Below are positions 1 to 64,000 of a stretch of 64,000 nucleotides of DNA, piece by piece. The position numbers and the translations under genes are program-made. Origin of the DNA: Streptosporangium saharense (GTDB lineage: Bacteria > Actinomycetota > Actinomycetes > Streptosporangiales > Streptosporangiaceae); assembly GCF_014203715.1 (NCBI RefSeq), contig NZ_JACHJP010000001.1, positions 1,156,432 to 1,220,431 of the forward strand, in the 5' to 3' direction. The stretch's first letter is position 1; every line of letters starts with the position of its first letter. A model generated the notes under the pieces. That model saw nothing but the letters and a program-made list of their open reading frames with translations. It was not told the origin of the DNA and made no database searches.

Positions 1-414
1 GGCGAGGGCGTCGTCACGGCCCCGCAGCCACTTCTTGCCCTCGGGCAGGGCGCCCGCGTAGACGCCGCCCTGGGTGTAGGAGGTGCCCTTCACCGTGACC
101 GTCCTGGAGGGGGCGAACGGCTCGGGGGCCCTGCCCTCCGACGCGGGAAGCTCGAAGGAACTGGTCAGGTCGGAGGCGACGACCCCCGAGGGGCCGAACT
201 CCAGCACTCCCTTGACCCGGCCGTAGACCGTGCGCGGGTTGCCTCCGTCGCCGACGAGCTTGGCCCTCTCGGTGATCTTCACCCCGTACCCGGTCCTGAA
301 CTGTCCTTTCAACGCCGCCACGGGATCGGCCGCGTTCGCGGGGGCCGCCACGAGCAGGGGGATCGCCAGGGCCGCGACGGCGGCACCGGTCAGGACGGCG
401 GTCGTTCGCCTCAT
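1..414 (-). CDS. secreted protein, paralogue A (partial, C-terminus outside window)
   Basis: This is the first 138 codons of a secreted protein that runs off the left edge. It begins MRRTTAVLTGAAV, a Sec signal peptide ending near the AANA/ADP junction. The mature start DPVAALK and the later GPSGVVASD motif are shared with the next gene downstream on the map, so the two are tandem paralogues. I do not recognise a named family. The size and the pattern of a signal peptide followed by one soluble domain recall LppX/LprG or LolA-like lipid carriers, which is only a guess. No lipobox cysteine is visible, so it is probably secreted rather than lipidated. Confidence 0.75.
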   Translation of the reverse strand, partial: MRRTTAVLTGAAVAALAIPLLVAAPANAADPVAALKGQFRTGYGVKITERAKLVGDGGNPRTVYGRVKGVLEFGPSGVVASDLTSSFELPASEGRAPEPFAPSRTVTVKGTSYTQGGVYAGALPEGKKWLRGRDDALA

Positions 415-547
415 CGAGAAGGTCCTCCCGGGGTGTCCCCGCGTCGTCGCAGGGGGGTGAGGAAGATTGTCGCCCACCCGGGGGACCAACGGGACGTGCC
501 CGGCAGAGATCGTCTGCCGGGCACGAACGCGCTTGCTGCTCTTCCGA

Positions 548-1483
548 CTACCGGGAGGCACCCGTCCCCGGACGGTCGACGAGGGCACCCACTCCGTCGC
601 GCAGGATCGAGAGCGAAGCCTCGGGCTTCTCCAGCTGCAGCTCATTGATCTTGGCGACGGTCTCGGGCGCGGGCGCCTTGACCGAGACCTTGGTACCCCA
701 GCCGCTGTAGACGGTGTCGTAGACCGTCGTCGTCCTCGTGTTCAGGGCGTAGCTGGTCGTCAGGCGCTTGGGGAGCTGGTCGGCGCCGACGTAGAGCTTC
801 CAGTTCACCACGGTCTTGGACGCGCCCTTGGGCAGAGTTTCGCTCAGCGAGGCGCGGAACCACGGCGAGACCTTGGCCAGCTCACCCCAGGTGATCTTCC
901 CGGAGTAGAACCCGACGCGCTTGGTCGTGGCGTGCGCGAGCAGCGCCTTGAGGGTCGTCGGCTCGGCCGCGTTGACCGGCTGGGTCACCGAGCCAATGAA
1001 GCCAAGCGTGGCCTGGGGGAAGCGGAGCCACGTCTTGCCCTCGGGGAGGAACTCGCCGAAGGCGCCACCCGAGACGTAGGACGTGTTTCCGACGCGGACC
1101 ACCCGCTCGGGCTTGACCAGACCCCTGAACAGTTTGTTGGCGACGTCCTCATCGCTTCCCTCTTCGGCCTCGTCGGAGCTGGAGAACTCCTCGATCGCCT
1201 TGAGGGTCTCCTTGTCGATTCTGAGCTTTCCGGTCTGGTCGGACGCGACGACACCCGACGGACCGAACTGCAGGACGCCCTTGCGGTCGGCGCCGACCTG
1301 GCTCTTCTGGCCCTTGGCGTAGATCTTCGTCCTGTCGACGAAGTTCACGCCCTGGCCGCTGACGAGCTTGGCCTTCAGGGCGGCGACCGGGTCGGCGGCC
1401 TTGGCGTGCGCGGTCGACGCGAGCGCGGGGACGCTCACCACGGCCGTGGCCGCGCACGCCAGACCGGCAATGTATCGCTTCAA
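548..1483 (-). CDS. secreted protein, paralogue B
   Basis: A 311-residue secreted protein of unknown function. I place the start at the TTG at 1483 because a perfect AGGAGG lies nine bases before it; the longer frame from an ATG at 1504 would put that ribosome site inside the gene. From the TTG the protein opens MKRYIAGLACAATA, a clean signal peptide ending STAHA. The mature part starts ADPVAALKAKL and carries GPSGVVASDQ, matching paralogue A closely and paralogue C (1875-2789) more loosely. A long acidic insert (EEFSSSDEAEEGSDED) interrupts the middle. The single globular domain with no transmembrane segment suggests an extracellular binding or carrier protein; LppX/LolA-like folds are a possibility only. 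Confidence 0.8.
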   Translation of the reverse strand: MKRYIAGLACAATAVVSVPALASTAHAKAADPVAALKAKLVSGQGVNFVDRTKIYAKGQKSQVGADRKGVLQFGPSGVVASDQTGKLRIDKETLKAIEEFSSSDEAEEGSDEDVANKLFRGLVKPERVVRVGNTSYVSGGAFGEFLPEGKTWLRFPQATLGFIGSVTQPVNAAEPTTLKALLAHATTKRVGFYSGKITWGELAKVSPWFRASLSETLPKGASKTVVNWKLYVGADQLPKRLTTSYALNTRTTTVYDTVYSGWGTKVSVKAPAPETVAKINELQLEKPEASLSILRDGVGALVDRPGTGASR

Positions 1484-1492
1484 AGGGGGATT

Positions 1493-1498
1493 CCTCCT
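1493..1498 (-). promoter_or_regulatory. Shine-Dalgarno site fixing a TTG start
   Basis: On the minus strand AGGAGG stands nine bases before the TTG at 1483 and inside the reading frame that would start at 1504. It decides the start of the secreted paralogue B in favour of TTG. Confidence 0.7.
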
Positions 1499-1504
1499 GA
1501 ACAT

Positions 1505-1874
1505 ACCCTCCGCCCCGTTCGGGAGGGTTCAGGGTATTCATATCAGACGTGATCAGTGGGAAATGTCGTATCTGCGAGGATATTCGGAATTAGTTGTGGA
1601 TATTTTGTGCAGTGTCTCCGCTGTCACTTTCCGTGAGGCCTGCCCAGCGCCCCGCCCGCCGTACCCGCGCCTCGGACTGTGCAAGTGCGCGAGCCGTACG
1701 GCGGGCGGCCCGTGGGGGTGGTGACAGGGTGTGGTGACAGCGCCTGTCAGAGGCGGAAGGGCGGGCGGGGGTATGTCAGGGGCGATATGCGAAAGGGAAC
1801 GGCCGGACATTCGGCGGTCGCAATTCGTTTTCCGCCTTTTATGGATTCCGCGGTTGCACGCGGTATCCGGTAAG
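1505..1874. other. 370-base intergenic region between paralogues B and C
   Basis: No gene is convincing here. The stretch next to paralogue B (about 1535-1620) is unusually AT-rich for this genome and probably holds its minus-strand promoter. A long hairpin (1652-1708) and a short inverted repeat TGACAG-CGC-CTGTCA (1735-1749) lie nearer paralogue C; GTGACAG also occurs at 1721, so this could be a repressor site. Confidence 0.5.
1652..1708. terminator. hairpin downstream of paralogue C
   Basis: CCGCCCGCCGTAC (1652-1664) pairs perfectly with GTACGGCGGGCGG (1696-1708) over 13 base pairs around a 31-base loop. It lies about 170 bases past the end of paralogue C on the minus strand and could stop its transcript. 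There is no T-run. Confidence 0.4.
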
Positions 1875-2789
1875 TCAGCCGCGGCTGGAAGTGCCGAGGG
1901 TCGTCTCCCGGCGTTCGACGGGGGCCTCGGGAGCCTTGGGGGACTCCTCGGTGGGGACGAGGCCCGACCTGGCGCTCTCGGCGGAGGAGTGCGGCGCGCG
2001 CTCGATCGCGGCGCCGGAACCGAGGTCGCGGGCGTCGATGACCTGGTCCGCGGGCGGGGCGACCACGGCGAACCGGGAACCCCAGCCGGTGTAGCGGATG
2101 TCGTCGTCGCCGTGCGGGTCCTCGGTCACCAGGCGGGCGGGCAGCCCACGGGCGTCGAGCCACAGCCGCCACCTGACCGACAGCTTGCCCGTCCCACCGA
2201 GCGGGGTGTAGCCCCGGCGCTCCCTGAAGGAGGGGGAGGCCGCGTAGAGCCGCGCCAGGGTGACCGTGCCCCGGTACTGGACGCCGTCCCCGTTCGGCAG
2301 CCTGTGCTTCGCCGTACGCAACAGGAGGGCCAGGGTGGACGGTTCGAGCGCGTTGAGTGCCTGGTCGCCGAGCAGGACCTCCCAGCGGGTGTTCTCCCGG
2401 GTGTCGGTCACCCATTCCTTGCCCTGGGGGAGGCGGTCGGCGAAGCGGGGGGAGGAGGTGTAGTTCCTGCCGCCGACGGTGATCACGCGCTCCACGCGCA
2501 GCTGGGTGCCGATCCCCGAGGTGGGCCTGACGGTGTCCCGCCGTACGACATCCTGGGCCGCGACGCCCGAGGGGGACAGGCGGAGAGCGCCCGTGCGGTG
2601 GGCGATCAGGGTGCCGTCCTTCAGGGGGGCGTGGCCCGTCTCGGTGACGCGGACACCGTCCCCGGACGCCAGCCGTTGCCTGAGCGCCTTCACCGGGTCC
2701 ACGGGGGCGGCCTGCGCGGCGGTCGGGGCCGTGATGGTCAGCGCCGGCGCGAGCAGCGCGGCCGCCAGCGGGGCGATCCATCGCCTCAT
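1875..2789 (-). CDS. secreted protein, paralogue C
   Basis: A 304-residue secreted protein, the third and most diverged member of the tandem family. The chosen ATG at 2789 gives a signal peptide MRRWIAPLAAALLAPALTIT ending TAAQA; a longer frame reaches 3002 but its extra residues overlap the promoter of the B12 gene and look non-coding. The mature start APVDPVKALRQRLASGDGVRV and the LSPSGVAAQD motif correspond to DPVAALK...GQGV and GPSGVVASD in paralogues A and B. Also shared are a central LPQGKEW (LPEGKTW in B) and a late TGWGSRF (SGWGTKV in B). The last 40 residues are charged and low in complexity. Function is unknown; it is presumably extracellular. Confidence 0.75.
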   Translation of the reverse strand: MRRWIAPLAAALLAPALTITAPTAAQAAPVDPVKALRQRLASGDGVRVTETGHAPLKDGTLIAHRTGALRLSPSGVAAQDVVRRDTVRPTSGIGTQLRVERVITVGGRNYTSSPRFADRLPQGKEWVTDTRENTRWEVLLGDQALNALEPSTLALLLRTAKHRLPNGDGVQYRGTVTLARLYAASPSFRERRGYTPLGGTGKLSVRWRLWLDARGLPARLVTEDPHGDDDIRYTGWGSRFAVVAPPADQVIDARDLGSGAAIERAPHSSAESARSGLVPTEESPKAPEAPVERRETTLGTSSRG

Positions 2790-2964
2790 GGGGTTCACCG
2801 TCCTGTACTTCGGTTTTCTGCAAGGGGAGGGAAAGGCATCATTCCAGACAATGATCATGAATGTGCCGAGATTTCCGGTGGTCCCGTGAAATCCATCGGG
2901 GCGTCGCCGGTTACGCTGCGAACAGCTCTTCCGTAGCGCGTGGAGCGCGGACAAGGAGGTCTGC

Positions 2965-3372
2965 ATGGAAGCCGAGTCGAGGATTCGCGTCGTCATCGCC
3001 AAACCCGGCCTTGACGGGCACGACCGGGGCGTGAAGATCGTGGCGCGGGCACTGCGCGACGCCGGGATGGAGGTCGTCTACACCGGCCTGCACCAGACGC
3101 CCGAGCAGATCGTCCGTACGGCCATCCAGGAGGACGCCGCGGCGGTCGGCCTCTCCGTCCTGTCCGGGGCGCACATGACGCTCTTCGCCAAGGTCATCGA
3201 GCTGCTGGCGGAGAACGACGCGAGCGACATCGTGGTGTTCGGCGGCGGGATCATCCCCGACGAGGACATGCCCGAGCTGGAGCGCATGGGGGTCGCCCGG
3301 GTCTTCACGCCGGGGGCGACCACGCAGGAGATCGTCGATTGGGTGCGAAGCGCGATCCCGTCCCGCGTATGA
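2965..3372 (+). CDS. cobalamin-binding domain protein (acyl-CoA mutase small-subunit type)
   Basis: A 135-residue protein made only of the B12-binding domain of acyl-CoA mutases. It has the [10 protein letters not shown] segment with the DxHxxG motif whose His replaces dimethylbenzimidazole as lower cobalt ligand, then GLSVLSG and FGGGIIP, the usual loops around the cofactor tail. Stand-alone proteins of this kind are the small subunits of two-part mutases such as isobutyryl-CoA or ethylmalonyl-CoA mutase. No large catalytic subunit is in the window, so the partner must be encoded elsewhere. An AAGGAGG-like site sits eight bases before the ATG. It lies upstream of sucCD, which handles succinyl-CoA, the product of methylmalonyl-CoA mutase. 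Confidence 0.85.
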
Positions 3373-3542
3373 TTCCGTCCCGCGTCAAGAGGGCCCTTCC
3401 GTCCGCAAGGACCCGGTGACCTGGCCACGCCCCTCGGGAGGCTAGGCTTCTTTGGCGCAAAGACGCCGGGCTCCCCCATCAGAGCGAGGAGCCGGCCCGC
3501 CCACATTCTGTACACCAGCCGCACAAGCAAGGACGGACCCTC

Positions 3543-4724
3543 GTGGACCTGTTCGAACATCAGGCGAAGGAGCTCTTCGCGGAGTACGGCATCCCGGTGC
3601 CGCGCGGAATCGTCGCGCACACCGTGGAGGAGGCACGCGCGGCAGCCGAGGAGCTGACCGGCCGTGTCGTCGTCAAGGCACAGGTCAAGACCGGTGGCCG
3701 GGGTAAGGCGGGTGGCGTCAAGGTCGCCGACGACGCCACCGACGCCGAGCAGAAGGCCAACCAGATCCTCGGCATGGACATCAAGGGCCACACGGTCCAC
3801 AAGGTCCTGATCGAGGAGGCCAGCGCGATCGCGGAGGAGTACTACTTCTCCTTCCTGCTCGACCGTGCGAACCGTACCTTCCTCGCCATCTGCTCCGCCG
3901 CCGGTGGCATGGACATCGAGGAGGTCGCGCACACCGCCCCGGAGAAGGTCGCCAAGGTTCCGGTCTCCCCCCTCGACGGTGTCGACCGCGCCAAGGCCCG
4001 TGAGATCGCCGTCGCGGGCGGTCTGCCGGAGGTCGCGCTCGACGGCGCCGCCGAGCTCATCGAGAAGCTGTGGGCCGCCTTCGTCGACGAGGACGCCTCG
4101 CTGGTCGAGGTCAACCCGATGATCCTGTCCGCCGACGGCCAGGTGAAGGCCCTCGACGGCAAGGTCACCCTCGACGACAACGCCTCCTTCCGCCAGCCCG
4201 AGCACACGGTCTTCGAGGACAAGGCCGCCGAGGACCCGCTTGAGGCCGCGGCCAAGGCCAAGGACCTCAACTACGTCAAGCTCGACGGCAGCGTCGGCAT
4301 CATCGGCAACGGCGCGGGCCTGGTCATGTCCACCCTCGACGTCGTCGCCTACGCGGGCGAGGCCGTCCCCGGCCAGCCCAAGCCCGCCAACTTCCTCGAC
4401 ATCGGCGGCGGCGCCTCGGCCGAGGTCATGGCGGCCGGTCTGGAGATCATCCTCTCCGACCCGTCGGTCAAGTCGATCTTCGTCAACGTCTTCGGCGGCA
4501 TCACCGCCTGCGACGCGGTCGCCAACGGCATCGTCTCCGCCTTCCAGCTTCTGGAGAGCCGTGGCGAGTCCGTCAGCCGCCCCCTGGTCGTCCGTCTCGA
4601 CGGCAACAACGCCGATCTCGGACGGAAGATCCTCGCCGACGCCAGCCTCAAGGGCGTCGAGCTTGTCGACACGATGGACGATGCGGCCAAGCGTGCCGCC
4701 GAGCTCGCCGCGGTAGGTGCGTAA
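3543..4724 (+). CDS. sucC: succinate-CoA ligase, beta subunit
   Basis: The 393-residue beta subunit of succinyl-CoA synthetase, which makes ATP or GTP from succinyl-CoA in the TCA cycle. It opens [20 protein letters not shown], the family's invariant start, followed by an ATP-grasp domain ([17 protein letters not shown]) and a C-terminal CoA-ligase domain ([21 protein letters not shown]). The GTG start is preceded by AAGGACGGA. The stop overlaps the ATG of sucD by one base (TAATG), so the two are translationally coupled and made in equal amounts. Length is normal for the family. Confidence 0.97.
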
Positions 4725-5599
4725 TGGCTATCTGGCTGACCGAGAACAGCAAGATCATTGTTCAGGGCATGACGGGTGGCGAGGGCACCAAGCACACCCG
4801 CCGCATGCTCGCCTCCGGCGCCCGCGTCGTCGGCGGCGTCAACGCCCGCAAGGCCGGGACCGTCCACGAGGGCCTGCCCGTCTTCGGCACCGTCAAGGAG
4901 GCCATCCAGGAGACCGGCGCCGACGTCTCCGTGGTCTTCGTGCCCCCGGCCGCGACCAAGGTCGCCGTCAAGGAGGCCATCGACGCCGAGATCCCGCTCT
5001 GCGTGGTCATCACCGAGGGCGTCCCGGTCCACGACACCACCGAGTTCTGGGCCTACGCCGTCGCCAAGGGCAACAAGACCCGCATCATCGGCCCCAACTG
5101 CCCCGGTATCGCCTCTCCCGGCGCCTCCAACGCGGGCATCATCCCGGCCGACATCACCACCGCGGGCCGTATCGGCCTGGTGTCCAAGTCCGGCACGCTG
5201 ACCTACCAGCTCATGTACGAGCTGCGTGACTTCGGCTTCTCGACCGCCGTCGGCATCGGTGGCGACCCGGTCATCGGCACCACGCACATCGACGCCCTCC
5301 AGGCGTTCCAGGACGACCCGGCGACCGACGCGATCGTGATGATCGGCGAGATCGGCGGAGACGCCGAGGAGCGCGCCGCCGCCTACATCGAGCAGCACGT
5401 GACCAAGCCGGTCGTCGCCTACGTCGCGGGCTTCACCGCCCCCGAGGGCAAGACCATGGGCCACGCGGGCGCGATCGTGTCCGGTTCGGCGGGTACGGCC
5501 CAGGCGAAGAAGGAGGCTCTGGAGAAGGTCGGCGTGCGCGTCGGCAAGACCCCGAGCGAGACCGCCCGCCTGATGCGCGAGGTCATGCAGGCCCGCTAG
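4724..5599 (+). CDS. sucD: succinate-CoA ligase, alpha subunit
   Basis: The 291-residue alpha subunit that binds CoA and carries the phosphohistidine of the reaction. It starts [21 protein letters not shown], with a CoA-binding Rossmann domain ([24 protein letters not shown]). The active-site His is at residue 247 in [14 protein letters not shown]. It is coupled to sucC by a one-base overlap, and the operon ends at a strong intrinsic terminator (5613-5648). Confidence 0.97.
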
Positions 5600-5612
5600 C
5601 AGGCACTCACCC

Positions 5613-5648
5613 AGGAAAGGCGCCCGTCTTCCCACGGGCGCCTTTCCT
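5613..5648 (+). terminator. terminator of sucCD
   Basis: AGGAAAGGCGCCCGT (5613-5627) pairs perfectly with ACGGGCGCCTTTCCT (5634-5648), 15 base pairs around a six-base loop, fourteen bases after the sucD stop codon. Confidence 0.9.
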
Positions 5649-5707
5649 GTTTCACACCCTCTGAACGCACACCATCCCGTACGGCGCCGCGACACGCGGG
5701 CAGATGA

Positions 5708-7408
5708 GTGCCTTCGCCGTGGAAGATCCTGAGACCATCGACTATTGTGACGGCCATTCTCGATCAGCTCCGGACGGCTCCCCGTAACGTCCTCAGCCGA
5801 CTCCCCCTGCCCGGCGTCACGGGTGACGACGACGACGTCCGCAGGCCGCTTCCCGTCTCGGGGATGCTCGCCGCGGTGTGGACGCTCGGCGTGGGTCTCG
5901 CGGTGCTCACCACCTTCACCCTGGTCGGCTGGATCGCCTCCCCCCGGGGAGCGTTCAGCAGCGGCCTGCCCGGCGTCTTCCGTACGGCGGCGCAGCTGTG
6001 GCTGGTGGCCCACCACGCGGGCTTCTCGATCTCCGGCGGGGTCATCGGACTGCTCCCGCTCGGGCTGACCCTGCTTCCCGCCTTCCTGCTCTACCGCGCG
6101 GGCATCTGGATGGCCAGGGACGCCGACCTGCGGCTCAGGATGCCCGCGAGGCTGCCGAAGAACAGCCCGAAGGACGAGGCCAACGCCCGTCGCAGGGCGC
6201 AGCTCGTGCTGGTCGGTCAGGCGGGCATCTCGCTGGCCGCGCCGTACGCGCTGCTGGCGGGGGTGATCGCGCTGATCACCGACAACGAGGTCACCCGGCC
6301 CTTCCTCGGCGAGACGCTGCTCAGCCACCTGCTGCTGGCCTTCGTCGCGGGGGCGCTGGCCACGGCCAGGGTGATCGGGCCGTGGCGGGCGATGCTGAGG
6401 CTGCTGCCCGAGCGGCTGCGCGCGGTCCTGCTCAGCTCGGCCGCCGCGCTGGGCATCATGCTCGTGGCGGGCACGGTCCTGGTGACCGCCGCGCTCGTGG
6501 CGAACTTCTCGCAGGTCAGGGCGCTGTCGGAGATCCTGGCGCCCGGGTTCGTCGGGGGGCTGCTGCTCCTGCTGATCCAGGTGCTCTACCTGCCGAACGC
6601 GATCGTGTGGGGGATGGCCTACACCGCCGGGCCCGGCTTCGCGGTCGGCGCGGGGACGCTGGTCGCCCCGACCGGGGTCCAGCTCGGCGTCGTGCCCAGC
6701 CTGCCGATCCTGGGGGCCCTGCCGGACGCGGGACCGACCCCGGCGTGGGTGATGGTGGTGGTCGCGCTGCCGTTCGCAGCGGGGGCCGTCGCCGGTGTCC
6801 TGAGCGTCAGGATCGCGCCCTCACCGACCTACGAGGGCGCCCCGCTGTGGGGGTTCGCCTGCGGGCTGGTCACGGGCGCGGTCGCCGGGGCGCTTTCGGC
6901 GCTGTCCGGGGGCTCGCTCGGCGGCGCGCGACTCACCGTGGTCGGCCCCGCCGCCTGGGAGGTGATGCTCTCGGTCACCCTGGAGGTCGGCGTCGCCGCG
7001 GGCATCTCGGCGGGCCTGGCCAACTGGTGGCTGATCTTCCGGGGGCAGAACACCGCCGTCGCCAGGGCCGCGGAGAAGGTCGGCACGGCCACGGCCCCGG
7101 TCCGCAAGGCGGGCGTCAAGATCGCCAAGGCGGCGGGCTCCGTGGCCAGCAAGGTCGGCCTCGCCGAGCCCGACGAGCTGGGCAAGCTGCCCGGCCACTG
7201 GCTGGACGCCACCGAGTGCGACACCCAGGAGATCCCGGTCATCAGGGACGACTGGCAGGACGAGCACGCCTCGGCCGCCGCGGAGAGCCCGGTGAAACCG
7301 GCAGACCGCGAGCCGCCACGCCCGCCCCGGCGCGACATCGTGGACGAGTCCGACGACAAGGGCGGCCACGTCATCTACCTCGACCCCTACGCCTGGGACC
7401 GCGACTGA
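5708..7408 (+). CDS. DUF6350 multi-spanning membrane protein (PerM-like)
   Basis: A 566-residue integral membrane protein with about ten hydrophobic segments between residues 50 and 440, then a cytoplasmic, partly charged tail ending VIYLDPYAWDRD. It matches the DUF6350 family, which in Streptomyces also sits between sucD and purN. Some database entries call this family cell division protein PerM, but I cannot confirm the function here. The start is uncertain: GTG at 5708 gives the full frame, while GTG at 5747 would begin TAILDQLRTAPRN, and neither has a good ribosome site. No terminator separates it from the region that follows until the hairpin near 7526. Confidence 0.8.
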   Translation: MPSPWKILRPSTIVTAILDQLRTAPRNVLSRLPLPGVTGDDDDVRRPLPVSGMLAAVWTLGVGLAVLTTFTLVGWIASPRGAFSSGLPGVFRTAAQLWLVAHHAGFSISGGVIGLLPLGLTLLPAFLLYRAGIWMARDADLRLRMPARLPKNSPKDEANARRRAQLVLVGQAGISLAAPYALLAGVIALITDNEVTRPFLGETLLSHLLLAFVAGALATARVIGPWRAMLRLLPERLRAVLLSSAAALGIMLVAGTVLVTAALVANFSQVRALSEILAPGFVGGLLLLLIQVLYLPNAIVWGMAYTAGPGFAVGAGTLVAPTGVQLGVVPSLPILGALPDAGPTPAWVMVVVALPFAAGAVAGVLSVRIAPSPTYEGAPLWGFACGLVTGAVAGALSALSGGSLGGARLTVVGPAAWEVMLSVTLEVGVAAGISAGLANWWLIFRGQNTAVARAAEKVGTATAPVRKAGVKIAKAAGSVASKVGLAEPDELGKLPGHWLDATECDTQEIPVIRDDWQDEHASAAAESPVKPADREPPRPPRRDIVDESDDKGGHVIYLDPYAWDRD

Positions 7409-7525
7409 ATCCCGGCCTGATGGCCGATGTCGGACGTTTCCCAGGAAAACAGTGGAAAACCAGTGGGTTGCGGGTACGCCAGCGGGGAGTGTGATCCGGC
7501 CTTTACGGCCGGGACGCGCGAGGAC

Positions 7526-7566
7526 GGCGCGGCGGCATCTGCTGGGGAAGTGCTTGCCGCCGCGCC
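7526..7566 (-). terminator. hairpin at the end of the TetR gene
   Basis: GGCGCGGCGGCA (7526-7537) pairs perfectly with TGCCGCCGCGCC (7555-7566) over 12 base pairs with a 17-base loop. It lies between the convergent DUF6350 and TetR genes. A smaller stem CCGGCC-TTTAC-GGCCGG (7496-7512) precedes it. Together they probably end both transcripts. Confidence 0.55.
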
Positions 7567-7570
7567 CCCT

Positions 7571-8137
7571 TCAGCGGTGCAGGCCGTCGAGGAAGAACGA
7601 CAGGCAGCGCCGCCAGGCCTGGGGGGCGGCGTCCGCCGACTCGCGGATCACCTGTGACATGGCCGAGACCAGCAGGGGCAGGTCCTGGACGCCGAAGTCC
7701 GCGCGCAGCGCGCCGCTCTCCTTGGCGCGTTCGATGACCCGCGCGGCCAGCTCGAAGCCCCGGTGGCAGGACGCGCGCACCTCCTCGCTCAGCGACAGCC
7801 GCCGGGCCAGCGCGTCGTTGAGGCTCTGGTCCTCGGCCTGGAGCGCGAACAGCCCCTCAAGGAAGCCGGTGAAGCCGGTCCACGGGTCGGGGTCGGCCAT
7901 CGCCGCCTCGGCGATCAGCTCAAGGGCGGCCAGCCGTTCGGGGAGGATCGCGTCGAAGAACGCCTCCCGGGTCGGGAAGTGGTTGTAGAGCGTGCCGATG
8001 CTGACCCCGGCCCTGCGGGCGATCTCCTCAAGCGGCGCGTCGAGCCCGCGCTCGCCGAACACCTGCTTGGCCGCGGCCAGCAGACTGTCACGGTTGCGTA
8101 CGGCGTCGGCCCGCAGCGGCCTGGCCTGAAGCGCCAT
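7571..8137 (-). CDS. TetR family transcriptional regulator
   Basis: A 188-residue repressor with an N-terminal DNA-binding domain (residues about 12-58; HTH in LEEIARRAGVSIGTLYNHFPTREAFFDAI) and an all-helical ligand-binding C-terminus of the type common in actinomycete TetR proteins (AQEDQSLNDALARRL, then SEEVRASCHRGFE). It is divergent from the SDR gene. The two matching inverted repeats between them (8187-8226) make it the obvious repressor of that gene and of itself. The ligand is unknown. Confidence 0.9.
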   Translation of the reverse strand: MALQARPLRADAVRNRDSLLAAAKQVFGERGLDAPLEEIARRAGVSIGTLYNHFPTREAFFDAILPERLAALELIAEAAMADPDPWTGFTGFLEGLFALQAEDQSLNDALARRLSLSEEVRASCHRGFELAARVIERAKESGALRADFGVQDLPLLVSAMSQVIRESADAAPQAWRRCLSFFLDGLHR

Positions 8138-8186
8138 CTGTCGTCAGTCCCCTCGAAGCGTCGAGTCATGGTACCTTCGCAAGAAA

Positions 8187-8226
8187 TTGAGGTGACCCTC
8201 AACTTCTAACTTGAGGGTTTCCTCAA
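8187..8226. promoter_or_regulatory. twin TetR operators
   Basis: Two copies of TTGAGG-N4-CCTCAA, at 8187-8202 and 8211-8226, are each perfect in both six-base arms. Their centres are 24 bases apart. They lie between the divergent TetR and SDR genes, just before the SDR ribosome site (AGGAGG, 8235-8240). The matched pair is what a dimeric repressor bound twice would need. Confidence 0.75.
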
Positions 8227-8246
8227 CCTAGCCCAGGAGGAGCAGT

Positions 8247-8975
8247 ATGTCCGTTTCACGTGGGGCCGCGGTCGTCATCGGGGCGGGGCCCGGCCTCGGC
8301 ATGTCCGTCGCCCACCGCCTCGGCCGCGAGGGCCACACCGTCGCCCTGGTGTCCAGGAGCGAGGCCCGCCACGCCGCCTACGTCTCCTCGCTCGCCGACG
8401 CCGGCATCAAGGCGGAGGCGTTCGCCGCCGACGTGCGCGACCGCGACCGGCTGCTGGCCGTACTGGACACGGTCGCCGAGCGGCACGGTCCCGTCGAGGT
8501 GGTCTACTACGGGCCGGGCTCCGCCGACCCCGGGTCGCACCCGACCCCGATCCTCCAGGCCGGGGCGGACGACGTCCGCAGGGCGATGGAGTGGGCCTAC
8601 CCGGCCGTGGACGTGGCCCAGCGGGTGCTGCCCGGCATGATCGAACGCGGGGAGGGCGGCCTGCTGTTCGCCACCGGCCTCAGCGCCGTCACGCCGATGC
8701 CCGCCCTCGGCAACCTGGCCATCCTGTCGGCGTCCCTGCGCACCTACGCGGTGACCCTCAACGCGGCCCTGGCCGGGACGGGCGTCTACGCGGGCTGCCT
8801 GGTCATCGGCGGCGTCATCGAACGCGGCGACATCCACGGGATGATCTCCTCCCAGCCCGAACGCTACGGTCCCGTGGCGGGCATGACCCTCGACCCCGAC
8901 GCCCTCGCCGAGGCAGCCTGGGAGATGTACGCCACCGGGGACCGCGCGGAGGCGACCTTCAGCGTCTTCGGCTGA
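8247..8975 (+). CDS. SDR family oxidoreductase with altered active site
   Basis: A 242-residue short-chain dehydrogenase/reductase-like protein. The nucleotide-binding motif GAGPGLG is intact at the N-terminus, as are the DVRDRD acidic loop and a YYGPGSA segment in place of the usual NNAG. The catalytic Tyr-x-x-x-Lys is not present: after the probable Ser of FATGLSAV the expected helix reads LAILSASLRTY, with neither Tyr nor Lys in place. The protein may therefore bind NAD(P) without classic SDR catalysis, or use other residues. AGGAGG precedes the ATG by six bases. The gene is divergent from TetR, which is expected to repress it. Confidence 0.85.
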   Translation: MSVSRGAAVVIGAGPGLGMSVAHRLGREGHTVALVSRSEARHAAYVSSLADAGIKAEAFAADVRDRDRLLAVLDTVAERHGPVEVVYYGPGSADPGSHPTPILQAGADDVRRAMEWAYPAVDVAQRVLPGMIERGEGGLLFATGLSAVTPMPALGNLAILSASLRTYAVTLNAALAGTGVYAGCLVIGGVIERGDIHGMISSQPERYGPVAGMTLDPDALAEAAWEMYATGDRAEATFSVFG

Positions 8976-8987
8976 CGGGGGAGTGGG

Positions 8988-9461
8988 ATGACGATTCAGG
9001 TGGCGGTCTGCGGCCCGGGCGAGTGCACCGCCCGGGAGGAGGCCGACGCCCGCGAGGTCGGCAGGCTGCTGGCCGAGCGGGGCGCCGTGGTGGTCTGCGG
9101 CGGTTACGGAGGGGTCATGGCCGCCGTCGCGGCCGGGGCGCGGGCTGCCGGTGGGACGGTCGTCGGCGTGCTGTCCAGGGCCGACCGGTGGCAGGCCAAC
9201 CCCGACCTGAGCATCGTGATCCCGACCGGCATCGGCGAGGCGCGCAACGCCGTCATCGTCAACTCGGGGGACGCCGTGATCGTCGTCGGCGGCTCCTGGG
9301 GCACGCTGTCCGAGCTGGCCCTGACCATGCGCGGGGGACGCGCCCCGGTGGTCCAGCTCGGCGGCTGGCGCGTCCTCGACCGCGACGGCACCCCGCTTCC
9401 CGGCGTACGGCACGCCGCCTCGCCCCGGCAGGCCGTCGAGCTGACCGGCCTGTGGCCGTGA
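8988..9461 (+). CDS. LOG/SLOG-like Rossmann protein (TIGR00725-type)
   Basis: A 157-residue single-domain protein of the SLOG (LOG/DprA-like) superfamily. The phosphate-binding features are VVCGGYGGVMAAVAAGA near residue 35 and VGGSWGTLSELALTM near residue 103, matching the GGGxxG and PGGxGTxxE loops of the group. It is closest to the small conserved family TIGR00725. Members of the superfamily bind nucleotides or cleave nucleotide phosphoribosides, but I see no evidence for one reaction. It starts 12 bases after the SDR gene with GGGGGAG before the ATG, so it is probably co-transcribed and under the same TetR control. Confidence 0.75.
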   Translation: MTIQVAVCGPGECTAREEADAREVGRLLAERGAVVVCGGYGGVMAAVAAGARAAGGTVVGVLSRADRWQANPDLSIVIPTGIGEARNAVIVNSGDAVIVVGGSWGTLSELALTMRGGRAPVVQLGGWRVLDRDGTPLPGVRHAASPRQAVELTGLWP

Positions 9462-9464
9462 GGG

Positions 9465-9875
9465 TCAGGGGGTGAAGGGGAACTGGATGTCACCGGGCTG
9501 GATGAAGGGCATCTTCTTCTGCAGGGCCTGTTCGAGCTGGTCGACGCACTCCTTCTGCGCGACGACGGTGCCCGCCCCGGCGCGGCAGTCGCTGTAGGCC
9601 GAGAGCTCGTCACTGAGATAGAGCTGCATCGCCGCCATCGACAGGGAGACCGGCAGCGCCAGGGCCGCCAGGACGATCCCCGTGACGGCCGTACCGGTCG
9701 GCTTGGAGACGGAGCGCAGGGTGGGGATGGCGCGGATCGCGACGACGAGGGCGAAGATCGACATGACGAGACCGGCGAGGGGGAGCAGGAAGGTCATCAC
9801 CACGGCGGCGAACGCGAGCCACAGCGCCCTGCGTCCCGCGCTCTCCGCAGGCCGTGCCTGGACGGGCGACGTCAA
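9465..9875 (-). CDS. small membrane protein, DUF4190-like architecture
   Basis: A 136-residue protein with two or three hydrophobic segments (LWLAFAAVVMTFLLPLAGLV, SIFALVVAIRAI, TGIVLAALALPVSL), then an extracytoplasmic tail with a Cys pair (SDCRAG, QKECVDQ) that could form a disulphide. The start is a TTG at 9875 preceded by AAGGAGG at six bases. The arrangement resembles DUF4190 proteins. It is convergent with the LOG-like gene with three bases between stops, and divergent from purN. Function unknown. Confidence 0.7.
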   Translation of the reverse strand: MTSPVQARPAESAGRRALWLAFAAVVMTFLLPLAGLVMSIFALVVAIRAIPTLRSVSKPTGTAVTGIVLAALALPVSLSMAAMQLYLSDELSAYSDCRAGAGTVVAQKECVDQLEQALQKKMPFIQPGDIQFPFTP

Positions 9876-9953
9876 CTGACCTCCTTGCGTCGTACGAGTG
9901 CACAGGCCGATACCCTTGCAGCGGCGTGAGTCCCGTCCGAAAGGAGTGCGTCG

Positions 9954-10595
9954 GTGTCATCCCAGGCCGCTCGGCTTGTGGTCCTCGTATCCGGTTCTGG
10001 AACCAACCTACAGGCCCTGCTGGACGCTTCGGCCGACGAGACGTACGGAGCACGCGTCGTGGCGGTCGGAGCCGACCGGCACGGCATCGAGGGACTGGCC
10101 CGCGCCGAGCGCGCGGGGGTGCCGACCTTCGTCGAGCGGCTGCCCGAGCACGAGGACAGGGCCGCGTGGGACAGGGCCGTCGCCGCCAGGATCGCCGAGC
10201 ATCAGCCCGATCTGGTGATCCTCGCCGGGTTCATGAAGATCCTCGGTGAGCCGTCGACGACCTCCTTCACCATGGTCAACACCCACCCCGCGCTGCTGCC
10301 GTCCTTCCCCGGCGCCCACGGCGTGCGCGACGCCCTCGCCCACGGCGTCCGCGTCACCGGCTGCACGGTGATCCTGGCCGACGCCGGGGTGGACAGCGGG
10401 CCGATCGTCGCCCAGGAGGCGGTGCCCGTGCTCGACGGCGACACCGAGGAGACGCTCCACGAGCGCATCAAGGTCGTCGAGCGGAGGCTGCTCGTCGAGA
10501 CCGTCGGCCGCCTGGCCCGGGAGGGCTGGACGGTGACCGGACGGACCGTTCGTCTCGGACGATCCGGCGATGAGCCGGACTGCCGGAAAATCTGA
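9954..10595 (+). CDS. purN: phosphoribosylglycinamide formyltransferase
   Basis: A 213-residue GAR transformylase that moves the formyl group of 10-formyl-THF to GAR in the third step of purine synthesis. It has the substrate loop SGSGTNLQALLDA, the catalytic NTHPALLPSFPGAHG with its Asn and His, and the ADAGVDSGPIVAQE loop with the catalytic Asp. The GTG start follows AAGGAG. It is 21 bases upstream of purH and clearly in one operon with it. The C-terminal RSGDEPDCRKI extends slightly beyond the usual end. Confidence 0.97.
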   Translation: MSSQAARLVVLVSGSGTNLQALLDASADETYGARVVAVGADRHGIEGLARAERAGVPTFVERLPEHEDRAAWDRAVAARIAEHQPDLVILAGFMKILGEPSTTSFTMVNTHPALLPSFPGAHGVRDALAHGVRVTGCTVILADAGVDSGPIVAQEAVPVLDGDTEETLHERIKVVERRLLVETVGRLAREGWTVTGRTVRLGRSGDEPDCRKI

Positions 10596-10616
10596 ACCAA
10601 ACAGGAGGACCACGAA

Positions 10617-12161
10617 GTGACCCGCATCGCCATCCGGCGCGCGTTGATCGCGGTGTATGACAAGAGCGGGCTGGAGGAGCTGGCCCGCGGGCTCGACGCC
10701 GCAGGTGTGGAGATCGTCTCCACCGGCGGCACCGCCGCGAAGATCGCCTCGTTCGGTGTCCCCGTCACCCCGGTCGAGTCGCTCACCGGGTTCCCCGAGT
10801 GCCTGGACGGCCGCGTCAAGACCCTGCACCCGAGGGTGCACGCGGGGCTGCTGGCCGACAGCGGCAACGCGGCCCACGTCAAGCAGCTCGAAGAGCTGGA
10901 GATCGAGCCGTTCCAGCTCGTCGTGGTCAACCTGTACCCGTTCCAGGAGACCGTCGCCTCCGGTGCCTCCGACGCCGAGTGCGTCGAGCAGATCGACATC
11001 GGCGGTCCCGCGATGATCCGCGCCGCGGCCAAGAACCACGGCACCGCCGCGATCGTGGTCGATCCCGCCGTCTACGGCGACGTGCTCGCCGCGGTCGCGG
11101 CTGGCGGCTTCACCCTCACCGAGCGCCGTCGCCTCGCCGCGACCGCCTACGCCCACACCGCCGCCTACGACACGGCCGTGGCCTCCTGGTTCGCCGACGT
11201 CTACGCCGCGGAGGAGGGCGCCTGGCCCACCTACATGGGCGCGGCCTGGACGCTCAGGACGCCGCTGCGCTACGGCGAGAACCCGCACCAGGGCGCGGCG
11301 CTCTACTCCGGGCAGCGCGACGGCCTGGCCAACGCCGAGCAGCTGCACGGCAAGGAGATGTCCTACAACAACTACCTCGACGCCGACGCCGCGTGGCGGG
11401 CCGCGTGGGACTTCGCCGAGCCCGCGGTGGCGATCATCAAGCACCAGAACCCGTGCGGCATCGCGATCGGCGCCGACGTCGCCGAGGCGCACCGCAGGGC
11501 GCACGCCTGTGACCCGGTCTCCGCCTACGGCGGGGTGATCGCGGTCAACGGCGAGGTCACCGAGGAGCTGGCCGGGCAGATCGCCGAGGTGTTCACCGAG
11601 GTCGTGGTGGCGCCCTCGTTCACCCCCGAGGCGCTGACGCTGCTCACCGCCAAGAAGAGCATCCGCCTGCTGGCCTGCCCGAAGGGGCCGGACAACCGGG
11701 CCGAGTTCCGCAGGATCGACGGCGGCCTGCTGGTGCAGACGACCGACAGGGTGGACGCCCCCGGCGACGACCCCTCGACCTGGGAGCTCAGGGCGGGCGC
11801 CGCCGCCTCGCCCGAGGTCCTGGCCGACCTGGCCTTCGCCTGGAAGGCCAGCCGCTCGGTGAAGTCGAACGCGATCCTGCTCGCCTCGGGCGGCGCGAGC
11901 GTCGGCGTCGGCATGGGCCAGGTCAACCGGGTCGACTCCGCGCGCCTGGCCATCGCCCGCGCCGGTGAGCGCGCCAAGGGCGCGGTCGCGGCCTCCGACG
12001 CCTACTTCCCGTTCGCGGACGGCCTCGAACTGCTCGTCGCGGCCGGGGTCACCGCGGTCGTCGAGCCGGGCGGCTCCATCCGCGACCCCGAGGTCATCGC
12101 CGCCGCCGAGGCCGCCGGGATCACGCTCTACTTCACCGGCACCCGCCACTTCTTCCACTGA
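10617..12161 (+). CDS. purH: bifunctional AICAR formyltransferase / IMP cyclohydrolase
   Basis: A 514-residue enzyme for the last two steps of IMP synthesis. The N-terminal cyclohydrolase (MGS-like) domain spans about residues 1-190 ([27 protein letters not shown]). The C-terminal transformylase has [13 protein letters not shown], the catalytic KH motif in [12 protein letters not shown], and the usual ending TRHFFH. AGGAGG precedes the GTG start. A hairpin 21 bases after the stop (12183-12216) probably ends the purNH transcript. Confidence 0.98.
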
Positions 12162-12182
12162 TTCAAAGGATCTTCGCAGGTC

Positions 12183-12216
12183 GTACGGCTGCCGCCGTTT
12201 CGTGGGGCAGCCGTAC
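12183..12216 (+). terminator. hairpin after purH
   Basis: GTACGGCTGCC (12183-12193) and GGCAGCCGTAC (12206-12216) form a perfect 11-base-pair stem with a 12-base loop, shortly after the purH stop. Confidence 0.7.
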
Positions 12217-12280
12217 ACCAGAGACAGGAACGTGGCGAAACGGACACGATTTTTCGGTCAAAAAGGGTTTAAAGCCCGGT

Positions 12281-12286
12281 TAGGGT
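12281..12286 (+). promoter_or_regulatory. possible -10 element before the small membrane protein
   Basis: TAGGGT at 12281-12286 lies in a local AT-rich stretch (TTTTTCGGTCAAAAAGGGTT upstream). It would start a transcript near 12293, leaving a short leader with GGAG before the ATG at 12321. This is inference from position and composition. Confidence 0.35.
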
Positions 12287-12320
12287 GAAGCGTTCCGTCA
12301 TCGCGCCCGTGGAGACTCCC

Positions 12321-12494
12321 ATGCCCCTGCTCGGCTCCTTCCTGAACGTCTTCGTGATCATGAACGGGTTCTGGCAGAGTCCCTGGCTCCTCATCATCGT
12401 GGCCCTCGTCGCCGCCTACCTGGGATCCAAGGTCGTGGAGTACATCCCCTTCACCCGCCGCATCATCGAGCGCCGGGAAGCGAGTCGCGGCTGA
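12321..12494 (+). CDS. small single-pass membrane protein
   Basis: A 57-residue protein, MPLLGSFLNVFVIMNGFWQS followed by a hydrophobic helix (PWLLIIVALVAAYLGSKVV) and a basic tail (TRRIIERREASRG) that should face the cytoplasm. GGAG six bases before the ATG supports this start; an in-frame GTG at 12285 would add 12 residues but overlaps a likely promoter. It sits 21 bases before folD and probably shares its transcript. No family recognised. Confidence 0.6.
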   Translation: MPLLGSFLNVFVIMNGFWQSPWLLIIVALVAAYLGSKVVEYIPFTRRIIERREASRG

Positions 12495-12515
12495 CTTCGT
12501 GGAAGGATTGACGCC

Positions 12516-13373
12516 ATGAGTGCGCAGATTCTGGACGGCAAGGCCACCGCGGCGAAGATCAAGGCAGACCTCACGGCCAGGGTGGCCGCGCTGAGGGAGC
12601 GTGGCGTCGTCCCCGGTCTGGGCACCGTCCTGGTCGGTGACGACCCCGGCAGCCAGATCTACGTCGGCGGCAAGCACCGCGACTGCGCCGAGGTCGGCAT
12701 CTCCTCCATCCGCAGGGACCTGCCCGCCACCGCCACGCAGGCCGAGGTCGAGGCCGTCATCGACGAGCTCAACGCCTCACCCGAGTGCACCGGCTACATC
12801 GTCCAGCTCCCGCTTCCCCGGCACCTGGACGCCCTGGCGCTGATCGAGCGGATGGACCCGGCCAAGGACGCCGACGGTCTGCACCCGATCAACCTCGGCC
12901 GTCTCGTGCACATGGTGGACGCGCCGCTGCCGTGCACCCCGCACGGCATCGTCCTGCTGCTCCAGGAGTACGGCGTGCCGATCAAGGGCGCCGAGGTCGC
13001 CGTGGTCGGGCGCGGCATCACCGTGGGCCGCTCGCTCGGCCTGCTGCTGACCCGCAGGTCGGAGAACGCGACGGTCACCCTGTGCCACACCGGGACCCAG
13101 GACCTGGCCGGCCACGTCAGGCGCGCCGACATCGTCGTCGCCGCGGCGGGCGTACCCCACCTGATCACCGCGGACATGGTCAAGCCAGGCGCCGCCGTAC
13201 TCGACGTGGGGGTCTCCCGGGTCGACGGGAAGATCGCCGGTGACGTCGCCCCCGAGGTCGGCGAGGTCGCGGGGTTCCTGACCCCCAACCCCGGTGGCGT
13301 CGGCCCGATGACCAGGGCGCTGCTGCTCAGCAACGTCGTCGAGGCCGCCGAGCGGCAGGTCCAGGGCGTCTAA
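12516..13373 (+). CDS. folD: methylene-THF dehydrogenase / methenyl-THF cyclohydrolase
   Basis: A 285-residue bifunctional enzyme that interconverts 5,10-methylene-THF and 10-formyl-THF, supplying the formyl donor used by purN and purH just upstream. The first domain has [18 protein letters not shown] with the catalytic Lys, and [10 protein letters not shown]. The NADP-binding half has [16 protein letters not shown], and the family signature [14 protein letters not shown] is near the end. Its stop codon overlaps the stop of the convergent exporter gene by four bases. Confidence 0.97.
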
Positions 13374-14629
13374 CCGGGGTTCTGCTCCGAGCCGCACCGC
13401 TCGGGTGCGGTCTCGGGGGTACGGCTGGCGCGCGGCCTGGCGATCAGGGCGTACGCCAGCCAGGATCCGACGCGGGCTATGGCGATCCCACCGGTCATCG
13501 CGATGGCGCTTGCGCCGCCGAGCGAGGCCAGCGGGGCGAACAGGGCGCCGAACAGGAAGCCCGTGCTGCCCAGCAGGGCGGCGGCCGTACCCGCGTTGGC
13601 CGGATGGCGGACCAGTGCGAGCGCGGTCGCGTTGGGCGAGGCCAGCCCGCCCGACATGATCGTGAAGAACAGCGACGTCAGGAACACCCAGAGCGGGGCG
13701 TGCACCAGCGCCGCGACAGCCGTACCGACACCGGTGAAGACGGCGATCAGCGCCTCGGGGACCAGCAGCCGCTCCGGGGTGAAGCGGCGCAGGAGCAGGG
13801 CGTTGAACCAGCCGCCCAGAATCAGGCCGACCGAGTTGATCCCGAAGATCAGGGAGAACACCTGCGGGCTCACGCCGTAACCGTCCTCGATCACGAACGA
13901 GCTGACCGAGATGTAGATGAACAGCGCGATGCTGCCGATGCTGGAGCCCAGGGTGCAGCCGACGAACAGCCGGTCGCGTCCCACGGCGGAGAAGCCCGCC
14001 CGCACCCTGGCCATGCCCCCGGCGTGCCGGAGGTCGGGGCGCAGTGTCTCGGGCAGGGTGAACGCCACGACCAGCAGCACCGCGGAGACCGCGGCGAGGA
14101 AGACGAACAGTCCTCGCCAGTCCACGAAGTAGAGAAGCTGGCCGCCGATGACGGGGGCGACGATCGGCGCTATCCCGCCGATCAGCATCAGCAGTGACAG
14201 GATGCGCGCCATCTGCCGGCCCTCGTAGAGGTCGCGGATCATGGCCTCGACCACGACCATCCCGGCCGATCCGGCCAGTCCCTGCACCAGACGCAGGATG
14301 ATCAGCGTCTCGATCGACGGCGCCGCCGCGCACAGCAGCGATGCCACCGTGTACGTCATCACCCCGATGAACACCGGGCGCCTGCGGCCGACCCGGTCGC
14401 TGAGCGGGCCGATGAACAACTGGCCGAGGGCCAGGCCGATCATGCAGGCCGAGATGCTCCACTGGGCGGCGCCGTCCGAGGTCCCGAGCTGGCGGGCCAG
14501 CGCGGGCAGGGCGGGGAGGTACAGGTCAATCGAAAGCGGGCCGAACGTGGACAGTGCCCCCAGGGTGAAGAGCAGTTTACGAGTCCGCGCGATCGGAGGC
14601 GGGACGGCCTGCGGGCCGTCCGCGCTCAC
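13370..14629 (-). CDS. Bcr/CflA-type MFS multidrug exporter
   Basis: A 419-residue, 12-helix major facilitator of the Bcr/CflA drug-resistance group. The first helix carries [19 protein letters not shown], typical of the group. The loop 2-3 motif is [16 protein letters not shown], and motif C-like [21 protein letters not shown] follows. The start is taken as GTG at 14629; its ribosome site is weak. It lies downstream of the minus-strand importer genes, separated by a hairpin, so it may be partly read through from them or have its own promoter. Substrate unknown. Confidence 0.85.
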
Positions 14630-14636
14630 GTGCGAC

Positions 14637-14678
14637 CCACCGGGTGACCCCGCCGAGGCGAGGTCACCGGGTGGTTTT
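14637..14678. terminator. hairpin between importer operon and exporter
   Basis: CCACCGGGTGACC (14637-14649) pairs with GGTCACCGGGTGG (14662-14674), 13 positions with one mismatch, followed by TTTT on the plus strand. It separates the minus-strand ABC permease genes from the MFS gene. Because the T-run is on the plus-strand side it may only attenuate in the minus direction. Confidence 0.45.
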
Positions 14679-14699
14679 CCCCCGAATGAGTGGCTGCGC

Positions 14700-15602
14700 T
14701 CACCGGCGCGCCCGCCGCTGCCGTCGCTGCTGGTCGAGCAGCATCCTCGCCCTGGGGTCGACGAACGCGCGCAGTGCCGAACCGGTGAGGTTCAGCAGGA
14801 ACACGAACAGGGCGATGGTCAGGCCGGGGAAGATCACCATGGTTGGGTGGGTCTGCAGGTAGGTGCGCCCGTCGGCGACCATGTTTCCCCAGGTGGCGGT
14901 GGGCGGTGAGATGCCGAGACCGAGGAAGCTGAGCGAGCCGTCGATGAGCATGGCGCCCGCCGACAACAGCACGCACTGCACCACGGCCAGCGGCAGCGTG
15001 TTCGGCAGGATGTGCACGGCGAGGGTCTTCCACGGACCCATGCCGGACACCCTGGCCGCCTTGACGTAGGTGCGGGTGGTCAGGCCGAGCACGCGGCTGC
15101 GGATGATCCGGGCCGTGTACGGGGTGAAGATGATCGTCACCGCGAGCAGCTCGCTCAGCATGCCGGGGCCGACCACGACCGCGAACACGATGGCCAGGAT
15201 GATCGACGGGAACGCCATCCAGGCGTCCACGATCCGCATGATCACCCGACCGGCCCGGGCGAAGTAGCCCGCGACCAGTCCGATGAACGTGCCCAGGGCG
15301 ACCGAGCAGAGGGTGATCAGCAGGGTCATCCCGATCGAGACCCGACCGGCTGAGGCCCATCTGGAGAACAGGTCACGGCCGTACTTGTCGGTGCCCATCA
15401 GGTGCTCGCCCGACGGCGAGAGCAACCGGTTCACCGGATCGGCGGCGTTCGGGTCGGGCAGGAACGGCGGAAGCAGCATGACCACCAGGGTGATCAGGAT
15501 CAGCAGTCCACCCGTCACGATCAGCGTGGGGTTACGCCGGACGAACGTGCGGACCCGGGTGGGGTCCGTCGTGGTCGGCGCGGTGGCGAGGTCGGCGGTC
15601 AC
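14700..15602 (-). CDS. ABC transporter permease, DppC/OppC type
   Basis: A 300-residue inner-membrane permease of the peptide/nickel/opine importer family. The N-terminal cytoplasmic segment leads into one helix, then GTDKYGRDLFSRW, the signature of DppC/OppC proteins. The membrane domain contains the EAA-like loop TYVKAARVSGMGPWKTLAVHILPN that contacts the ATPase, then SFLGLGISPPTATWG. Its GTG overlaps the stop of the upstream permease (GTGA), so the two are coupled. The ATPase partner is the fused protein encoded divergently at 18408. Confidence 0.92.
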   Translation of the reverse strand: MTADLATAPTTTDPTRVRTFVRRNPTLIVTGGLLILITLVVMLLPPFLPDPNAADPVNRLLSPSGEHLMGTDKYGRDLFSRWASAGRVSIGMTLLITLCSVALGTFIGLVAGYFARAGRVIMRIVDAWMAFPSIILAIVFAVVVGPGMLSELLAVTIIFTPYTARIIRSRVLGLTTRTYVKAARVSGMGPWKTLAVHILPNTLPLAVVQCVLLSAGAMLIDGSLSFLGLGISPPTATWGNMVADGRTYLQTHPTMVIFPGLTIALFVFLLNLTGSALRAFVDPRARMLLDQQRRQRRARR

Positions 15603-16543
15603 GACACCCGCACCTTCGGGTCGATCAGCGCGTAGGCGAGATCGACCAGCAGGTTCATCAGCACGAACAGGAACGCGATGAACATGACACCCCCCTGGAT
15701 GAGCGGGAAGTCCCGGGCGTAGACGGCGCCGAGCAGTGTGGTGCCGAGGCCCGGGATGATGAAGATGCTCTCGATCACCACCACGCCGCCGATCAGCGAG
15801 GCGAAGTTCAGGCCCACGGTGGTGAGGACCGGCAGCATCGAGTTGGGCAGCACGTGCCGCAGCATGATCCGCCGCTCGCCGACGCCCTTGGCCCGCGCGG
15901 TACGCAGGTACAGCTGGGTCAGCTCCCCGAGCACGCTCTCCTCCATGGTGATCGTGAGGAAGGCGGTCTGCCCGACGACGAGCACCGCAACCGGCAGTGC
16001 CAGCTGGGTGATCGCGGTGGCCGGGTCCTCGAACAGCGGGGTGTAGCCGCCGGTCGGGAACCAGCCGAAGGTGAGGGCGAACAGATAGACCGCCAGCAAC
16101 GCGAGCCAGAACTCCGGCAGGGCGAGGCCGAACTGGGTGGCCCGGTTGACGAGCCGGGCCACCCGGTTGTTTGGCGCCACGGTGACCCAGGTGACGATCA
16201 GCACGGTCAGCATGAAGCTGATCACCGTACTGGCGATGGCCAGGGTCAACGTGGGCGCGATGTTGTCGAAGATCATCTGCAGGACCGGGAGGTTGTACTT
16301 GATCGACGTACCGAAGTCACCGGTCAGCACGTTGCCCAGCCAGTGCAGATACTGCTCGTACAGCGGTCCGGTCAGACCGAGGTCGTGGCGTAGCCGTTCG
16401 AGCTGCTCCGGGCTGGCCTTGGTGCCGAGAAGCACCGCGGCCGGGTCACCCGGAATCGATCGCAGCAGGAAGAACAGAGCGGTGCCGACCACGAACAGCA
16501 CGATCACCAGATCGCGCAACCGGCGCAGAATGACCCCCAGCAT
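15599..16543 (-). CDS. ABC transporter permease, DppB/OppB type
   Basis: A 314-residue permease with six predicted helices. The first-helix region ends in RSIPGDPAAVLLG, typical of DppB/OppB. The EAA loop reads LYLRTARAKGVGERRIMLRHVLPN, and the segment IESIFIIPGLGTTLLGAVYARDFP is characteristic near the end. It pairs with the DppC-type permease that overlaps its stop. It follows the substrate-binding lipoprotein by six bases, giving the order binding protein, permease, permease. Confidence 0.92.
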   Translation of the reverse strand: MLGVILRRLRDLVIVLFVVGTALFFLLRSIPGDPAAVLLGTKASPEQLERLRHDLGLTGPLYEQYLHWLGNVLTGDFGTSIKYNLPVLQMIFDNIAPTLTLAIASTVISFMLTVLIVTWVTVAPNNRVARLVNRATQFGLALPEFWLALLAVYLFALTFGWFPTGGYTPLFEDPATAITQLALPVAVLVVGQTAFLTITMEESVLGELTQLYLRTARAKGVGERRIMLRHVLPNSMLPVLTTVGLNFASLIGGVVVIESIFIIPGLGTTLLGAVYARDFPLIQGGVMFIAFLFVLMNLLVDLAYALIDPKVRVS

Positions 16544-16549
16544 CAGGTG

Positions 16550-18163
16550 CTACCTCGCAAGCCAGGCGTTGGCGAACTCCAGGCCCCAGCCGTCATAGCC
16601 CTGCACCTTCGGGTTGTAGGCCACGTAGGACCTCGCGTTGTAGAGCGTCAGCGTGGGCAGGTTCTCCGAGGTGAACTCCTGGATCTTGTCGATCGCCTGC
16701 TTCTGCTCCTCCGGGGTCTGGGCCGCGTTGTACGCGGTCAGCAGCGGGGCGAGCTTGTCCCTCGGGTAGCCCATGTTGTCCATGCCCTGGACGTTGTCGC
16801 TGTAGGACGGGACGGGCGGGTTGGCGTCGTCCATCAGCGCGAGCACGTCCCAGCTGTTCGGCTGGTTGTTCTTGCGCCCGATCAGGGTCGCGAAGTCGTA
16901 GCTCTCGACTGTCGCGTTGATCCCGATCTTCTTGAGGGAGTCCTGGATGATGACCAGGGCGTCCTTGAACTGCGGGAACTCGTCCGTGGTGATCATGCGG
17001 ATGGTCTGGCCGGGACGCAGGCCTGCGGCGGCGAAAAGCTGCTTGGCCTTCTCCGGGTCGTGCTGGTCCCACTTGGCCTTGCCGGCCTCGGAGTACATGG
17101 CCTTGTTGGTCTGGGTGGCGAAGGCGCCGTTGCTCGGCAGGGTCAGGTCGGGGACGCCCTGCGACTCCATGATCGCCTTCTTGTCGACGAGCAGGTTCAT
17201 CGCGTCCCTGGCCTCCGGCTTGGAGAAGATCGAGCCGGAGTTGTGGTTGAGGGCGACGTACTGGATGTTCGCCGCGCCCTCGACCCCGATCTTGAGGTTG
17301 GGGTTCTGCTTGATCTGGTCGTACTGGTCGTACGACGGCTCGGAGATGTCGAGCAGGCCGGTCTGCAGGCTGTTGAAGGCGGCGTCGCGGTCGGCGATCA
17401 CCTTGTAGGTGATGGTGTCCAGGTAGGCACCCTTCGCTCCAGCGTACCCGCTGGACTCACCGGTCGGCGGCTTGTACTTGTCGTTGCGCTCCAGGACGAT
17501 CTCCTGGCCCGCGGTCCAGGACTTCAGCTTGTACGGCCCGGTGCCGATCGCGTGGTCCTGGGGGATTCCGGTCGCTCCCGCGGCGGCCACGTCGGCGGCC
17601 CTGCGGATGCCGCTTCCGTGACTGGCCGCCATGAGGGCGACGAGGTTGAAGGGGGCCTTGAGGGAGAACAGCACGGTGTTCTCGTCGGGAGCGGTGATCT
17701 CCTTGAGCACCGGCTTGAGCGATCCGGCGTAGCTGCCCTTCTCCACCCAGTAGCGCATCGAGGCCACCACGTCCGCCGAGGTCAGCGGCGAGCCGTCGGA
17801 GAACTGGACCCCCTTGCGCAGCGTGAAGGTGTAAGACAGGCCGTCATCGCCCTTCTTGTAAGATTCGGCCAGCACGGGCTGGGGCTGGTAGTTGGCATCG
17901 ATGGCGACCAGAGACTCGAAGATCTCGTGCCCCAGATAGCTGGTTCCGGCGTTGCTGTTCTGCACCGTGTCCAGCGATCCAGGGTCCTGGGCGAGGCGGA
18001 CGGTCAGGTTGCCGCCTCGCGCGGGCTGGCCCGCGTCGCTCTGTGCAGCCGGGGTGGCCGGGGTGGATGGGGACTTTGTGGCAGTGCCGCAAGCCGAGAG
18101 CAACAGCCCTGCTGTGACAAGGGCGATGATCTTGGGCTTACGACGTTGTCCGGTGCGATCCAT
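16550..18163 (-). CDS. ABC transporter substrate-binding lipoprotein, family 5
   Basis: A 537-residue extracellular solute-binding protein of the peptide/opine/nickel class. The start is set at ATG 18163, with GAGGAG before it, which gives a lipoprotein signal MDRTGQRRKPKIIALVTAGL and lipobox LLLSAC with Cys25 as the lipidated residue; a longer frame to 18319 has no such sense. The mature domain opens RGGNLTVRLAQDPGSLDTVQN and contains KGVQFSDGSPLTSADVVASM, the family 5 signature region. It heads the minus-strand importer operon. The ligand is unknown; the neighbouring amidase-like genes suggest an amide or peptide-like compound. Confidence 0.92.
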   Translation of the reverse strand: MDRTGQRRKPKIIALVTAGLLLSACGTATKSPSTPATPAAQSDAGQPARGGNLTVRLAQDPGSLDTVQNSNAGTSYLGHEIFESLVAIDANYQPQPVLAESYKKGDDGLSYTFTLRKGVQFSDGSPLTSADVVASMRYWVEKGSYAGSLKPVLKEITAPDENTVLFSLKAPFNLVALMAASHGSGIRRAADVAAAGATGIPQDHAIGTGPYKLKSWTAGQEIVLERNDKYKPPTGESSGYAGAKGAYLDTITYKVIADRDAAFNSLQTGLLDISEPSYDQYDQIKQNPNLKIGVEGAANIQYVALNHNSGSIFSKPEARDAMNLLVDKKAIMESQGVPDLTLPSNGAFATQTNKAMYSEAGKAKWDQHDPEKAKQLFAAAGLRPGQTIRMITTDEFPQFKDALVIIQDSLKKIGINATVESYDFATLIGRKNNQPNSWDVLALMDDANPPVPSYSDNVQGMDNMGYPRDKLAPLLTAYNAAQTPEEQKQAIDKIQEFTSENLPTLTLYNARSYVAYNPKVQGYDGWGLEFANAWLAR

Positions 18164-18407
18164 TGCGGCTCCTCGCGCCTGTTTCCGCGGGTCGGTGGCG
18201 GAGAACGTAACCCGGCCCGCCCGTCCAAGATAGGCGTCAGTGTCGGCTTTTATGTCACTCATACGAAATCGCCCTGCTCCGGGCCGTGAGTGTGGACAGA
18301 CGCCGTTCCCGATCGGCACACTGTGCCCACAGCCTTGTTAAGCGGCAGCTTTGAGGTGCAGAATCCCCGACCCGAGGTCAGGATGGCCGACGGAAAGGAT
18401 GACACCC
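18164..18407. promoter_or_regulatory. divergent promoter region of the importer
   Basis: These 244 bases separate the binding-protein operon (minus) from the ATPase-AraC operon (plus) and must carry both promoters. An AT-richer patch at about 18246-18275 (TTTTATGTCACTCATACGAAA) is the best promoter candidate. AAAGGA at 18394-18399 is the ribosome site of the ATPase gene. The AraC-type regulator encoded downstream is the likely controller. Confidence 0.5.
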
Positions 18408-20366
18408 ATGTCACTACTCGAGATAGACCGCCTCTCGGTCGGAGTGCTCTCCGACGAGGTGACCACCGATTTGGTCCACGAACTCAGTCTCAGCCTTGAT
18501 TCCGGACAGACCCTGTGCGTCGTCGGCGAGTCCGGCAGCGGCAAGACCGTCACCGTGCTGTCCATCATCCGCCTGCTTGAGTTCGTCGCCCCTGTGAAGA
18601 CCACCGGCGCGGTCCGGCTCGACGACGTCGATCTCACCTCCCTGAACCCGGCGCAGATGCGGTCCTTCCGCGGCCGCCGGATCGGAATGGTGTTCCAGGA
18701 GGCGCTTGACTCGCTCAATCCGGCGCAGCGGATCGGCGTGCAGCTCGGCGAGGCCTACTGGCCCGCGGACGCCGCCTCGCGGCGTGGTGATCTTCGTGCG
18801 CAGGGGCAGGCCAGGGCACTTGAGCTGCTGCGGGAGGTGGGGTTCTCCGATCCGGAAAGAGTGGCGAATCTTTACCCGCACCAGCTCTCCGGTGGCATGC
18901 AGCAGCGCGTGATGATCGCTATGGCGCTGATGTCCAGCCCCGACCTCCTGCTGGCCGACGAGCCCACGACCGCGTTGGACGTGACCACCCAGGCCGAGAT
19001 CCTGCGCCTGTTCCGCAAGGTGCAGCAGGAACACCAGATGGCGTGTGTGTTCATCACCCACGACATGGGCGTCGCGGCGGAGATCGCCGACCGGATCGCG
19101 GTGATGTACGCGGGCCGCCTCGTCGAGGTCGGACCCGCCGCCGAGGTGCTCAGCTCGCCCCGCCACCGCTACACGCGGGCCCTGGTCGAGTGCGTGCCGC
19201 AGGTGGGGGTGCGCCACACCCAGGGCATGCCGTCCATCGTCGGCTCCGTCCCCGAGGCGGGCGCCAAACTCCCCGGCTGCCGGTTCGCCCCGAGGTGCTC
19301 GCACGCCGAGAACCGCTGTCGCTCCGAGGAGCCACCGCTGGCCCTCGTCACCGTCCCGGTGGAGGAGATCAAGCGTCTGGATCGTTCCGAAGCGGCCGAG
19401 GTGGAGCGACCGGCGGAGGTCGCCTGCTGGAACCCGGGCGACGGTCCGGTCACCGTGCTCTCACCCGTCCCGACGGCCACCGAGGCCACGGACGAGGCGC
19501 AGGGCGAACCGCTCCTGGTGATCGACGACGTGCGCAGGGAGTTCGTCACCCGCAGCGGGCGCTCCAGCGGCCTGCTGAAGCTGCGCCGCCGTGAGCGGAT
19601 GGCCGCGGTCGACGGGGTCAGCCTGAGCATCAGGCCGGGCGAGTTCTTCGGCCTGGTCGGCGAGTCCGGCAGCGGCAAGACGACGCTCGGGCAGATCGTC
19701 TCGGCCCTCGACCACCCGACCGAGGGCACGATCACCGTGGACGGCCAGCGGCACACCTCACGTGGCCTCGAAGGCGACGTGCGGGCGTTCCGCCGTACCG
19801 TGCAGCTCGTCTTCCAGGACCCGCAGAGCTCCCTGGACCCGCGCCACAGCGTGGGCAGGATCATCGCCGAGCCGCTGCGCGAGCTGACCGACATGCGTGG
19901 CGCCGACCTGCGCCGCAGGGTCGAGCGCCTGATCGACGAGGTCGGCCTGCCCAAGGCGATCATCGACAAGCTCCCCGGACAGATCTCCGGCGGACAGCGC
20001 CAGCGGGTCGCCATCGCGCGCGCCCTCGCCCCGGAACCGCGGCTGATCGTGGCCGACGAGCCCACCTCCGCGCTCGACGTCTCGGTGCAGGGTCAGGTGA
20101 TGAACCTCCTGCTCGACCTGCGGCGCGAGCACAACCTGAGTTACCTGTTCATCACCCACAACCTGAGCCTCATCCTCTCGGTCGCCGACCGGGTCGGGGT
20201 GATGAAGAACGGCAAGCTGATCGAGGTCGCCACCCCCGAGAAGCTCGCCGCGGAGCCGCAGCACGACTACACCCGCACCCTGCTGGCGGCCAATCCGGGT
20301 ATAACCCCATCCCCGTCCTCCCCGGCGTTGCCGGAACCCGAGGGCACCGCTAGTTCGCGTCAGTGA
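18408..20366 (+). CDS. fused double ABC ATPase, DppD-DppF type
   Basis: A 652-residue protein with two complete ABC cassettes for a peptide/opine-type importer. Cassette one: Walker A GESGSGKT, signature LSGGMQQRV, Walker B LLLADEP, and an oligopeptide-type C-terminal region with a Cys-rich cluster (GCRFAPRCSHAENRC) of the kind known from DppD/OppD proteins. Cassette two, from about residue 365, has GESGSGKTTLG, ISGGQRQRVAIARAL and LIVADEPTSALD, as in DppF/OppF. The ATG at 18408 has AAAGGA eight bases before it. It powers the permeases encoded divergently at 14700-16543, and its stop runs into the AraC gene. Confidence 0.93.
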   Translation: MSLLEIDRLSVGVLSDEVTTDLVHELSLSLDSGQTLCVVGESGSGKTVTVLSIIRLLEFVAPVKTTGAVRLDDVDLTSLNPAQMRSFRGRRIGMVFQEALDSLNPAQRIGVQLGEAYWPADAASRRGDLRAQGQARALELLREVGFSDPERVANLYPHQLSGGMQQRVMIAMALMSSPDLLLADEPTTALDVTTQAEILRLFRKVQQEHQMACVFITHDMGVAAEIADRIAVMYAGRLVEVGPAAEVLSSPRHRYTRALVECVPQVGVRHTQGMPSIVGSVPEAGAKLPGCRFAPRCSHAENRCRSEEPPLALVTVPVEEIKRLDRSEAAEVERPAEVACWNPGDGPVTVLSPVPTATEATDEAQGEPLLVIDDVRREFVTRSGRSSGLLKLRRRERMAAVDGVSLSIRPGEFFGLVGESGSGKTTLGQIVSALDHPTEGTITVDGQRHTSRGLEGDVRAFRRTVQLVFQDPQSSLDPRHSVGRIIAEPLRELTDMRGADLRRRVERLIDEVGLPKAIIDKLPGQISGGQRQRVAIARALAPEPRLIVADEPTSALDVSVQGQVMNLLLDLRREHNLSYLFITHNLSLILSVADRVGVMKNGKLIEVATPEKLAAEPQHDYTRTLLAANPGITPSPSSPALPEPEGTASSRQ

Positions 20367-20380
20367 CACTGGGAGCCGCC

Positions 20381-21319
20381 ATGCCGTCCGTGTCGTCAGC
20401 CACGGTCTCTCCCGTCTCGTTCCCCACCCACAGTTTCGACGACCCCCGCATCGGTGACGGACCCCCCGGCTTCGCCATCGGGTCCTTCGCCGATCTGGCC
20501 CCCTGGTCGTACGCCCCCTACCCCCACCGGCACGAGTTCTACGAGCTGGTGTGCGTGACCCAGGGCTCGGGCACCCACGTGATCGACTTCGTGCCCTACC
20601 AGGTCGCCCCGGTCACGCTGTACTTCGTCGCCCCGGGTCAGGTGCAGTTCTGGGAGGGCCACACCCCCCTTGAGGGCTTCATCGTCACCTTCGTCGAGGA
20701 GTTCCTGGTCCCCCAGTACGGGGACCGGGTCTCCCCGCGTCAGTCCCTGGCGCTCGACCCGCTCGGCACAGGGCACGCCCTGCACCTGGCGGCCGACGAG
20801 GTCGAGCCCGTCACCGGGCTGCTGTCCGCCCTGGCCAGGGAGTACCGGCGCCCGGGCGGGGCCGACGTCTCGGTGCTCCAGGCGTACCTGCACATCCTGC
20901 TGGTCGAGATGCGCAGGTTCAGCCGGGGCGCCGACGTCCGTACCGTCGAGGAGGACAGCGGCACCGCGCTGGCCCGCCGCTACCTGCGGCTGGTGAGCGA
21001 GGAGCTGCCGTACGAGCAGAGTGTCAGCGGCTACGCCAGCCGGATCGGGGTGACCCCCAAGCACCTGGCGGACGTGGTCAAGCGCACCACGGGCAAGCGG
21101 CCCGCGGAGATCATCCGCGCCGCGCTGACCGTCGAGGCCAAGCGGCTGCTCAGGCACACCGACCTGACCGTCGCCCAGGTTTCCCAGCGGCTGCTGTTCG
21201 ACAACCCGTCGTACTTCGGCCGCTTCTTCAAGCGGGAGACCGGGACGAGCCCCGGAGAGTTCCGCAGGCGGGCCGGAGCGGCGGATTACCTCCGTTCAGT
21301 GACACGGCCGCCGACCTGA
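20381..21319 (+). CDS. AraC family transcriptional regulator with cupin sensor
   Basis: A 312-residue activator. The N-terminal half is an AraC-type cupin sensor (YPHRHEFYELVCVTQGSGTH, FVAPGQVQFWEGH). The C-terminal half holds two helix-turn-helix motifs (SGYASRIGVTPKHLADVVKR and TVAQVSQRLLFDNPSYFGRF) and the FKRETGTSPGEFRR ending. GGGAG five bases before the ATG favours this start over a GTG at 20363 that overlaps the ATPase stop. Its position between the importer ATPase and the hydrolase genes makes it the probable substrate-responsive regulator of the whole island. Confidence 0.88.
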   Translation: MPSVSSATVSPVSFPTHSFDDPRIGDGPPGFAIGSFADLAPWSYAPYPHRHEFYELVCVTQGSGTHVIDFVPYQVAPVTLYFVAPGQVQFWEGHTPLEGFIVTFVEEFLVPQYGDRVSPRQSLALDPLGTGHALHLAADEVEPVTGLLSALAREYRRPGGADVSVLQAYLHILLVEMRRFSRGADVRTVEEDSGTALARRYLRLVSEELPYEQSVSGYASRIGVTPKHLADVVKRTTGKRPAEIIRAALTVEAKRLLRHTDLTVAQVSQRLLFDNPSYFGRFFKRETGTSPGEFRRRAGAADYLRSVTRPPT

Positions 21320-21327
21320 CGAGCTAT

Positions 21328-21360
21328 TTGTGCCGCGACCTGCTGCCTAGCGTTAAGTCA
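21328..21360 (+). promoter_or_regulatory. possible leaderless promoter of the DMFase-like gene
   Basis: TTGTGC (21328-21333) and TAGCGT (21348-21353) stand just before the ATG at 21360, which would itself be the transcription start seven bases after the -10. No ribosome-binding site is visible, which fits a leaderless mRNA. The -35 to -10 spacing of 14 is short, so only the -10 is at all persuasive. Confidence 0.35.
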
Positions 21361-23933
21361 TGGAATCCTCCGTTGTGGGCATTAGGGCGCGGTTCGCCGA
21401 ACGCCGCGTCGAGCAGCTACGTTCGTTGATCACCGAGGACCTGGTGACCGCCTGGATCCACGATCCCGAGGCGGTCCACCGGGAGCCGACGAGCCTGCTG
21501 GCGAACTTCCTCGGCCAGCGGCCCGCGACCGAGCGTCTGTCCGTCTACGAACAGACCCGGCGCGAGATCTGGCGGCTGGTCCGCCCTCCGGCGCGGCGCG
21601 GCGAGACCTACCGGCTCGCCGACCGCCGGGAGTTCACCAGCCTCGACGAGGCACGTGAGGCGGGTCTGCGGCGCGAGCTGTTCGACGTGTTCGGCTGGGG
21701 CGAGGCCTCCCAGGACGCGATCGACGGGCCGGAGCTGCGGCACGAGGGACCGGTTCTGCTCGGCTACGCCGACCGGGTGAGCGCGGCCCCCGGCGACCGG
21801 GTCACGTTCATGGTCAGCGCCGAGCAGGTCGGCGAGTACACCACGGAACTGGTCAGGCTGCGGCACACCGACGACAACCCGGAGAGCCCCGGCGTCAGGA
21901 TCGAGCAGGTGCCCGACGCCTGGCAGGGAAGTCACCCCGGCCAGGAGCAGAAGGTACGGCTCGGCTCGCACATCGCCGTCCGCGACCCCCACGGCGCGAC
22001 CACGGGCACGGACGGTTTCACCGTCGCTGCCTACATCTACCCGACCTGCGTGACAGGCGGCCCGCAGGTCGTGGTGTCGCGCTGGGACCGGGGTCCGCGC
22101 GGATACGCGCTCGGCCTGGACGAGACCGGGCGGCTGACCCTCTGGCTCGGTGACGGCTCGGCCGAGAGCGCGGTCCACGCCGACGCCCCGCTTCCCCTGC
22201 ACCGCTGGTACGGCGTCGCCGCCTCCTACGACCCCGCGACGGGCCGTGCCACCCTGGTCGCCAGGCCCCTGGTGACCAGCGTGAACAGCCGGGTGAGCCC
22301 GATCGTGGTCGACGACAGGCCGCAGGTGACCGAGCAGGACGTCGCGGGCTTCGCCCCGGCCGAGCACGGGGACCTGCTGTTCGCGGCGCGCACTCCCGAG
22401 GACGACCACTACAACGGCAAGATCGAACGGCCCGGCTTCTGGCCGTACCCGCTGCCCAGGGCGGGCCTGGTGGTCGCGGCCTCCGACGACCACGACGCCC
22501 CGCTGCTCTGGTCGTTCGAGCCCGGCGAGACCGCGGCCTCGCTGGTCGTGCCGTGCCTGGGCCGCCCCGGCCTGGACGGCAGGCTGGTGAACCTCCCGGT
22601 GCGCGGTGTGACAGGACGCCACTTCACCGGGCGGGTCGAGCACTACGCCGCCGACCCGCGTGGATACGCGGCGATCCACTTCCACGACGACTCGCTCGCC
22701 GACGCCGGATGGGCGCCGAGCCACGAGTTCACCGTCCCCGACGACCTGCCGAGCGGCGTGTACGCCCTGCGGGTCGCCGCGACCGACGGCTCCTGCGAGC
22801 GGGGCATCCCGTTCGTGGTGCGCCCGCGCGCCGGAACCGCCACCGGCAGGCTCGCCCTGCTCCTGCCGACCGCGACCTACCTGGCCTACTCCAACGAGCG
22901 CGGCCTCGGTCACGTGCCGGTCGTCCCCGACGGCACGGTCTTCCTCGAACACCGCTACGACCTGGGGCACTCGGCCTACGCGCGGTACACCGACGGCAGC
23001 GGCGTGAGCTACATCTCCTGGCGCCGCCCGATCCTCACCCTGGCGCCGGGCTTCCGCGTCCACCTGTCGCCGTTCATGCTGGCCTCCGACCTGTACTTCC
23101 TGGACTGGCTCACGGAGCTCGGCTACTCCTTCGACGTCATCACCGACCACGACCTGCACGCCGACGGCGTGGACCTGCTGCGTCCCTACGCCGGGGTGAT
23201 CAGCGGCAGCCACCCGGAGTACGCCTCCGAGCAGATGATCGACGCCATCGAGACCTACGTGGACGGCGGCGGCAACTTCGCCTACCTCGGCGGCAACGGC
23301 TACTACTGGGTGGTCTCCTTCCACCCCGAGCTGCCGCACGTGATGGAGCTGCGCCGCGGTGAGAACGGCACCAGGAGCTGGCAGGCCCAGACAGGCGAGC
23401 ACCACCACGCCACCACCGGCGAGCGCGGCGGCCTGTGGCTGAACCGCAGCCGTCCGCCGCAGAAGGTGTTCGGCGTCGGCTTCAGCGCCCAGGGCAGCGG
23501 CCCCTCCGGCCGCTACCGGATCGGCCCCGACGCCGTGCCCGAGGACCTCAAGCACCTGCTCGACGGCGTGCCCGAGGTGTTCGGCGACTCCGGTCTGGAC
23601 GGCGGCGGCTCGGCCGGTGGCGAGATCGACCGTTACGACCTCACGCTGGGCAGCCCGCCCGAGGCGGTCGTGCTGGCCACCTCGGAGGGACTGCTCGACG
23701 GCTACCAGTTCGCCGTCGAGGAGCTGAGTGGCACCCACCCGGGCCACGGCGGCTCCGAGGACCCCGAGGTCCGCTCCGACATCGTCTACTTCCACACCCG
23801 TGGAGGCGGTTCCGTGTTCGCCACGGGCTCCATCTCCTACAGCGGTGGGCTGTCCGCCCACGGCTATGACAACGGGATCTCCAGGATCACCCGCAACGTT
23901 CTCGACCACTGGCTGGGTAAGAAGAATGATTGA
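21360..23933 (+). CDS. N,N-dimethylformamidase-like hydrolase, small and large subunits fused
   Basis: An 857-residue protein related to N,N-dimethylformamidase, an iron-dependent amidase built in the known enzyme from a small (about 130 residues) and a large (about 760) chain. Here residues 10-125 resemble the small chain (FAERRVEQLRSLI, later SLDEAREAGLRRELFDVFGW). They run straight into a large-chain part with a concanavalin/LamG-like domain (about 215-335) and the C-terminal catalytic domain. Candidate metal ligands by position are Tyr507 or Tyr510 in TYLAYSNER, Tyr540 in HSAYARYTDGSG and Glu620 in GSHPEYAS; the known enzyme uses two Tyr and one Glu. The LGGNGYYW segment is also conserved. 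The substrate is probably an amide or formamide, not necessarily DMF. Confidence 0.8.
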   Translation: MESSVVGIRARFAERRVEQLRSLITEDLVTAWIHDPEAVHREPTSLLANFLGQRPATERLSVYEQTRREIWRLVRPPARRGETYRLADRREFTSLDEAREAGLRRELFDVFGWGEASQDAIDGPELRHEGPVLLGYADRVSAAPGDRVTFMVSAEQVGEYTTELVRLRHTDDNPESPGVRIEQVPDAWQGSHPGQEQKVRLGSHIAVRDPHGATTGTDGFTVAAYIYPTCVTGGPQVVVSRWDRGPRGYALGLDETGRLTLWLGDGSAESAVHADAPLPLHRWYGVAASYDPATGRATLVARPLVTSVNSRVSPIVVDDRPQVTEQDVAGFAPAEHGDLLFAARTPEDDHYNGKIERPGFWPYPLPRAGLVVAASDDHDAPLLWSFEPGETAASLVVPCLGRPGLDGRLVNLPVRGVTGRHFTGRVEHYAADPRGYAAIHFHDDSLADAGWAPSHEFTVPDDLPSGVYALRVAATDGSCERGIPFVVRPRAGTATGRLALLLPTATYLAYSNERGLGHVPVVPDGTVFLEHRYDLGHSAYARYTDGSGVSYISWRRPILTLAPGFRVHLSPFMLASDLYFLDWLTELGYSFDVITDHDLHADGVDLLRPYAGVISGSHPEYASEQMIDAIETYVDGGGNFAYLGGNGYYWVVSFHPELPHVMELRRGENGTRSWQAQTGEHHHATTGERGGLWLNRSRPPQKVFGVGFSAQGSGPSGRYRIGPDAVPEDLKHLLDGVPEVFGDSGLDGGGSAGGEIDRYDLTLGSPPEAVVLATSEGLLDGYQFAVEELSGTHPGHGGSEDPEVRSDIVYFHTRGGGSVFATGSISYSGGLSAHGYDNGISRITRNVLDHWLGKKND

Positions 23934-25677
23934 GTCGCTCTCGGTCGACCGGATGGTCGCCATTCCGATGCGGGACGGCACCGTCCTGCGCGCCGACATC
24001 TACCGTCCGGTCGGGCAGCGCTGCCCCGCCCTGATCTTCCGCACGCCGTACGACCGCACAGGTCTCGGCATGTACGGCACGCTCGCGCTGCGGGCGGCGT
24101 CCAGCGGGTTCGCCGTCGTGATGCAGGACACCCGGGGCCGGGGAGCCTCGGGGGGCCGGTTCACGCCGTTCGTCTTCGAACGCGAGGACGGCTACGACTC
24201 GATCGACTGGGTCGCGTCCCAGTCCTGGTGCGACGGCAACGTGGGCATGTTCGGCGGCTCCTACGACGGGGTGACCCAGTGGCAGGCCGCCATGTCCGGG
24301 CACCCGGCGCTCAAGGCCATCGCCCCGAACGTCACGGCCTCCAGCTACCACCACGGCTGGGTCTACCGGGGTGGCGCGTTCCAGCTCAGCTTCAGCCTGG
24401 GCTGGACGCTCTCGCTCGCCGCGCACAACGCCGCCCGTGACGCCTCGGTCTCCAACGAGGTGCGCGGGGCGCTGACCGACGCCCTGGACGACCTGCAGGA
24501 CACGGTGCTGACGCTGCCCCTGGACAAGCACCCCTACCTCGACGGGGTCGCGCCGTACTACCGGGAGTGGCTGGAGCACCCCACCTACGACGAGTTCTGG
24601 GAGCGGCTCGACGTCTCCCGCGCCTACCCCGAGATCAGCGTGGCCGCCTTCAACATGGGCGGCTGGTACGACACCTTCCTCGGCGGCACCCTGGCGAACT
24701 TCGCGGGCATGCGGGCCGAGGGTCCCGAGGCGGCACGCGACCGGCAGCGCCTGCTCGTCGGGCCGTGGCCGCACGAGGGCCTGTTCAGCGGCAACCCGGT
24801 CGGCTCGTGGAACTTCGGCGCGCGCTCCACCGGAGGCGCCCTCGACGTGGACGGCCAGCAGATCCGCTGGTTCGACAGGTGGCTGCGCGACGGCGGCGAC
24901 TCGGCGGGGGAGGAGCCGCCGGTGCTGCTGTACGCCATGGGAGCCAGCCAGTGGCGGGTCGCCGACTCCTGGCCGCTGCCGGGAACCGACTACCAGGACT
25001 GGTACCTGCACAGCGGCGGCCGGGCCAACACGCTGAACGGCGACGGAGTCCTGTCCAGGGACAGGCCCGGCGACGGGCAGCCGCCGGACAGCTACGTCTA
25101 CAACCCGCGCAACCCGGTCCCCACGCTGGGCGGCTCGCTGTGCTGCAGCCCGGTGCACACCAAGGGCGGCGTCTACGACCAGCGTCCGATCGAGGCGCGC
25201 GAGGACGTGCTCGTCTACACCAGCGAGCCGCTCTCCGAGCCGCTGGACGTCACCGGCCCGATCAGCGTGGTGCTGCACGCCAGCACCTCGGCGCTGGACA
25301 CCGACTGGACCGCCAAGCTGGTCGACGTCGGCCCGTGCGGCTACGCCCGCAACGTCTCCGACGGCATCGTGCGCGCCAGCCACCGCGAACCGAAGGCCGG
25401 GCTGCAGCCGGTCGTCCCCGGCGAGGTCGTGGAGTATCACCTCGACCTCGGCGCGACCAGCAACGTCTTCCAGCCTGGTCACCGCATCCGGATCGAGGTC
25501 TCCAGCAGCAACTTCCCGCACTTCGACCGCAACCCCAACACCGGTGAGCTGCCCGGCAGGTCAACCGAGATGATCAGCGCGTTGCAGAACATCCACCACG
25601 CGGGCGCCCACCTCTCCCGTGTCGTGCTGCCGGTCGTCAGCCCGGAGGCGACGCGCCCCTACCAGACGGAGCACTGA
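23926..25677 (+). CDS. CocE/NonD family serine hydrolase
   Basis: A 583-residue hydrolase of the cocaine-esterase/X-prolyl dipeptidyl-peptidase family. The alpha/beta-hydrolase core has FRTPYDRTG, the oxyanion region VMQDTRGRGASGGRF, and the nucleophile Ser112 in GGSYDGVTQW. A jelly-roll domain typical of the family fills the last 200 residues (PLSEPLDVTGPISVVLHAS, FQPGHRIRIEVSSSNFPHFDRN). Its ATG lies eight bases inside the end of the DMFase-like gene, so the pair is coupled. The family cleaves esters or amides, so the two enzymes may act in sequence on one imported compound. Confidence 0.92.
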   Translation: MIESLSVDRMVAIPMRDGTVLRADIYRPVGQRCPALIFRTPYDRTGLGMYGTLALRAASSGFAVVMQDTRGRGASGGRFTPFVFEREDGYDSIDWVASQSWCDGNVGMFGGSYDGVTQWQAAMSGHPALKAIAPNVTASSYHHGWVYRGGAFQLSFSLGWTLSLAAHNAARDASVSNEVRGALTDALDDLQDTVLTLPLDKHPYLDGVAPYYREWLEHPTYDEFWERLDVSRAYPEISVAAFNMGGWYDTFLGGTLANFAGMRAEGPEAARDRQRLLVGPWPHEGLFSGNPVGSWNFGARSTGGALDVDGQQIRWFDRWLRDGGDSAGEEPPVLLYAMGASQWRVADSWPLPGTDYQDWYLHSGGRANTLNGDGVLSRDRPGDGQPPDSYVYNPRNPVPTLGGSLCCSPVHTKGGVYDQRPIEAREDVLVYTSEPLSEPLDVTGPISVVLHASTSALDTDWTAKLVDVGPCGYARNVSDGIVRASHREPKAGLQPVVPGEVVEYHLDLGATSNVFQPGHRIRIEVSSSNFPHFDRNPNTGELPGRSTEMISALQNIHHAGAHLSRVVLPVVSPEATRPYQTEH

Positions 25678-26675
25678 TGTCCATCAACGAATTCCGTGAG
25701 CTGGGCCGTACCGGACTGCGGATCAGCTCGGTCGGCTTCGGAAGCTGGGTCACCGGCGGCCCGGGGCTGATGGGCTGGGGCTCGCAGTCCGACGAGGACT
25801 CGGTCGCCGCCATCCACCGCGCCGTCGAGGGCGGCGTGAACTGGATCGACACCGCCGCGGTGTACGGCTTCGGCCACTCGGAGACGGTAGTCGGCCGCGC
25901 CGTGGCCGCGCTGCCCGCCGCCGACCGGCCGCTGCTGTTCACCAAGTGCGGCCTGGTCTGGGACGAGAACGGCGTGGAGAGCCAGAACCTCACGCCGGAG
26001 TCGATCCGGCGCGAGTGCGAGGACTCGCTGCGCCGCCTGGGCGTCGACTACGTGGATCTGTACCAGATCCACGCCCCCGACCCGCAGGGCCCGCCGATCG
26101 AGGAGTCCTGGGGCACCGTGCTCGAACTGGTGAAGGAGGGCAAGGTCCGGCACGCCGGGGTGTCCAACTTCGACGTCGAGCTGCTGGACCGGTGCGAGGC
26201 GGTCGGTCCCGTCGAGACCCTCCAGCCGCCGCTGTCACTGATCAAACGGGAGTCGGCGGCCGACGTGATCCCGTGGTGCGCCGAGCACGGCGCGGGTGTG
26301 CTCGTCTACAGCCCGATGGCGGCCGGGCTGCTGACCGGCACGTTCACCGCCGAGCGGGCCGCCTCGCTGCCGTCCGACGACTGGCGCTCGCGTGACGACG
26401 AGTACCGGGAGCCCGCCCTGTCCCGCAACCTGGCGCTCCAGGAGGCCCTGCGGCCGATCGCGGAGCGCCACGGGGTTCCGGTCGGCGCGGTCGCGGCGGC
26501 CTGGACGACGACCGTGCCGGGGGTGACGGCGGCGATCGTCGGCGCCCGTACCCCGGGGCAGGTGGACGGCTGGCTGCCCGCCGGATCGCTCAGCCTCACC
26601 GCCGAGGACCTGGCGGAGCTGGCGGCGGCCCTGCGGGAGACGGGCGCGGGCCGCGGCCCGATCCCGTCGGTCTAG
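25677..26675 (+). CDS. aldo/keto reductase
   Basis: A 332-residue NADPH-dependent reductase of the AKR superfamily. The catalytic tetrad can be read as Asp and Tyr in WIDTAAVYGFGHSE, Lys in LLFTKCGLVW and His in DLYQIHAPDP. The cofactor-binding end has VPGVTAAIVGARTPGQVDGW. It overlaps the CocE stop by one base (TGATG), so three enzymes form one operon. It probably reduces or oxidises an aldehyde or ketone set free by the hydrolases. Three hairpins follow. Confidence 0.93.
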   Translation: MSINEFRELGRTGLRISSVGFGSWVTGGPGLMGWGSQSDEDSVAAIHRAVEGGVNWIDTAAVYGFGHSETVVGRAVAALPAADRPLLFTKCGLVWDENGVESQNLTPESIRRECEDSLRRLGVDYVDLYQIHAPDPQGPPIEESWGTVLELVKEGKVRHAGVSNFDVELLDRCEAVGPVETLQPPLSLIKRESAADVIPWCAEHGAGVLVYSPMAAGLLTGTFTAERAASLPSDDWRSRDDEYREPALSRNLALQEALRPIAERHGVPVGAVAAAWTTTVPGVTAAIVGARTPGQVDGWLPAGSLSLTAEDLAELAAALRETGAGRGPIPSV

Positions 26676-26685
26676 GTATGAGCCA

Positions 26686-26721
26686 GTGTGGGCCGGGTGG
26701 AACCTCCGCACCGGCCCACAC
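26686..26721. terminator. first of three hairpins
   Basis: GTGTGGGCCGG (26686-26696) pairs with CCGGCCCACAC (26711-26721), 11 base pairs, 11 bases after the aldo/keto reductase stop. Confidence 0.7.
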
Positions 26722-26752
26722 TTATGTGACATTTCACGAAAAATCATGAAAT

Positions 26753-26793
26753 AGGTAAGGGCCGGGCGGAGGGTTTCCGCCCGGCCCTTACCT
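26753..26793. terminator. second of three hairpins
   Basis: AGGTAAGGGCCGGGCGGA (26753-26770) pairs perfectly with the 18 bases at 26776-26793 around a five-base loop. The T-rich and A-rich flanks could make it work in both directions between convergent operons. Confidence 0.8.
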
Positions 26794-26800
26794 GTACGAA

Positions 26801-26841
26801 CGGCGTGGGCCGGGTGGAGTCGCTCCACCCGGCCCACGCCG
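26801..26841. terminator. third of three hairpins
   Basis: The 19 bases at 26801-26819 (CGGCGTGGGCCGGGTGGAG) pair perfectly with 26823-26841 around the loop TCG. The core GTGGGCCGGGTGGA is shared with the first hairpin, so one may be a copy of the other. It lies 11 bases past the end of the minus-strand cupin gene. Confidence 0.75.
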
Positions 26842-26851
26842 CCCCCGCCGA

Positions 26852-27316
26852 TCAGGTGTGGCGAGGAACGTTCTCGTCCGAGGCGTAGTCCGGGTTGAGC
26901 GACAGCGCGATGAACGTGAACGGGCGGTTCACGTAGTTGAACCCGAGCGGGCAGTGCCGGGTGCCCGCGGGGATGAACACCGAACCGGTCGTGGTGACCG
27001 TGTGCCGTTCACCCTCGATGTCGAGATACAGTTCCGCGCCGAGGTCGTGGATGTTGTCCGGGTCGTTCCCCATCCAGATGAGCACCTCGTCGTAGGTGTG
27101 CTCATGGTCGTTGACCCAGTGCACCTGCTCCGTCGTGGGGTTGATCCAGCTGTAGGCCATGTGGACCGTGCTGAGGTCGACGTCGATGGCGCGCATCAGC
27201 CCGAAGGGGTCGCCGATGTTCGCCGGACGCTCGCCGCCCGCTGCGGCACCCTCGTTCACCAGGTCGTCGGCGCAGTCCCGCATGTGATGGACGAACAGGT
27301 GATCGTACTTGCCCAT
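26852..27316 (-). CDS. cupin-fold protein
   Basis: A 154-residue protein with one cupin barrel. Metal-ligand-like residues appear in HWVNDHEHTYDEVLIW (His-x-His followed by a Glu) and in FIPAGTRHCPLGF (His), the order expected for cupin motifs 1 and 2. The LGAELYLDIEGERHTVTTTGS stretch links them. GGAG precedes the ATG at 27316. It could be a dioxygenase, isomerase or binding protein; I do not recognise a named family. It faces the hydrolase operon across three hairpins and may belong to the same catabolic island. Confidence 0.8.
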   Translation of the reverse strand: MGKYDHLFVHHMRDCADDLVNEGAAAGGERPANIGDPFGLMRAIDVDLSTVHMAYSWINPTTEQVHWVNDHEHTYDEVLIWMGNDPDNIHDLGAELYLDIEGERHTVTTTGSVFIPAGTRHCPLGFNYVNRPFTFIALSLNPDYASDENVPRHT

Positions 27317-27741
27317 GCCTCTCCTCGCTCCTTCACGTCAAGCGGTCGTTTCCGCACTTGAATGGTGCTTCTCGGGGCATAGGTGGAAAAAGACACTTAT
27401 GACAGCGCTCATGTCACTGAACCTGTCATCCCCCCGGCACTCCGCCCGTCAGAGCCACGCCGTACGGCACGGCATGATCGTCAACAGGGCGTGGAGCCGC
27501 TGGTCAGGGCGTTGAGAGGCCGCGCGGGCGCGGTTGTGGCCGGGATCGGAGCCTGTCCCTGGACGGCCGTCGGCCCCTGTGATCTGTCACTGTTTGCCCG
27601 TTTCTGGCAGGCGATGGGAACGCCTCAGCACGACGCCCTCCCGGAGGCTTCGGAAGCCTCCGGGAGGGCGTCGTAGGCACGCTTGAGAACGGTGTGCCGG
27701 AGGGAGGCACACCGGTGCGCGTGCACGCCACCGGTCGCGGG
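27317..27741. other. 425-base intergenic region
   Basis: This region holds the minus-strand promoter of the cupin gene (probably within 27330-27420, the AT-richer part) and the terminator of the FHA regulator (27631-27673). A short open frame ending at 27515 has no ribosome site or recognisable content, and I do not call it. Confidence 0.5.
27631..27673 (-). terminator. terminator of the FHA-HTH gene
   Basis: The 20 bases at 27631-27650 (CGACGCCCTCCCGGAGGCTT) pair perfectly with 27654-27673 around the loop CGG. It lies about 70 bases beyond the stop of the minus-strand regulator at 27742. Confidence 0.8.
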
Positions 27742-28395
27742 CTAGGAAGCCCGGCGGTTGGTCGTCGTCGTGGCCGGTTGAGCCTCGGGGGGCCCGGCCG
27801 CGCGTTGCGGTGGCACCACCGGGGTCGGCCGGACCAGGCCAAGGGCGACCACCTCGTTGGCCAGCCTGGTGCGGCGGTTGGTGCCCTCGGGTATCCGGAA
27901 CTTCTGGTACAGCCGCAGCAGATGTTGTTTGACCGCGGCCTCCGTCACCACCAGGTCGTCGGCGATCTCCCGCGCGGTCGCGGGAGCGACGAACGCCTCG
28001 TCGGAGAGGGCTGGACGGCACAGTGACGTCAGCACGTCCACCTCCCGACGGGTCAGCTCGGGCGCCGCGGCGCGGCGCAGCTCGACCTCTGGAGCGAAGT
28101 CCTCACGTGGGACCCCGCCTATCCTGCCCCGCGCGGCTCCGAAGGAGACGACGTCGCCGTCGTCGAGCACCCTCCTCGCTATCGGCCTTCCGTTCACCCG
28201 TGTGCCGTTGCGGGACAGGCCCAGATCAACGACATACAGGTAGGGACCGCGCCGGACGAATTCCGCGTGCAGCCGGGAAACACTTGGATCGTTGAGCCGG
28301 ATGTCTACTCCCCGGCCACGCCCGATCGTCGTGATCTCGGGGCGCAACGGGACAACCTCGCCTGTGTCCTCGATGCGTATGAACGGCCCCTCCAC
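27742..28395 (-). CDS. FHA domain fused to LuxR-like HTH
   Basis: A 217-residue regulator with two domains. Residues 20-95 form an FHA phosphothreonine-binding domain with the conserved GR (25-26), SVSRLHAE (38-45) and SRNGTRVNG (61-69). Residues 112-182 form a LuxR/NarL-type helix-turn-helix (LTRREVDVLTSL, REIADDLVVTEAAVKQHLLRLYQKF). The tail is Pro- and Thr-rich. The GTG start follows GGGAGGA. The build suggests a transcription factor docked on phosphorylated partners of Ser/Thr kinases, such as the kinase at 33201. It is divergent from citrate synthase, a possible target. Confidence 0.85.
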   Translation of the reverse strand: MEGPFIRIEDTGEVVPLRPEITTIGRGRGVDIRLNDPSVSRLHAEFVRRGPYLYVVDLGLSRNGTRVNGRPIARRVLDDGDVVSFGAARGRIGGVPREDFAPEVELRRAAAPELTRREVDVLTSLCRPALSDEAFVAPATAREIADDLVVTEAAVKQHLLRLYQKFRIPEGTNRRTRLANEVVALGLVRPTPVVPPQRAAGPPEAQPATTTTNRRAS

Positions 28396-28577
28396 GGCAG
28401 TTCCTCCCCAGGTAGCCCGCCGTAACTATTCCTACAGCTGCGGCTTACCCAAACGAGGGGATGGGGAATCGCCTTTGCCGTAAGGAGAATCCCGCGTGAA
28501 ATTGGCCTTGACCTCTTGGGAAGGTTTGTCCTGCTCACGGGTAGACTTCGCTGGGAGAAAAGCGGGAGGAAACAGTC

Positions 28578-29699
28578 ATGGCGGACAAGCCCACAAAAGG
28601 TCTCGCCGATGTCGTGGCCGCGTCCACAGCGCTCAGCGACATCGACGGCCAGGCAGGTCGTCTCTTCTACCGTGGTTACGACATCCACGATCTCGCGGGC
28701 CGTACGACCTTCGAGGAGACCGCGCACCTGCTCCAGCACGGCAGCCTCCCGACCAGGCAGCAGCTCGCCGACTACGGCGCCGAGCTCGTCGGGGGACGCG
28801 CGCTCGGCGCGCTCGCCGAGGCGAACATCCCGGAGATAGCCGAGAAGCAGGCCCCCATGGAGGCCCTGCGCACGCTGGTCTCGCTGGCCTCCGGCGACGA
28901 TCAGGACAAGGACTCCAACAGCCCCGAGGCCAACCTGCGCAAGGCGGCCAGGCTCACCGCGCAGCAGCCGATCCTGGTGGCCCGCTACCACGCGGCCAGG
29001 ACGGGCACCGAGATCCCCGAGCCCGACCCCGAACTGAGCGTGGCCGCGAACTTCCTGCTCCAGATCACCGGGCGCGTCCCCGACCAGCACGCCGTCGAGG
29101 TCTTCGACACCTGCCTGGTCCTGCACGCCGACCACACCATGAACGCCTCGACCTTCGCCGCCCGCGTCTGCGCCGCGACGCTCTCCGACATGCACTCGGC
29201 CATCGTCGCGGCCATCGGCACCCTGAAGGGCCCCCTGCACGGAGGTGCGAACGAGCAGGTCATGCGGACCCTTGAGGCGCTCGACCCGGGCTCGGTGGCC
29301 CAGTCGGTGCGCGACAGGCTCGCCGCCCACGAGAAGATCATGGGCTTCGGGCACCGGGTCTACAAGACGGAGGACCCGAGGGCGACGCACCTGCGCAGGA
29401 TGTCCAAGGAACTCGCCGAGGCCTCCGGGGACGACACCTACTACCGGATGTCCAAGGAGATGGAGGAGGTCGTCTTCGAGACGAAGGGCCTCTACCCGAA
29501 CGTGGACTTCTACGCGGCGACCGTCTACCACTACCTCGGCATCCCGACCGACCTTTTCACTCCCGTCTTCTCGGTGAGCCGCATGTCAGGATGGACCGCA
29601 CATGTGATCGAACAGCACGCGGACAACCGGCTGATCCGCCCGGACAGTGAGTACGTCGGCGAGCGCGACCAGAAGTGGAAGCCGATCGACGAGCGATGA
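28578..29699 (+). CDS. citrate synthase family protein
   Basis: A 373-residue citrate synthase of the short, dimeric type. It has the catalytic residues His in LKGPLHGGANEQV, His in GFGHRVYKTEDPR and Asp in YPNVDFYAATVYHYLG. It condenses acetyl-CoA with oxaloacetate; paralogues in the same family act on propionyl-CoA (methylcitrate synthase), and sequence alone does not fully separate the two. The nearby icd, mdh and sucCD favour the TCA cycle role. GGGAGGA precedes the ATG by eight bases. A TAGACT at 28542 could be its -10. Confidence 0.92.
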   Translation: MADKPTKGLADVVAASTALSDIDGQAGRLFYRGYDIHDLAGRTTFEETAHLLQHGSLPTRQQLADYGAELVGGRALGALAEANIPEIAEKQAPMEALRTLVSLASGDDQDKDSNSPEANLRKAARLTAQQPILVARYHAARTGTEIPEPDPELSVAANFLLQITGRVPDQHAVEVFDTCLVLHADHTMNASTFAARVCAATLSDMHSAIVAAIGTLKGPLHGGANEQVMRTLEALDPGSVAQSVRDRLAAHEKIMGFGHRVYKTEDPRATHLRRMSKELAEASGDDTYYRMSKEMEEVVFETKGLYPNVDFYAATVYHYLGIPTDLFTPVFSVSRMSGWTAHVIEQHADNRLIRPDSEYVGERDQKWKPIDER

Positions 29700-29817
29700 G
29701 CCGGACACACGAGACAAGGGAAGACGGACGGACCGGCGGATGTCCGGGGACGCCGATGACGGGCCGGACGCGCACGGACGCGCGGAAACAGAAGGCCGCC
29801 GGGCACGGAGAAGAGCG

Positions 29818-30105
29818 GTGAACGCGGAGAACGCCGTCAGGGAACGGTGGGGACCGTACCCCCTGGTGCTGGTCGGCGCGGTCCTCGCCGTGGTCTTCGC
29901 CGTCGTGGCCGACCCCGAGTGGGGAGGCTTCGCCCTCGGCGCCGTCATGACGCTGGGCGCGCTGCTGCGCCTCGGCGGGGGAGGACGGCTCGCGGTGCGC
30001 CGCCCGGCGACCGACGCCGTCACCCTGGCGATCTTCGGCCTCGCGCTGATGGCGGGGTCGCTGCTGTTGCAGTATCCGTGGCTCATGCCGCGATACGGCA
30101 GATGA
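29818..30105 (+). CDS. DUF3017 membrane protein
   Basis: A 95-residue protein with three hydrophobic helices (YPLVLVGAVLAVVFAVVA, GFALGAVMTLGALLRL, AVTLAIFGLALMAGSLLL). It fits DUF3017, an actinomycete family found beside core metabolic genes. The GTG at 29818 has GGAG seven bases upstream. A longer frame from ATG 29740 would add 26 residues, but codon use there (several AGA, GAA and ACA) is unlike real genes in this genome, so I prefer the short form. It lies between citrate synthase and icd. Function unknown. Confidence 0.75.
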   Translation: MNAENAVRERWGPYPLVLVGAVLAVVFAVVADPEWGGFALGAVMTLGALLRLGGGGRLAVRRPATDAVTLAIFGLALMAGSLLLQYPWLMPRYGR

Positions 30106-30207
30106 CAGGGGGCGTCGCAGGCCGGTCAAACCCGTCCGATAGCCTCAACGGCCAGTGAGCCTCAAGGACTGTCTGGCCAGTGTTAGTTCAGAAGGGGAAC
30201 CACACGC

Positions 30208-31422
30208 ATGCCCAAGATCAAGGTAGAGGGCCCTGTCGTCGAGCTTGACGGCGACGAGATGACCCGGATCATCTGGCAGTTCATCAAGGACCAGCTGATC
30301 CTTCCCTACCTGGACGTCGACCTGAAGTACTACGACCTCGGGATCGAGCACCGTGACGCGACCGACGACCAGGTGACGATCGACGCCGCCAACGCGATCA
30401 AGCAGTACGGCGTCGGCGTCAAGTGCGCCACGATCACCCCCGACGAGGCCCGGGTCGAGGAGTTCGGCCTCAAGAAGATGTGGAAGTCCCCGAACGGGAC
30501 GATCCGTAACATCCTCGGCGGTGTCATCTTCCGTGAGCCGATCATCATGTCCAACGTGCCGAGGCTCGTGCCCGGCTGGACCAAGCCGATCGTCGTCGGC
30601 CGTCACGCCTTCGGTGACCAGTACCGCGCCACCGACCTCAAGGTCCCCGGCGAGGGCACGCTGACCCTCACCTTCACCCCGAAGGACGGCTCCGAGCCGA
30701 TCGAGCTGGACGTCTACGACTTCCCCGGCTCCGGTGTCGCCCTGGCCATGTACAACCTGGACGAGTCGATCCGCGACTTCGCGCGGGCGTCCATGCGGTA
30801 CGGCCTGGCCCGCAACTACCCGGTCTACCTCTCCACGAAGAACACGATCCTCAAGGCCTACGACGGCCGGTTCAAGGACATCTTCGCCGAGGTCTACGAG
30901 ACCGAGTTCAAGGCCGAGTTCGAGGCCGCGGGCATCACCTACGAGCACCGCCTCATCGACGACATGGTCGCCGCGGCGCTCAAGTGGGAGGGCGGCTACG
31001 TCTGGGCCTGCAAGAACTACGACGGTGACGTCCAGTCCGACACCGTCGCCCAGGGCTTCGGCTCGCTGGGCCTGATGACCTCCGTCCTGCTGACCCCCGA
31101 CGGCCGCACCGTCGAGGCCGAGGCCGCCCACGGCACCGTGACCCGTCACTACCGTGAGCACCAGAAGGGCAACCCCACCTCCACCAACCCGATCGCCTCG
31201 ATCTTCGCGTGGACCCGTGGCCTGGCCCACCGTGGCAAGCTCGACAACACCCCCGCGGTGATCGACTTCGCCGAGAAGCTGGAGCAGGTCTGCGTCGAGA
31301 CCGTCGAGAGCGGCCAGATGACCAAGGACCTCGCCCTCCTGGTCGGCGGCGACGCCAAGTGGCTGACCACCCAGGACTTCCTGGCGGCCCTGGACGAGAA
31401 CCTCAAGAAGAAGATGGCCTGA
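30208..31422 (+). CDS. icd: NADP-dependent isocitrate dehydrogenase, dimeric type
   Basis: A 404-residue isocitrate dehydrogenase of the eukaryote-like homodimeric class (type II). It starts [20 protein letters not shown]. Other features are the substrate loop [13 protein letters not shown] with its Ser and Asn, [12 protein letters not shown], the metal-binding Asp pair region [16 protein letters not shown], and [16 protein letters not shown] with [10 protein letters not shown] for NADP. Streptomyces use a monomeric enzyme of about 740 residues, so this form helps exclude that genus. AGAAGGGGA precedes the ATG. A hairpin follows the stop. Confidence 0.97.
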
Positions 31423-31441
31423 GAGCCGTCCTCCCACCCGG

Positions 31442-31467
31442 AGGGGCCGCCACCTCGGGCGGCCCCT
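31442..31467 (+). terminator. terminator of icd
   Basis: AGGGGCCGCC (31442-31451) pairs perfectly with GGCGGCCCCT (31458-31467) around a six-base loop, followed by TCCGTCTGT, 19 bases after the icd stop. Confidence 0.8.
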
Positions 31468-31480
31468 TCCGTCTGTGCGC

Positions 31481-33010
31481 TCACGGCCCGGTGAGGTCGC
31501 CGAGCACGATCGTCTCCCCGTCCGGCAGCCCGGCGACCCGGTGCAGCCGTCCGGTGATCGCGTCGACCCTGAAGAAGCCGAGCAGGTCCCCGGTCCGTTT
31601 GTCGGTCAGCTTGACGACGACCTCGCGGACGTTCGGCCAGCCGAGGACCTCCGCCGAGGTGGGGTCGCCCAGCGAGGGCAGCGGCAGGTCCCTGAAGACC
31701 TTCCTGGTCCTGGCGTCGATGACGTGCAGGCGGTCGCTGCCGCCCTTGCCCGGACTGACCGCGGCCGAGAACCGCCCGCTCGGCGAGTCGGACCAGACCC
31801 GGTAGTTCTCCCGCATCCAGTCGGCGGACTTCTCGGCGGCCGTCCGCCCCTCGGGCAGCGACGTCACGGCGCCGGTGGCGAAGTCGGTGCGCAGCCGCCG
31901 TCCGCTCAGCTCGACGACGAAGACGCCGCCGTCGCGCGAGACGCTCACCCCGGTCCCCGTCTCGGTGTCCGCGGGGACCAGGCTGGGCGAGAGGTACCTC
32001 TTCTCGCCGCTGTGCAGGTCGTGGGCGACATATCGCCCCTCAGCGGCGCTGAGATAGGCGATGCGCCGCCCGTCGCCGCTGATGGCGGGTGTGAGGCGCC
32101 AGTAGCTCCAGTCGTCGCCGTGGGCCAGGTGCTGGGCAGCGTCGGGCACCTTCACCGTGGACTCGCAGTGGCCGGGACGCTCGCACTCGACAGATTCGAG
32201 CGCGGGACGGCCCTCGTCGCCCCCGGTCAGCTTCAGCGTCCAGCCCGCGCAGGTGACCTTCCCGGCCCGCGAGGGCGCTGGCTTGCCGTCGGTCGAGGCG
32301 CCGTCGTCGGGACACTTGTCCGGTACGGCGTAGCGGATCGTGAACGACGTCCTGGGCGTCTGCCACGCCTGCGGGCCGGGTCCCACGGCCGAGTCCGCCC
32401 TGGTCGAGGCGATCTGGTTGCGTTCGCCGAGCGCGGAGTTCCACACCTGTCCCTGCTGCAGGGTGAAGGCCGCGATCAACCCGACCGGGACCAGACCGGC
32501 GACCGCGGTCAGGACCGCCCCCCGGACGCGGCGGCGGCGCAGCGCGCGCATGGACCTGGTGGCGAGGTCGGGGACCGAGGCCTCGCCCGCCGTGGTGGCC
32601 AGCCTGGTGCCCAGCCGCTTGGCGTCGCCCTTGGCCAGGGCGGTCACGGCCTCGGAGACCTCCGTCTCGACGACCTCCTGGGACAGGCCGAGGGCGGTGG
32701 CCATCTCCTCGTGCGTCCTGCCGTCGTGCAGGCACGCCACGACGAGCACCCGCCTGAGCGGGGGCAGCCGCAGCAGTGCCGTCGCCCTCGTCGTGACGGG
32801 CCGTCGCAGATAGCGGCGGTACATCGTGATCTGGGCGTGGACGGTGGGGTTCTCCCAGAGTGTCGGGGGCCAGCTCAGCCCGACCGAGCGCAGGGACCCC
32901 AGGGTGAGCCGGATGGCCTGGTCGTGGCTACCGGTGAGGAGCAGGGCCGTGCCGACCAGGAGACGCTGATCGCGCTGGATGAAGTCGCGATAACCGGTGT
33001 ATCGGCGCAT
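31481..33010 (-). CDS. sigma-like domain fused through a TM helix to a probable beta-propeller
   Basis: A 509-residue fusion. Residues 8-126 look like a SigE-type ECF sigma factor with a worn region 2 (RDFIQRDQRLLVGTALLLTG) and a better region 4 helix-turn-helix (LPPLRRVLVVACLHDGRTHEEMATALGLSQEVVETEV). A single hydrophobic helix follows at 163-184. About 320 residues outside the membrane then contain repeated strand-rich WD/TolB-like pieces (AISGDGRRIAYLSAAEG, VSVSRDGGVFVVELSG, WSDSPSGRFSAAVSP). The build implies a membrane-tethered transcription regulator with an external sensor, although region 2 may no longer bind -10 DNA. It is divergent from the kinase at 33201. ATG 33010 is chosen over an adjoining TTG. 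Confidence 0.75.
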   Translation of the reverse strand: MRRYTGYRDFIQRDQRLLVGTALLLTGSHDQAIRLTLGSLRSVGLSWPPTLWENPTVHAQITMYRRYLRRPVTTRATALLRLPPLRRVLVVACLHDGRTHEEMATALGLSQEVVETEVSEAVTALAKGDAKRLGTRLATTAGEASVPDLATRSMRALRRRRVRGAVLTAVAGLVPVGLIAAFTLQQGQVWNSALGERNQIASTRADSAVGPGPQAWQTPRTSFTIRYAVPDKCPDDGASTDGKPAPSRAGKVTCAGWTLKLTGGDEGRPALESVECERPGHCESTVKVPDAAQHLAHGDDWSYWRLTPAISGDGRRIAYLSAAEGRYVAHDLHSGEKRYLSPSLVPADTETGTGVSVSRDGGVFVVELSGRRLRTDFATGAVTSLPEGRTAAEKSADWMRENYRVWSDSPSGRFSAAVSPGKGGSDRLHVIDARTRKVFRDLPLPSLGDPTSAEVLGWPNVREVVVKLTDKRTGDLLGFFRVDAITGRLHRVAGLPDGETIVLGDLTGP

Positions 33011-33200
33011 CAAGGATTGGCTCCGCTTTGACTGAAGGAACGGTCAACGGTAGCGATCTAAGCGCGTGGCGCGCCATCTTGGGGTGGTTTGTCGGTAATC
33101 GGGCAGGTCGGCATGTCCAGAAAACCCGCTGCGGGCCGTACAGGACGGAGATGGGGGGCGCGGGGTCGTAAAGTTTGGCTGGTCGGGGAGTCACCGGATC

Positions 33201-35204
33201 GTGAGGACGATGATGCCGCAGATCGCGCCGCTGGAGGCGGGGGAACCGCGCCAGCTCGGGCAGTTCCGCATTGTCGGCCGCATCGGGGAGGGCGGCCAGG
33301 GGATCGTCTACCTGGGCGAGACCGCGGAGGGGGAGCGTGCGGCGATCAAGCTGCTGCACGTGAAGTTCTCCGGCGACACGATCGCCAGGTCCCGCTTCGC
33401 CAGGGAGGCGCGCGCCGCCCGCAGGGTCGCCTCCTTCTGTACGGCGGGCGTGATCGACGTCGATCTGGACGGCGACACCCCCTACATCGCGAGCGAGTAC
33501 ATCGAGGGCAGGTCCCTGCGGGAGGTCGTCGAGGCCGAGGGGCCACTGCGCGGCACCGCCCTGCAGCGGCTCGCGGTCGGCACCGCGACCGCCCTGACCG
33601 CCATCCACCAGGCCGCGATCGTGCACCGCGACTTCAAACCGGACAACGTGCTCATCGCCGCAGACGGCCCCCGGGTCGTGGACTTCGGCATCGCCCGCGT
33701 CATCGACTCGACCGGCACGATCACCAGCAGGGCCATCGGTACCCCCGCCTACATGGCCCCCGAGCAGGTCTCCGGCGGCGACGTCGGCCCGCACACGGAC
33801 GTCTTCGCCTGGGGGGCGACCATCGCCTTCGCCGCGACGGGGGAGACGGCCTTCGCGGGCGGCTCGATCGCGGTGGTGCTCAACCGCATCCTCAACCACG
33901 AGGTCGACATCGACGCCCTGCCAGAGCCGCTGCGCGGCGTGGTCGGCGCGGCGCTGTCCAAGGCGCCCGACGAGCGTCCCTCCGCCGACCAGATCCTGCT
34001 GCGGCTGCTCGGCCACCCGGAGACCGTCAACGCCTCGCCCGCGGTGCTCAACGAGGGGGCGCAGGTCGCGGGCCCCGACGACGAGACCAGCCCGATCAGG
34101 ATGCCGGTCCGCGAGCAGCCGCCCACGGTCAGGATCCCGCGCTCCCAGACCTCCCCGGCGATCCCGCCACCCCAGCCCCCGCGCCCCCAGGCGGTGCCGT
34201 ACGGCCAGCACCCGGGGTATGCCGAGCGCCCGCCGGACGTCTATCCGCCGAGCTGGCAGGGGACTGTCGCGAGCCAGCCTCCGCTCCCGGCTCCCCGGCG
34301 GCGTTCGCGGGGGCGCTGGATCGCCGCGGCCGTCGTCGTCCTGCTGGTCGCGGGGGCGGGCGTGGCCGCCTACGTCTCGGGCTGGCGGCCCGCGTTCGGC
34401 ACGGGGGTACGGCAGGCGAGCCTGCCGCCGGTCACCCCGGGCAAGTCCACGAAGAGCTTCTCCTCGGTCGTGGACAAGGCCGCGAGCACCCACAAACTGA
34501 CCATCGGCATGCGTGACTTCCTGCCCGGCATCGCGCTGAACAACGACGGCGCCTGGCAGGGCTTCGAGGTTGACCTGGCGACCGCGATCGCCAAGGAGCT
34601 CGGCGTGCCCGCGAGCGGGATCACCTTCAGGGGCACCTCCCGGGAGGAACGGCCCAGGCTGCTGGCCTCCGGGGAGATCGACCTGGTCGTCTCGACCTAC
34701 GCGATCAACAAGGCGGACGACGTCACCTTCGCCGGGCCGTACTACGTGGCGCACGTGGACGTGCTCGTCAAGGGCGGCTCGGCGATCGACTCCGCCGCCG
34801 ACCTCGAAGGCCGCAGGATCTGCCAGCCGGGGGCGAGCGCCTCGGTCGGCGACCTCCAGGGCGTGGTCAAGCGGCTGGACCTGGTCGCGGCGAACACCTA
34901 CACCGAGTGCATGAACCTGCTGCAGGCCGGAAAGGTGGACGCGATCCCCGGCGACGACCTGGTGCTCGCGGGCTTCGCCGACCGGGAGAGCATCCGTTAC
35001 AAGGTGGTCGGGCTCAAGCTCACCGACGAGCGCTACGCGGTTGCCGTCAAGAAGGGCGACGAGCGCACCTGCAGGGCGGTCCAGGGTGCGATCGTGAGCC
35101 TCTACGGCGACGGCACGATCGGCAGGCTGCTCGACCGGCACTTCTCCAGGGTGGACTTCCCCACCAGGGAGGACACCGTTCCCACGATGGCCGGGTGCGG
35201 CTGA
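33201..35204 (+). CDS. Ser/Thr protein kinase with extracellular solute-binding sensor
   Basis: A 667-residue receptor kinase. The cytoplasmic kinase domain (about 20-275) is complete: glycine loop IGEGGQGIVY, Lys50 in AAIK, catalytic Asp144 in HRDFKPDN, DFG at 161-163, and an activation loop with GTPAYMAPEQ. A Pro-rich linker leads to one membrane helix (about 373-392). The outside part (about 430-655) is a type 3 periplasmic binding protein (LTIGMRDFLPGIALNNDGAWQGFEVDLATAIA, SGEIDLVVSTYAINKADDV), the fold that binds amino acids such as glutamine or glutamate. It should sense an extracellular amino acid-like ligand. The GTG start follows GGGGAG at ten bases. Confidence 0.9.
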   Translation: MRTMMPQIAPLEAGEPRQLGQFRIVGRIGEGGQGIVYLGETAEGERAAIKLLHVKFSGDTIARSRFAREARAARRVASFCTAGVIDVDLDGDTPYIASEYIEGRSLREVVEAEGPLRGTALQRLAVGTATALTAIHQAAIVHRDFKPDNVLIAADGPRVVDFGIARVIDSTGTITSRAIGTPAYMAPEQVSGGDVGPHTDVFAWGATIAFAATGETAFAGGSIAVVLNRILNHEVDIDALPEPLRGVVGAALSKAPDERPSADQILLRLLGHPETVNASPAVLNEGAQVAGPDDETSPIRMPVREQPPTVRIPRSQTSPAIPPPQPPRPQAVPYGQHPGYAERPPDVYPPSWQGTVASQPPLPAPRRRSRGRWIAAAVVVLLVAGAGVAAYVSGWRPAFGTGVRQASLPPVTPGKSTKSFSSVVDKAASTHKLTIGMRDFLPGIALNNDGAWQGFEVDLATAIAKELGVPASGITFRGTSREERPRLLASGEIDLVVSTYAINKADDVTFAGPYYVAHVDVLVKGGSAIDSAADLEGRRICQPGASASVGDLQGVVKRLDLVAANTYTECMNLLQAGKVDAIPGDDLVLAGFADRESIRYKVVGLKLTDERYAVAVKKGDERTCRAVQGAIVSLYGDGTIGRLLDRHFSRVDFPTREDTVPTMAGCG

Positions 35205-35206
35205 GG

Positions 35207-35743
35207 TCAGCCCTGCCCGGCCGACCTCTCGATCTCGGCGGCGGTCTCCTCGGCCCAGTCGCGCAGCAGGCGGGTCTGCCGGATGCCCAGGTCCAGGGCG
35301 TAGCGCCCGAAGGTGGGCTTGCGCCAGGCGGAGTTCTCCGACCGCCTGGCGCGGATGTCCTCAAGTTTGGCCAGTTTCGCGGCGTGCACCTCGGCCTGCT
35401 CGCGCAGCAGCGCGACGGCCTCGTGCGGTTCGATCGTGGGCAGCAGGAAGGCGCGCAGCGCCGCCTCGCTGCGGTGCATGCGTGCGGGCTGCTCGTCCAG
35501 CATCCACGCGCGCAGCTCCGCCGACCCCTCCTCGGTGATCTCGTAGGTCTTCCTGCCGCGCGGTCCGGCCTCCTCGACCGTGACCAGCCCCTCGGCGGCC
35601 ATCTTGTTCAGCTCCGGATAGATCTGGCTGTGTCTTGCCTGCCAGGCGTTGTTGATCGAGCTCTCGAAGAGCTTCGTCAGGTCGTAGCCGCTTGAGGGAC
35701 CCGCGGCGGTCAGCAGGCCGAGGAGCGCGATCCGGAGAGACAT
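35207..35743 (-). CDS. PadR family transcriptional regulator
   Basis: A 178-residue regulator with the PadR winged helix (RIALLGLLTAAGPSSGYDLTKLFESS, HSQIYPELNKMAAEGLV, GRKTYEITEEG) and the C-terminal helical dimerisation region. It is divergent from a drug exporter of the DHA2 class, a classic PadR target. The 25-base gap between them contains a perfect palindrome at the exporter start (35764-35775). Its stop lies two bases from the convergent kinase stop. Confidence 0.92.
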   Translation of the reverse strand: MSLRIALLGLLTAAGPSSGYDLTKLFESSINNAWQARHSQIYPELNKMAAEGLVTVEEAGPRGRKTYEITEEGSAELRAWMLDEQPARMHRSEAALRAFLLPTIEPHEAVALLREQAEVHAAKLAKLEDIRARRSENSAWRKPTFGRYALDLGIRQTRLLRDWAEETAAEIERSAGQG

Positions 35744-35763
35744 GGCCTCATCTTAACTACGCG

Positions 35764-35775
35764 TTGACATGTCAA
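35764..35775. promoter_or_regulatory. PadR-type operator overlapping the exporter start
   Basis: TTGACATGTCAA is a perfect 12-base palindrome at 35764-35775 and contains the ATG (35769) of the exporter. GACATGTGTC (35793-35802) is a related half-palindrome. TAACTA at 35754-35759 could be a -10 giving a leaderless exporter mRNA, so a bound repressor would cover the transcription start. Confidence 0.6.
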
Positions 35776-37259
35776 AAGTGACACGTCATCATCGACATGT
35801 GTCTACAGACGTATTGAATCCTCCCGTTGAGACCCGTTCCGCGAAGAACGGGTTGTTGCTGCTCGCCGTACTCGGCGGCATGTTCCTGGCGATGCTCGAC
35901 CAGACGATCGTGGGTACGGCGCTGCCCCGGATCACCCAGGAGCTCGGCGGCTCGAACCTGTACACCTGGGTCGTCACCGCCTACCTGCTGACCTCGACGA
36001 TCACCGTCCCGCTGTACGGCAGGCTGTCGGACACCTACGGGCGCAAGCCCCTGCTGCTGGTCGGCATCGCGGTCTTCCTGGTCGGCTCCGCGCTGTGCGG
36101 CGTGGCACAGGACATGACCCAGCTCATCGCCTTCCGCGCGCTGCAGGGTCTGGGGGCGGGGGCGCTGCTCCCGCTGTCGCTCGCGCTGGTCGCCGACCTG
36201 TTCCCGCCCGGCAAGAGCGGCCGGGTGCAGGGTGCCCTCGGCGGGGTGATGGCGCTGAGCTACATCGCCGGACCCTTCCTCGGCGGGGTGTTCACCGACC
36301 AGGCGAGCTGGCGCTGGGCCTTCTTCGTCAACCTGCCCATCGGCGTCGCCCTGATCGCGATCATCGTCGCCAGGCTGCCGCACGCCGCGGGCCAGGGGCG
36401 GGGCACGCGTCCCGACTACCTCGGCATCGCGGTCTTCAGCGTGGCGATCAGCGCGCTGCTCCTCGGCCTGACCGAGAAGGGGATCGACGGGCACACCTGG
36501 ACCAGCGCCCCCGTGCTGTGGCCCATCCTGGCCTCCGTCGCGCTGCTGGCGCTGTTCGTCCTCGTCGAGAGCCGGGCGGCGGCGCCGATCATCCCGCTCG
36601 AACTGTTCCGCCTCCGCACCTACGCCCTGGCCAACACCGCCTCCTTCTTCAGCGCGTTCTGCCTGTACGCCGGGGTGGTCTTCCTGCCGCGCTACTTCCA
36701 GGAGTCCGTCGGCCTGAGCGCGACCGAGTCGGGCCTGCGCATCTACCCGCTCATGCTCGGGATGGTCGTGGGCAGCGCCGTCACCGGCGCGCTCATCACC
36801 AGGACCATGCGCTACCGGCCGTGGCTGATCTGCGGGGCGGTCCTCATCGCGGCCGGGGCCCTGCTGTTCTCCGGGATCACCGCCGGGACCTCAGGCGTCC
36901 TGCTCGCCGGGTGGATGGCGCTGCTCGGCCTCGGCATGGGGCCGATGCTGTCGGGCCTTACCGTCGCCGTGCAGTACTCGGTCCCGCCCAGGTTCATCGG
37001 CACCGCCAGCGCCAACCTGACCTTCTTCCGGCAGATCGGCGGCTCGGTCGCCCTGGCCCTGGCCGGAACGCTCTACGCCTCGGTCATCAGGCAGGAGGCG
37101 CCCGTGCGCGGACTGGGCGCGGCACACGCCGCCGCCACCGCGAACGTCGTCCCCTGGCTCGCCGTCAGCGGGGCCGTGGTGGCGCTCGTCGCCCTGATCG
37201 CACTGCCCTCGGGCCGGATCAAGGTACTCGCCGCGAGGTCGGCGACCATCGACGGGTAA
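35769..37259 (+). CDS. DHA2 family (14-TM) MFS drug exporter
   Basis: A 496-residue exporter with 14 predicted helices. It has the DHA2 first-helix motif LAMLDQTIVGTALPRI, loop motif GRLSDTYGRKPLLLVG, motif C-like GGVMALSYIAGPFLGGVF and RWAFFVNLPIGV. There is no ribosome site before the ATG at 35769; a GTG at 35799 and a TTG at 35814 are alternatives. Expression is probably governed by the divergent PadR protein. Substrate unknown. Confidence 0.9.
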   Translation: MSKVTRHHRHVSTDVLNPPVETRSAKNGLLLLAVLGGMFLAMLDQTIVGTALPRITQELGGSNLYTWVVTAYLLTSTITVPLYGRLSDTYGRKPLLLVGIAVFLVGSALCGVAQDMTQLIAFRALQGLGAGALLPLSLALVADLFPPGKSGRVQGALGGVMALSYIAGPFLGGVFTDQASWRWAFFVNLPIGVALIAIIVARLPHAAGQGRGTRPDYLGIAVFSVAISALLLGLTEKGIDGHTWTSAPVLWPILASVALLALFVLVESRAAAPIIPLELFRLRTYALANTASFFSAFCLYAGVVFLPRYFQESVGLSATESGLRIYPLMLGMVVGSAVTGALITRTMRYRPWLICGAVLIAAGALLFSGITAGTSGVLLAGWMALLGLGMGPMLSGLTVAVQYSVPPRFIGTASANLTFFRQIGGSVALALAGTLYASVIRQEAPVRGLGAAHAAATANVVPWLAVSGAVVALVALIALPSGRIKVLAARSATIDG

Positions 37260-37291
37260 CATCCGAACGTCGCAATTCATCCTACGAGTAG

Positions 37292-38278
<987 letters not shown>

Positions 38279-38289
38279 GCTTCCGCACA

Positions 38290-38325
38290 CGAGAGGGGGT
38301 CCCGGTCGGCCGGGGCCCCCTCTCG
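38290..38325 (+). terminator. terminator of mdh
   Basis: CGAGAGGGGGTCCCGG (38290-38305) pairs with CCGGGGCCCCCTCTCG (38310-38325), 16 positions with one G-U pair, around the loop TCGG, 11 bases after the stop. Confidence 0.85.
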
Positions 38326-38434
38326 CGTTCTCGCAGGTGAACCGGTTCAGGTCTCCAGAGGGTCGGCGGGCGGCGTGTCGCATGCCCCCGGAGGGTGTCT
38401 CGGCGTTGAATGACCACTGACGTTCGGGGGATCG

Positions 38435-39268
38435 GTGTTCACAGCGCATGGTGCGGCACGTTTTGTCGCCGCAGTAGTTGGTTCTGCTCTTTTCACGGCC
38501 TTTGGAGTACCAGGGGTGGCGCGGGCGGATGACGGGGGAGCAAGACCCGGTGGAGCGGACCTGTCGGTGCGGATCCGCGCCCTGCCCGGGGTCGCACAAC
38601 CAGGGCAACCACTGTCCTACCGGGTCGAGGTGCACAACGCGGGCCCCGAGGACGCGGTGCTGCCCCTCCTCGTCGTACGGCTCCCGCACGGCGTGGACGT
38701 CCTCAGCGTCAACGTCGCCGAGTGCCTGCCGGGCAGGACGACCAGCGAGGTGGTCTGCCCCTCCCAGCAGGACGTCCTGGCTGGGACCGACGGCGGGATG
38801 ACCGTCAGCGGCATCGTCAGGACAGGCGCGCACGGCCCGCTGACCGCGACCGCGACGCTCACCTCCGAGGTGGTCGACGCCGACGAGACCAACAACTCGG
38901 CCCGCCTCACGACCCCGCTCGACGAGGGCGCCGACCTGGCCGTACGGCTGGCACGCAAGGCCAGGCAGGGCCGCCTGGTGACGATGGACGCCGTGGTCCG
39001 CAACCGCGGCCCCAGGACCGTGAGGGACGCCGCCGTCTTCCTGCGCACCGTCAAGGCCCGCTTCCTGTCGGCGCGGGGCGCGCGCTGCCACTCCTACGCG
39101 GGCTACGTGGGCTGCGCGCTGGGCGCGGTCGGCTCAGGCAGACGAATCAGCCTCAGACTCGCCTTCCGCGCCAGGAAGAAGGCCCCCAAGGCCAGGGCGA
39201 CGGTGTACTCCTCACATATAGGCGACAGACGCCCAGCCAACAACATGGCGCGCATCAGCTTGCGCTGA
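38435..39268 (+). CDS. secreted DUF11-type repeat protein
   Basis: A 277-residue secreted protein. A signal peptide (FVAAVVGSALFTAFGVPGVARA) is followed by two Ig-like DUF11/CARDB-type repeats. Repeat one is PGGADLSVRIRALPGVAQPGQ with YRVEVHNAGPEDAV and ends DADETNNSARL; repeat two is EGADLAVRLARKARQGR with VRNRGPRTVRDA and ends RRPANNMARISLR. The paired ADL-start and NN-x-A-end are the repeat boundaries. There is no anchor, so it is probably released or wall-associated. The GTG start has GGGGG close upstream. It ends only 45 bases before the structured repeat array. Confidence 0.75.
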   Translation: MFTAHGAARFVAAVVGSALFTAFGVPGVARADDGGARPGGADLSVRIRALPGVAQPGQPLSYRVEVHNAGPEDAVLPLLVVRLPHGVDVLSVNVAECLPGRTTSEVVCPSQQDVLAGTDGGMTVSGIVRTGAHGPLTATATLTSEVVDADETNNSARLTTPLDEGADLAVRLARKARQGRLVTMDAVVRNRGPRTVRDAAVFLRTVKARFLSARGARCHSYAGYVGCALGAVGSGRRISLRLAFRARKKAPKARATVYSSHIGDRRPANNMARISLR

Positions 39269-39270
39269 TG

Positions 39271-39291
39271 TGCGGCGCCTGCGGCGCCGCA
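39271..39291. repeat. hairpin leading into the repeat array
   Basis: TGCGGCGCC-TGC-GGCGCCGCA, a perfect nine-base-pair stem, is followed by AAGTCTTGCGC. It resembles the short leading hairpin of the units below and may be a remnant of a further copy. It also lies where a terminator for the DUF11 gene would be. Confidence 0.5.
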
Positions 39292-39313
39292 AGTCTTGCG
39301 CTGTGCTTGCTTT

Positions 39314-39423
39314 GCGCCGCCTTCGGCGGCGCGGGCTTGGGCGCCTGAAGTCGGTGACTTCCCTCGTCGTTCCTCCGCTTCGCTCCGTCACTCCTCAGTC
39401 CAGCTCACCGACGCGCCCAAGCC
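39314..39423 (+). repeat. structured dispersed repeat, unit A
   Basis: The unit has two hairpins. Hairpin I: GCGCCGCC (39314-39321), loop TTC, GGCGGCGC (39325-39332). Hairpin II outer arms: GGCTTGGGCGC (39334-39344) and GCGCCCAAGCC (39413-39423), perfect. A five-base bulge (CTGAA) follows on the left, then inner arms GTCGGTGA (39350-39357) and TCACCGAC (39405-39412), perfect. The 47-base loop is rich in CTTCGCTCC and CTCCTCAGTCC. The inner arms differ in sequence from units B and C but still pair. Confidence 0.75.
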
Positions 39424-39433
39424 GTGTTCCTTT

Positions 39434-39580
39434 GCGACGCCTGGCGGCGTCGCGGGCTTGGGCGCCTCAGGCCAACGCTTTCCCTCGTCACTCATCCGCT
39501 TCGCTCCTTCGCTCCTCAGTCCAAGCGTCGGCGCGCCCAAGCCGGACACTCCTCACACTTGGCGCCGGTACCCCAAACCC
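39434..39580 (+). repeat. structured dispersed repeat, unit B
   Basis: Same plan as unit A. Hairpin I: GCGACGCC (39434-39441), loop TGGC, GGCGTCGC (39446-39453). Outer arms: GGCTTGGGCGC (39455-39465) and GCGCCCAAGCC (39533-39543). The bulge is CTCAG. Inner arms: GCCAACGCTT (39471-39480) and AAGCGTCGGC (39523-39532) with one A-C mismatch. The 42-base loop differs from unit C by one base. A tail with GCGCCGGTACCCCAAACCC (39562-39580) is also shared with unit C. It ends at the 3' end of galE. Confidence 0.8.
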
Positions 39581-39587
39581 AAACTCT

Positions 39588-40553
39588 TCACTCTGGGGTG
39601 CGCAGGGCGGTCCAGGCGTCGGTGACTATGTCCTTGAGGGTGGGGTGGTCGGGCTTCCAGCCTAGGGTTTGCTGGATTTTCTCTGAGGAGGCGACGAGGG
39701 TCGCGGGGTCGCCGGGGCGGCGGTCGAGTTCTACGGCGGGGATCGGGTGGCCGGTGACCTCGCGGCAGACCGAGATGACCTCGCGCACCGAGAAGCCGGT
39801 GCCGCTGCCCAGGTTGTAGATGCCGTGCTCGCCGGGGGAGCAGGCGTCGAGGGCCAGCAGGTGTGCCCTGGCCAGGTCGGCGACGTGGATGTAGTCGCGT
39901 ACGCATGTCCCGTCGGGGGTGGGGTAGTCCGTGCCGAACAGGCTGACCGTCTCGCGCCCGCCGAGTGCGACGGCGAGGACGTTAGGGATCAGGTGGGTCT
40001 CCACGGTGTGCCGTTCACGGTAGGTCCGCCCGTCCCGCGCGGTGTAGGCGCCGCCCACATTGAAGTACCGCAGGCTCACCGCTGCCAGGCCGTACAGACC
40101 GGTGAAGGTGGTCAGGGCGGTGTCCACCGCGAGTTTGGAGGCGCCGTAGGGGTTGGTCGGCCGGGTCGGGTCGGTCTCCAGGATGGGGGAGCGCTCCGGC
40201 TCGCCGTACGTCGCGGCGGTGGAGGAGAAGACGATCCTGCCGACCCCGGCGGTCCGCATGGCGTCGAGGAGGGCGAGGGTGCCGCCGAGGTTGTGTCCCC
40301 AGTACAGGCCGGGCCGCTCGACGGACTCGCCGACCAGCGACTTCGCCGCGAAGTGCAGGACACCGTCAACGCCGGTCAGCACGCCGGAGGCGTCGGTGAT
40401 CGAGCCGTGGACGAACCGGGCGCCGGGGGGGACCGCGTCGGCGTGGCCGGTGGAGAGGTCGTCGAGCACGACGACCTCGTGGCCCGCCTCGACGAGCTGC
40501 GCCGCCACGACGCTCCCGATGTATCCGGCACCGCCGGTGACCAGCAGCTTCAC
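39588..40553 (-). CDS. galE: UDP-glucose 4-epimerase
   Basis: A 321-residue epimerase that interconverts UDP-glucose and UDP-galactose for sugar use and wall polymers. It starts [23 protein letters not shown] with the NAD-binding TGGAGYIG. The catalytic TSS-like region is [10 protein letters not shown], and the Tyr-x-x-x-Lys is in [24 protein letters not shown] and [15 protein letters not shown] are conserved. The start is taken at GTG 40553, which has ACAGGAGG just upstream; a longer frame to 40622 has no such support. The stop abuts the repeat array. Confidence 0.95.
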
Positions 40554-40675
40554 AAGACCTCCTGTTTGATGGTGTGGAAATGTGTTTACTTTTGTGAGGA
40601 CGGTGCCAGCATATGCTTGCACCTCAAATATCGGCCACAGTCGGAACGGACGGCGGCCATGACGGAGACAATCTC

Positions 40676-41989
40676 GTGAACAGCGTCCTGGCGAACGCGT
40701 CCCTGGTCCTGGTCTTCATCCTGATCGGGGGGTTCTTCGCGGCGGCGGAGATGGCGATGGTCTCCCTCAGGGAGAGCCAGGTGCGCAGGCTCGAAACCCG
40801 GGGACGCAGGGGGGCCAGGGCCGCCAGTCTCGCCCACGACCCGAACCGCTTCCTGTCGGCGGTCCAGATCGGCGTGACCGTGGCGACCATGCTCTCGGCG
40901 GCCTTCGGCGCCGACACCCTCGCCAGGGAGTTCCAGCCGGTCGTCGCGGGCTGGGGGGTGCCCCAGGCGGTGGTCGCCCCGCTGGCCCTGGTGCTGGTGA
41001 CGCTGGTGATCTCCTACTTCTCGCTGGTGCTCGGCGAACTGGTGCCCAAGCGGATCGCCAGGCAGCGGGCCGAGGGCATCTCGCTGCTGGTCGCGCCCTT
41101 CCTCGACCGGGTGGCCGCGCTGTCGCGCCCGCTCATCTGGGCGCTGTCCACCTCGACCGACCTCGTGGTCAGGATGCTGGGCGGCGACCCCGAGGCCGAC
41201 CGCGAGGAGATCACGACCGAGGAACTGCGCGACATGGTCGTCGGCCACCAGGAGCTGACCCAGGACGAGCGCGACCTGATCGGGGAGGTCTTCGCCGCGG
41301 CCAAGCGCCAGCTCCGCGAGGTGATGCTGCCGCGCACCGAGGTCGAGTTCATGGCGGCCGACACCCCGCTCGCCGAGGCCGCGGTGCTGGCCGCGGCGAT
41401 GCCGCACTCCCGCTTCCCCGTCTACCGCGACTCCTACGACAACGTCGTGGGCTTCGTGCACATCAGGGACCTGCTGGACCCGGTGCTCACCGGCTCCATC
41501 GAGCCGATCAGCGAGCTGGTGCCGATCCGCCCGGTCAAGCTCGTCCCCACCAGCAAGCGGGTCCTGACGACGCTGACGGAGATGCGCGACGAGGGCCACC
41601 ACCTGGCGATCGTGATCGACGAGTACGGCGGCACCGCGGGAATCGTCACGCTGGAGGACCTTGTCGAGGAGCTGGTCGGCGACATCCGCGACGAGCACGA
41701 CATTCAGGACAAACGGGCCGCGCTGCCCGCCGGGGAGGCCGAACTGGACGGCCTGGCCAACCTCGACGTGGTCGAGGCCGAGACCGGCATCCGGCTCCCC
41801 GAGGGACCGTACGAGACGCTCGCCGGGTTCGTCATGGCGGCCCTGGGACACCTGCCCGCGATGGGAGAGCGCGTCGAGGTTCCCGGGTTCGAGCTTTCCG
41901 TGACGGGAATGGACGGCCGCAGAGTGTCAAGAGTCCGGATAAAACACCGCGCCCCCGCGTCTGACGCACCGAACACTCCGGACAGCTGA
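40676..41989 (+). CDS. CNNM/CorC (hemolysin family) membrane protein
   Basis: A 437-residue protein of the CNNM/HlyC-CorC family, linked to magnesium or cobalt export. A DUF21 membrane domain of about four helices ([49 protein letters not shown]) is followed by two CBS domains ([61 protein letters not shown]) and a C-terminal CorC_HlyC domain. GTG 40676 has GGAG eight bases upstream and begins [11 protein letters not shown]; an upstream ATG at 40613 falls in the promoter region shared with galE. A palindrome AGCATATGCT (40608-40617) lies in that promoter region. Confidence 0.92.
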
Positions 41990-42003
41990 CACAATTACCT
42001 GCT

Positions 42004-43008
42004 ATGGCCAGTCCCCGTGTCCTCTCCGGAATCCAGCCCACCGCAGACTCCTTCCACCTGGGCAACTACCTCGGTGCGGTGCGTCAGTACGTCGCCATGC
42101 AGGAGGGTTTCGACGCCTTCTACTGCGTCGTCGACCTGCACGCGATCACGGTGGACTACCAGCCGGAGGACCTGCGCAGGCGCAGCAGGATCGCCGCCGC
42201 CCAGCTCTTCGCCGCGGGCCTCGACCCCGAGCGCTCCACGGTCTTCGTGCAGAGCCACGTCCGCGAGCACACCGAGCTGGCCTGGGTGCTGATCTGCCTC
42301 ACCGGCATGGGCGAGGCGGCCAGGATGACCCAGTTCAAGGACAAGTCGGCCCGGTACGGCGAGGGCTCGGCCAGCGTCGGCCTGTTCACCTACCCCATCC
42401 TGCAGGCGGCCGACATCCTGCTCTACCAGGCCGACCAGGTCCCGGTCGGCGCCGACCAGAAGCAGCACCTCGAACTCACCCGCGACCTGGCCCAGCGTTT
42501 CAACCACCGCTTCGGCGAGACCTTCACGCTGCCCAAGCCGTACATCGTCAAGGACGTCGAGAAGATCACCGACCTGCAGGACCCGACGGCGAAGATGTCC
42601 AAGTCGTCCTCCTCGCCCGCGGGCATCCTCGACCTGCTCGAACAGCCGGGGCCGCTGCGCAAGAAGGTCATGCGCGCCGTCACGGACACCGGTTCCGAGG
42701 TCCTCGCCGACGACGAGAACAAGCCGGGCGTCACCAACCTGCTGCGCATCCAGTCGGCCCTGACCGGCACGCCGATCCCCGAGCTTGAGGCCCGCTACGC
42801 GGGACAGGGCTACGGCACGTTCAAGAAGGAGGTCGCCGAGGCCGTCGTCGAGACCTTCACGCCGATCAGGGAGCGCACCGAGAAGCTGCTCGCCGACGAG
42901 GACGGGCTCGACCGGATGCTCGCCGTCGGCGCGGCCCGGGCCCGCGCGGTCGCCGCCGAGACCATGGCCAAGGTCCGCGACCGGGTGGGGTTCCTGCCCA
43001 CCGTCTGA
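42004..43008 (+). CDS. trpS: tryptophanyl-tRNA synthetase
   Basis: A 334-residue class I tRNA synthetase that charges tRNA-Trp. It has [19 protein letters not shown] with the HIGH-equivalent HLGN, VDLHAIT, and the KMSKS loop in [13 protein letters not shown]. Length is normal. There is no ribosome site before the ATG; ACAATT at 41991-41996 could be a -10 that makes the mRNA start at or next to the ATG (leaderless). A hairpin follows. Confidence 0.97.
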
Positions 43009-43020
43009 CGCCTCCCACCG

Positions 43021-43058
43021 CGGGCCGTACGCCCGATTGAAGTCGTACGTACGGCCCG
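43021..43058 (+). terminator. terminator of trpS
   Basis: CGGGCCGTACG (43021-43031) pairs perfectly with CGTACGGCCCG (43048-43058) around a 16-base loop, 12 bases after the stop and before TATTTGGG. Confidence 0.7.
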
Positions 43059-43083
43059 GCGGTATTTGGGTAGGTGACCGCGC

Positions 43084-44028
43084 GTGACAAGCGTGCAAGA
43101 GCGGATCGTCGCGATCCGCGAGCGGGGCAAGGCGGCGATCACCTCCGAGCGGATCAGGTGGCCCTGGTTCGACCACCTGATCAGAACCGTGCAGCGTTAC
43201 CAGCTCCAGTCGGGTGACCGGCTGGCCGGATCGGTGACCTACTTCGCCTTCCTGTCGTTCTTTCCGATCATCGCGCTGGCCTTCGCGGTCTTCGGTTACT
43301 TCCTCTCTGTACGGCCCGACGCCATCACGACGTTGCAGACGGCCATCAACCAGTACCTCCCCGGGCTGGCCGACCAGTTGCCGATCAAGGAGATCGCCGA
43401 CTCCCGGGGCAGCGCCGGGGTCATCGGTCTGTTCGGTCTGCTCTACGCGGGGCTCGGCGCTATCGACGCGCTGCGTGCCGCGCTCCGTGAGATGTCGATG
43501 ACCGCCGAACCCCAGCTCAACTTCTTCCTGGCCAAGCTCAGGGACCTGGCCGCCTTCGTCTTCGTGGGCATCACGATGATCGCCTCCGTGCTGGTCGGCG
43601 GGGTCGCCACCCAGGCGGGCGGGTTCGTCGCGGAGCAGGTCGGCCTGTCCAGGTCGATCGCGGGGAGCTGGACGCTGTGGCTGTTCGGCCTGGCGGTGAG
43701 CCTGCTCGCCGACACCGTCCTCTTCGTGATCATCCTGCGCTGGATGGGCCGGTCGCGGCAGCCGTTCAAGGTGGTCGTGCGGGGCGCGCTGCTGGGCGCG
43801 GTCGGCTTCGGCCTGCTGAAGCAGCTCGCCGCGCTGATCCTGTCGCGGACCCTCAACAACCCCATCTACGGCGTCTTCGCGGTGATGGTCGGCTTGCTGA
43901 TCTGGATCAACCTCTCCGCCAGGGTGATCCTCTACGCCGCCGCCTGGACGGAGACCTCCAGACTCGGCCCGCCGCCCGACCCGACCCCCATCCCCGACAT
44001 GGGCGCCCTGGGCAAGGAGTCCCCCTGA
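43084..44028 (+). CDS. YihY/BrkB family membrane protein
   Basis: A 314-residue inner-membrane protein with six hydrophobic segments and the YihY/virulence factor BrkB hallmarks: RLAGSVTYFAFLSFFPIIALAFAVFGYF near the N-terminus, IGLFGLLYAGLGAIDALRAAL and YGVFAVMVGLLIWINLSARVILYAAAW. The family's transport role is not settled. The GTG at 43084 is the best start, with GGTAGGTGA shortly before it. The stop lies in a triple 12-base repeat shared with the end of the next, convergent gene. Confidence 0.9.
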   Translation: MTSVQERIVAIRERGKAAITSERIRWPWFDHLIRTVQRYQLQSGDRLAGSVTYFAFLSFFPIIALAFAVFGYFLSVRPDAITTLQTAINQYLPGLADQLPIKEIADSRGSAGVIGLFGLLYAGLGAIDALRAALREMSMTAEPQLNFFLAKLRDLAAFVFVGITMIASVLVGGVATQAGGFVAEQVGLSRSIAGSWTLWLFGLAVSLLADTVLFVIILRWMGRSRQPFKVVVRGALLGAVGFGLLKQLAALILSRTLNNPIYGVFAVMVGLLIWINLSARVILYAAAWTETSRLGPPPDPTPIPDMGALGKESP

Positions 44029-44061
44029 GGGCTCAGTTGAGGGCTCAGTTGAGGGCTCAGT
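44026..44061. repeat. 12-base tandem repeat, three copies
   Basis: TGAGGGCTCAGT occurs three times in a row, exactly. The first copy provides the stop codon of the YihY gene and the third that of the convergent minus-strand gene (44057). The repeat reads TGA on both strands, so copy-number change would still leave stops. Confidence 0.9.
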
Positions 44062-44596
44062 CCGCCTCGGCGTCCGGGGCGCGGCAGACCGTCCGCGCCG
44101 CCGGGGTGAGCGGGCACGGTACGGTCCCGGAGTCGGTCACGACCACCACCTTGACGCCGGGTGGCACCCCCAGTGCGTAGTCGGCCCGGCAGGGCGACAG
44201 GGGCTCCCAGGGCGGGCCGCCGCCGGGACAGTCGAGGCTGACCCGCAGCGTCTTGCCCTTCTCCCACGTCTCCCGCATCATGTGGGAGCCCAGGACCGGG
44301 GTGACCTTCCGCTCGACCGTGAGCCTGCCCGCCGTACCCGGCGTGACGCTGACCCCGACCGGGCCGGACACGTCGACGATGACCCAGGGCGCGGCCAGCG
44401 AGTAGACCCTCGTGTCCCTGCCGTCCGACGACTCCTGGCTTTCGACGAGGGAGGAGCCGTAGGAGCCGGGATAGGCGAAGTCGTAGGCGCGGGGCAGTTC
44501 GATCTCGCTCCAGACCGCGATGGCGAGCGCGAGCACAAGGGCGACGCTGAGCGCCCCGCCGCCGACGATCCAGCCGGTCCTGACACCGGTTCGCAT
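44057..44596 (-). CDS. membrane-anchored extracytoplasmic protein
   Basis: A 179-residue protein with one N-terminal hydrophobic helix (GWIVGGGALSVALVLALAIAVW) and a strand-rich external domain. SLAAPWVIVDVSGPVGVSVTPG followed by LTVERKV resembles the DUF4097-like adhesin repeats. Four Cys residues in the outer part (LDCPGG, SPCRAD, VPCPLT, TVCRAP) could make two disulphides. It starts 13 bases after the response regulator with AGGAAGGA before the ATG, so it is the third gene of the two-component operon and may be its target or a co-sensor. No named family. Confidence 0.7.
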   Translation of the reverse strand: MRTGVRTGWIVGGGALSVALVLALAIAVWSEIELPRAYDFAYPGSYGSSLVESQESSDGRDTRVYSLAAPWVIVDVSGPVGVSVTPGTAGRLTVERKVTPVLGSHMMRETWEKGKTLRVSLDCPGGGPPWEPLSPCRADYALGVPPGVKVVVVTDSGTVPCPLTPAARTVCRAPDAEAD

Positions 44597-44609
44597 GCCG
44601 TGTCCTTCC

Positions 44610-45251
44610 TCAGATCTTCAAGAACCGCAGTACGGCGAGCACCCTGCGGTGGTCCTTGTCCGCGCCGGAGAGGTCGAGCTTGGTGAAGATGTTGTTGATG
44701 TGCTTGCCGACGGCGCTTTCCGAGACGACCAGGGCCTCGGCGATCCCGGCGTTGGATCGCCCTTCGGCGATCAGCGCGAGCACCTCGTACTCCCTGCGGG
44801 TCAGCCGGTCCAGGGGGTCGCTGCGCCCGCGCAGCAGGAGCTGGGCGACCACCTCGGGGTCGAGCGCGGTGCCGCCGTCGGCGACCCGGCGCAGCGCGTC
44901 CACGAACTCGGTGACGTCGGCGACCCGGTCCTTCAGCAGGTAGCCGACGCCGCTGGTCGCGGTGGACAGCAGTTGGGTGGCGTAGCGCTCCTCGACGTAC
45001 TGCGACAGCACGAGGATCGGCAGCCCGGGACGCTGCCTGCGCAGCACGAGCGCCGCGCGCAACCCCTCGTCGGTGTGCGAGGGCGGCATCCGCACGTCGG
45101 TGACGACGAGGTCGGGGACGTGCTCGTCGACTGCGCGCAGCAGCGCCTCGGCGTCGGCGACCGCCGCGACGACCTCGATGCCCGCACCGGCGAGCAGACG
45201 GACGAGCCCCTCCCTGAGCAGCACCGAGTCCTCGGCCAGGATCACTCGCAT
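44610..45251 (-). CDS. NarL/LuxR family response regulator
   Basis: A 213-residue response regulator. The receiver domain has phospho-acceptor Asp52 in LVVTDVRMPP, acidic residues in ILAEDSVLLREGL and the Lys in YLLKDRV. The C-terminal LuxR HTH has RLTRREYEVLALIAEGRSNAGIA and SAVGKHINNIFTKL. It overlaps the end of the histidine kinase gene by ten bases, its certain partner. Confidence 0.95.
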   Translation of the reverse strand: MRVILAEDSVLLREGLVRLLAGAGIEVVAAVADAEALLRAVDEHVPDLVVTDVRMPPSHTDEGLRAALVLRRQRPGLPILVLSQYVEERYATQLLSTATSGVGYLLKDRVADVTEFVDALRRVADGGTALDPEVVAQLLLRGRSDPLDRLTRREYEVLALIAEGRSNAGIAEALVVSESAVGKHINNIFTKLDLSGADKDHRRVLAVLRFLKI

Positions 45252-46486
45252 GGCAACTCCACAGTGATGGTCGTGGGCCCGCCGTCCGGGCTGTGGACGC
45301 TCAGTCTCCCGTCAACGGAGCCGACCCGCTGGGCCAGGCCGCGCAGCCCGGTGCCGCCGTCCTGCCTGGCGCCGCCCCTGCCGTCGTCGTGGACGCTCAC
45401 GTGCAGCAGCCGGTCACGGCGCAGCACCCTGACCTCTGCCCTGGAGGCCCGCGCGTGCTTGGCGATGTTGGTGAGCGCCTCGGAGACCACGAAGAAGGCC
45501 ACGGCCTCGATGGTCGGGGAGACCCGTTCCGGCACCTCGACCCGCAGCGTGACCGGGACCGGGGCGCGGGCGGCGACCCCGGAGAGCGCCGCGTCCAGGC
45601 CCTGGTCGTTGAGCACCGCGGGATGCAGGCCGCGCACCAGGTCGCGCAACTCCTTGAGCGCCTGCTTGGCCTCCTCGTGCGCCTGGACGATCACCTCGTG
45701 GGCGGGGGCGGGCAGGTCGGTAAGGGTGGTGCGGGCCATGCCCAGGTTCATCGCCAGCGACACCAGCCGCTGCTGCGCGCCGTCGTGCAGGTCCCTTTCG
45801 AGGCGGCGCCGCTCGGCGTCCGCCGCGTCGACGACCTCGGCGCGGCTCTCCCGCAGGCTCTCCACCCGCTCGGCCAGCAGGTCGCTCCTGCTGGGACCGA
45901 GCAGCGCCTCGGCGGCGATCACGTCGAGCGCGGTGACCCCGCGCGCCACCCACGGCACCGTGACGAACAGCACCAGCGTGGCTCCCGCGGGCAGCAGGGC
46001 ATACCATCCGCCGCCGACCTGCCAGATCCGGACGGCCACCGGGATCGCGACCAGGCAGGCGGCCCAGCCGCAGACGACCCCCAGGAAGCCGACCGCGCCG
46101 ATCAACGGCGCCAGCAGGTGGTAGGCGATCTGCCGCCACGTGCCGCCGTCGCGGGCCACGCGCACCAGGAACTTCAGCGGGTTGCGGGTGCCGTACCGCC
46201 GATGGATCCCGGGGATGTCCACCCCGAGGAGGGCCTGGAAGCGGCCCCGCTGCAGGCGGGTGAGCAGCGGCACCGCCCAGGCGAGCAGCAGCAGCGCCGC
46301 GACCGGGACCACCACGGTCCACACCAGCGCGACCGAGGCCGCGATCAGGCCGGTGACCACGCCGGAGGACAGCAGGGCGATCGGCAACCCCGCCACCACG
46401 TGGACGGTGCGTAGCCAGGTGAGCGCCGACCAGTGGTCACGGGCCCGATCCCGGAGCCGGTCCCAGGGGGTGAGCAGCTCGTTCAT
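45242..46486 (-). CDS. sensor histidine kinase, HisKA_3 type
   Basis: A 414-residue kinase. About four or five membrane helices lie within residues 25-185 (ALTWLRTVHVVAGLPIALLS, VALVWTVVVPVAALLLLAW, GAVGFLGVVCGWAACLVAIPV, WYALLPAGATLVLFVTVPWV) with a positively charged loop between. The HisKA_3 dimerisation domain has His234 in ERRRLERDLHDGAQQRL. The ATPase domain has EALTNIAKHA (N box) and VHDDGRGGA plus GTGLRGLAQRV (G boxes). It is the first gene of an operon with the NarL-type regulator and a surface protein. The build is like sensors of envelope stress in Gram-positive bacteria. Confidence 0.95.
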   Translation of the reverse strand: MNELLTPWDRLRDRARDHWSALTWLRTVHVVAGLPIALLSSGVVTGLIAASVALVWTVVVPVAALLLLAWAVPLLTRLQRGRFQALLGVDIPGIHRRYGTRNPLKFLVRVARDGGTWRQIAYHLLAPLIGAVGFLGVVCGWAACLVAIPVAVRIWQVGGGWYALLPAGATLVLFVTVPWVARGVTALDVIAAEALLGPSRSDLLAERVESLRESRAEVVDAADAERRRLERDLHDGAQQRLVSLAMNLGMARTTLTDLPAPAHEVIVQAHEEAKQALKELRDLVRGLHPAVLNDQGLDAALSGVAARAPVPVTLRVEVPERVSPTIEAVAFFVVSEALTNIAKHARASRAEVRVLRRDRLLHVSVHDDGRGGARQDGGTGLRGLAQRVGSVDGRLSVHSPDGGPTTITVELPCE

Positions 46487-46573
46487 GCATCAAAGGTATG
46501 GACTCGCGGTACCTGTACGACATGGGCGAGGTATCCCGGAAAAAGGTAGGGAGAACCCCACCCCCGGCGAAGC

Positions 46574-47716
46574 TCAGGAAGACCTGCCCCGGGAACGTCT
46601 GCGCAGGCCGTACACCAGCAGGACACCGCCGCCGAGCAGGCCCGCGCCGATCGCGTAGACACCGGGGGAGACGCCGCCCCCGGCCGGTGAGCCGTCGGCC
46701 CGCGGAGTGGTCGAGCGCGCCACCTGGGGTGTCCTCGGTACGGCCTGGCCGGTCGGCGTGGGGGCGGCCTCGGGGAGCGGATCGACGAGCGTGCCGACCG
46801 GCGTGACCCTGCCCCTGGCGGCGAACCCCCAGTCGAGCAGCCCGGCCACCTCGTCCCAGAAGTAGCCGTCGTGCCGCATGATCGTCACGATGATCGTGTG
46901 GCCGTCCCGCCTGGCCGCGCCGACGAAGCTGCCCAGGGCCTTGGACGTCCAGCCGTTCTTGACGCCGATCATGCCCTTGTAGCGCCACAGCAGCTTGTTG
47001 TGGTTGCCGATCTCGTAGTAGCCCTTGGGCGCGGGGAACTTGCCGGTCTTCGTGCTGGTGTAGCGCTGGAAGTCGCGGTTGGCCAGCCCGGCGCGGGCGA
47101 TCAGCGCCAGGTCGTAGGCCGAGCTGCTCTGCCCCGGCTTGTCGAGGCCGCTCGGCGTCTTGGCCACGGTGTCGAAGGCCTGCAGCCGCCTGGCCTCGGC
47201 GTTCATCTCCCTGAGGGTCTTGTCGAGGCCGCCGTTGGCCTCGGCGAGCGCCATCGCGCAGTCGTTGCCCGAGACCAGCAGCAACGCCTTGAAGAGGTCG
47301 TCAACGGTGTAGAGGGGCTTGGTGACCAGGCCGACGGCGCTGCCCTCCTCGTTCACCGCGCGGCTGCTCGGCCTGACCTTCATGGCCTTGTCGAGCTTGG
47401 GGATCAGGGTGACCGCGGTCAGCGTCTTGAGCGTGCTCGCCGGGAGGTAGCGCCCGTGCGGGTCCTTGGCGGCGAGCACCTGCCCGGTCTCCGCGTCGGC
47501 GATCACGTAGGCCTTCGCGGCGGTCTTCGGCGGCGCCTTCATCCCGGCGGGGGTGACGATGCCCCGGCTGCCGAGCGCGGTGCCGCCGACGGGCGCCCTG
47601 CTCCCCGCGGAGTGCGTGGTGCCGCCGACCGGCTCGTTGTCGGCGTGTGCGGGAACCCCCAGCAGGGCGCTCGCCGCCAGCAGCACCCCGACGGGCGCGA
47701 CATGTCTGATCCCCAT
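46574..47716 (-). CDS. D-alanyl-D-alanine carboxypeptidase (S11)
   Basis: A 380-residue penicillin-binding carboxypeptidase that trims the last D-Ala from wall peptides. A signal peptide (VAPVGVLLAASALLGVPAHA) is followed by the serine motif SxxK in LPASTLKTLTAVT, SxN in LLVSGNDCAMALAEA and a third motif read as KNG in IGVKNGWTSKAL, where KTG is the textbook form. A Pro/Thr-rich stretch leads to a C-terminal membrane helix (GVYAIGAGLLGGGVLLVYGL) and a basic tail, so it is anchored facing out. ATG 47716 is preferred to GTG 47725; neither has a ribosome site. In Streptomyces the same gene neighbours a SCO4848-type gene, as here. Confidence 0.93.
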   Translation of the reverse strand: MGIRHVAPVGVLLAASALLGVPAHADNEPVGGTTHSAGSRAPVGGTALGSRGIVTPAGMKAPPKTAAKAYVIADAETGQVLAAKDPHGRYLPASTLKTLTAVTLIPKLDKAMKVRPSSRAVNEEGSAVGLVTKPLYTVDDLFKALLLVSGNDCAMALAEANGGLDKTLREMNAEARRLQAFDTVAKTPSGLDKPGQSSSAYDLALIARAGLANRDFQRYTSTKTGKFPAPKGYYEIGNHNKLLWRYKGMIGVKNGWTSKALGSFVGAARRDGHTIIVTIMRHDGYFWDEVAGLLDWGFAARGRVTPVGTLVDPLPEAAPTPTGQAVPRTPQVARSTTPRADGSPAGGGVSPGVYAIGAGLLGGGVLLVYGLRRRSRGRSS

Positions 47717-47804
47717 AGTGATCACAGGGTAGCTTCGTACCGATTCGCATCATGTACGCGACGCCCTGATCAGGGGCGGAATGGTGCGACGGAATACTGA
47801 ACTC

Positions 47805-48023
47805 ATGCAAATGTCGCGAAAGATCGCCGGTTTCCTGATCGTCGTCGCAGTTTTCATGATCTTCGAGTGGATAAACCTCGGTTTCAACCTCGCCGACGGC
47901 CACCCGACGGCGTTCTACGTCGTGCACGGCGTCCTGATCGGGGTCAACATCCTCCTGGGGATCGCCCTCGGCGTGATCGGGCTACGCGGGCTGGCACAGC
48001 GCCCGAAGAGTCCTGTCGTGTAG
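47805..48023 (+). CDS. SCO4848-type small membrane protein
   Basis: A 72-residue protein starting MQMSRKIAGFLIVVAVFMIF with two hydrophobic helices (the second GVLIGVNILLGIALGVIGL). It fits the SCO4848 family of actinomycete membrane proteins, which sits beside the same DD-carboxypeptidase. An ATG at 47781 is possible upstream, but the family's MKLSR-like beginning supports 47805. Its 3' end overlaps the convergent ligase gene by 42 bases. Function unknown. Confidence 0.75.
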   Translation: MQMSRKIAGFLIVVAVFMIFEWINLGFNLADGHPTAFYVVHGVLIGVNILLGIALGVIGLRGLAQRPKSPVV

Positions 48024-49397
48024 GTCGGCCGCCTCCTGCGGGGAGTTCCCGATGCTGGTGAAGCCGAGCTTGCCGTAGCTGTGGATCGCGCCGAGCAGAT
48101 GCAGCACGTTTCCGGTACGGCTGTCGCGGTCGAAGCCGAGCCCGCTGTCGTTGACGAACTTCACGATCTCCGCGGGCGTACGGCCGAGCAGACAGTCTGA
48201 GGCGCAGTTGTCCGTGGCCACGTAGTACTTGGGGCGGCCGTCACGGACCAGCGTGCCGGTGTGCCCGTCGAAGGCGGCGCCGGTGGTCAGCAGCGCGGCC
48301 CCGAAGGGATGGGTGGTGCCGCCGAGGCGCAGGTTGATCTCGCACAGCAGCACGCGGTACCCGGCGTCGGTCTTGACGGCGAAGAAGTCGACGCCGAACA
48401 GCCCGACCACGCCGCGCTCGGCGAGCGCCCCGGCGATCCGGCCCGCGCACTCCCGCACCTCGGCGCGGTAGTCGGCCGCCGCAGGGAAGACGCACCCCTT
48501 GTAGACGTCGCCATTCTGACCGCCGAGGATCTGCTCGTGCGTGGCGATCACGTGACAGGTGCCACCCGGAGTGATCATGGCCAGGGCGCTCGGGGAGTGC
48601 AGCGGGCGCTCCTCGATGAACTCTTCGAGTACGGCCCCGCGCTCGGCGATCTTCTCGGCGAACGTCACCCACGTCTCGTCGGGGGCCGAGAAACTCGTCG
48701 AACTCGCGCTGAGCGGCCCCTCACCCCTGGTCACGACGGCGTTGCCCAGCCCCGAGTAGCTGTTGTTGAGCTTGACCATCAGCCGGGAGGCGGGATTCAG
48801 CGCGCGGGCGGCGTGCTCGACCTCGCTCAGCGACCGCAGGTCGGAGAAGCCCCGCGCCACCGGCACCCCGGCCGCCTCGGCGACCGTACGGCCCCCGCTC
48901 TTCGACCCGAAGGACGACAACGAGGTCGCGGGCCCGTAGATGGGCAGGTTCAACAGCGCCGAGAGCCGTTCCTCGTGCTCACTGACGACGAACGGCACCA
49001 TCCAGGCGTCAGCCGTACGACCAAGAACCGCGCGGATCCGCGCCAGCAGGTCGGGGCGCCGTAACAGGGACTCGGTGAGCTGACCAGAGCCCGTACCACC
49101 CAAATTGATCATATGTAGCCGCGAACGAGCCTCACCGGGGTCGTCGAGGAAACTCAGGTAGTAGTCAACCGTGGCGGGGTCCACCGGCGCGGAGGAGAGG
49201 TAGACGACCTCGACGCCCGGCCTTCCGAGGGTGAGCAGGAAGAACAGCATGCGTTCCTCGTAGCAGTAGGCCCCGGTGATCCTGCGGAGTTCGTCCTGGG
49301 GAAGCGAGAGCGAAGGGACGATCACTATGGTCCCTTCGTCCGGTTCGAAGATGCTCAATCCCGAATGCTTCTCCCCGAACGGGATGCAAGTGATCAT
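47982..49397 (-). CDS. ATP-grasp ligase related to peptide ligase PGM1
   Basis: A 471-residue protein of the ATP-grasp superfamily. The N-terminal pre-ATP-grasp part carries IVIVPSLSLPQDELRRITGA, YEERMLFFLLTLGRPGVEVVYLSS and DPATVDYYLSFL, a pattern I associate with the PGM1-related peptide ligases (PGM1 attaches an unusual amino acid to a ribosomal peptide in pheganomycin synthesis). The ATP-binding part has LMVKLNNSYSGLGNAVV, AVLEEFIEERPLHSPS, and the metal site in GVDFFAVKTDAG and LLCEINLRLGGTTHP. It should join a carboxylate to an amine using ATP. The ATG at 49397 gives the family-like start MITCIPFGE; a longer frame reaches 49469. No precursor peptide is evident nearby. Confidence 0.8.
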   Translation of the reverse strand: MITCIPFGEKHSGLSIFEPDEGTIVIVPSLSLPQDELRRITGAYCYEERMLFFLLTLGRPGVEVVYLSSAPVDPATVDYYLSFLDDPGEARSRLHMINLGGTGSGQLTESLLRRPDLLARIRAVLGRTADAWMVPFVVSEHEERLSALLNLPIYGPATSLSSFGSKSGGRTVAEAAGVPVARGFSDLRSLSEVEHAARALNPASRLMVKLNNSYSGLGNAVVTRGEGPLSASSTSFSAPDETWVTFAEKIAERGAVLEEFIEERPLHSPSALAMITPGGTCHVIATHEQILGGQNGDVYKGCVFPAAADYRAEVRECAGRIAGALAERGVVGLFGVDFFAVKTDAGYRVLLCEINLRLGGTTHPFGAALLTTGAAFDGHTGTLVRDGRPKYYVATDNCASDCLLGRTPAEIVKFVNDSGLGFDRDSRTGNVLHLLGAIHSYGKLGFTSIGNSPQEAADLHDRTLRALCQPA

Positions 49398-49584
49398 AAG
49401 CGGAGTTAAACACGCATTACTCCCGTTTGCATCACTCCGTCGGGTTCGATGACTGGTACCTGAAGCCACGAAAATTGCCAGCCCATCGACGTTTCAACCC
49501 CCCACAAACCAGCCACTCCCCGAGAGATGGACACTGGCGGAGCCCTCGACGCGGGAAGCACCTGATCAAGAGAGGTCGGGGACA

Positions 49585-49612
49585 CCCCTCAGTTCGGCTC
49601 CGGGCTGAGGGG
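49585..49612. terminator. short stem beside repeat unit C
   Basis: CCCCTCAG (49585-49592) pairs with CTGAGGGG (49605-49612) around a 12-base loop. It adjoins the shared tail of unit C, and no gene end is close, so a terminator role is uncertain. Confidence 0.4.
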
Positions 49613-49754
49613 TTTGGGGTACCGGCGCTGTGAGTGAGGAGTTTCGGCTTGGGCGCGCCGACGCTTGGACTGAGGAGCGAAGGAGCGAAGCGGATGAGCG
49701 ACGAGGGAAAGCGTTGGCCTCAGGCGCCCAAGCCCGCGCTGCCTCCGGCAGCGC
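49610..49754 (-). repeat. structured dispersed repeat, unit C (inverted)
   Basis: Read on the minus strand, hairpin I is GCGCTGCC-GGA-GGCAGCGC (49754-49736). Outer arms GGCTTGGGCGC (49734-49724) and GCGCCCAAGCC (49656-49646) are identical to units A and B. The bulge is CTGAG. Inner arms GCCAACGCTT and AAGCGTCGGC (49718-49709 and 49666-49657) are as in unit B. The tail GCGCCGGTACCCCAAACCC is at 49628-49610. It is about 10 kb from units A and B and in the opposite direction. Confidence 0.8.
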
Positions 49755-50092
49755 CAAGCGACATAGTCAATCCGAGCCATCACCCCTGGTCCATGTGGGT
49801 CAGGAGATGTGAATGGAGAGCATGGGGCGGCAAAACATTTGGCCGAGATGACGGCGAGGTGTGTCTGAGGGGAGATAAAGTCGAAGTCATCGTCAACACG
49901 CCGGTGGACTCTGACCGGCCTGCCGCTTCCGTGCTGGCGGTCCATCGGTCCGCGCCGGAACGGCTCTGGGCACCCCCTCAGGCTCGTCGGTGCGGTGATC
50001 TTTTCTCTGGCTGCCCCATGGGTCGCGTGATTCCGGGCAGTGGCACGGTGCGTCGGGACCCAGGGCTGGCGGCGCGGATAGGACGGTGACCA

Positions 50093-51328
50093 ATGCGGGG
50101 GCATAATCTGCGGGGGGAACTCGATGTGTTCCTCGCCGAGGCCGAGCAGGAGCTGATCGGTTTCCGGCGTGACCTGCACATGCATCCCGAACTGGCGTTC
50201 GCCGAGTACCGGACGACCCAGCGCATCGCCGACCGGCTGATCGCGGCGGGTCTCACGCCCTCGGTGCTGCCACGCGGTACCGGCCTGATCTGTGAGGTCG
50301 GCAGCGGCGACGGGCCGACCGTCGCGCTGCGGGCCGACATCGACGCGCTCCCCGTGCCGGACGAGAAGGACGTCCCCTACAGCTCGACGGTTCCCGGGGT
50401 TTGCCACGCCTGCGGGCACGACGTGCACACCACGATTCTGCTCGGCACCTCGCTCTTCCTGGCGAGGCAGGCGGAGGCGGGTCTGCTGCCCGGCAGGGTC
50501 CGGTTGATCTTCCAGCCCGCCGAGGAGCTTCCCGGTGGCGCGCTTGAGGTCATGGCGGCCGGGGGCATCAGCGGTGTCGACCGCATCTTCGGCCTGCACT
50601 GCGACCCCCGGGTCGACGTCGGCAAGGTGGGGCTCAAGACGGGGCCGATCACCTCCGCGTGCGACAAGGTCTTCATCAGGGTCAGCGGTCCCGGCGGGCA
50701 CACGGCCAGGCCGCACCTGACCGCCGACCTGGTCTTCGCCCTGGCCAAGGTCCTGACCGAGCTGCCCGCCGCGCTGTCGCGCAGGATCGACCCGCGCTCG
50801 TCGCTGAGCCTGGTCTGGGGCCGGGTCGAGGCGGGTTCGGTGGCCAACGCCATTCCCGACGAGGGGCTGGCCGAGGGCACCGTGCGCTGCCTGGACGAGC
50901 AGGCGTGGCACGCGGCCCCCGACATGATCAAGGCCCTGCTGGAGTCCGTCGCGGGCGCCTACGGCATCGAGGCCAGGATGGACTACGTCAGGGGTGTGCC
51001 GCCGGTCGTCAACGACGAGGTCAGCGTGCAGATGCTGGCCGAGGCCGCGGGTGGCGTGCTGGGGGAGGGTTCTGCGGAGCCGACGCAGCAGAGCCTGGGC
51101 GGTGAGGACTTCGGCTGGTATTTGGAGTCGATCCCCGGCGCCTTCGCCAGGCTGGGCACCCGCACGCCGGGGGAGCCGCATCCCGGCGACATCCACCAGG
51201 GCACCTTCGACGTCGACGAGACCTGCATCGCGGCGGGCGTGCGTTTCCTCGCGGCGACGGCGCTGACCGCCCTGTGGGAGGGGCAGCGGCCGAGCGCGAG
51301 CGAGCACGTGGCGGGGGCCATCGCCTGA
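50093..51328 (+). CDS. M20 family amidohydrolase
   Basis: A 411-residue metallo-amidohydrolase of the hippurate hydrolase/IAA-amino acid hydrolase group. It has FRRDLHMHPELAFAEYRTT, the metal-binding VCHACGHDVHTTILLGTS (Cys and His), FQPAEELPGGALEVMAAG with catalytic Glu, and SLGGEDFGWYLESIPGAFARLG near the end. It removes acyl groups from N-acyl amino acids or cleaves related amides in the cytoplasm. The ATG at 50093 is used; GTG 50126 with GGGGGGAA six bases before it is a fair alternative. It stands upstream of the nucleoside transporter operon, separated by its own hairpin at 51351-51376. Confidence 0.9.
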   Translation: MRGHNLRGELDVFLAEAEQELIGFRRDLHMHPELAFAEYRTTQRIADRLIAAGLTPSVLPRGTGLICEVGSGDGPTVALRADIDALPVPDEKDVPYSSTVPGVCHACGHDVHTTILLGTSLFLARQAEAGLLPGRVRLIFQPAEELPGGALEVMAAGGISGVDRIFGLHCDPRVDVGKVGLKTGPITSACDKVFIRVSGPGGHTARPHLTADLVFALAKVLTELPAALSRRIDPRSSLSLVWGRVEAGSVANAIPDEGLAEGTVRCLDEQAWHAAPDMIKALLESVAGAYGIEARMDYVRGVPPVVNDEVSVQMLAEAAGGVLGEGSAEPTQQSLGGEDFGWYLESIPGAFARLGTRTPGEPHPGDIHQGTFDVDETCIAAGVRFLAATALTALWEGQRPSASEHVAGAIA

Positions 51329-51436
51329 GAGTCGCCCGAGAGGTGCCGGCCACCGGCGTCTGGGTGGCCGCCGGTGACCGGAGTGGGTGAAAACCCGGAC
51401 GGATCACCCATGGACGTCCGCGTGGAAGACGGTGCC

Positions 51437-51482
51437 CTACCGTGACGCTACCGTGACAACGGCTGAAGCTACCGTTCGGTAG
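51437..51482. promoter_or_regulatory. phased CTACCG operator-like repeats
   Basis: CTACCGTGAC occurs at 51437 and 51448, and a third copy at 51469 is half of the perfect inverted repeat CTACCG-TT-CGGTAG (51469-51482). The steps of 11 and 21 bases put all three on one face of the helix. They lie 73 bases or more upstream of the promoter of the nucleoside uptake genes. Confidence 0.55.
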
Positions 51483-51554
51483 GATCGGCCGTCCCTGCGG
51501 GTCACGAGGTGGCGTGTGCTGCATAACGGACCTGTTGCGGACTGGTGCGCTGGT

Positions 51555-51583
51555 TTGGCCAACCATGGTCAACCAACTATCTT
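51555..51583 (+). promoter_or_regulatory. promoter of the nucleoside transporter operon
   Basis: TTGGCC (51555-51560), a 17-base spacer, then TATCTT (51578-51583). It would start RNA near 51590, leaving a leader of about 50 bases to the TTG start at 51642. The spacer holds GGTCAACC, a near copy of GGCCAACC just before it. Confidence 0.55.
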
Positions 51584-51641
51584 CCGTGCAGGGTTGCCGT
51601 GCGTCTCCTCGCGCGTGCACTGAACGCGAAGGGGGTCCATC

Positions 51642-52721
51642 TTGCTTCGGAACCGATTCGGCAGGCTGGCCGCGGCGGTGGTCGCGGGAGGCATGCTCAT
51701 GGGGGCTGCCGCGTGCGGGGGAAGCGAGGAGCCGACGACGTCGGCCAAGCCCGGGGCCGGCGCGAGCAGCGCGGCCCCGCAGGAGAAGGGCCCGAAGGTC
51801 GGCCTGGCCTACGACATCGGCGGGCGGGGCGACCAGTCCTTCAACGACGCCGCCGCCGCGGGCCTCGACAAGGCCAAGACCGAGCTGAGCCTGGCCGACA
51901 CCAAGGAGCTTGAGGCGGGCAGCGGCGAGACCGAGGCGGCCAAGGAGGAGCGGCTCAGGCTGCTCGCCCAGGGCGGCTACAACCCGGTCATCGCCATCGG
52001 CTTCGCCTACTCGGCCTCGCTGAAGAAGGTCGCCGCCGAGTTCCCCGAGGTGAAGTTCGCGATCGTCGACGACGCCGCGGCCACCGGTCCCAACATCTCC
52101 AACCTGCTCTTCGCCGAGCACGAGGGCTCCTACCTCGTCGGCGCCGCCGCGGCGCTGAAGTCGAAGAAGGAGCACATCGGTTTCGTCGGCGGCGTCCAGG
52201 TTCCGCTGATCCAGAAGTTCCAGGCGGGCTTCTACGCCGGGGCGAAGAAGATCAAGCCCGACATCCAGATCGACGTCAAGTACCTCACCCAGCCGCCGGA
52301 CTTCACCGGCTTCAACGACCCGGCCAAGGGCAAGACCGCGGCGCAGGGCATGTTCGACGCGGGCGCCGACGTGGTCTACCACGCCGCGGGCGGCTCCGGC
52401 GGCGGCGTGTTCGAGGCCGCGAAGGCCGCCAAGGGCCTGGCCATCGGCGTCGACTCCGACCAGGCGAAGACCGCCGCGGCCGACGTGCAGGGCGTGGTCA
52501 TGACCTCCATGATCAAGAAGGTTGACGTCGCCGTCTTCGACTTCCTCAAGAGCTTCACCTCCAACTCGGTGAAGGCGGGCAACACGGTCTACGACCTCAA
52601 GGCGGGTGGTGTCGACTACTCGACCACCGGCGGCCAGATCGACGACATCAAGACCCAGCTCGACGAGCTCAAGCAGAAGATCATCTCCGGCGAGATCTCC
52701 GTCCCCGACAAGACCGCCTGA
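51642..52721 (+). CDS. BMP family nucleoside-binding lipoprotein
   Basis: A 359-residue substrate-binding lipoprotein of the BMP (basic membrane protein, PnrA-like) family that captures nucleosides outside the cell. The TTG start has AAGGGGG at about seven bases. The signal ends in the lipobox GAAAC with Cys25. The mature part has VGLAYDIGGRGDQSFNDAAAAGL, FAEHEGSYLVGAAAAL, IGFVGGVQVPLIQKFQAGFYAGAK and YHAAGGSGGGVFEAA, all typical of PnrA-like proteins. It heads the operon with the ATPase, two permeases, cdd and deoA, so imported nucleosides are the expected ligand. Confidence 0.95.
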   Translation: MLRNRFGRLAAAVVAGGMLMGAAACGGSEEPTTSAKPGAGASSAAPQEKGPKVGLAYDIGGRGDQSFNDAAAAGLDKAKTELSLADTKELEAGSGETEAAKEERLRLLAQGGYNPVIAIGFAYSASLKKVAAEFPEVKFAIVDDAAATGPNISNLLFAEHEGSYLVGAAAALKSKKEHIGFVGGVQVPLIQKFQAGFYAGAKKIKPDIQIDVKYLTQPPDFTGFNDPAKGKTAAQGMFDAGADVVYHAAGGSGGGVFEAAKAAKGLAIGVDSDQAKTAAADVQGVVMTSMIKKVDVAVFDFLKSFTSNSVKAGNTVYDLKAGGVDYSTTGGQIDDIKTQLDELKQKIISGEISVPDKTA

Positions 52722-52733
52722 TCCACGACCTCG

Positions 52734-52764
52734 AAGGGCCCGGCGGATTCCTCCCCGGGCCCTT
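52734..52764 (+). terminator. hairpin between lipoprotein and ATPase genes
   Basis: AAGGGCCCGG (52734-52743) pairs perfectly with CCGGGCCCTT (52755-52764) around an 11-base loop, followed by TGGG. It is placed 13 bases after the lipoprotein stop and would let more of the binding protein be made than of the downstream transporter parts. Confidence 0.7.
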
Positions 52765-52784
52765 TGGGTAACGTCCAGCATCAC

Positions 52785-54335
52785 ATGGCCATCCGCACGG
52801 AGGGGGCCGTCATCAGCACCTCGACACCGGCCGTCGAGCTTGCGGGGATCACCAAGAGGTTCCCCGGCGTCGTGGCCAACCGCGACATCTCCCTGTCCGT
52901 CCAGCAAGGCCACGTGCACGCCGTCGTCGGCGAGAACGGCGCGGGCAAGTCAACCCTCATGAAGATCCTGTACGGCATGCAGCGCCCCGACGAGGGCGAG
53001 ATCCGAGTCAACGGCACGAGCGTGACCTTCAAGTCCCCCTCGGACGCCATCGCCGTGGGCATCGGCATGGTCCACCAGCACTTCATGCTCGCCGACAACC
53101 TCACGGTCCTGGAGAACGTGATCCTCGGCAGCGAGCCCCGCGTCGGCGGGGTCGCCATCGACTTCGGCGCCGCACGCGGCAGGATCAAGCAGATCTCCGA
53201 CTCCTACGGCCTCGGGGTCGATCCCGACGCCATGGTCGAGGACCTGGGGGTCGGCGCCAGGCAGCGGGTCGAGATCCTCAAGGTCCTCTACCGGGGCGCC
53301 CGCATCCTCATCCTCGACGAGCCGACCGCGGTGCTCGTGCCGCAGGAGGTCGAGGAGCTCTTCGAGAACCTGCGCGGGCTGGTCAGCGAGGGCCTGACGA
53401 TCATCTTCATCTCCCACAAGCTGGACGAGGTGCTCTCGGTCGCCGACGCGGTCACCGTCATCAGGCGTGGCACCACCGTCGCCGAGGTCAGCCCCAGGGA
53501 CGTCACCGCCAGGCAGCTCGCCGAGCTGATGGTCGGCAGCGAACTGCCGAGCCCGGAGACACGCGAGTCGACAGTCACCGACGAGGTCGCCTTCTCCGTG
53601 CGGGACCTGACGGTCCGCGCGCCCGACGGCAGGGTCCTCGTCGAGGGGGTCGGCTTCGACATCCACCGGGGCGAGGTGCTCGGCATCGCGGGCGTCGAGG
53701 GCAACGGGCAGGCCGAGCTGGTCGAGGCCGTCATGGGGATGCGCGAGGCGGAAGGACGGCTCCTCCTCGGCGAGGAGGACATCTCGGCCTGGCCGACGCT
53801 GCGCCGCCGTGAGGCGGGCATCGGCTACATCCCCGAGGACCGGCACCGGCACGGCCTGCTGCTTGAGGCGCCGCTGTGGGAGAACCGGATCCTCGGCCAC
53901 CAGACACAGAAACCGAACGTCAAGGGCCCCTGGATCGACCGCGCCGGAGCCCGCAAGGACACCCGGCGCATCGTCGAGGAGTACGACGTCCGTACGCCCG
54001 GGATCGACGTGGACGCCGCGGCCCTGTCGGGCGGCAACCAGCAGAAACTGATCGTCGGCAGGGAGATGAGCGGGGAGCCGGTCCTGCTGATCGCCTCCCA
54101 CCCGACCCGGGGTGTCGACGTCGGGGCGCAGGCCGCGATCTGGGACCACCTGAGAGCAGCCCGCGCGGCAGGCCTGGCCGTACTCCTGATCTCGGCTGAC
54201 CTGGACGAGCTGATCGGACTGTCCGACACGCTGAAGGTGATCCTGCGCGGCCGCCTGGTCGCCGACGTCGATCCGGCGGCGGTCACGCCCGAGCTGCTGG
54301 GCTCGGCCATGACGGGCGCGGGGGAGGCGGCGTGA
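52785..54335 (+). CDS. nucleoside ABC transporter ATPase
   Basis: A 516-residue double ABC ATPase of the sugar/nucleoside (RbsA/NupA-like) type. Cassette one: VGENGAGKSTLMKILYG, LGVGARQRVEILKVLYRGARILILDEPTA. Cassette two from about residue 265: GIAGVEGNGQAELVEAVMG in place of a standard Walker A, and a signature LSGGNQQKLIVGREM, with the worn second site that is usual for this class. The start at ATG 52785 lacks a clear ribosome site. The stop overlaps the first permease gene (GTGA). Confidence 0.93.
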   Translation: MAIRTEGAVISTSTPAVELAGITKRFPGVVANRDISLSVQQGHVHAVVGENGAGKSTLMKILYGMQRPDEGEIRVNGTSVTFKSPSDAIAVGIGMVHQHFMLADNLTVLENVILGSEPRVGGVAIDFGAARGRIKQISDSYGLGVDPDAMVEDLGVGARQRVEILKVLYRGARILILDEPTAVLVPQEVEELFENLRGLVSEGLTIIFISHKLDEVLSVADAVTVIRRGTTVAEVSPRDVTARQLAELMVGSELPSPETRESTVTDEVAFSVRDLTVRAPDGRVLVEGVGFDIHRGEVLGIAGVEGNGQAELVEAVMGMREAEGRLLLGEEDISAWPTLRRREAGIGYIPEDRHRHGLLLEAPLWENRILGHQTQKPNVKGPWIDRAGARKDTRRIVEEYDVRTPGIDVDAAALSGGNQQKLIVGREMSGEPVLLIASHPTRGVDVGAQAAIWDHLRAARAAGLAVLLISADLDELIGLSDTLKVILRGRLVADVDPAAVTPELLGSAMTGAGEAA

Positions 54336-55504
54336 GCGGCGGTACGGCCCGCAGCCCCGAGGCGGGTTCCACCTTCATGGACAGGCTGACGGGCAGGGTC
54401 AGACTCGGCGGCCTGCTCGCGCTGGCCGCGCCGGTCCTGGCCATCGTGTTCGCGGGACTGATCACCGCGGTCGTCCTGCTGGTCACCGGCGCCCCGCCGG
54501 TCGAGACGCTGGGCGTGATGGTCGACTACGGCGTGCAGCCCAGGCCGCTGACGCTGGCGCTGAACCTCGCCTCCGGCTACTACCTGTCGGCGCTGGCCGT
54601 GGCGATCGGGTTCAGGATGAACCTGTTCAACATCGGCGTGGACGGTCAGTACCGTCTGGCGGCGCTCATCGCGGCGGCCGTCGGCGGCGCGATCACCCTG
54701 CCCGCCCCGCTGCACGTCGCCGCGATCCTCCTGGTGGCCGTGCTGGTCGGCGCGGGCTGGGCGTCGATCGCGGCGGTGCTGAAGGTCAGGCGCGGGGTCA
54801 GCGAGGTCATCTCCACGATTATGCTGAACGCCATCGCGACCGCCCTCGGCTCCTGGCTGCTCAACAAGGACCGGTTCGCGGTTGAGGTCGCGGGCAGCAA
54901 CAACATCGGCACCCAGCCGCTCGGCCCCTCCGCCCAGGTCCCCGGCATCCCGCTCATCCCGGGCACCCCGCTGAAGGTGGACGGCCTGATCATCCTGGCG
55001 GCCGTCATGGGCCTGCTGTACTACGTGGTGCTCAACCGGACCCGCTTCGGCTTCGACCTGCGCGCCACCGGACGCTCCGAGCCCGCCGCCGTGGCCAGCG
55101 GCGTCAACGTCAAGCGGATGGTCCTCATCACGATGATCATGTCCGGGGCGGTCGCGGGCCTGGCGGGCATGCCGAACCTGCTGGGCGAGTCCTACAGTTA
55201 CAGCCTGAACTTCCCGCCGGGGCTCGGGTTCACCGGCATCGCGATCGCGCTGCTCGGCCGTAACAACCCGGTGGGCATCGCCTTCGGCGCGCTGCTGTGG
55301 GCCTTCCTCGACACCTCGTCGAACATCCTGCAGATCCACGACATCTCCCCGGAGATCGTCGAGATCATGAAGGGCGCGATCGTGCTCTCGGTGATCGTCG
55401 CCTACGAGCTGGTCCACCGCTACCAGATCGCGGCGGGACAGCGCAGGGTGAGCAGGGAGCTGTCCGGCGGGCCCACGGTCCAGGCCGAAGGAGCGTCGGC
55501 ATGA
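54332..55504 (+). CDS. nucleoside ABC transporter permease 1
   Basis: A 390-residue permease of the BPD-type 2 class with eight or more helices (LLALAAPVLAIVFAGLITAVVLLV, ALAVAIGFRMNLFNIGVDGQY, ISTIMLNAIATALGSWLL). The FRMNLFNIGVDGQYRLAALIAA segment is typical of nucleoside/sugar permeases of this family. GGGGAGG precedes the GTG, which overlaps the ATPase stop by four bases. It forms the channel with permease 2. Confidence 0.93.
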   Translation: MSGGTARSPEAGSTFMDRLTGRVRLGGLLALAAPVLAIVFAGLITAVVLLVTGAPPVETLGVMVDYGVQPRPLTLALNLASGYYLSALAVAIGFRMNLFNIGVDGQYRLAALIAAAVGGAITLPAPLHVAAILLVAVLVGAGWASIAAVLKVRRGVSEVISTIMLNAIATALGSWLLNKDRFAVEVAGSNNIGTQPLGPSAQVPGIPLIPGTPLKVDGLIILAAVMGLLYYVVLNRTRFGFDLRATGRSEPAAVASGVNVKRMVLITMIMSGAVAGLAGMPNLLGESYSYSLNFPPGLGFTGIAIALLGRNNPVGIAFGALLWAFLDTSSNILQIHDISPEIVEIMKGAIVLSVIVAYELVHRYQIAAGQRRVSRELSGGPTVQAEGASA

Positions 55505-56778
55505 GCGAAGGCGGTCTCACCCTGACCAAGGCTCCCGTCGTGGAGCCGCCCAAGCCGCGCAGGTTCAGGGTGACCTGGCCGGTCCTGCTGTCCGCCTTCG
55601 GCGCCCTGGTCGTGCTGCTCTCGGTCACCAGGCTCGTCACCGGTGCCACCGACCTCACCTCGGCGGGGGCGGTCAACGCCGCCGTCGCGCTGGCGGTCCC
55701 GATCGGCCTCGCCGGTCTCGGCGGCCTGTGGTCGGAGCGGGCCGGCGTGGTCAACATCGGCCTCGAAGGCATGATGGTGCTGGGCACCTGGTGCGGCGCC
55801 TGGGGCGCCCTCCACTTCGGCAACCCGTGGGCGGGCGTGCTCGCCGGGGCGATCGGCGGTGCCCTCGGCGGCCTGCTGCACGCGATCGCGACCGTGACGT
55901 TCGGGGTGGACCACATCATCTCCGGCGTCGCGATCAACATCCTGGGCGTGGGCGTCACCGAGTTCCTCTCCAAGATCACTTTTGCCCAGATGCCCGGTGG
56001 CGGCGACTCCCAGTCGCCCCCGGTGCCCAAGCCGGGGCAGGTGAGCGTGCCCGGCGTCGGGGACGGGCTGGCCGCCCTGGAGTCCGGCCACTGGTTCCTC
56101 GTCTCCGACCTGGCGGGCATCGTGCGGGGCCTGCTGACGAACGTCTCACTCTTCACGGTCCTGGCCATCGCGCTGGTCCCGCTGAGCTACTACGTGCTGT
56201 GGCGTACGGCCTTCGGCCTGCGGCTGCGTTCCTGCGGCGAGCGCCCGGTCGCGGCGGAGTCGCTGGGCGTCAACGTCTACTCCTACAAGTACGCCGCGGT
56301 GCTCGTCTCCGGCGCGCTGGCCGGGCTCGGTGGGGCGTTCCTGTCGCTGGTGGCCGCGACCGCCTACCGGGAGGGACAGACCGGAGGCCGCGGCTTCATC
56401 GGTCTGGCCGCGATGATCTTCGGCAACTGGCGTCCCGGTGGCCTGGCCGCGGGCGCGACGCTGTTCGGCTACACCGACGCGCTCCAGCTGCGCAGGGGCG
56501 GGGAGTCGGTGCACGCGCTGCTGCTCGTGGTGGCGATCCTCGTCGCCGCGGCGGCCGTCTACCAGCTCGTCGTCCAGCGGCGTACCCGGGCCGCGGTGAT
56601 CAGCGGGATCGCGGCGGTCGCGGTCTTCGTGGTGTTCGCGCTGACCACCACCGTCCCCTCGGAGTTCACCTCGGTCGCCCCGCACATCACGACGCTGCTG
56701 GTGCTCTCGCTGGCCGCCCAGCGGCTGCGTCCACCGGCCGCAGACGGCGTGCCGTACCGCAGAGGGCAGGCGAAGTGA
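55501..56778 (+). CDS. nucleoside ABC transporter permease 2
   Basis: A 425-residue permease, partner of permease 1. ATG 55501 overlaps the previous stop (ATGA). Motifs are GGLWSERAGVVNIGLEGMMVLG, FGVDHIISGVAINILGVGVTEFL, RLRSCGERPVAAESLGVNVYSYKYAAVLVSG and GRGFIGLAAMIFGNWRPGG, all of the BMP-linked permease class. The C-terminal part after about residue 350 has two or three extra hydrophobic helices (VHALLLVVAILVAAAAVYQLV, AVISGIAAVAVFVVFALTT) beyond the core. The stop overlaps the start of cdd. Confidence 0.92.
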   Translation: MSEGGLTLTKAPVVEPPKPRRFRVTWPVLLSAFGALVVLLSVTRLVTGATDLTSAGAVNAAVALAVPIGLAGLGGLWSERAGVVNIGLEGMMVLGTWCGAWGALHFGNPWAGVLAGAIGGALGGLLHAIATVTFGVDHIISGVAINILGVGVTEFLSKITFAQMPGGGDSQSPPVPKPGQVSVPGVGDGLAALESGHWFLVSDLAGIVRGLLTNVSLFTVLAIALVPLSYYVLWRTAFGLRLRSCGERPVAAESLGVNVYSYKYAAVLVSGALAGLGGAFLSLVAATAYREGQTGGRGFIGLAAMIFGNWRPGGLAAGATLFGYTDALQLRRGGESVHALLLVVAILVAAAAVYQLVVQRRTRAAVISGIAAVAVFVVFALTTTVPSEFTSVAPHITTLLVLSLAAQRLRPPAADGVPYRRGQAK

Positions 56779-57179
56779 GCACGGCGAGCGTGGACTGGGC
56801 GGCGCTCAGGGCGGAGGCCGCGCGGGTGATGGCGCACGCCTACGCGCCCTACTCGAAGTTCCCCGTCGGCGCCGCGGCCCTGGTCGACGACGGGCGGCTC
56901 GTCTCCGGCTGCAACGTGGAGAACGCCTCCTACGGCCTTGGCCTGTGCGCCGAGTGTGGCCTGGTCAGCGCGTTGCAGGCGTCCGGGGGCGGCAGGCTGG
57001 TGGCCTTCACCTGCGTGGACGGCCGTGGGGAGCTGCTGATGCCGTGCGGCAGGTGCAGGCAGTTGCTGCTGGAGTTCGGCGGCCCCGGACTGCTCGTGGA
57101 GACCGTCGATGGCCCCAGGCCGCTGGCGGAGATCCTGCCCTACGCGTTCGGGCCGGACGACCTGGAACGGGGAGACTGA
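56775..57179 (+). CDS. cdd: cytidine deaminase
   Basis: A 134-residue homotetrameric-type cytidine deaminase that turns cytidine and deoxycytidine into uridine and deoxyuridine. The zinc site is Cys58-Ala-Glu60 in GLGLCAECGL with Cys91 and Cys94 in MPCGRCRQLLLEF. The substrate loop has VSGCNVENASYGL. The GTG overlaps the permease stop by four bases. It starts salvage of the nucleosides brought in by the transporter. Confidence 0.97.
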   Translation: MSTASVDWAALRAEAARVMAHAYAPYSKFPVGAAALVDDGRLVSGCNVENASYGLGLCAECGLVSALQASGGGRLVAFTCVDGRGELLMPCGRCRQLLLEFGGPGLLVETVDGPRPLAEILPYAFGPDDLERGD

Positions 57180-57183
57180 AGCG

Positions 57184-58455
57184 TTGGACGCGGTCGACGT
57201 CATCGTCACCAAACGGGACGGCCGTGAGCTGTCCACCGGGCAGATCGACTGGGTGGTGGACGCCTACACCCGGGGCGTGGTCGCCGACGAGCAGATGTCG
57301 GCGCTGGCGATGGCCATCCTGCTCAACGGCATGAACCGCGGGGAGATCGCCGACTGGACCCAGGCCATGATCCGTTCGGGCTCCAGGATGGACTGGTCGG
57401 GGCTGCCTGGCCGTACGACCGACAAGCACTCGACGGGCGGCGTCGGAGACAAGATCACGCTGCCGCTGGCGCCGCTGGTGGCCGCGTGCGGCGGCTACGT
57501 CCCGCAGCTTTCCGGGCGGGGCCTCGGGCACACCGGGGGGACGCTGGACAAGCTGGAGTCCATCCCCGGCTGGCGTGCCTCGCTGTCGGGCGCGGAGATG
57601 CTCGGCGTGCTCGGCGAGACCGGGGCGGTGATCTGCGCGGCGGGGGAGGGGCTCGCCCCGGCCGACAGGAAGCTGTACGCGCTGCGCGACGTGACGGGCA
57701 CCGTCGAGTCGATCCCGTTGATCGCCTCCTCGATCATGTCCAAGAAGATCGCCGAGGGCACCGGCGCCCTGGTCCTGGACGTGAAGGTCGGCTCCGGCGC
57801 CTTCATGAAGACCGTGGAGCGTGCCCGTGAGCTGGCCACGACCATGGTCGAGCTGGGTACGGACGCCGGGGTGCGCACGGTGGCGCTGCTCACCGCGATG
57901 GACCGCCCGCTGGGCAGGACCGTGGGCAACGCCCTTGAGGTGGCCGAGTCGGTCGAGGTGCTCGCGGGCGGCGGTCCTTCCGACGTGGTCGAGCTGACAC
58001 TGCGGCTCGCCAACGAGATGCTCCAGGCCGCGGGAATCGACGGCGACCCCGAGCGGGCGCTGCGGGACGGTTCGGCGATGGACGTCTGGCGCCGCATGAT
58101 CACCGCCCAGGGTGGCGACCCCGACGCGCCGCTGCCCGTGGCCGCCGAGACGCTTGAGGTCACCGCGCCCGCCTCCGGCGTGCTGACCAGTCTCGACGCG
58201 TACGGCGTGGGCCTTGCCGCCTGGCGGCTCGGCGCGGGCAGGGCGCGCAAGGAGGACCCGGTCTCCTTCGGCGCGGGCGTCGTGCTGCACGCGGCCCTCG
58301 GCGAGACCGTACGGCGGGGGCAGCCGCTGATGACCCTGCACGCCGACGACGCCTCCCGCTTCGAACGGGCGCTGGCCGCGCTCGACGGCGCCTACGTCAT
58401 CGACGGGGACGACGCCGGGGCGCTGCCGTTGGTGATCGACCGGATCACGGCCTGA
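57184..58455 (+). CDS. deoA: thymidine (pyrimidine-nucleoside) phosphorylase
   Basis: A 423-residue phosphorylase that splits thymidine or deoxyuridine into base and deoxyribose 1-phosphate. It has DVIVTKRDGRELSTGQIDWVVDAYTRG, the family signature SGRGLGHTGGTLDKLESIPG, the phosphate-binding KHSTGGVGDK and DVKVGSGAFMKT. The TTG at 57184 has GGGGAG eight bases upstream and begins DAVDVIVTKRDG; it follows cdd by four bases. It is the last gene of the uptake and salvage operon. Its end overlaps the convergent TetR gene by 11 bases. Confidence 0.96.
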   Translation: MDAVDVIVTKRDGRELSTGQIDWVVDAYTRGVVADEQMSALAMAILLNGMNRGEIADWTQAMIRSGSRMDWSGLPGRTTDKHSTGGVGDKITLPLAPLVAACGGYVPQLSGRGLGHTGGTLDKLESIPGWRASLSGAEMLGVLGETGAVICAAGEGLAPADRKLYALRDVTGTVESIPLIASSIMSKKIAEGTGALVLDVKVGSGAFMKTVERARELATTMVELGTDAGVRTVALLTAMDRPLGRTVGNALEVAESVEVLAGGGPSDVVELTLRLANEMLQAAGIDGDPERALRDGSAMDVWRRMITAQGGDPDAPLPVAAETLEVTAPASGVLTSLDAYGVGLAAWRLGAGRARKEDPVSFGAGVVLHAALGETVRRGQPLMTLHADDASRFERALAALDGAYVIDGDDAGALPLVIDRITA

Positions 58456-59011
58456 TCTGGGGATTCAGGCTCAGAAGCCTGTCGACAAGGGTGCGGGCGT
58501 GGTCGGGGCCGGCCGGACGGTTGAAGAACATCGCGTGGTAGTACAGGGGCGCGATGACCACCTCCATCAGTTCGAGCAGCGTCGGGGGGCGCTCCCCGCG
58601 CCCGGCGGCCCTGTCGAGCATGTTCTGCAGCTGAACCCCTCGCTCGATCAGGAAGGTCTCGCCCTCGGGGCCGCGTGAGCCGATCATGGCCGCGCGCAGG
58701 TAGAGACTGCCCAGCGGCCCCGCGACGTCCTCGGCCACCTGGAGCGCGTAGGCCTCCAGGTCACCGCGGAGCGTGCCCGTGTCGGGCACCGGCGACCCCT
58801 GGGACAGGCGCTCGACCACCACGTCGTCAACCAGCGCGTTGAGCGTGCCCCAGCGGCGGTAGATCGTGGCCTGGTGCACGCCGGACCGCTCGGCCACCAC
58901 GGCGATGCTCAGGTCGTCCCATTTGTCCTCCCGCAGCAGGTCGAGCACCGCCTCGTGCACGGCCGTCCTGACCCTCGCGGTACGGCCTCCCGGTCTCTGC
59001 GCAGGTTGCAT
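58445..59011 (-). CDS. TetR family transcriptional regulator
   Basis: A 188-residue regulator with an N-terminal HTH (VRTAVHEAVLDLLREDKWDDLS, VAERSGVHQATIYRRWGTLNALVDDVV) and a C-terminal ligand domain of the TetR_C type with LGSLYLRAAMIG. It is divergent from the alpha/beta hydrolase gene, and an AT-rich stretch with inverted repeats (59021-59088) lies between them. It probably represses that gene. Confidence 0.92.
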   Translation of the reverse strand: MQPAQRPGGRTARVRTAVHEAVLDLLREDKWDDLSIAVVAERSGVHQATIYRRWGTLNALVDDVVVERLSQGSPVPDTGTLRGDLEAYALQVAEDVAGPLGSLYLRAAMIGSRGPEGETFLIERGVQLQNMLDRAAGRGERPPTLLELMEVVIAPLYYHAMFFNRPAGPDHARTLVDRLLSLNPQIRP

Positions 59012-59020
59012 GGGGACATC

Positions 59021-59088
59021 TTAACGCGAACCTTCTTGCTTTAATGACGGAGCCGCGTTACCTTGAAGCGAAATCACTCGCATTAAGG
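59021..59088. promoter_or_regulatory. operator/promoter region between TetR and hydrolase
   Basis: TAACGCG (59022-59028) and CGCGTTA (59054-59060) form a spaced inverted repeat. CTTTAATG (59039-59046) and CATTAAGG (59081-59088) form a second, imperfect one. The stretch is AT-rich for this genome. The hydrolase ribosome site AAGGAG (59085-59090) overlaps the last arm, so repressor binding would block it directly. Confidence 0.45.
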
Positions 59089-59096
59089 AGTTCGGG

Positions 59097-60278
59097 GTGC
59101 GACCGTTCATCTTCGATGAAGACACCACGTTCTGGTACGAGACGCTGCGCATGTTCGGCCACATCGCCTACGGCGGCGCCGACTTCGGCGAGGTCGTCAC
59201 GACCGCCCAGCGCATCGCCGAGAGCGACTACGACAGCTGGCACGACGGGTGGCTGGCCACGGCGGACCGGGTGGCGGCCGAGGCGGAGCGCTCTCTTGAG
59301 CAGGGACACCGGATCAGCGCCGCCGACGGCCTCCTGCGCGCGTCCAACTACTACCGCGCCGCCGAGTTCTTCCTGCACGGCGACCCGGAGGACCCGCGCG
59401 TCGACGCCGCCTACGCGCGGCAGGTCGCGACCTTCAGGGAGTTCGCCAAGATCCGTGACATCGAGCCGGTCGAGATCCCCTACGAGGGGACCACGCTGCC
59501 CGGCTACTTCTACCGTGGCGACGGGGGTGCCACGGTCGTCATGCACAACGGCTTCGACGGCAGCGTGGAGGAGATGCACTTCTTCGGCGCCGCCGCGCTG
59601 CGGGAACGCGGCTTCAACGTGCTGACCTTCGACGGCCCCGGGCAGCCGGGCGCCGTCAGAAAGGGCCTGGTCTTCCGGCCCGACTGGGAGAACGTGGTCG
59701 GCCCGGCGCTCGACTGGCTCGCGGCCAGGCCGTACGTGGACCGGGAGCGGGTCGCGCTGCTCGGGGCGAGCATGGGCGGGCTGCTGGCGCCGCGCGCGGC
59801 GGCGTTCGAGCCCAGGGTCAGGGCGCTGGTCGCCTTCGACGGCGTCTACGACATGGGCATCGTCATCGCCGAGAGGTTCGGCGGCGACAGGAAGGCGGCC
59901 CGGGAGTCCCTCGACGACCCCGGGGCCGACGCGTTCATGCGTGAGCTGATGGAACAGGACGCGGTCGCGCGCTGGGCCATCGGCCACGGCACCTGGGTGA
60001 CCGGGACCTCGCCGAGCGGCTACGCCAGGGCGATGCTCGACGACTATCACCTGGGGGATGGCGTCGCCGAGCGGATCGCCTGCCCGACGCTCGTCTGCTC
60101 GGCCCCCGACGACTTCACCTTCAAGGGCCAGCCCGAGACCCTGTACGCCCACCTGACCTGCGAGAAGACGCTCATCGAGTTCGGTGAGGCGGAGGGGGCC
60201 GACGCCCACTGCCAGTCGGGCGCCCAGCGCCTGGCGATGGCCCGCATCGGTAACTGGCTGGAGAGGACGTTCCGATGA
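59097..60278 (+). CDS. alpha/beta hydrolase, dihydroxypseudooxynicotine-hydrolase-like
   Basis: A 393-residue hydrolase with a helical N-terminal region (about 1-120, containing RISAADGLLRASNYYRAAEFFLHG) before the alpha/beta fold. This layout is that of the 2,6-dihydroxypseudooxynicotine hydrolase and FrsA-like group, which can cleave C-C bonds next to a ketone. The nucleophile Ser is in LLGASMGGLLAPRAA; a late Asp (CSAPDDFTFKG) and His (GADAHCQSG) complete the triad. AAGGAG lies six bases before the GTG. TetR control is likely. The substrate cannot be told. Confidence 0.88.
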   Translation: MRPFIFDEDTTFWYETLRMFGHIAYGGADFGEVVTTAQRIAESDYDSWHDGWLATADRVAAEAERSLEQGHRISAADGLLRASNYYRAAEFFLHGDPEDPRVDAAYARQVATFREFAKIRDIEPVEIPYEGTTLPGYFYRGDGGATVVMHNGFDGSVEEMHFFGAAALRERGFNVLTFDGPGQPGAVRKGLVFRPDWENVVGPALDWLAARPYVDRERVALLGASMGGLLAPRAAAFEPRVRALVAFDGVYDMGIVIAERFGGDRKAARESLDDPGADAFMRELMEQDAVARWAIGHGTWVTGTSPSGYARAMLDDYHLGDGVAERIACPTLVCSAPDDFTFKGQPETLYAHLTCEKTLIEFGEAEGADAHCQSGAQRLAMARIGNWLERTFR

Positions 60279-60354
60279 GAACCACGGCGCCGTCGGCGCG
60301 TGGAGCGGGTGATCACGGCTTCCTGAGCCTCACCCGGGGCCGTGCATCGGGCCG

Positions 60355-60765
60355 TCAGACCTCGGCGGGTCGCAGCTCCGCGGGCTTCGCGGGCTCGGCG
60401 GCGAAGACCTGGCGCAGGACGGCCCGGTGGGTGGGCACGGCCTCCCTGTGGCGGGTGCGGCCCTCGTCGGTGATGCGGACGAACACCCCGCGCCGGTCGG
60501 CCTCGCACATGTTCCTGCAGACCAGACCGGCCTTCTCAAGCCGTGCGATCAACCGCGAACACGCGCTCTGACTGAGGTGGACGGCGTCGGCCACCTCCTG
60601 GACGCGGTATTTCTCCCGGCCGCCCTCGACCATGCGCTCCAGGACCTCGAACTCGCTCATCCCGAGGCGGTGCCGTTCGGAGAGCTCGCGTTCCAGCACG
60701 CACGAGGCCGCGGCGTGCTTGGCCAGCACGTCTCGCCACTTCTGCACGACGGGGTCCTCGTTCAT
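60355..60765 (-). CDS. MarR family transcriptional regulator
   Basis: A 136-residue winged-helix regulator (LGMSEFEVLERMVEGGREKYRVQEVADAVHLSQSACSRLIARLEKAGLVCR, with wing DRRGVFVRITDEGRTRHRE). ATG 60765 begins NEDPVVQKWRD; in-frame ATG 60777 and TTG 60792 are alternatives and none has a strong ribosome site. It is divergent from a 14-TM exporter with operator-like inverted repeats between, the standard MarR-exporter pair. Confidence 0.9.
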   Translation of the reverse strand: MNEDPVVQKWRDVLAKHAAASCVLERELSERHRLGMSEFEVLERMVEGGREKYRVQEVADAVHLSQSACSRLIARLEKAGLVCRNMCEADRRGVFVRITDEGRTRHREAVPTHRAVLRQVFAAEPAKPAELRPAEV

Positions 60766-60792
60766 GCGGCGGAGCATACCATGTCCCGTCAA

Positions 60793-60810
60793 TTAATGCA
60801 CACGAATTAA
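60793..60810. promoter_or_regulatory. MarR-type operator
   Basis: TTAAT (60793-60797) and ATTAA (60806-60810) form an AT-rich inverted repeat with an eight-base spacer, and TTGCATTAGATGC follows at about 60816. Such AT-rich dyads are usual MarR sites. They lie between the divergent MarR and exporter genes. Confidence 0.5.
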
Positions 60811-60839
60811 GTTCGCTTGCATTAGATGCGTCTGCATGT

Positions 60840-62282
60840 ATGGTTGTCCGCATGCTTTCCTCCACGGAAGAGCGCTGGGACGCGCGCCTCTGGGCAGCGC
60901 TCGCGGTGCTCTGCGCCGTCATCTTCCTCGACGCTCTCGACGTCTCGATGGTGGGAGTCGCGCTGCCGTCCATCCAGGCTGACCTGGGACTTTCCACCTC
61001 CGCGCTGCAGTGGGTGGTCAGCGGCTACGTGCTCGGATACGGCGGCCTCCTGCTGCTCGGCGGCCGTACCGCCGACCTTCTCGGGCGGCGCAGGGTGTTC
61101 CTGGCCGCTCTCGCCGTCTTCGTGTTCGCCTCACTCCTCGGCGGCCTGGTCAACGACGGCACGCTGCTGATCGCCGCCCGGTTCGTCAAGGGCGTCAGCG
61201 CCGCCTTCACCGCCCCCGCCGCGCTGTCCATCATCACCACGACCTTCGCCGAGGGCCCCGCCCGCAACAGGGCCCTGAGCGTCTTCACCGCCTCCGGCGC
61301 CAGCGGATTCTCCCTGGGCCTGGTCATCTCCGGCTTCCTGACCGAACTCGGCTGGCGCTGGACGTTCCTCATGCCGGTCCCCGTCGCGATCATCGCGCTG
61401 TTCGCGGCCCTGAAGTTCCTGCCCAAGCGGCACGAGGAGCGGGCCGAGAGCGGCCACGACCTCGTCGGCGCGGTGACGATCACCGCCTCCATGCTGCTGC
61501 TCGTCTTCACCGTCGTCGAGGCGCCCGCCGCAGGCTGGTTCTCCCTGCGCACGATCGCCTCCCTCGTCGGCGCCGCCGTACTGCTCGGCCTGTTCGTGCT
61601 GACCGAGTCGAAGGTCAGGCACCCTCTGGTACGGCTCGGCATCCTGCGCTCGGGGCCCATCGTCCGGGCCAACCTCGGACTGGTGATCCTGTTCGGCTCC
61701 TACGTCGGCTTCCAGTTCGTGGCCATGCAGTACTTCCAGAACTTCCTGCACTGGTCGGCCCTGGAGACCGCGCTGGCCTTCCTGCCCGCCGGTGTCCTGG
61801 TGGCCGTGACCTCGACCAAGATGGGCAGCCTGGCCGACAGGTTCGGCACCGGAAGGCTGATCGCGATCGGCTCGGCCTCGCTCGCGGGGGCATTCGCCCT
61901 GTTCCTGAGGGTCGACGCCAACCCCAGCCTGGGCACGCTGATCATCCCCGGCATGGTCCTGCTGGGCATCGCCTTCGCCCTGTCCTTCCCCTCGCTGAAC
62001 ATCCAGGCGACCAACGGCGTCGCCGACGACGAGCAGGGCCTTGCCTCCGGCCTGCTCAACACCTCGGGGCAGGTCGGCGGAGCCATCGTGCTGGCCGTCG
62101 TGACCGCCGTGCTCACCTCGAACACCAGCGCCAACCCGCTCGACGCCTTCCACGCCGCGATCATGGTCTCCGCGATCCTCGCCGTGGTCGGCCTGCTGGT
62201 CGCCCTCACCGGCCTGCGCCGCCCCCGCGCGCTGCCCGAGGTCGAGGACACCGGGGAGGACAGGGTGCTGGAAACCGTCTGA
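60840..62282 (+). CDS. DHA2 family (14-TM) MFS drug exporter
   Basis: A 480-residue exporter with 14 predicted helices. It has LDALDVSMVGVALPSI in the first helix, the loop motif GGRTADLLGRRRVFLAAL, motif C-like SGASGFSLGLVISGFL and a long central segment before LGILRSGPIVRANLGLVILFGSYVGFQF. ATG 60852 (LSSTEERWDARLW) is an alternative start. Transcription is probably released by the MarR ligand. A terminator follows. Confidence 0.92.
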   Translation: MVVRMLSSTEERWDARLWAALAVLCAVIFLDALDVSMVGVALPSIQADLGLSTSALQWVVSGYVLGYGGLLLLGGRTADLLGRRRVFLAALAVFVFASLLGGLVNDGTLLIAARFVKGVSAAFTAPAALSIITTTFAEGPARNRALSVFTASGASGFSLGLVISGFLTELGWRWTFLMPVPVAIIALFAALKFLPKRHEERAESGHDLVGAVTITASMLLLVFTVVEAPAAGWFSLRTIASLVGAAVLLGLFVLTESKVRHPLVRLGILRSGPIVRANLGLVILFGSYVGFQFVAMQYFQNFLHWSALETALAFLPAGVLVAVTSTKMGSLADRFGTGRLIAIGSASLAGAFALFLRVDANPSLGTLIIPGMVLLGIAFALSFPSLNIQATNGVADDEQGLASGLLNTSGQVGGAIVLAVVTAVLTSNTSANPLDAFHAAIMVSAILAVVGLLVALTGLRRPRALPEVEDTGEDRVLETV

Positions 62283-62320
62283 ACCCAGGCGCGAGCCGTA
62301 CGGCACGCACACCGGCCAGG

Positions 62321-62361
62321 GGGCCGCCGACGCAGAAACCGGGGCGCGTCGGCGGCCCTTT
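62321..62361 (+). terminator. terminator of the exporter
   Basis: GGGCCGCCGACGC (62321-62333) pairs perfectly with GCGTCGGCGGCCC (62346-62358), 13 base pairs, 12-base loop, followed by TTT. Confidence 0.85.
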
Positions 62362-62439
62362 GCCGTATGCCAGAAGAGGATCTTCGCAGGTGGTGAACCC
62401 GGCCCGGTTGCTGGGCATCTAACCGGACAGGAGGCCACC

Positions 62440-63060
62440 ATGAAGCGCACTCGCGTCGCACTCGCCCTTGCTCCGTTTGTTCTGCTGGCCGGTTGCGGCG
62501 GTGTCTCCGGCGCTCCGCCCTCCGCGGCTCCCCAGACGAGCGTTCAGCCGACGGTCACGGCCACCGTCACCGTCTCCCCGACGCCTTCGGGGGAGATCTC
62601 CGAGGGGCCGGGGGAGGGCGAGCTGGGGCCCCCGACGACCACGCGGGAGGTCGAGGTCAGGCGGACCACGAACAATCCGCCCCTGGTGCTGGGGGCGCGT
62701 TTCGCCAAGCATCCCGGCTTCGACCGGGTGGTGATCGACCTGCGGGGCGGGCAGCCTGGCTACAGCGTGCGCTGGGTGCCCAAGCTGGTCCAGGACGGCT
62801 CTGGCGACCCGATCGACGCCCCCGGTGGGGCCTACCTCCAGGTGACCGTCACCCCGGCCAACGCGCACAGCGAGACCGGCTCCCCGACCTGGGTTGGCGG
62901 CCCGGTCTTCCACGCGGGGCTGGGCAACGTGCGCAGCGTCGTCAAGACCGGTGACTTCGAGGCCGTGGTCGGCGTGGGCATCGTCCTCGACCACAGGGCG
63001 CCCTTCCGGGTCCTCGAACAGCGCAACCCGCAGCGCCTGGTGATCGACGTCGCCCACTGA
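62440..63060 (+). CDS. AMIN-like domain lipoprotein
   Basis: A 206-residue lipoprotein. ACAGGAGG precedes the ATG. The signal MKRTRVALALAPFVLLAGC ends in lipobox LLAGC with Cys19. A Ser/Thr/Pro-rich linker (about 25-75) follows. The C-terminal AMIN-like beta domain starts near LGARFAKHPGFDRVVIDLRGGQPGY and ends FRVLEQRNPQRLVIDVAH. AMIN domains bind cell-wall polymers; in actinomycetes such lipoproteins are common and unstudied. Probably anchored to the outer face of the membrane. Confidence 0.85.
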   Translation: MKRTRVALALAPFVLLAGCGGVSGAPPSAAPQTSVQPTVTATVTVSPTPSGEISEGPGEGELGPPTTTREVEVRRTTNNPPLVLGARFAKHPGFDRVVIDLRGGQPGYSVRWVPKLVQDGSGDPIDAPGGAYLQVTVTPANAHSETGSPTWVGGPVFHAGLGNVRSVVKTGDFEAVVGVGIVLDHRAPFRVLEQRNPQRLVIDVAH

Positions 63061-63087
63061 TCACGCACGTGCTGCCAGACTGGCCCG

Positions 63088-63444
63088 ATGGTACGCAGAA
63101 TCGACAATGCCACCCGAATCCCCGTCCCCGGCGGCAAGACCATCGACGAGTACGTCGGCCGGGTCAACAGCGGCGACTCCCAGATCTCGATCGCGCACAT
63201 GACGGCTCCCCCCGGATGGGACGAACCCGCCCAGACGCCGGAGTTCACCGAGTACACCCTCGTGCTCAGGGGCACGGTCGTCGTCGAGCACGACGGGGGC
63301 GTGACCGAGGTCGGCGCGGGCCAGGCGTTCGTGAGTGAGCCGGGGGAGAGGATCCGCTACAGCTCCGGTCCCGAGGGCGCCGAGTACGTCGCCGTCTGCC
63401 TGCCCGCCTTCTCGCCGGAGGGCGCCAACAGATCCGACGCGTGA
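63088..63444 (+). CDS. cupin domain protein
   Basis: A 118-residue single cupin. Strands are visible in QISIAHMTAPPGWDEPAQTPEFTEYTLVLRG and VEHDGGVTEVGAGQAFVSEPGERIRYSS. The usual His ligands of motif 1 and 2 are largely replaced (DEPAQTPEFTEYT has Glu but no His-x-His), so it may not bind metal in the normal way. It follows the lipoprotein by 27 bases. Function unknown. Confidence 0.75.
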   Translation: MVRRIDNATRIPVPGGKTIDEYVGRVNSGDSQISIAHMTAPPGWDEPAQTPEFTEYTLVLRGTVVVEHDGGVTEVGAGQAFVSEPGERIRYSSGPEGAEYVAVCLPAFSPEGANRSDA

Positions 63445-63449
63445 CGGAC

Positions 63450-63480
63450 TTGACCTGGAGTCCACTCCACGTCCCAGACT
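63450..63480 (+). promoter_or_regulatory. MerR-type promoter
   Basis: TTGACC (63450-63455) and CAGACT (63475-63480) are separated by 19 bases, the over-long spacer of MerR-activated promoters. The spacer holds the dyad TGGAGT-CC-ACTCCA (63456-63469), the usual binding site of actinomycete MerR proteins. It drives the aldo/keto reductase gene. The MerR gene is not in the window. Confidence 0.8.
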
Positions 63481-63526
63481 CCTTCTCCGGGGCCAGGAAA
63501 CACCAGGCCATACCGGAGGAAACACC

Positions 63527-64000
63527 ATGAAGTACCGCACGATCGGCACCGACCCGAAGACCCGCCGCGAGGTGAGCGTGATCGCCCTCGGCGCCATGCT
63601 CTTCGGGTCGAAGACCGACGAGGAGACCTCCTACGCGATCCTGGACCGCTACGCCGAGGCGGGTGGGACGTTCGTCGACACCTCCAACAACTACGCCTAC
63701 TGGGTCGACGACAGCCTGGGCGGGCAGAGCGAGGAGCTGCTCGGCAGGTGGCGGCGCAGCCGCGGCGTCGGGAACGAGATCGTCATCTCCACCAAGCTGG
63801 GCGCCCGTCCGCTCGCGCCGGGCACCGGCTACTTCGACGGTGCCGACGGGCTGTCGGCGAAGGCGATCAGGGAGTCCGCCGAGCGCAGCAGGGACCGGCT
63901 CGGGGTGGACAGGCTCGACGTGCTCTACGCGCACATCGAGGACAGGAACGTTCCGGTGCGCGAGACCGTCGAGGGCTTCGCCGAGCTGGTCACCGAGGGG
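63527..64000 (+). CDS. aldo/keto reductase (partial, C-terminus outside window)
   Basis: The first 158 codons of an aldo/keto reductase cut by the right edge. It opens MKYRTIGTDPKTRREVSVIA. Tetrad residues visible are Asp and Tyr in FVDTSNNYAYW, Lys in VISTKLGARP and His in VLYAHIEDR. GGAGGA precedes the ATG. The MerR-type promoter upstream indicates induction by a small molecule, a known arrangement for stress-induced aldo/keto reductases. Confidence 0.93.
   Translation, partial: MKYRTIGTDPKTRREVSVIALGAMLFGSKTDEETSYAILDRYAEAGGTFVDTSNNYAYWVDDSLGGQSEELLGRWRRSRGVGNEIVISTKLGARPLAPGTGYFDGADGLSAKAIRESAERSRDRLGVDRLDVLYAHIEDRNVPVRETVEGFAELVTEG

Follow-up and report, generated by a model that had tools for sequence, protein, structure and literature searches.

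The window, by which we mean the whole 64,000-nucleotide stretch of Streptosporangium saharense DNA that was analyzed, contains a gene for a fused amidase related to N,N-dimethylformamidase (DMFase), set among transport, regulatory and enzyme genes (Table 1). An Opp-type importer, an AraC regulator, a CocE-like hydrolase, an aldo/keto reductase (AKR) and a rare cupin stand beside the fused amidase in all five genomes of its clade. The MFS transporter is 85% identical in S. carneum (L044), the sole other locus extending that far, and the second ABC permease is present in two of the four fused-clade relatives, the remaining two loci stopping short of its position. As judged by eye, a lipoprotein-like start of the solute-binding protein probably lies near 18163; the true start of the double ABC ATPase is probably downstream of 18351. 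The cupin-like protein is 82 to 94% identical in 4/4 relatives, with an orientation that differs among genomes. Another genome (G243) has two cupin copies, and no amidase, CocE or AKR matches were found in the 19.5 kb around each, so that the cupin gave no hint of the substrate.

Table 1. Genes, domains and putative active-site residues of the amidase cluster (positions in the window; synteny refers to the four fused-clade relatives)
Feature	Position	Strand	Evidence
MFS transporter adjoining importer genes	13370..14629	-	Pfam
Second ABC permease	14700..15602	-	Pfam BPD_transp_1
ABC permease	15599..16543	-	Pfam BPD_transp_1; syntenic 4/4
Solute-binding protein family 5	16550..18319	-	Pfam SBP_bac_5; syntenic 4/4
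Double ABC ATPase with oligo_HPY domain (Opp/Dpp type)	18351..20366	+	Pfam; syntenic 4/4
AraC-family regulator with AraC_binding sensor domain	20363..21319	+	Pfam HTH_18 and AraC_binding; syntenic 4/4
Fused DMFase-like amidase, 857 aa	21360..23933	+	ORF, Pfam, PDB sequence match, model
Small-subunit (alpha-like) domain, residues 1-113	21360..21698	+	Profiles 27.6-38.6 bits; fold match 6lvb_B
Short linker, about residues 114-127	21699..21740	+	Between last small-subunit-aligned and first large-subunit-aligned residue
Large-subunit (beta-like) part, about residues 128-857: Ig-like, pentraxin/LamG-like, alpha/beta catalytic domains	21741..23930	+
Laminin_G_3 (pentraxin-like), residues 204-296	21969..22247	+	Pfam E 3.6e-12
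DMFA2_C, residues 426-837	22635..23870	+	Pfam E 5.2e-93
Tyr510 (DMFase Y399), putative iron ligand	22887..22889	+	Alignment; 56/56 rows
Tyr540 (DMFase Y440), putative iron ligand	22977..22979	+	Alignment; 56/56 rows
His618 (essential DMFase H519)	23211..23213	+	Alignment; 56/56 rows
Glu620 (DMFase E521), putative iron ligand	23217..23219	+	Alignment; 56/56 rows
Asn646 (active-site DMFase N547)	23295..23297	+	Alignment; 56/56 rows
CocE/NonD-family hydrolase	23926..25677	+	TIGR00976; 3ida_A; syntenic 4/4
Aldo/keto reductase	25677..26675	+	Pfam Aldo_ket_red; 3n2t and GSP69; syntenic 4/4
Small cupin-like protein	26852..27316	-	Weak Cupin_2, below cut-off

The amidase frame and that of the CocE-like hydrolase, counted from its ATG, overlap by 8 bases, and the two genes are probably cotranscribed. 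The closest solved relative of the hydrolase is cocaine esterase (3ida_A, E 4.3e-126), of which it keeps S117, D259, H287 and Y44, which we take to be the catalytic positions, as well as W151, W166 and F261, three aromatic positions that presumably belong to the cocaine-esterase pocket; Gln55 is replaced by Leu. The cluster probably imports and breaks down an amide or ester compound, but a place in one operon with an esterase is no proof that both enzymes act on the same compound.

The amidase frame is intact and forms a single uninterrupted ORF, the N-terminus of which, judged by eye, has no signal-peptide-like character. Fused homologues with 70 to 87% identity are encoded in four other actinomycete genomes (L051, L052, L053 and L054), where internal stops are likewise absent; because the same stop-free fused frame recurs in these genomes, an assembly error is unlikely. 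Between the window and L051, dN was lower than dS in both modules (residues 1-113, dS 0.24 and dN 0.051; large part, dS 0.29 and dN 0.075). Recurrence in five genomes, the absence of internal stops and dN below dS indicate that the fused gene is real and under selection. Its full-length model reached a mean pLDDT of 91.1 and a pTM of 0.91, with only 6 of the 56 alignment rows being full length and so supporting its N-terminal part. For folding, we used a small-module alignment (A2) and an alignment of fused and large-subunit sequences (A3), from which 28 of the 79 large-subunit rows, being over 80% identical, and the odd-length L062 were left out. A joint alignment of small and large subunits (A1) was dropped for this purpose, as it wrongly aligned the 15 small-subunit rows with the large part. 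The core claim of the first-pass annotation, a fused single-chain DMFase-like enzyme in this frame, holds, with both folds and the ligand set recovered.

In a PDB sequence search, residues 133-852 aligned to the DMFase large subunit (6lvb_A) with an E value of 7.4e-142, and by fold comparison (VIA) residues 127-856 matched the same chain with a Z score of 52.8 and 1.9 Å over 723 residues, at a sequence identity of 37 to 38%. The Pfam matches bear out the domain order proposed beforehand, a LamG-like domain followed by the large-chain catalytic domain. Because DMFA2_C in Pfam spans the C-terminal part only, matches to it are uninformative on the fusion. Paracoccus DMFase binds iron through Tyr399, Tyr440 and Glu521, with His519 being essential and Asn547 an active-site residue (PMC7686228), and we read the equivalent positions from the 6lvb_A alignment using that numbering. 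Inspection of the iron-ligand positions, a check suggested by the first-pass annotation, revealed Tyr, Tyr and Glu, which, like the His and Asn, are invariant in 56/56 rows, the window itself included. Of the ligands it had named (Tyr507 or Tyr510, Tyr540 and Glu620), Tyr510, Tyr540 and Glu620 were recovered in the alignment and Tyr507 was not; the Tyr-Glu spacing is indeed 80 residues here, but 81 in DMFase (Y440-E521) rather than the 80 assumed. DMFase S395 corresponds to Thr506 in the alignment, and the specificity-limiting F693 aligns to Gly791, in a diverged, poorly alignable loop.

The relation of the N-terminal part to the DMFase small subunit, to which it is ∼20% identical, rests on profiles and a predicted fold because single-sequence comparison misses it. 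Residues 1-131 had no phmmer match among PDB sequences at an E value of ≤10, and dmfA1 alone gave only 4.1 bits in either direction, as might be expected if the first 113 residues were an unrelated helical extension resembling the small subunit by chance. Against this, profiles from which the window sequence and its four close relatives had been withheld scored the N-terminus at 27.6 bits (6-seed profile) and 35.5 bits (wider set), compared to at most 10.0 and 9.7 bits, respectively, in 2000 shuffles of the same residues (of which 1707 and 1780 received a score). An AlphaFold model of residues 1-140 (mean pLDDT, 82.2) retrieved 6lvv_B, 6lvb_B and 6lvd_B as the only Foldseek matches above noise (E 9e-4 to 7e-3, probability 1.00). 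Superposition of the N-terminus on the DMFase small subunit, as had been proposed, placed model residues 1-113 on residues 15-130 of 6lvb_B with a Z score of 11.2 and 2.6 Å over 111 residues (VIA), versus a Z score of 3.8 for the next unrelated chain. Furthermore, the domain lies where split relatives carry an upstream small-subunit gene, and no separate small subunit was detected elsewhere in the genome at an E value of ≤0.1; in this search, which used a 19-row small-module alignment and scored 150 of 267 first-look candidates, only the N-terminus of this ORF matched (E 5.2e-33). A chance likeness is thus scarcely credible. By profile score and predicted fold, residues 1-113 are a fused DMFase small subunit.

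We placed the family on a tree of 94 rows, leaving out L044 (same genome as L051), L048, L062 and L072. Sequences were labeled as lacking a small subunit at a small-subunit profile threshold of E 1e-3; a wider profile moved L013 from this group to the split one, and L052, missed by the first profile and found with the wider one, was labeled as fused by hand. The fused clade lies on a separate long branch (1.13), apart from Paracoccus DMFase, and the tree implies two or more independent origins of the small-to-large fusion, one in the actinomycete clade of the window and one in L065. None of 19 class-sample loci (L131-L149) had a small domain sharing the large frame. Long frames before large subunits were considered as further fusions and rejected, since L045, L046, L047, L057, L060, L087 and L097 gave no small-subunit signal (best score, 0.3 bits, in a set that also included L108 and L120); in L045 and L046 the N-terminal extension resembles a signal peptide instead. 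In six split pairs (L055, L056, L081, L010, L011 and L077), the two genes are in frame and separated by a single stop. Stop-codon read-through was set aside for them in favor of ordinary adjacent genes, the simpler explanation because a possible start codon (ATG; GTG in L077) lies within ten codons after each stop.

Within the DMFase family, the fusion represents a new architecture and not a new kind of enzyme; what is new is a fused clade of five genomes with a shared cluster. The suggestion that a fused form with a different substrate would constitute a new amidase type is not supported, as AceAB and N-acetyl-(R)-beta-phenylalanine acylase, both relatives of DMFase, act on other substrates. 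Screening the literature by title and start of abstract revealed no fused DMFase among the papers listed, which is weak evidence of absence since most subscription papers lie outside such a search.

With a probability of about 0.85, we interpret the protein as a single-chain mononuclear-iron amidohydrolase of the DMFase family, with small and large subunits joined, that belongs to a regulated catabolic operon. The domain order, both folds and the conservation of Tyr510, Tyr540, Glu620, His618 and Asn646 are established by comparison of sequences and models. By analogy with characterized DMFase, Fe(III) held by two phenolates and a carboxylate would bind the amide carbonyl and water, and His618 would act as the base, with acid and amine as the hydrolysis products. 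On the same analogy, the small domain, being part of the chain, would stabilize the large part, line the substrate entrance and enforce a 1:1 stoichiometry. The gene context suggests a cytoplasmic amidase in a regulated catabolic operon: the Opp/Dpp-type importer would bring in an amide-containing compound, the amidase would cut the amide and the CocE-like hydrolase either an ester or another acyl bond, with the AKR and cupin possibly acting on a product.

The enzyme probably acts on a larger compound rather than on DMF, because F693 aligns to Gly791, the clade has its own long branch, and Pfam recognized no C1 or dimethylamine genes in the part of the cluster scanned; poor alignment of the F693 loop makes the argument from substrate size a weak one. 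A possible but doubtful alternative is an N-acyl amino acid or amine acylase acting on an N-acylated aromatic compound whose ester is cut by the CocE-like partner. The acylase structures 8huy and 8i5a are the second closest solved relatives, with Z scores (52.7 and 52.4) nearly equal to that of DMFase, and retention of the three presumed pocket aromatics in the CocE-like neighbor would fit such a substrate; against it, the acylase chains compared from the PDB are large chains only, and the fused amidase has a small domain. Far less probable is a true DMFase, hydrolyzing DMF or N-alkylformamides and merely fused. As might be expected of one, all five catalytic positions are kept and the large part is 37 to 38% identical to that of DMFase, but the clade is apart from the Paracoccus branch, F693 does not appear to be kept, and the neighbors, an importer of the peptide type, a hydrolase resembling cocaine esterase and a reductase, include no recognized C1 genes. 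AceAB is reported in a review to be highly identical to DMFase without activity on DMF (PMC11573777).

Besides the free chain and the N-terminal domain of an enzyme, the DMFase small subunit also occurs as the C-terminal tail of an ABC permease. Rhizobial plasmids and three or more actinomycete genomes, and so members of two phyla, carry such fusions to a branched-chain-type permease, the actinomycete forms being 45 to 49% identical to the rhizobial one along nearly the whole chain. A DMFase-like large subunit is the next frame in L009 (Rhizobium plasmid) and in the actinomycete loci L154, L156 and L149. Were the permease tail to lie on the cytoplasmic side, the amidase would be docked where the importer releases its substrate. 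Tentatively, the small subunit might be a transferable domain linking an iron amidase to its substrate supply, the window cluster representing a soluble version of import-coupled amide catabolism; were this so, the cluster would serve a substrate and pathway not yet described. The DMFase large subunit alone is inactive, and the small subunit has been suggested to stabilize it and take part in substrate entrance (PMC7686228). The natural one-chain form, with its fixed stoichiometry, lends itself to truncation, domain exchange and mutation in studies of this role, and the permease-linked form, which occurs in two phyla, allows a direct test of whether the small subunit helps to deliver substrate. 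The conserved cluster also provides a genetic handle on a natural substrate in a family best known from man-made chemicals (DMF and acetamiprid).

Compared with known systems, the fused amidase shares the Ig-like, pentraxin-like and ThuA-like alpha/beta domains of the large subunit, the ligand positions, the His/Asn pair and the small-subunit fold with DMFase-type iron amidohydrolases, but as one ORF, also in L051-L054, it departs from DMFase in the strict sense, which has separate small and large chains. Paracoccus DMFase (DmfA1/DmfA2; 6lvb-6lve, 6lvv and 7w8j) has both subunit folds and, by alignment, the same two-Tyr, one-Glu ligand set, essential His and active-site Asn; in contrast, it consists of two chains (alpha2beta2), and its pocket is closed by F693 from the neighboring subunit, which aligns to Gly791 in a poorly conserved loop of the fused amidase. 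The neighborhood of the P. aminophilus pAMI2 DMFase gene also differs from the fused-amidase cluster, and the clade is separate. N-acetyl-(R)-beta-phenylalanine acylase (8huy, 8i59 and 8i5a) matches the large-subunit fold across some 700 residues at 37% identity (Z 52.7), but its chains start at the large-subunit part, with no small domain in the PDB chains compared. AceAB, the DMFase-like acetamiprid amidase of Pigmentiphaga sp. D-2, has two subunits versus one chain here and a substrate other than DMF; a review describes it as highly identical to DMFase yet inactive on DMF (PMC11573777). The split pairs L055 (Actinobacteria MAG), L056 (Domibacillus), L010 (Aminobacter) and L011 (Halalkalicoccus) contain the same two modules in the same order, but as two adjacent genes in one reading frame with one stop between them; around L055, L056 and L011, importer, AraC, CocE, AKR and cupin gave no match at an E value of ≤1e-5. 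Finally, the permease-linked pairs (L009, L154, L156 and L149) carry the same small-subunit module, but joined to an ABC permease instead of the large subunit.

Domain searches placed the large part of the fused amidase with the large subunit of N,N-dimethylformamidase (DMFase). Pfam assigned a Laminin_G_3 domain to residues 204-296 and DMFA2_C to residues 426-837 (E = 5.2e-93), and NCBIfam contained no family for the ORF at E ≤ 0.1. In a PDB sequence search, residues 133-852 aligned with the large subunit of Paracoccus DMFase (6lvb_A, E = 7.4e-142) and residues 132/133-849 with N-acetyl-(R)-beta-phenylalanine acylase (8i5a_A, E = 2.5e-118; 8huy_A, E = 2.7e-118). From residue 127 on, the whole-chain AlphaFold model (mean pLDDT, 91.1; pTM, 0.91) superposed on 6lvb_A with a Z score of 52.8 (1.9 Å over 723 residues); the corresponding values for 8huy_B were 52.7, 2.5 Å and 696 residues.

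With DMFase residues numbered as in PMC7686228, Y399, Y440, E521, H519 and N547 aligned to Tyr510, Tyr540, Glu620, His618 and Asn646, respectively, all of which were identical in 56 of 56 rows containing the large part, including the window. The first-pass annotation had left the first iron ligand between Tyr507 and Tyr510; the alignment selects Tyr510 and drops Tyr507. It had also taken the Tyr540-Glu620 spacing of 80 to match DMFase, which is correct for the window protein but not for DMFase, where the spacing is 81. F693 of DMFase, a residue of the neighboring subunit that limits the pocket, aligned to Gly791 within a diverged loop.

The N-terminal module was recognizable as a small subunit by profile and fold. 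By phmmer, residues 1-131 had no PDB match at E ≤ 10, and dmfA1 of P. aminophilus scored 4.1 bits in both directions. A profile of six small subunits tied to dmfA1 through clear matches gave 27.6 bits, which became 38.6 bits upon addition of a seventh, more distant small subunit; with a wider profile, from which the window protein and its four close relatives were excluded, the score was 35.5 bits. The top scores in 2,000 shuffles were 10.0 bits (six-member profile) and 9.7 bits (wider profile), a control covering the 27.6-bit and 35.5-bit profiles. Modeled from 19 rows (mean pLDDT, 82.2), residues 1-140 began with a long helix, continued through short helices and strands and ended in another long helix, in agreement with the DMFase small subunit, for which PMC7686228 describes four helices and two strands. 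In Foldseek and VIA searches of the PDB with this model, only DMFase small subunits rose above noise: they held Foldseek ranks 1 to 3 (E = 9e-4 to 7e-3; probability, 1.00), and VIA superposed 6lvb_B with a Z score of 11.2 (2.6 Å over 111 residues), the next unrelated chain scoring 3.8. No free small subunit was found in the genome, since the whole-genome search with the small-module alignment (E ≤ 0.1; 150 of 267 first-look candidates scored) returned this ORF alone.

Coordinates and sources of the fused proteins and the cluster cupin
Feature	Position	Strand	Source
Fused amidase ORF, 857 aa, intact	21360-23933	+	window
Cluster cupin	26852-27316		window
Fused form	L051		Streptosporangium carneum
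Fused form	L052		Saccharothrix obliqua
Fused form	L053		Actinomadura spongiicola
Fused form	L054		A. pelletieri
Permease-small-subunit fusion	L009:5654-7309		Rhizobium sp. NIBRBAC000502774 plasmid pMK-2
Permease-small-subunit fusion	L154:7231-8799		actinomycete
Permease-small-subunit fusion	L156:9925-11514	-	actinomycete
Permease-small-subunit fusion	L149:1197-2663	-	actinomycete

Across 84,980 species genomes, a pattern-based scan yielded 226 pattern matches; among the best 80 of 168 relative-encoding loci, four carried the fused form at 70 to 87% identity. Another fused frame, in a gammaproteobacterial MAG (L065), is less certain because it lies on a MAG contig. Of 100 relatives searched, 38 gave a match at E ≤ 0.001; the fused protein was present in two, G006 and the window's own genome. 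Another strong match (G033), interrupted by a contig end, stands outside this count. Among 394 genomes of the class, 23 matched at E ≤ 1e-30, unbroken from residue 1 in the window's own only. Nineteen of the other 22 loci were fetched: none had the small domain within the large frame, eight had it upstream in a frame of its own, and for the remaining 11 it was not detected within the short flank. Of 93 large-subunit frames at other loci, five were fused and another 22 were immediately preceded by a small-subunit frame. In the majority (60 of 93), no small subunit was detected just upstream, and these large subunits may act alone, as the acylase chains do, or with a partner that escaped recognition; six lay too near a contig end.

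In a 94-row tree, inferred by a quick method and with several weak deep forks, the five actinomycete fused rows formed one clade (support, 100; stem, 1.13). L065 fell outside it, and the fusion therefore arose at least twice on this tree. Because the two genes of six split pairs (L055, L056, L081, L010, L011 and L077) are in frame with each other and separated by one stop codon, stop loss offers a simple route to fusion, and such pairs likely represent its precursor state. Against the S. carneum protein, dS and dN were 0.24 and 0.051 for residues 1-113 and 0.29 and 0.075 for the large part; against that of A. spongiicola, they were 0.65 and 0.306, and 0.54 and 0.194. dN was below dS in both modules, less strongly so for the small module in the more distant pair.

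The small subunit was also found fused to a transporter. On plasmid pMK-2, a 552-aa protein combines a branched-chain-type ABC permease (residues 133-396) with a C-terminal small-subunit domain (E = 2.7e-57), and the next gene encodes the large subunit. This fusion was covered to at least 80% by 26 of 27 matching plasmid records, the majority being near-identical Agrobacterium records and the lowest identities those of Aminobacter sp. MDW-2 (61%) and Ensifer adhaerens (57%); a Caballeronia record matched over the small-subunit part only. In the class sample, three actinomycete genomes of three genera within one family (G312, G327 and G334) had the same domain order in frames of 489 to 530 aa, 45 to 49% identical to the Rhizobium protein across 488 to 508 residues and each followed directly by the large subunit. 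Long upstream frames in two other genomes (G174 and G241) contained no detectable permease domain and were not counted. These fusions suggest that the small subunit, provided the permease tail faces the cytoplasm, may link the amidase to an importer, in keeping with its position at the substrate entrance.

Around the amidase, the order permease, solute-binding protein, double ABC ATPase, AraC regulator, amidase, CocE-like hydrolase, aldo/keto reductase and cupin was kept in all four other species of the fused clade, with the cupin gene in either orientation. A second permease was present in two of the four, the other two loci ending before reaching it, and an MFS gene in the sole other locus reaching that far (L044, S. 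carneum). The CocE start and amidase stop overlap by 8 bases. Around 9 + 8 loci outside the clade, compared over about 11 to 19 kb each, so that genes farther off would escape, no CocE, aldo/keto reductase, cupin, AraC, solute-binding or permease homologues were found at E ≤ 1e-5, and ABC ATPase matches, around some loci, were weak only. The nearest solved relative of the CocE-like hydrolase was cocaine esterase (E = 4.3e-126), followed by alpha-amino acid ester hydrolases (2e-54). It shares with cocaine esterase the triad, Tyr44 and three aromatic positions of the pocket, but not Gln55. The cluster cupin is uncommon, matching two of the 394 genomes of the class at E ≤ 1e-20. Contig C12 of G243 encodes this type twice (L161 and L162), both without the amidase cluster in the 19.5 kb around each, and one copy adjoins an AraC gene 32% identical to that of the cluster.

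A second DMFase-like large subunit was present in the window's own genome (L046, on contig C9) and in S. carneum (L045), with no small subunit detected; by eye, both start with a signal-peptide-like stretch and may therefore be secreted. Two more proteins of the window's genome passed the DMFA2_C cut-off, one on contig C2 (L001, E = 7e-103) and one on contig C6 (L004, E = 2e-76). A full-length search with the window enzyme did not find the former and matched the latter remotely (E = 4e-8); the Pfam family is therefore wider than the close DMFase-like amidases.

Comparison establishes the module order, folds, ligand set and gene cluster. By analogy with DMFase, the enzyme would carry out Fe(III)-assisted amide hydrolysis, and its small domain would probably close the substrate entrance of the chain to which it belongs. 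More tentatively, the substrate may be an amide of greater size than DMF that is imported and might carry an ester as well. No description of a fused DMFase was found in the open-licence literature among the matches listed. Other substrates are already known within the family, since AceAB cleaves acetamiprid and reportedly lacks activity on DMF (PMC11573777), and the PDB names one member N-acetyl-(R)-beta-phenylalanine acylase. By the features tested, the window enzyme belongs to this known family, except that it is a single chain whereas DMFase consists of separate chains.
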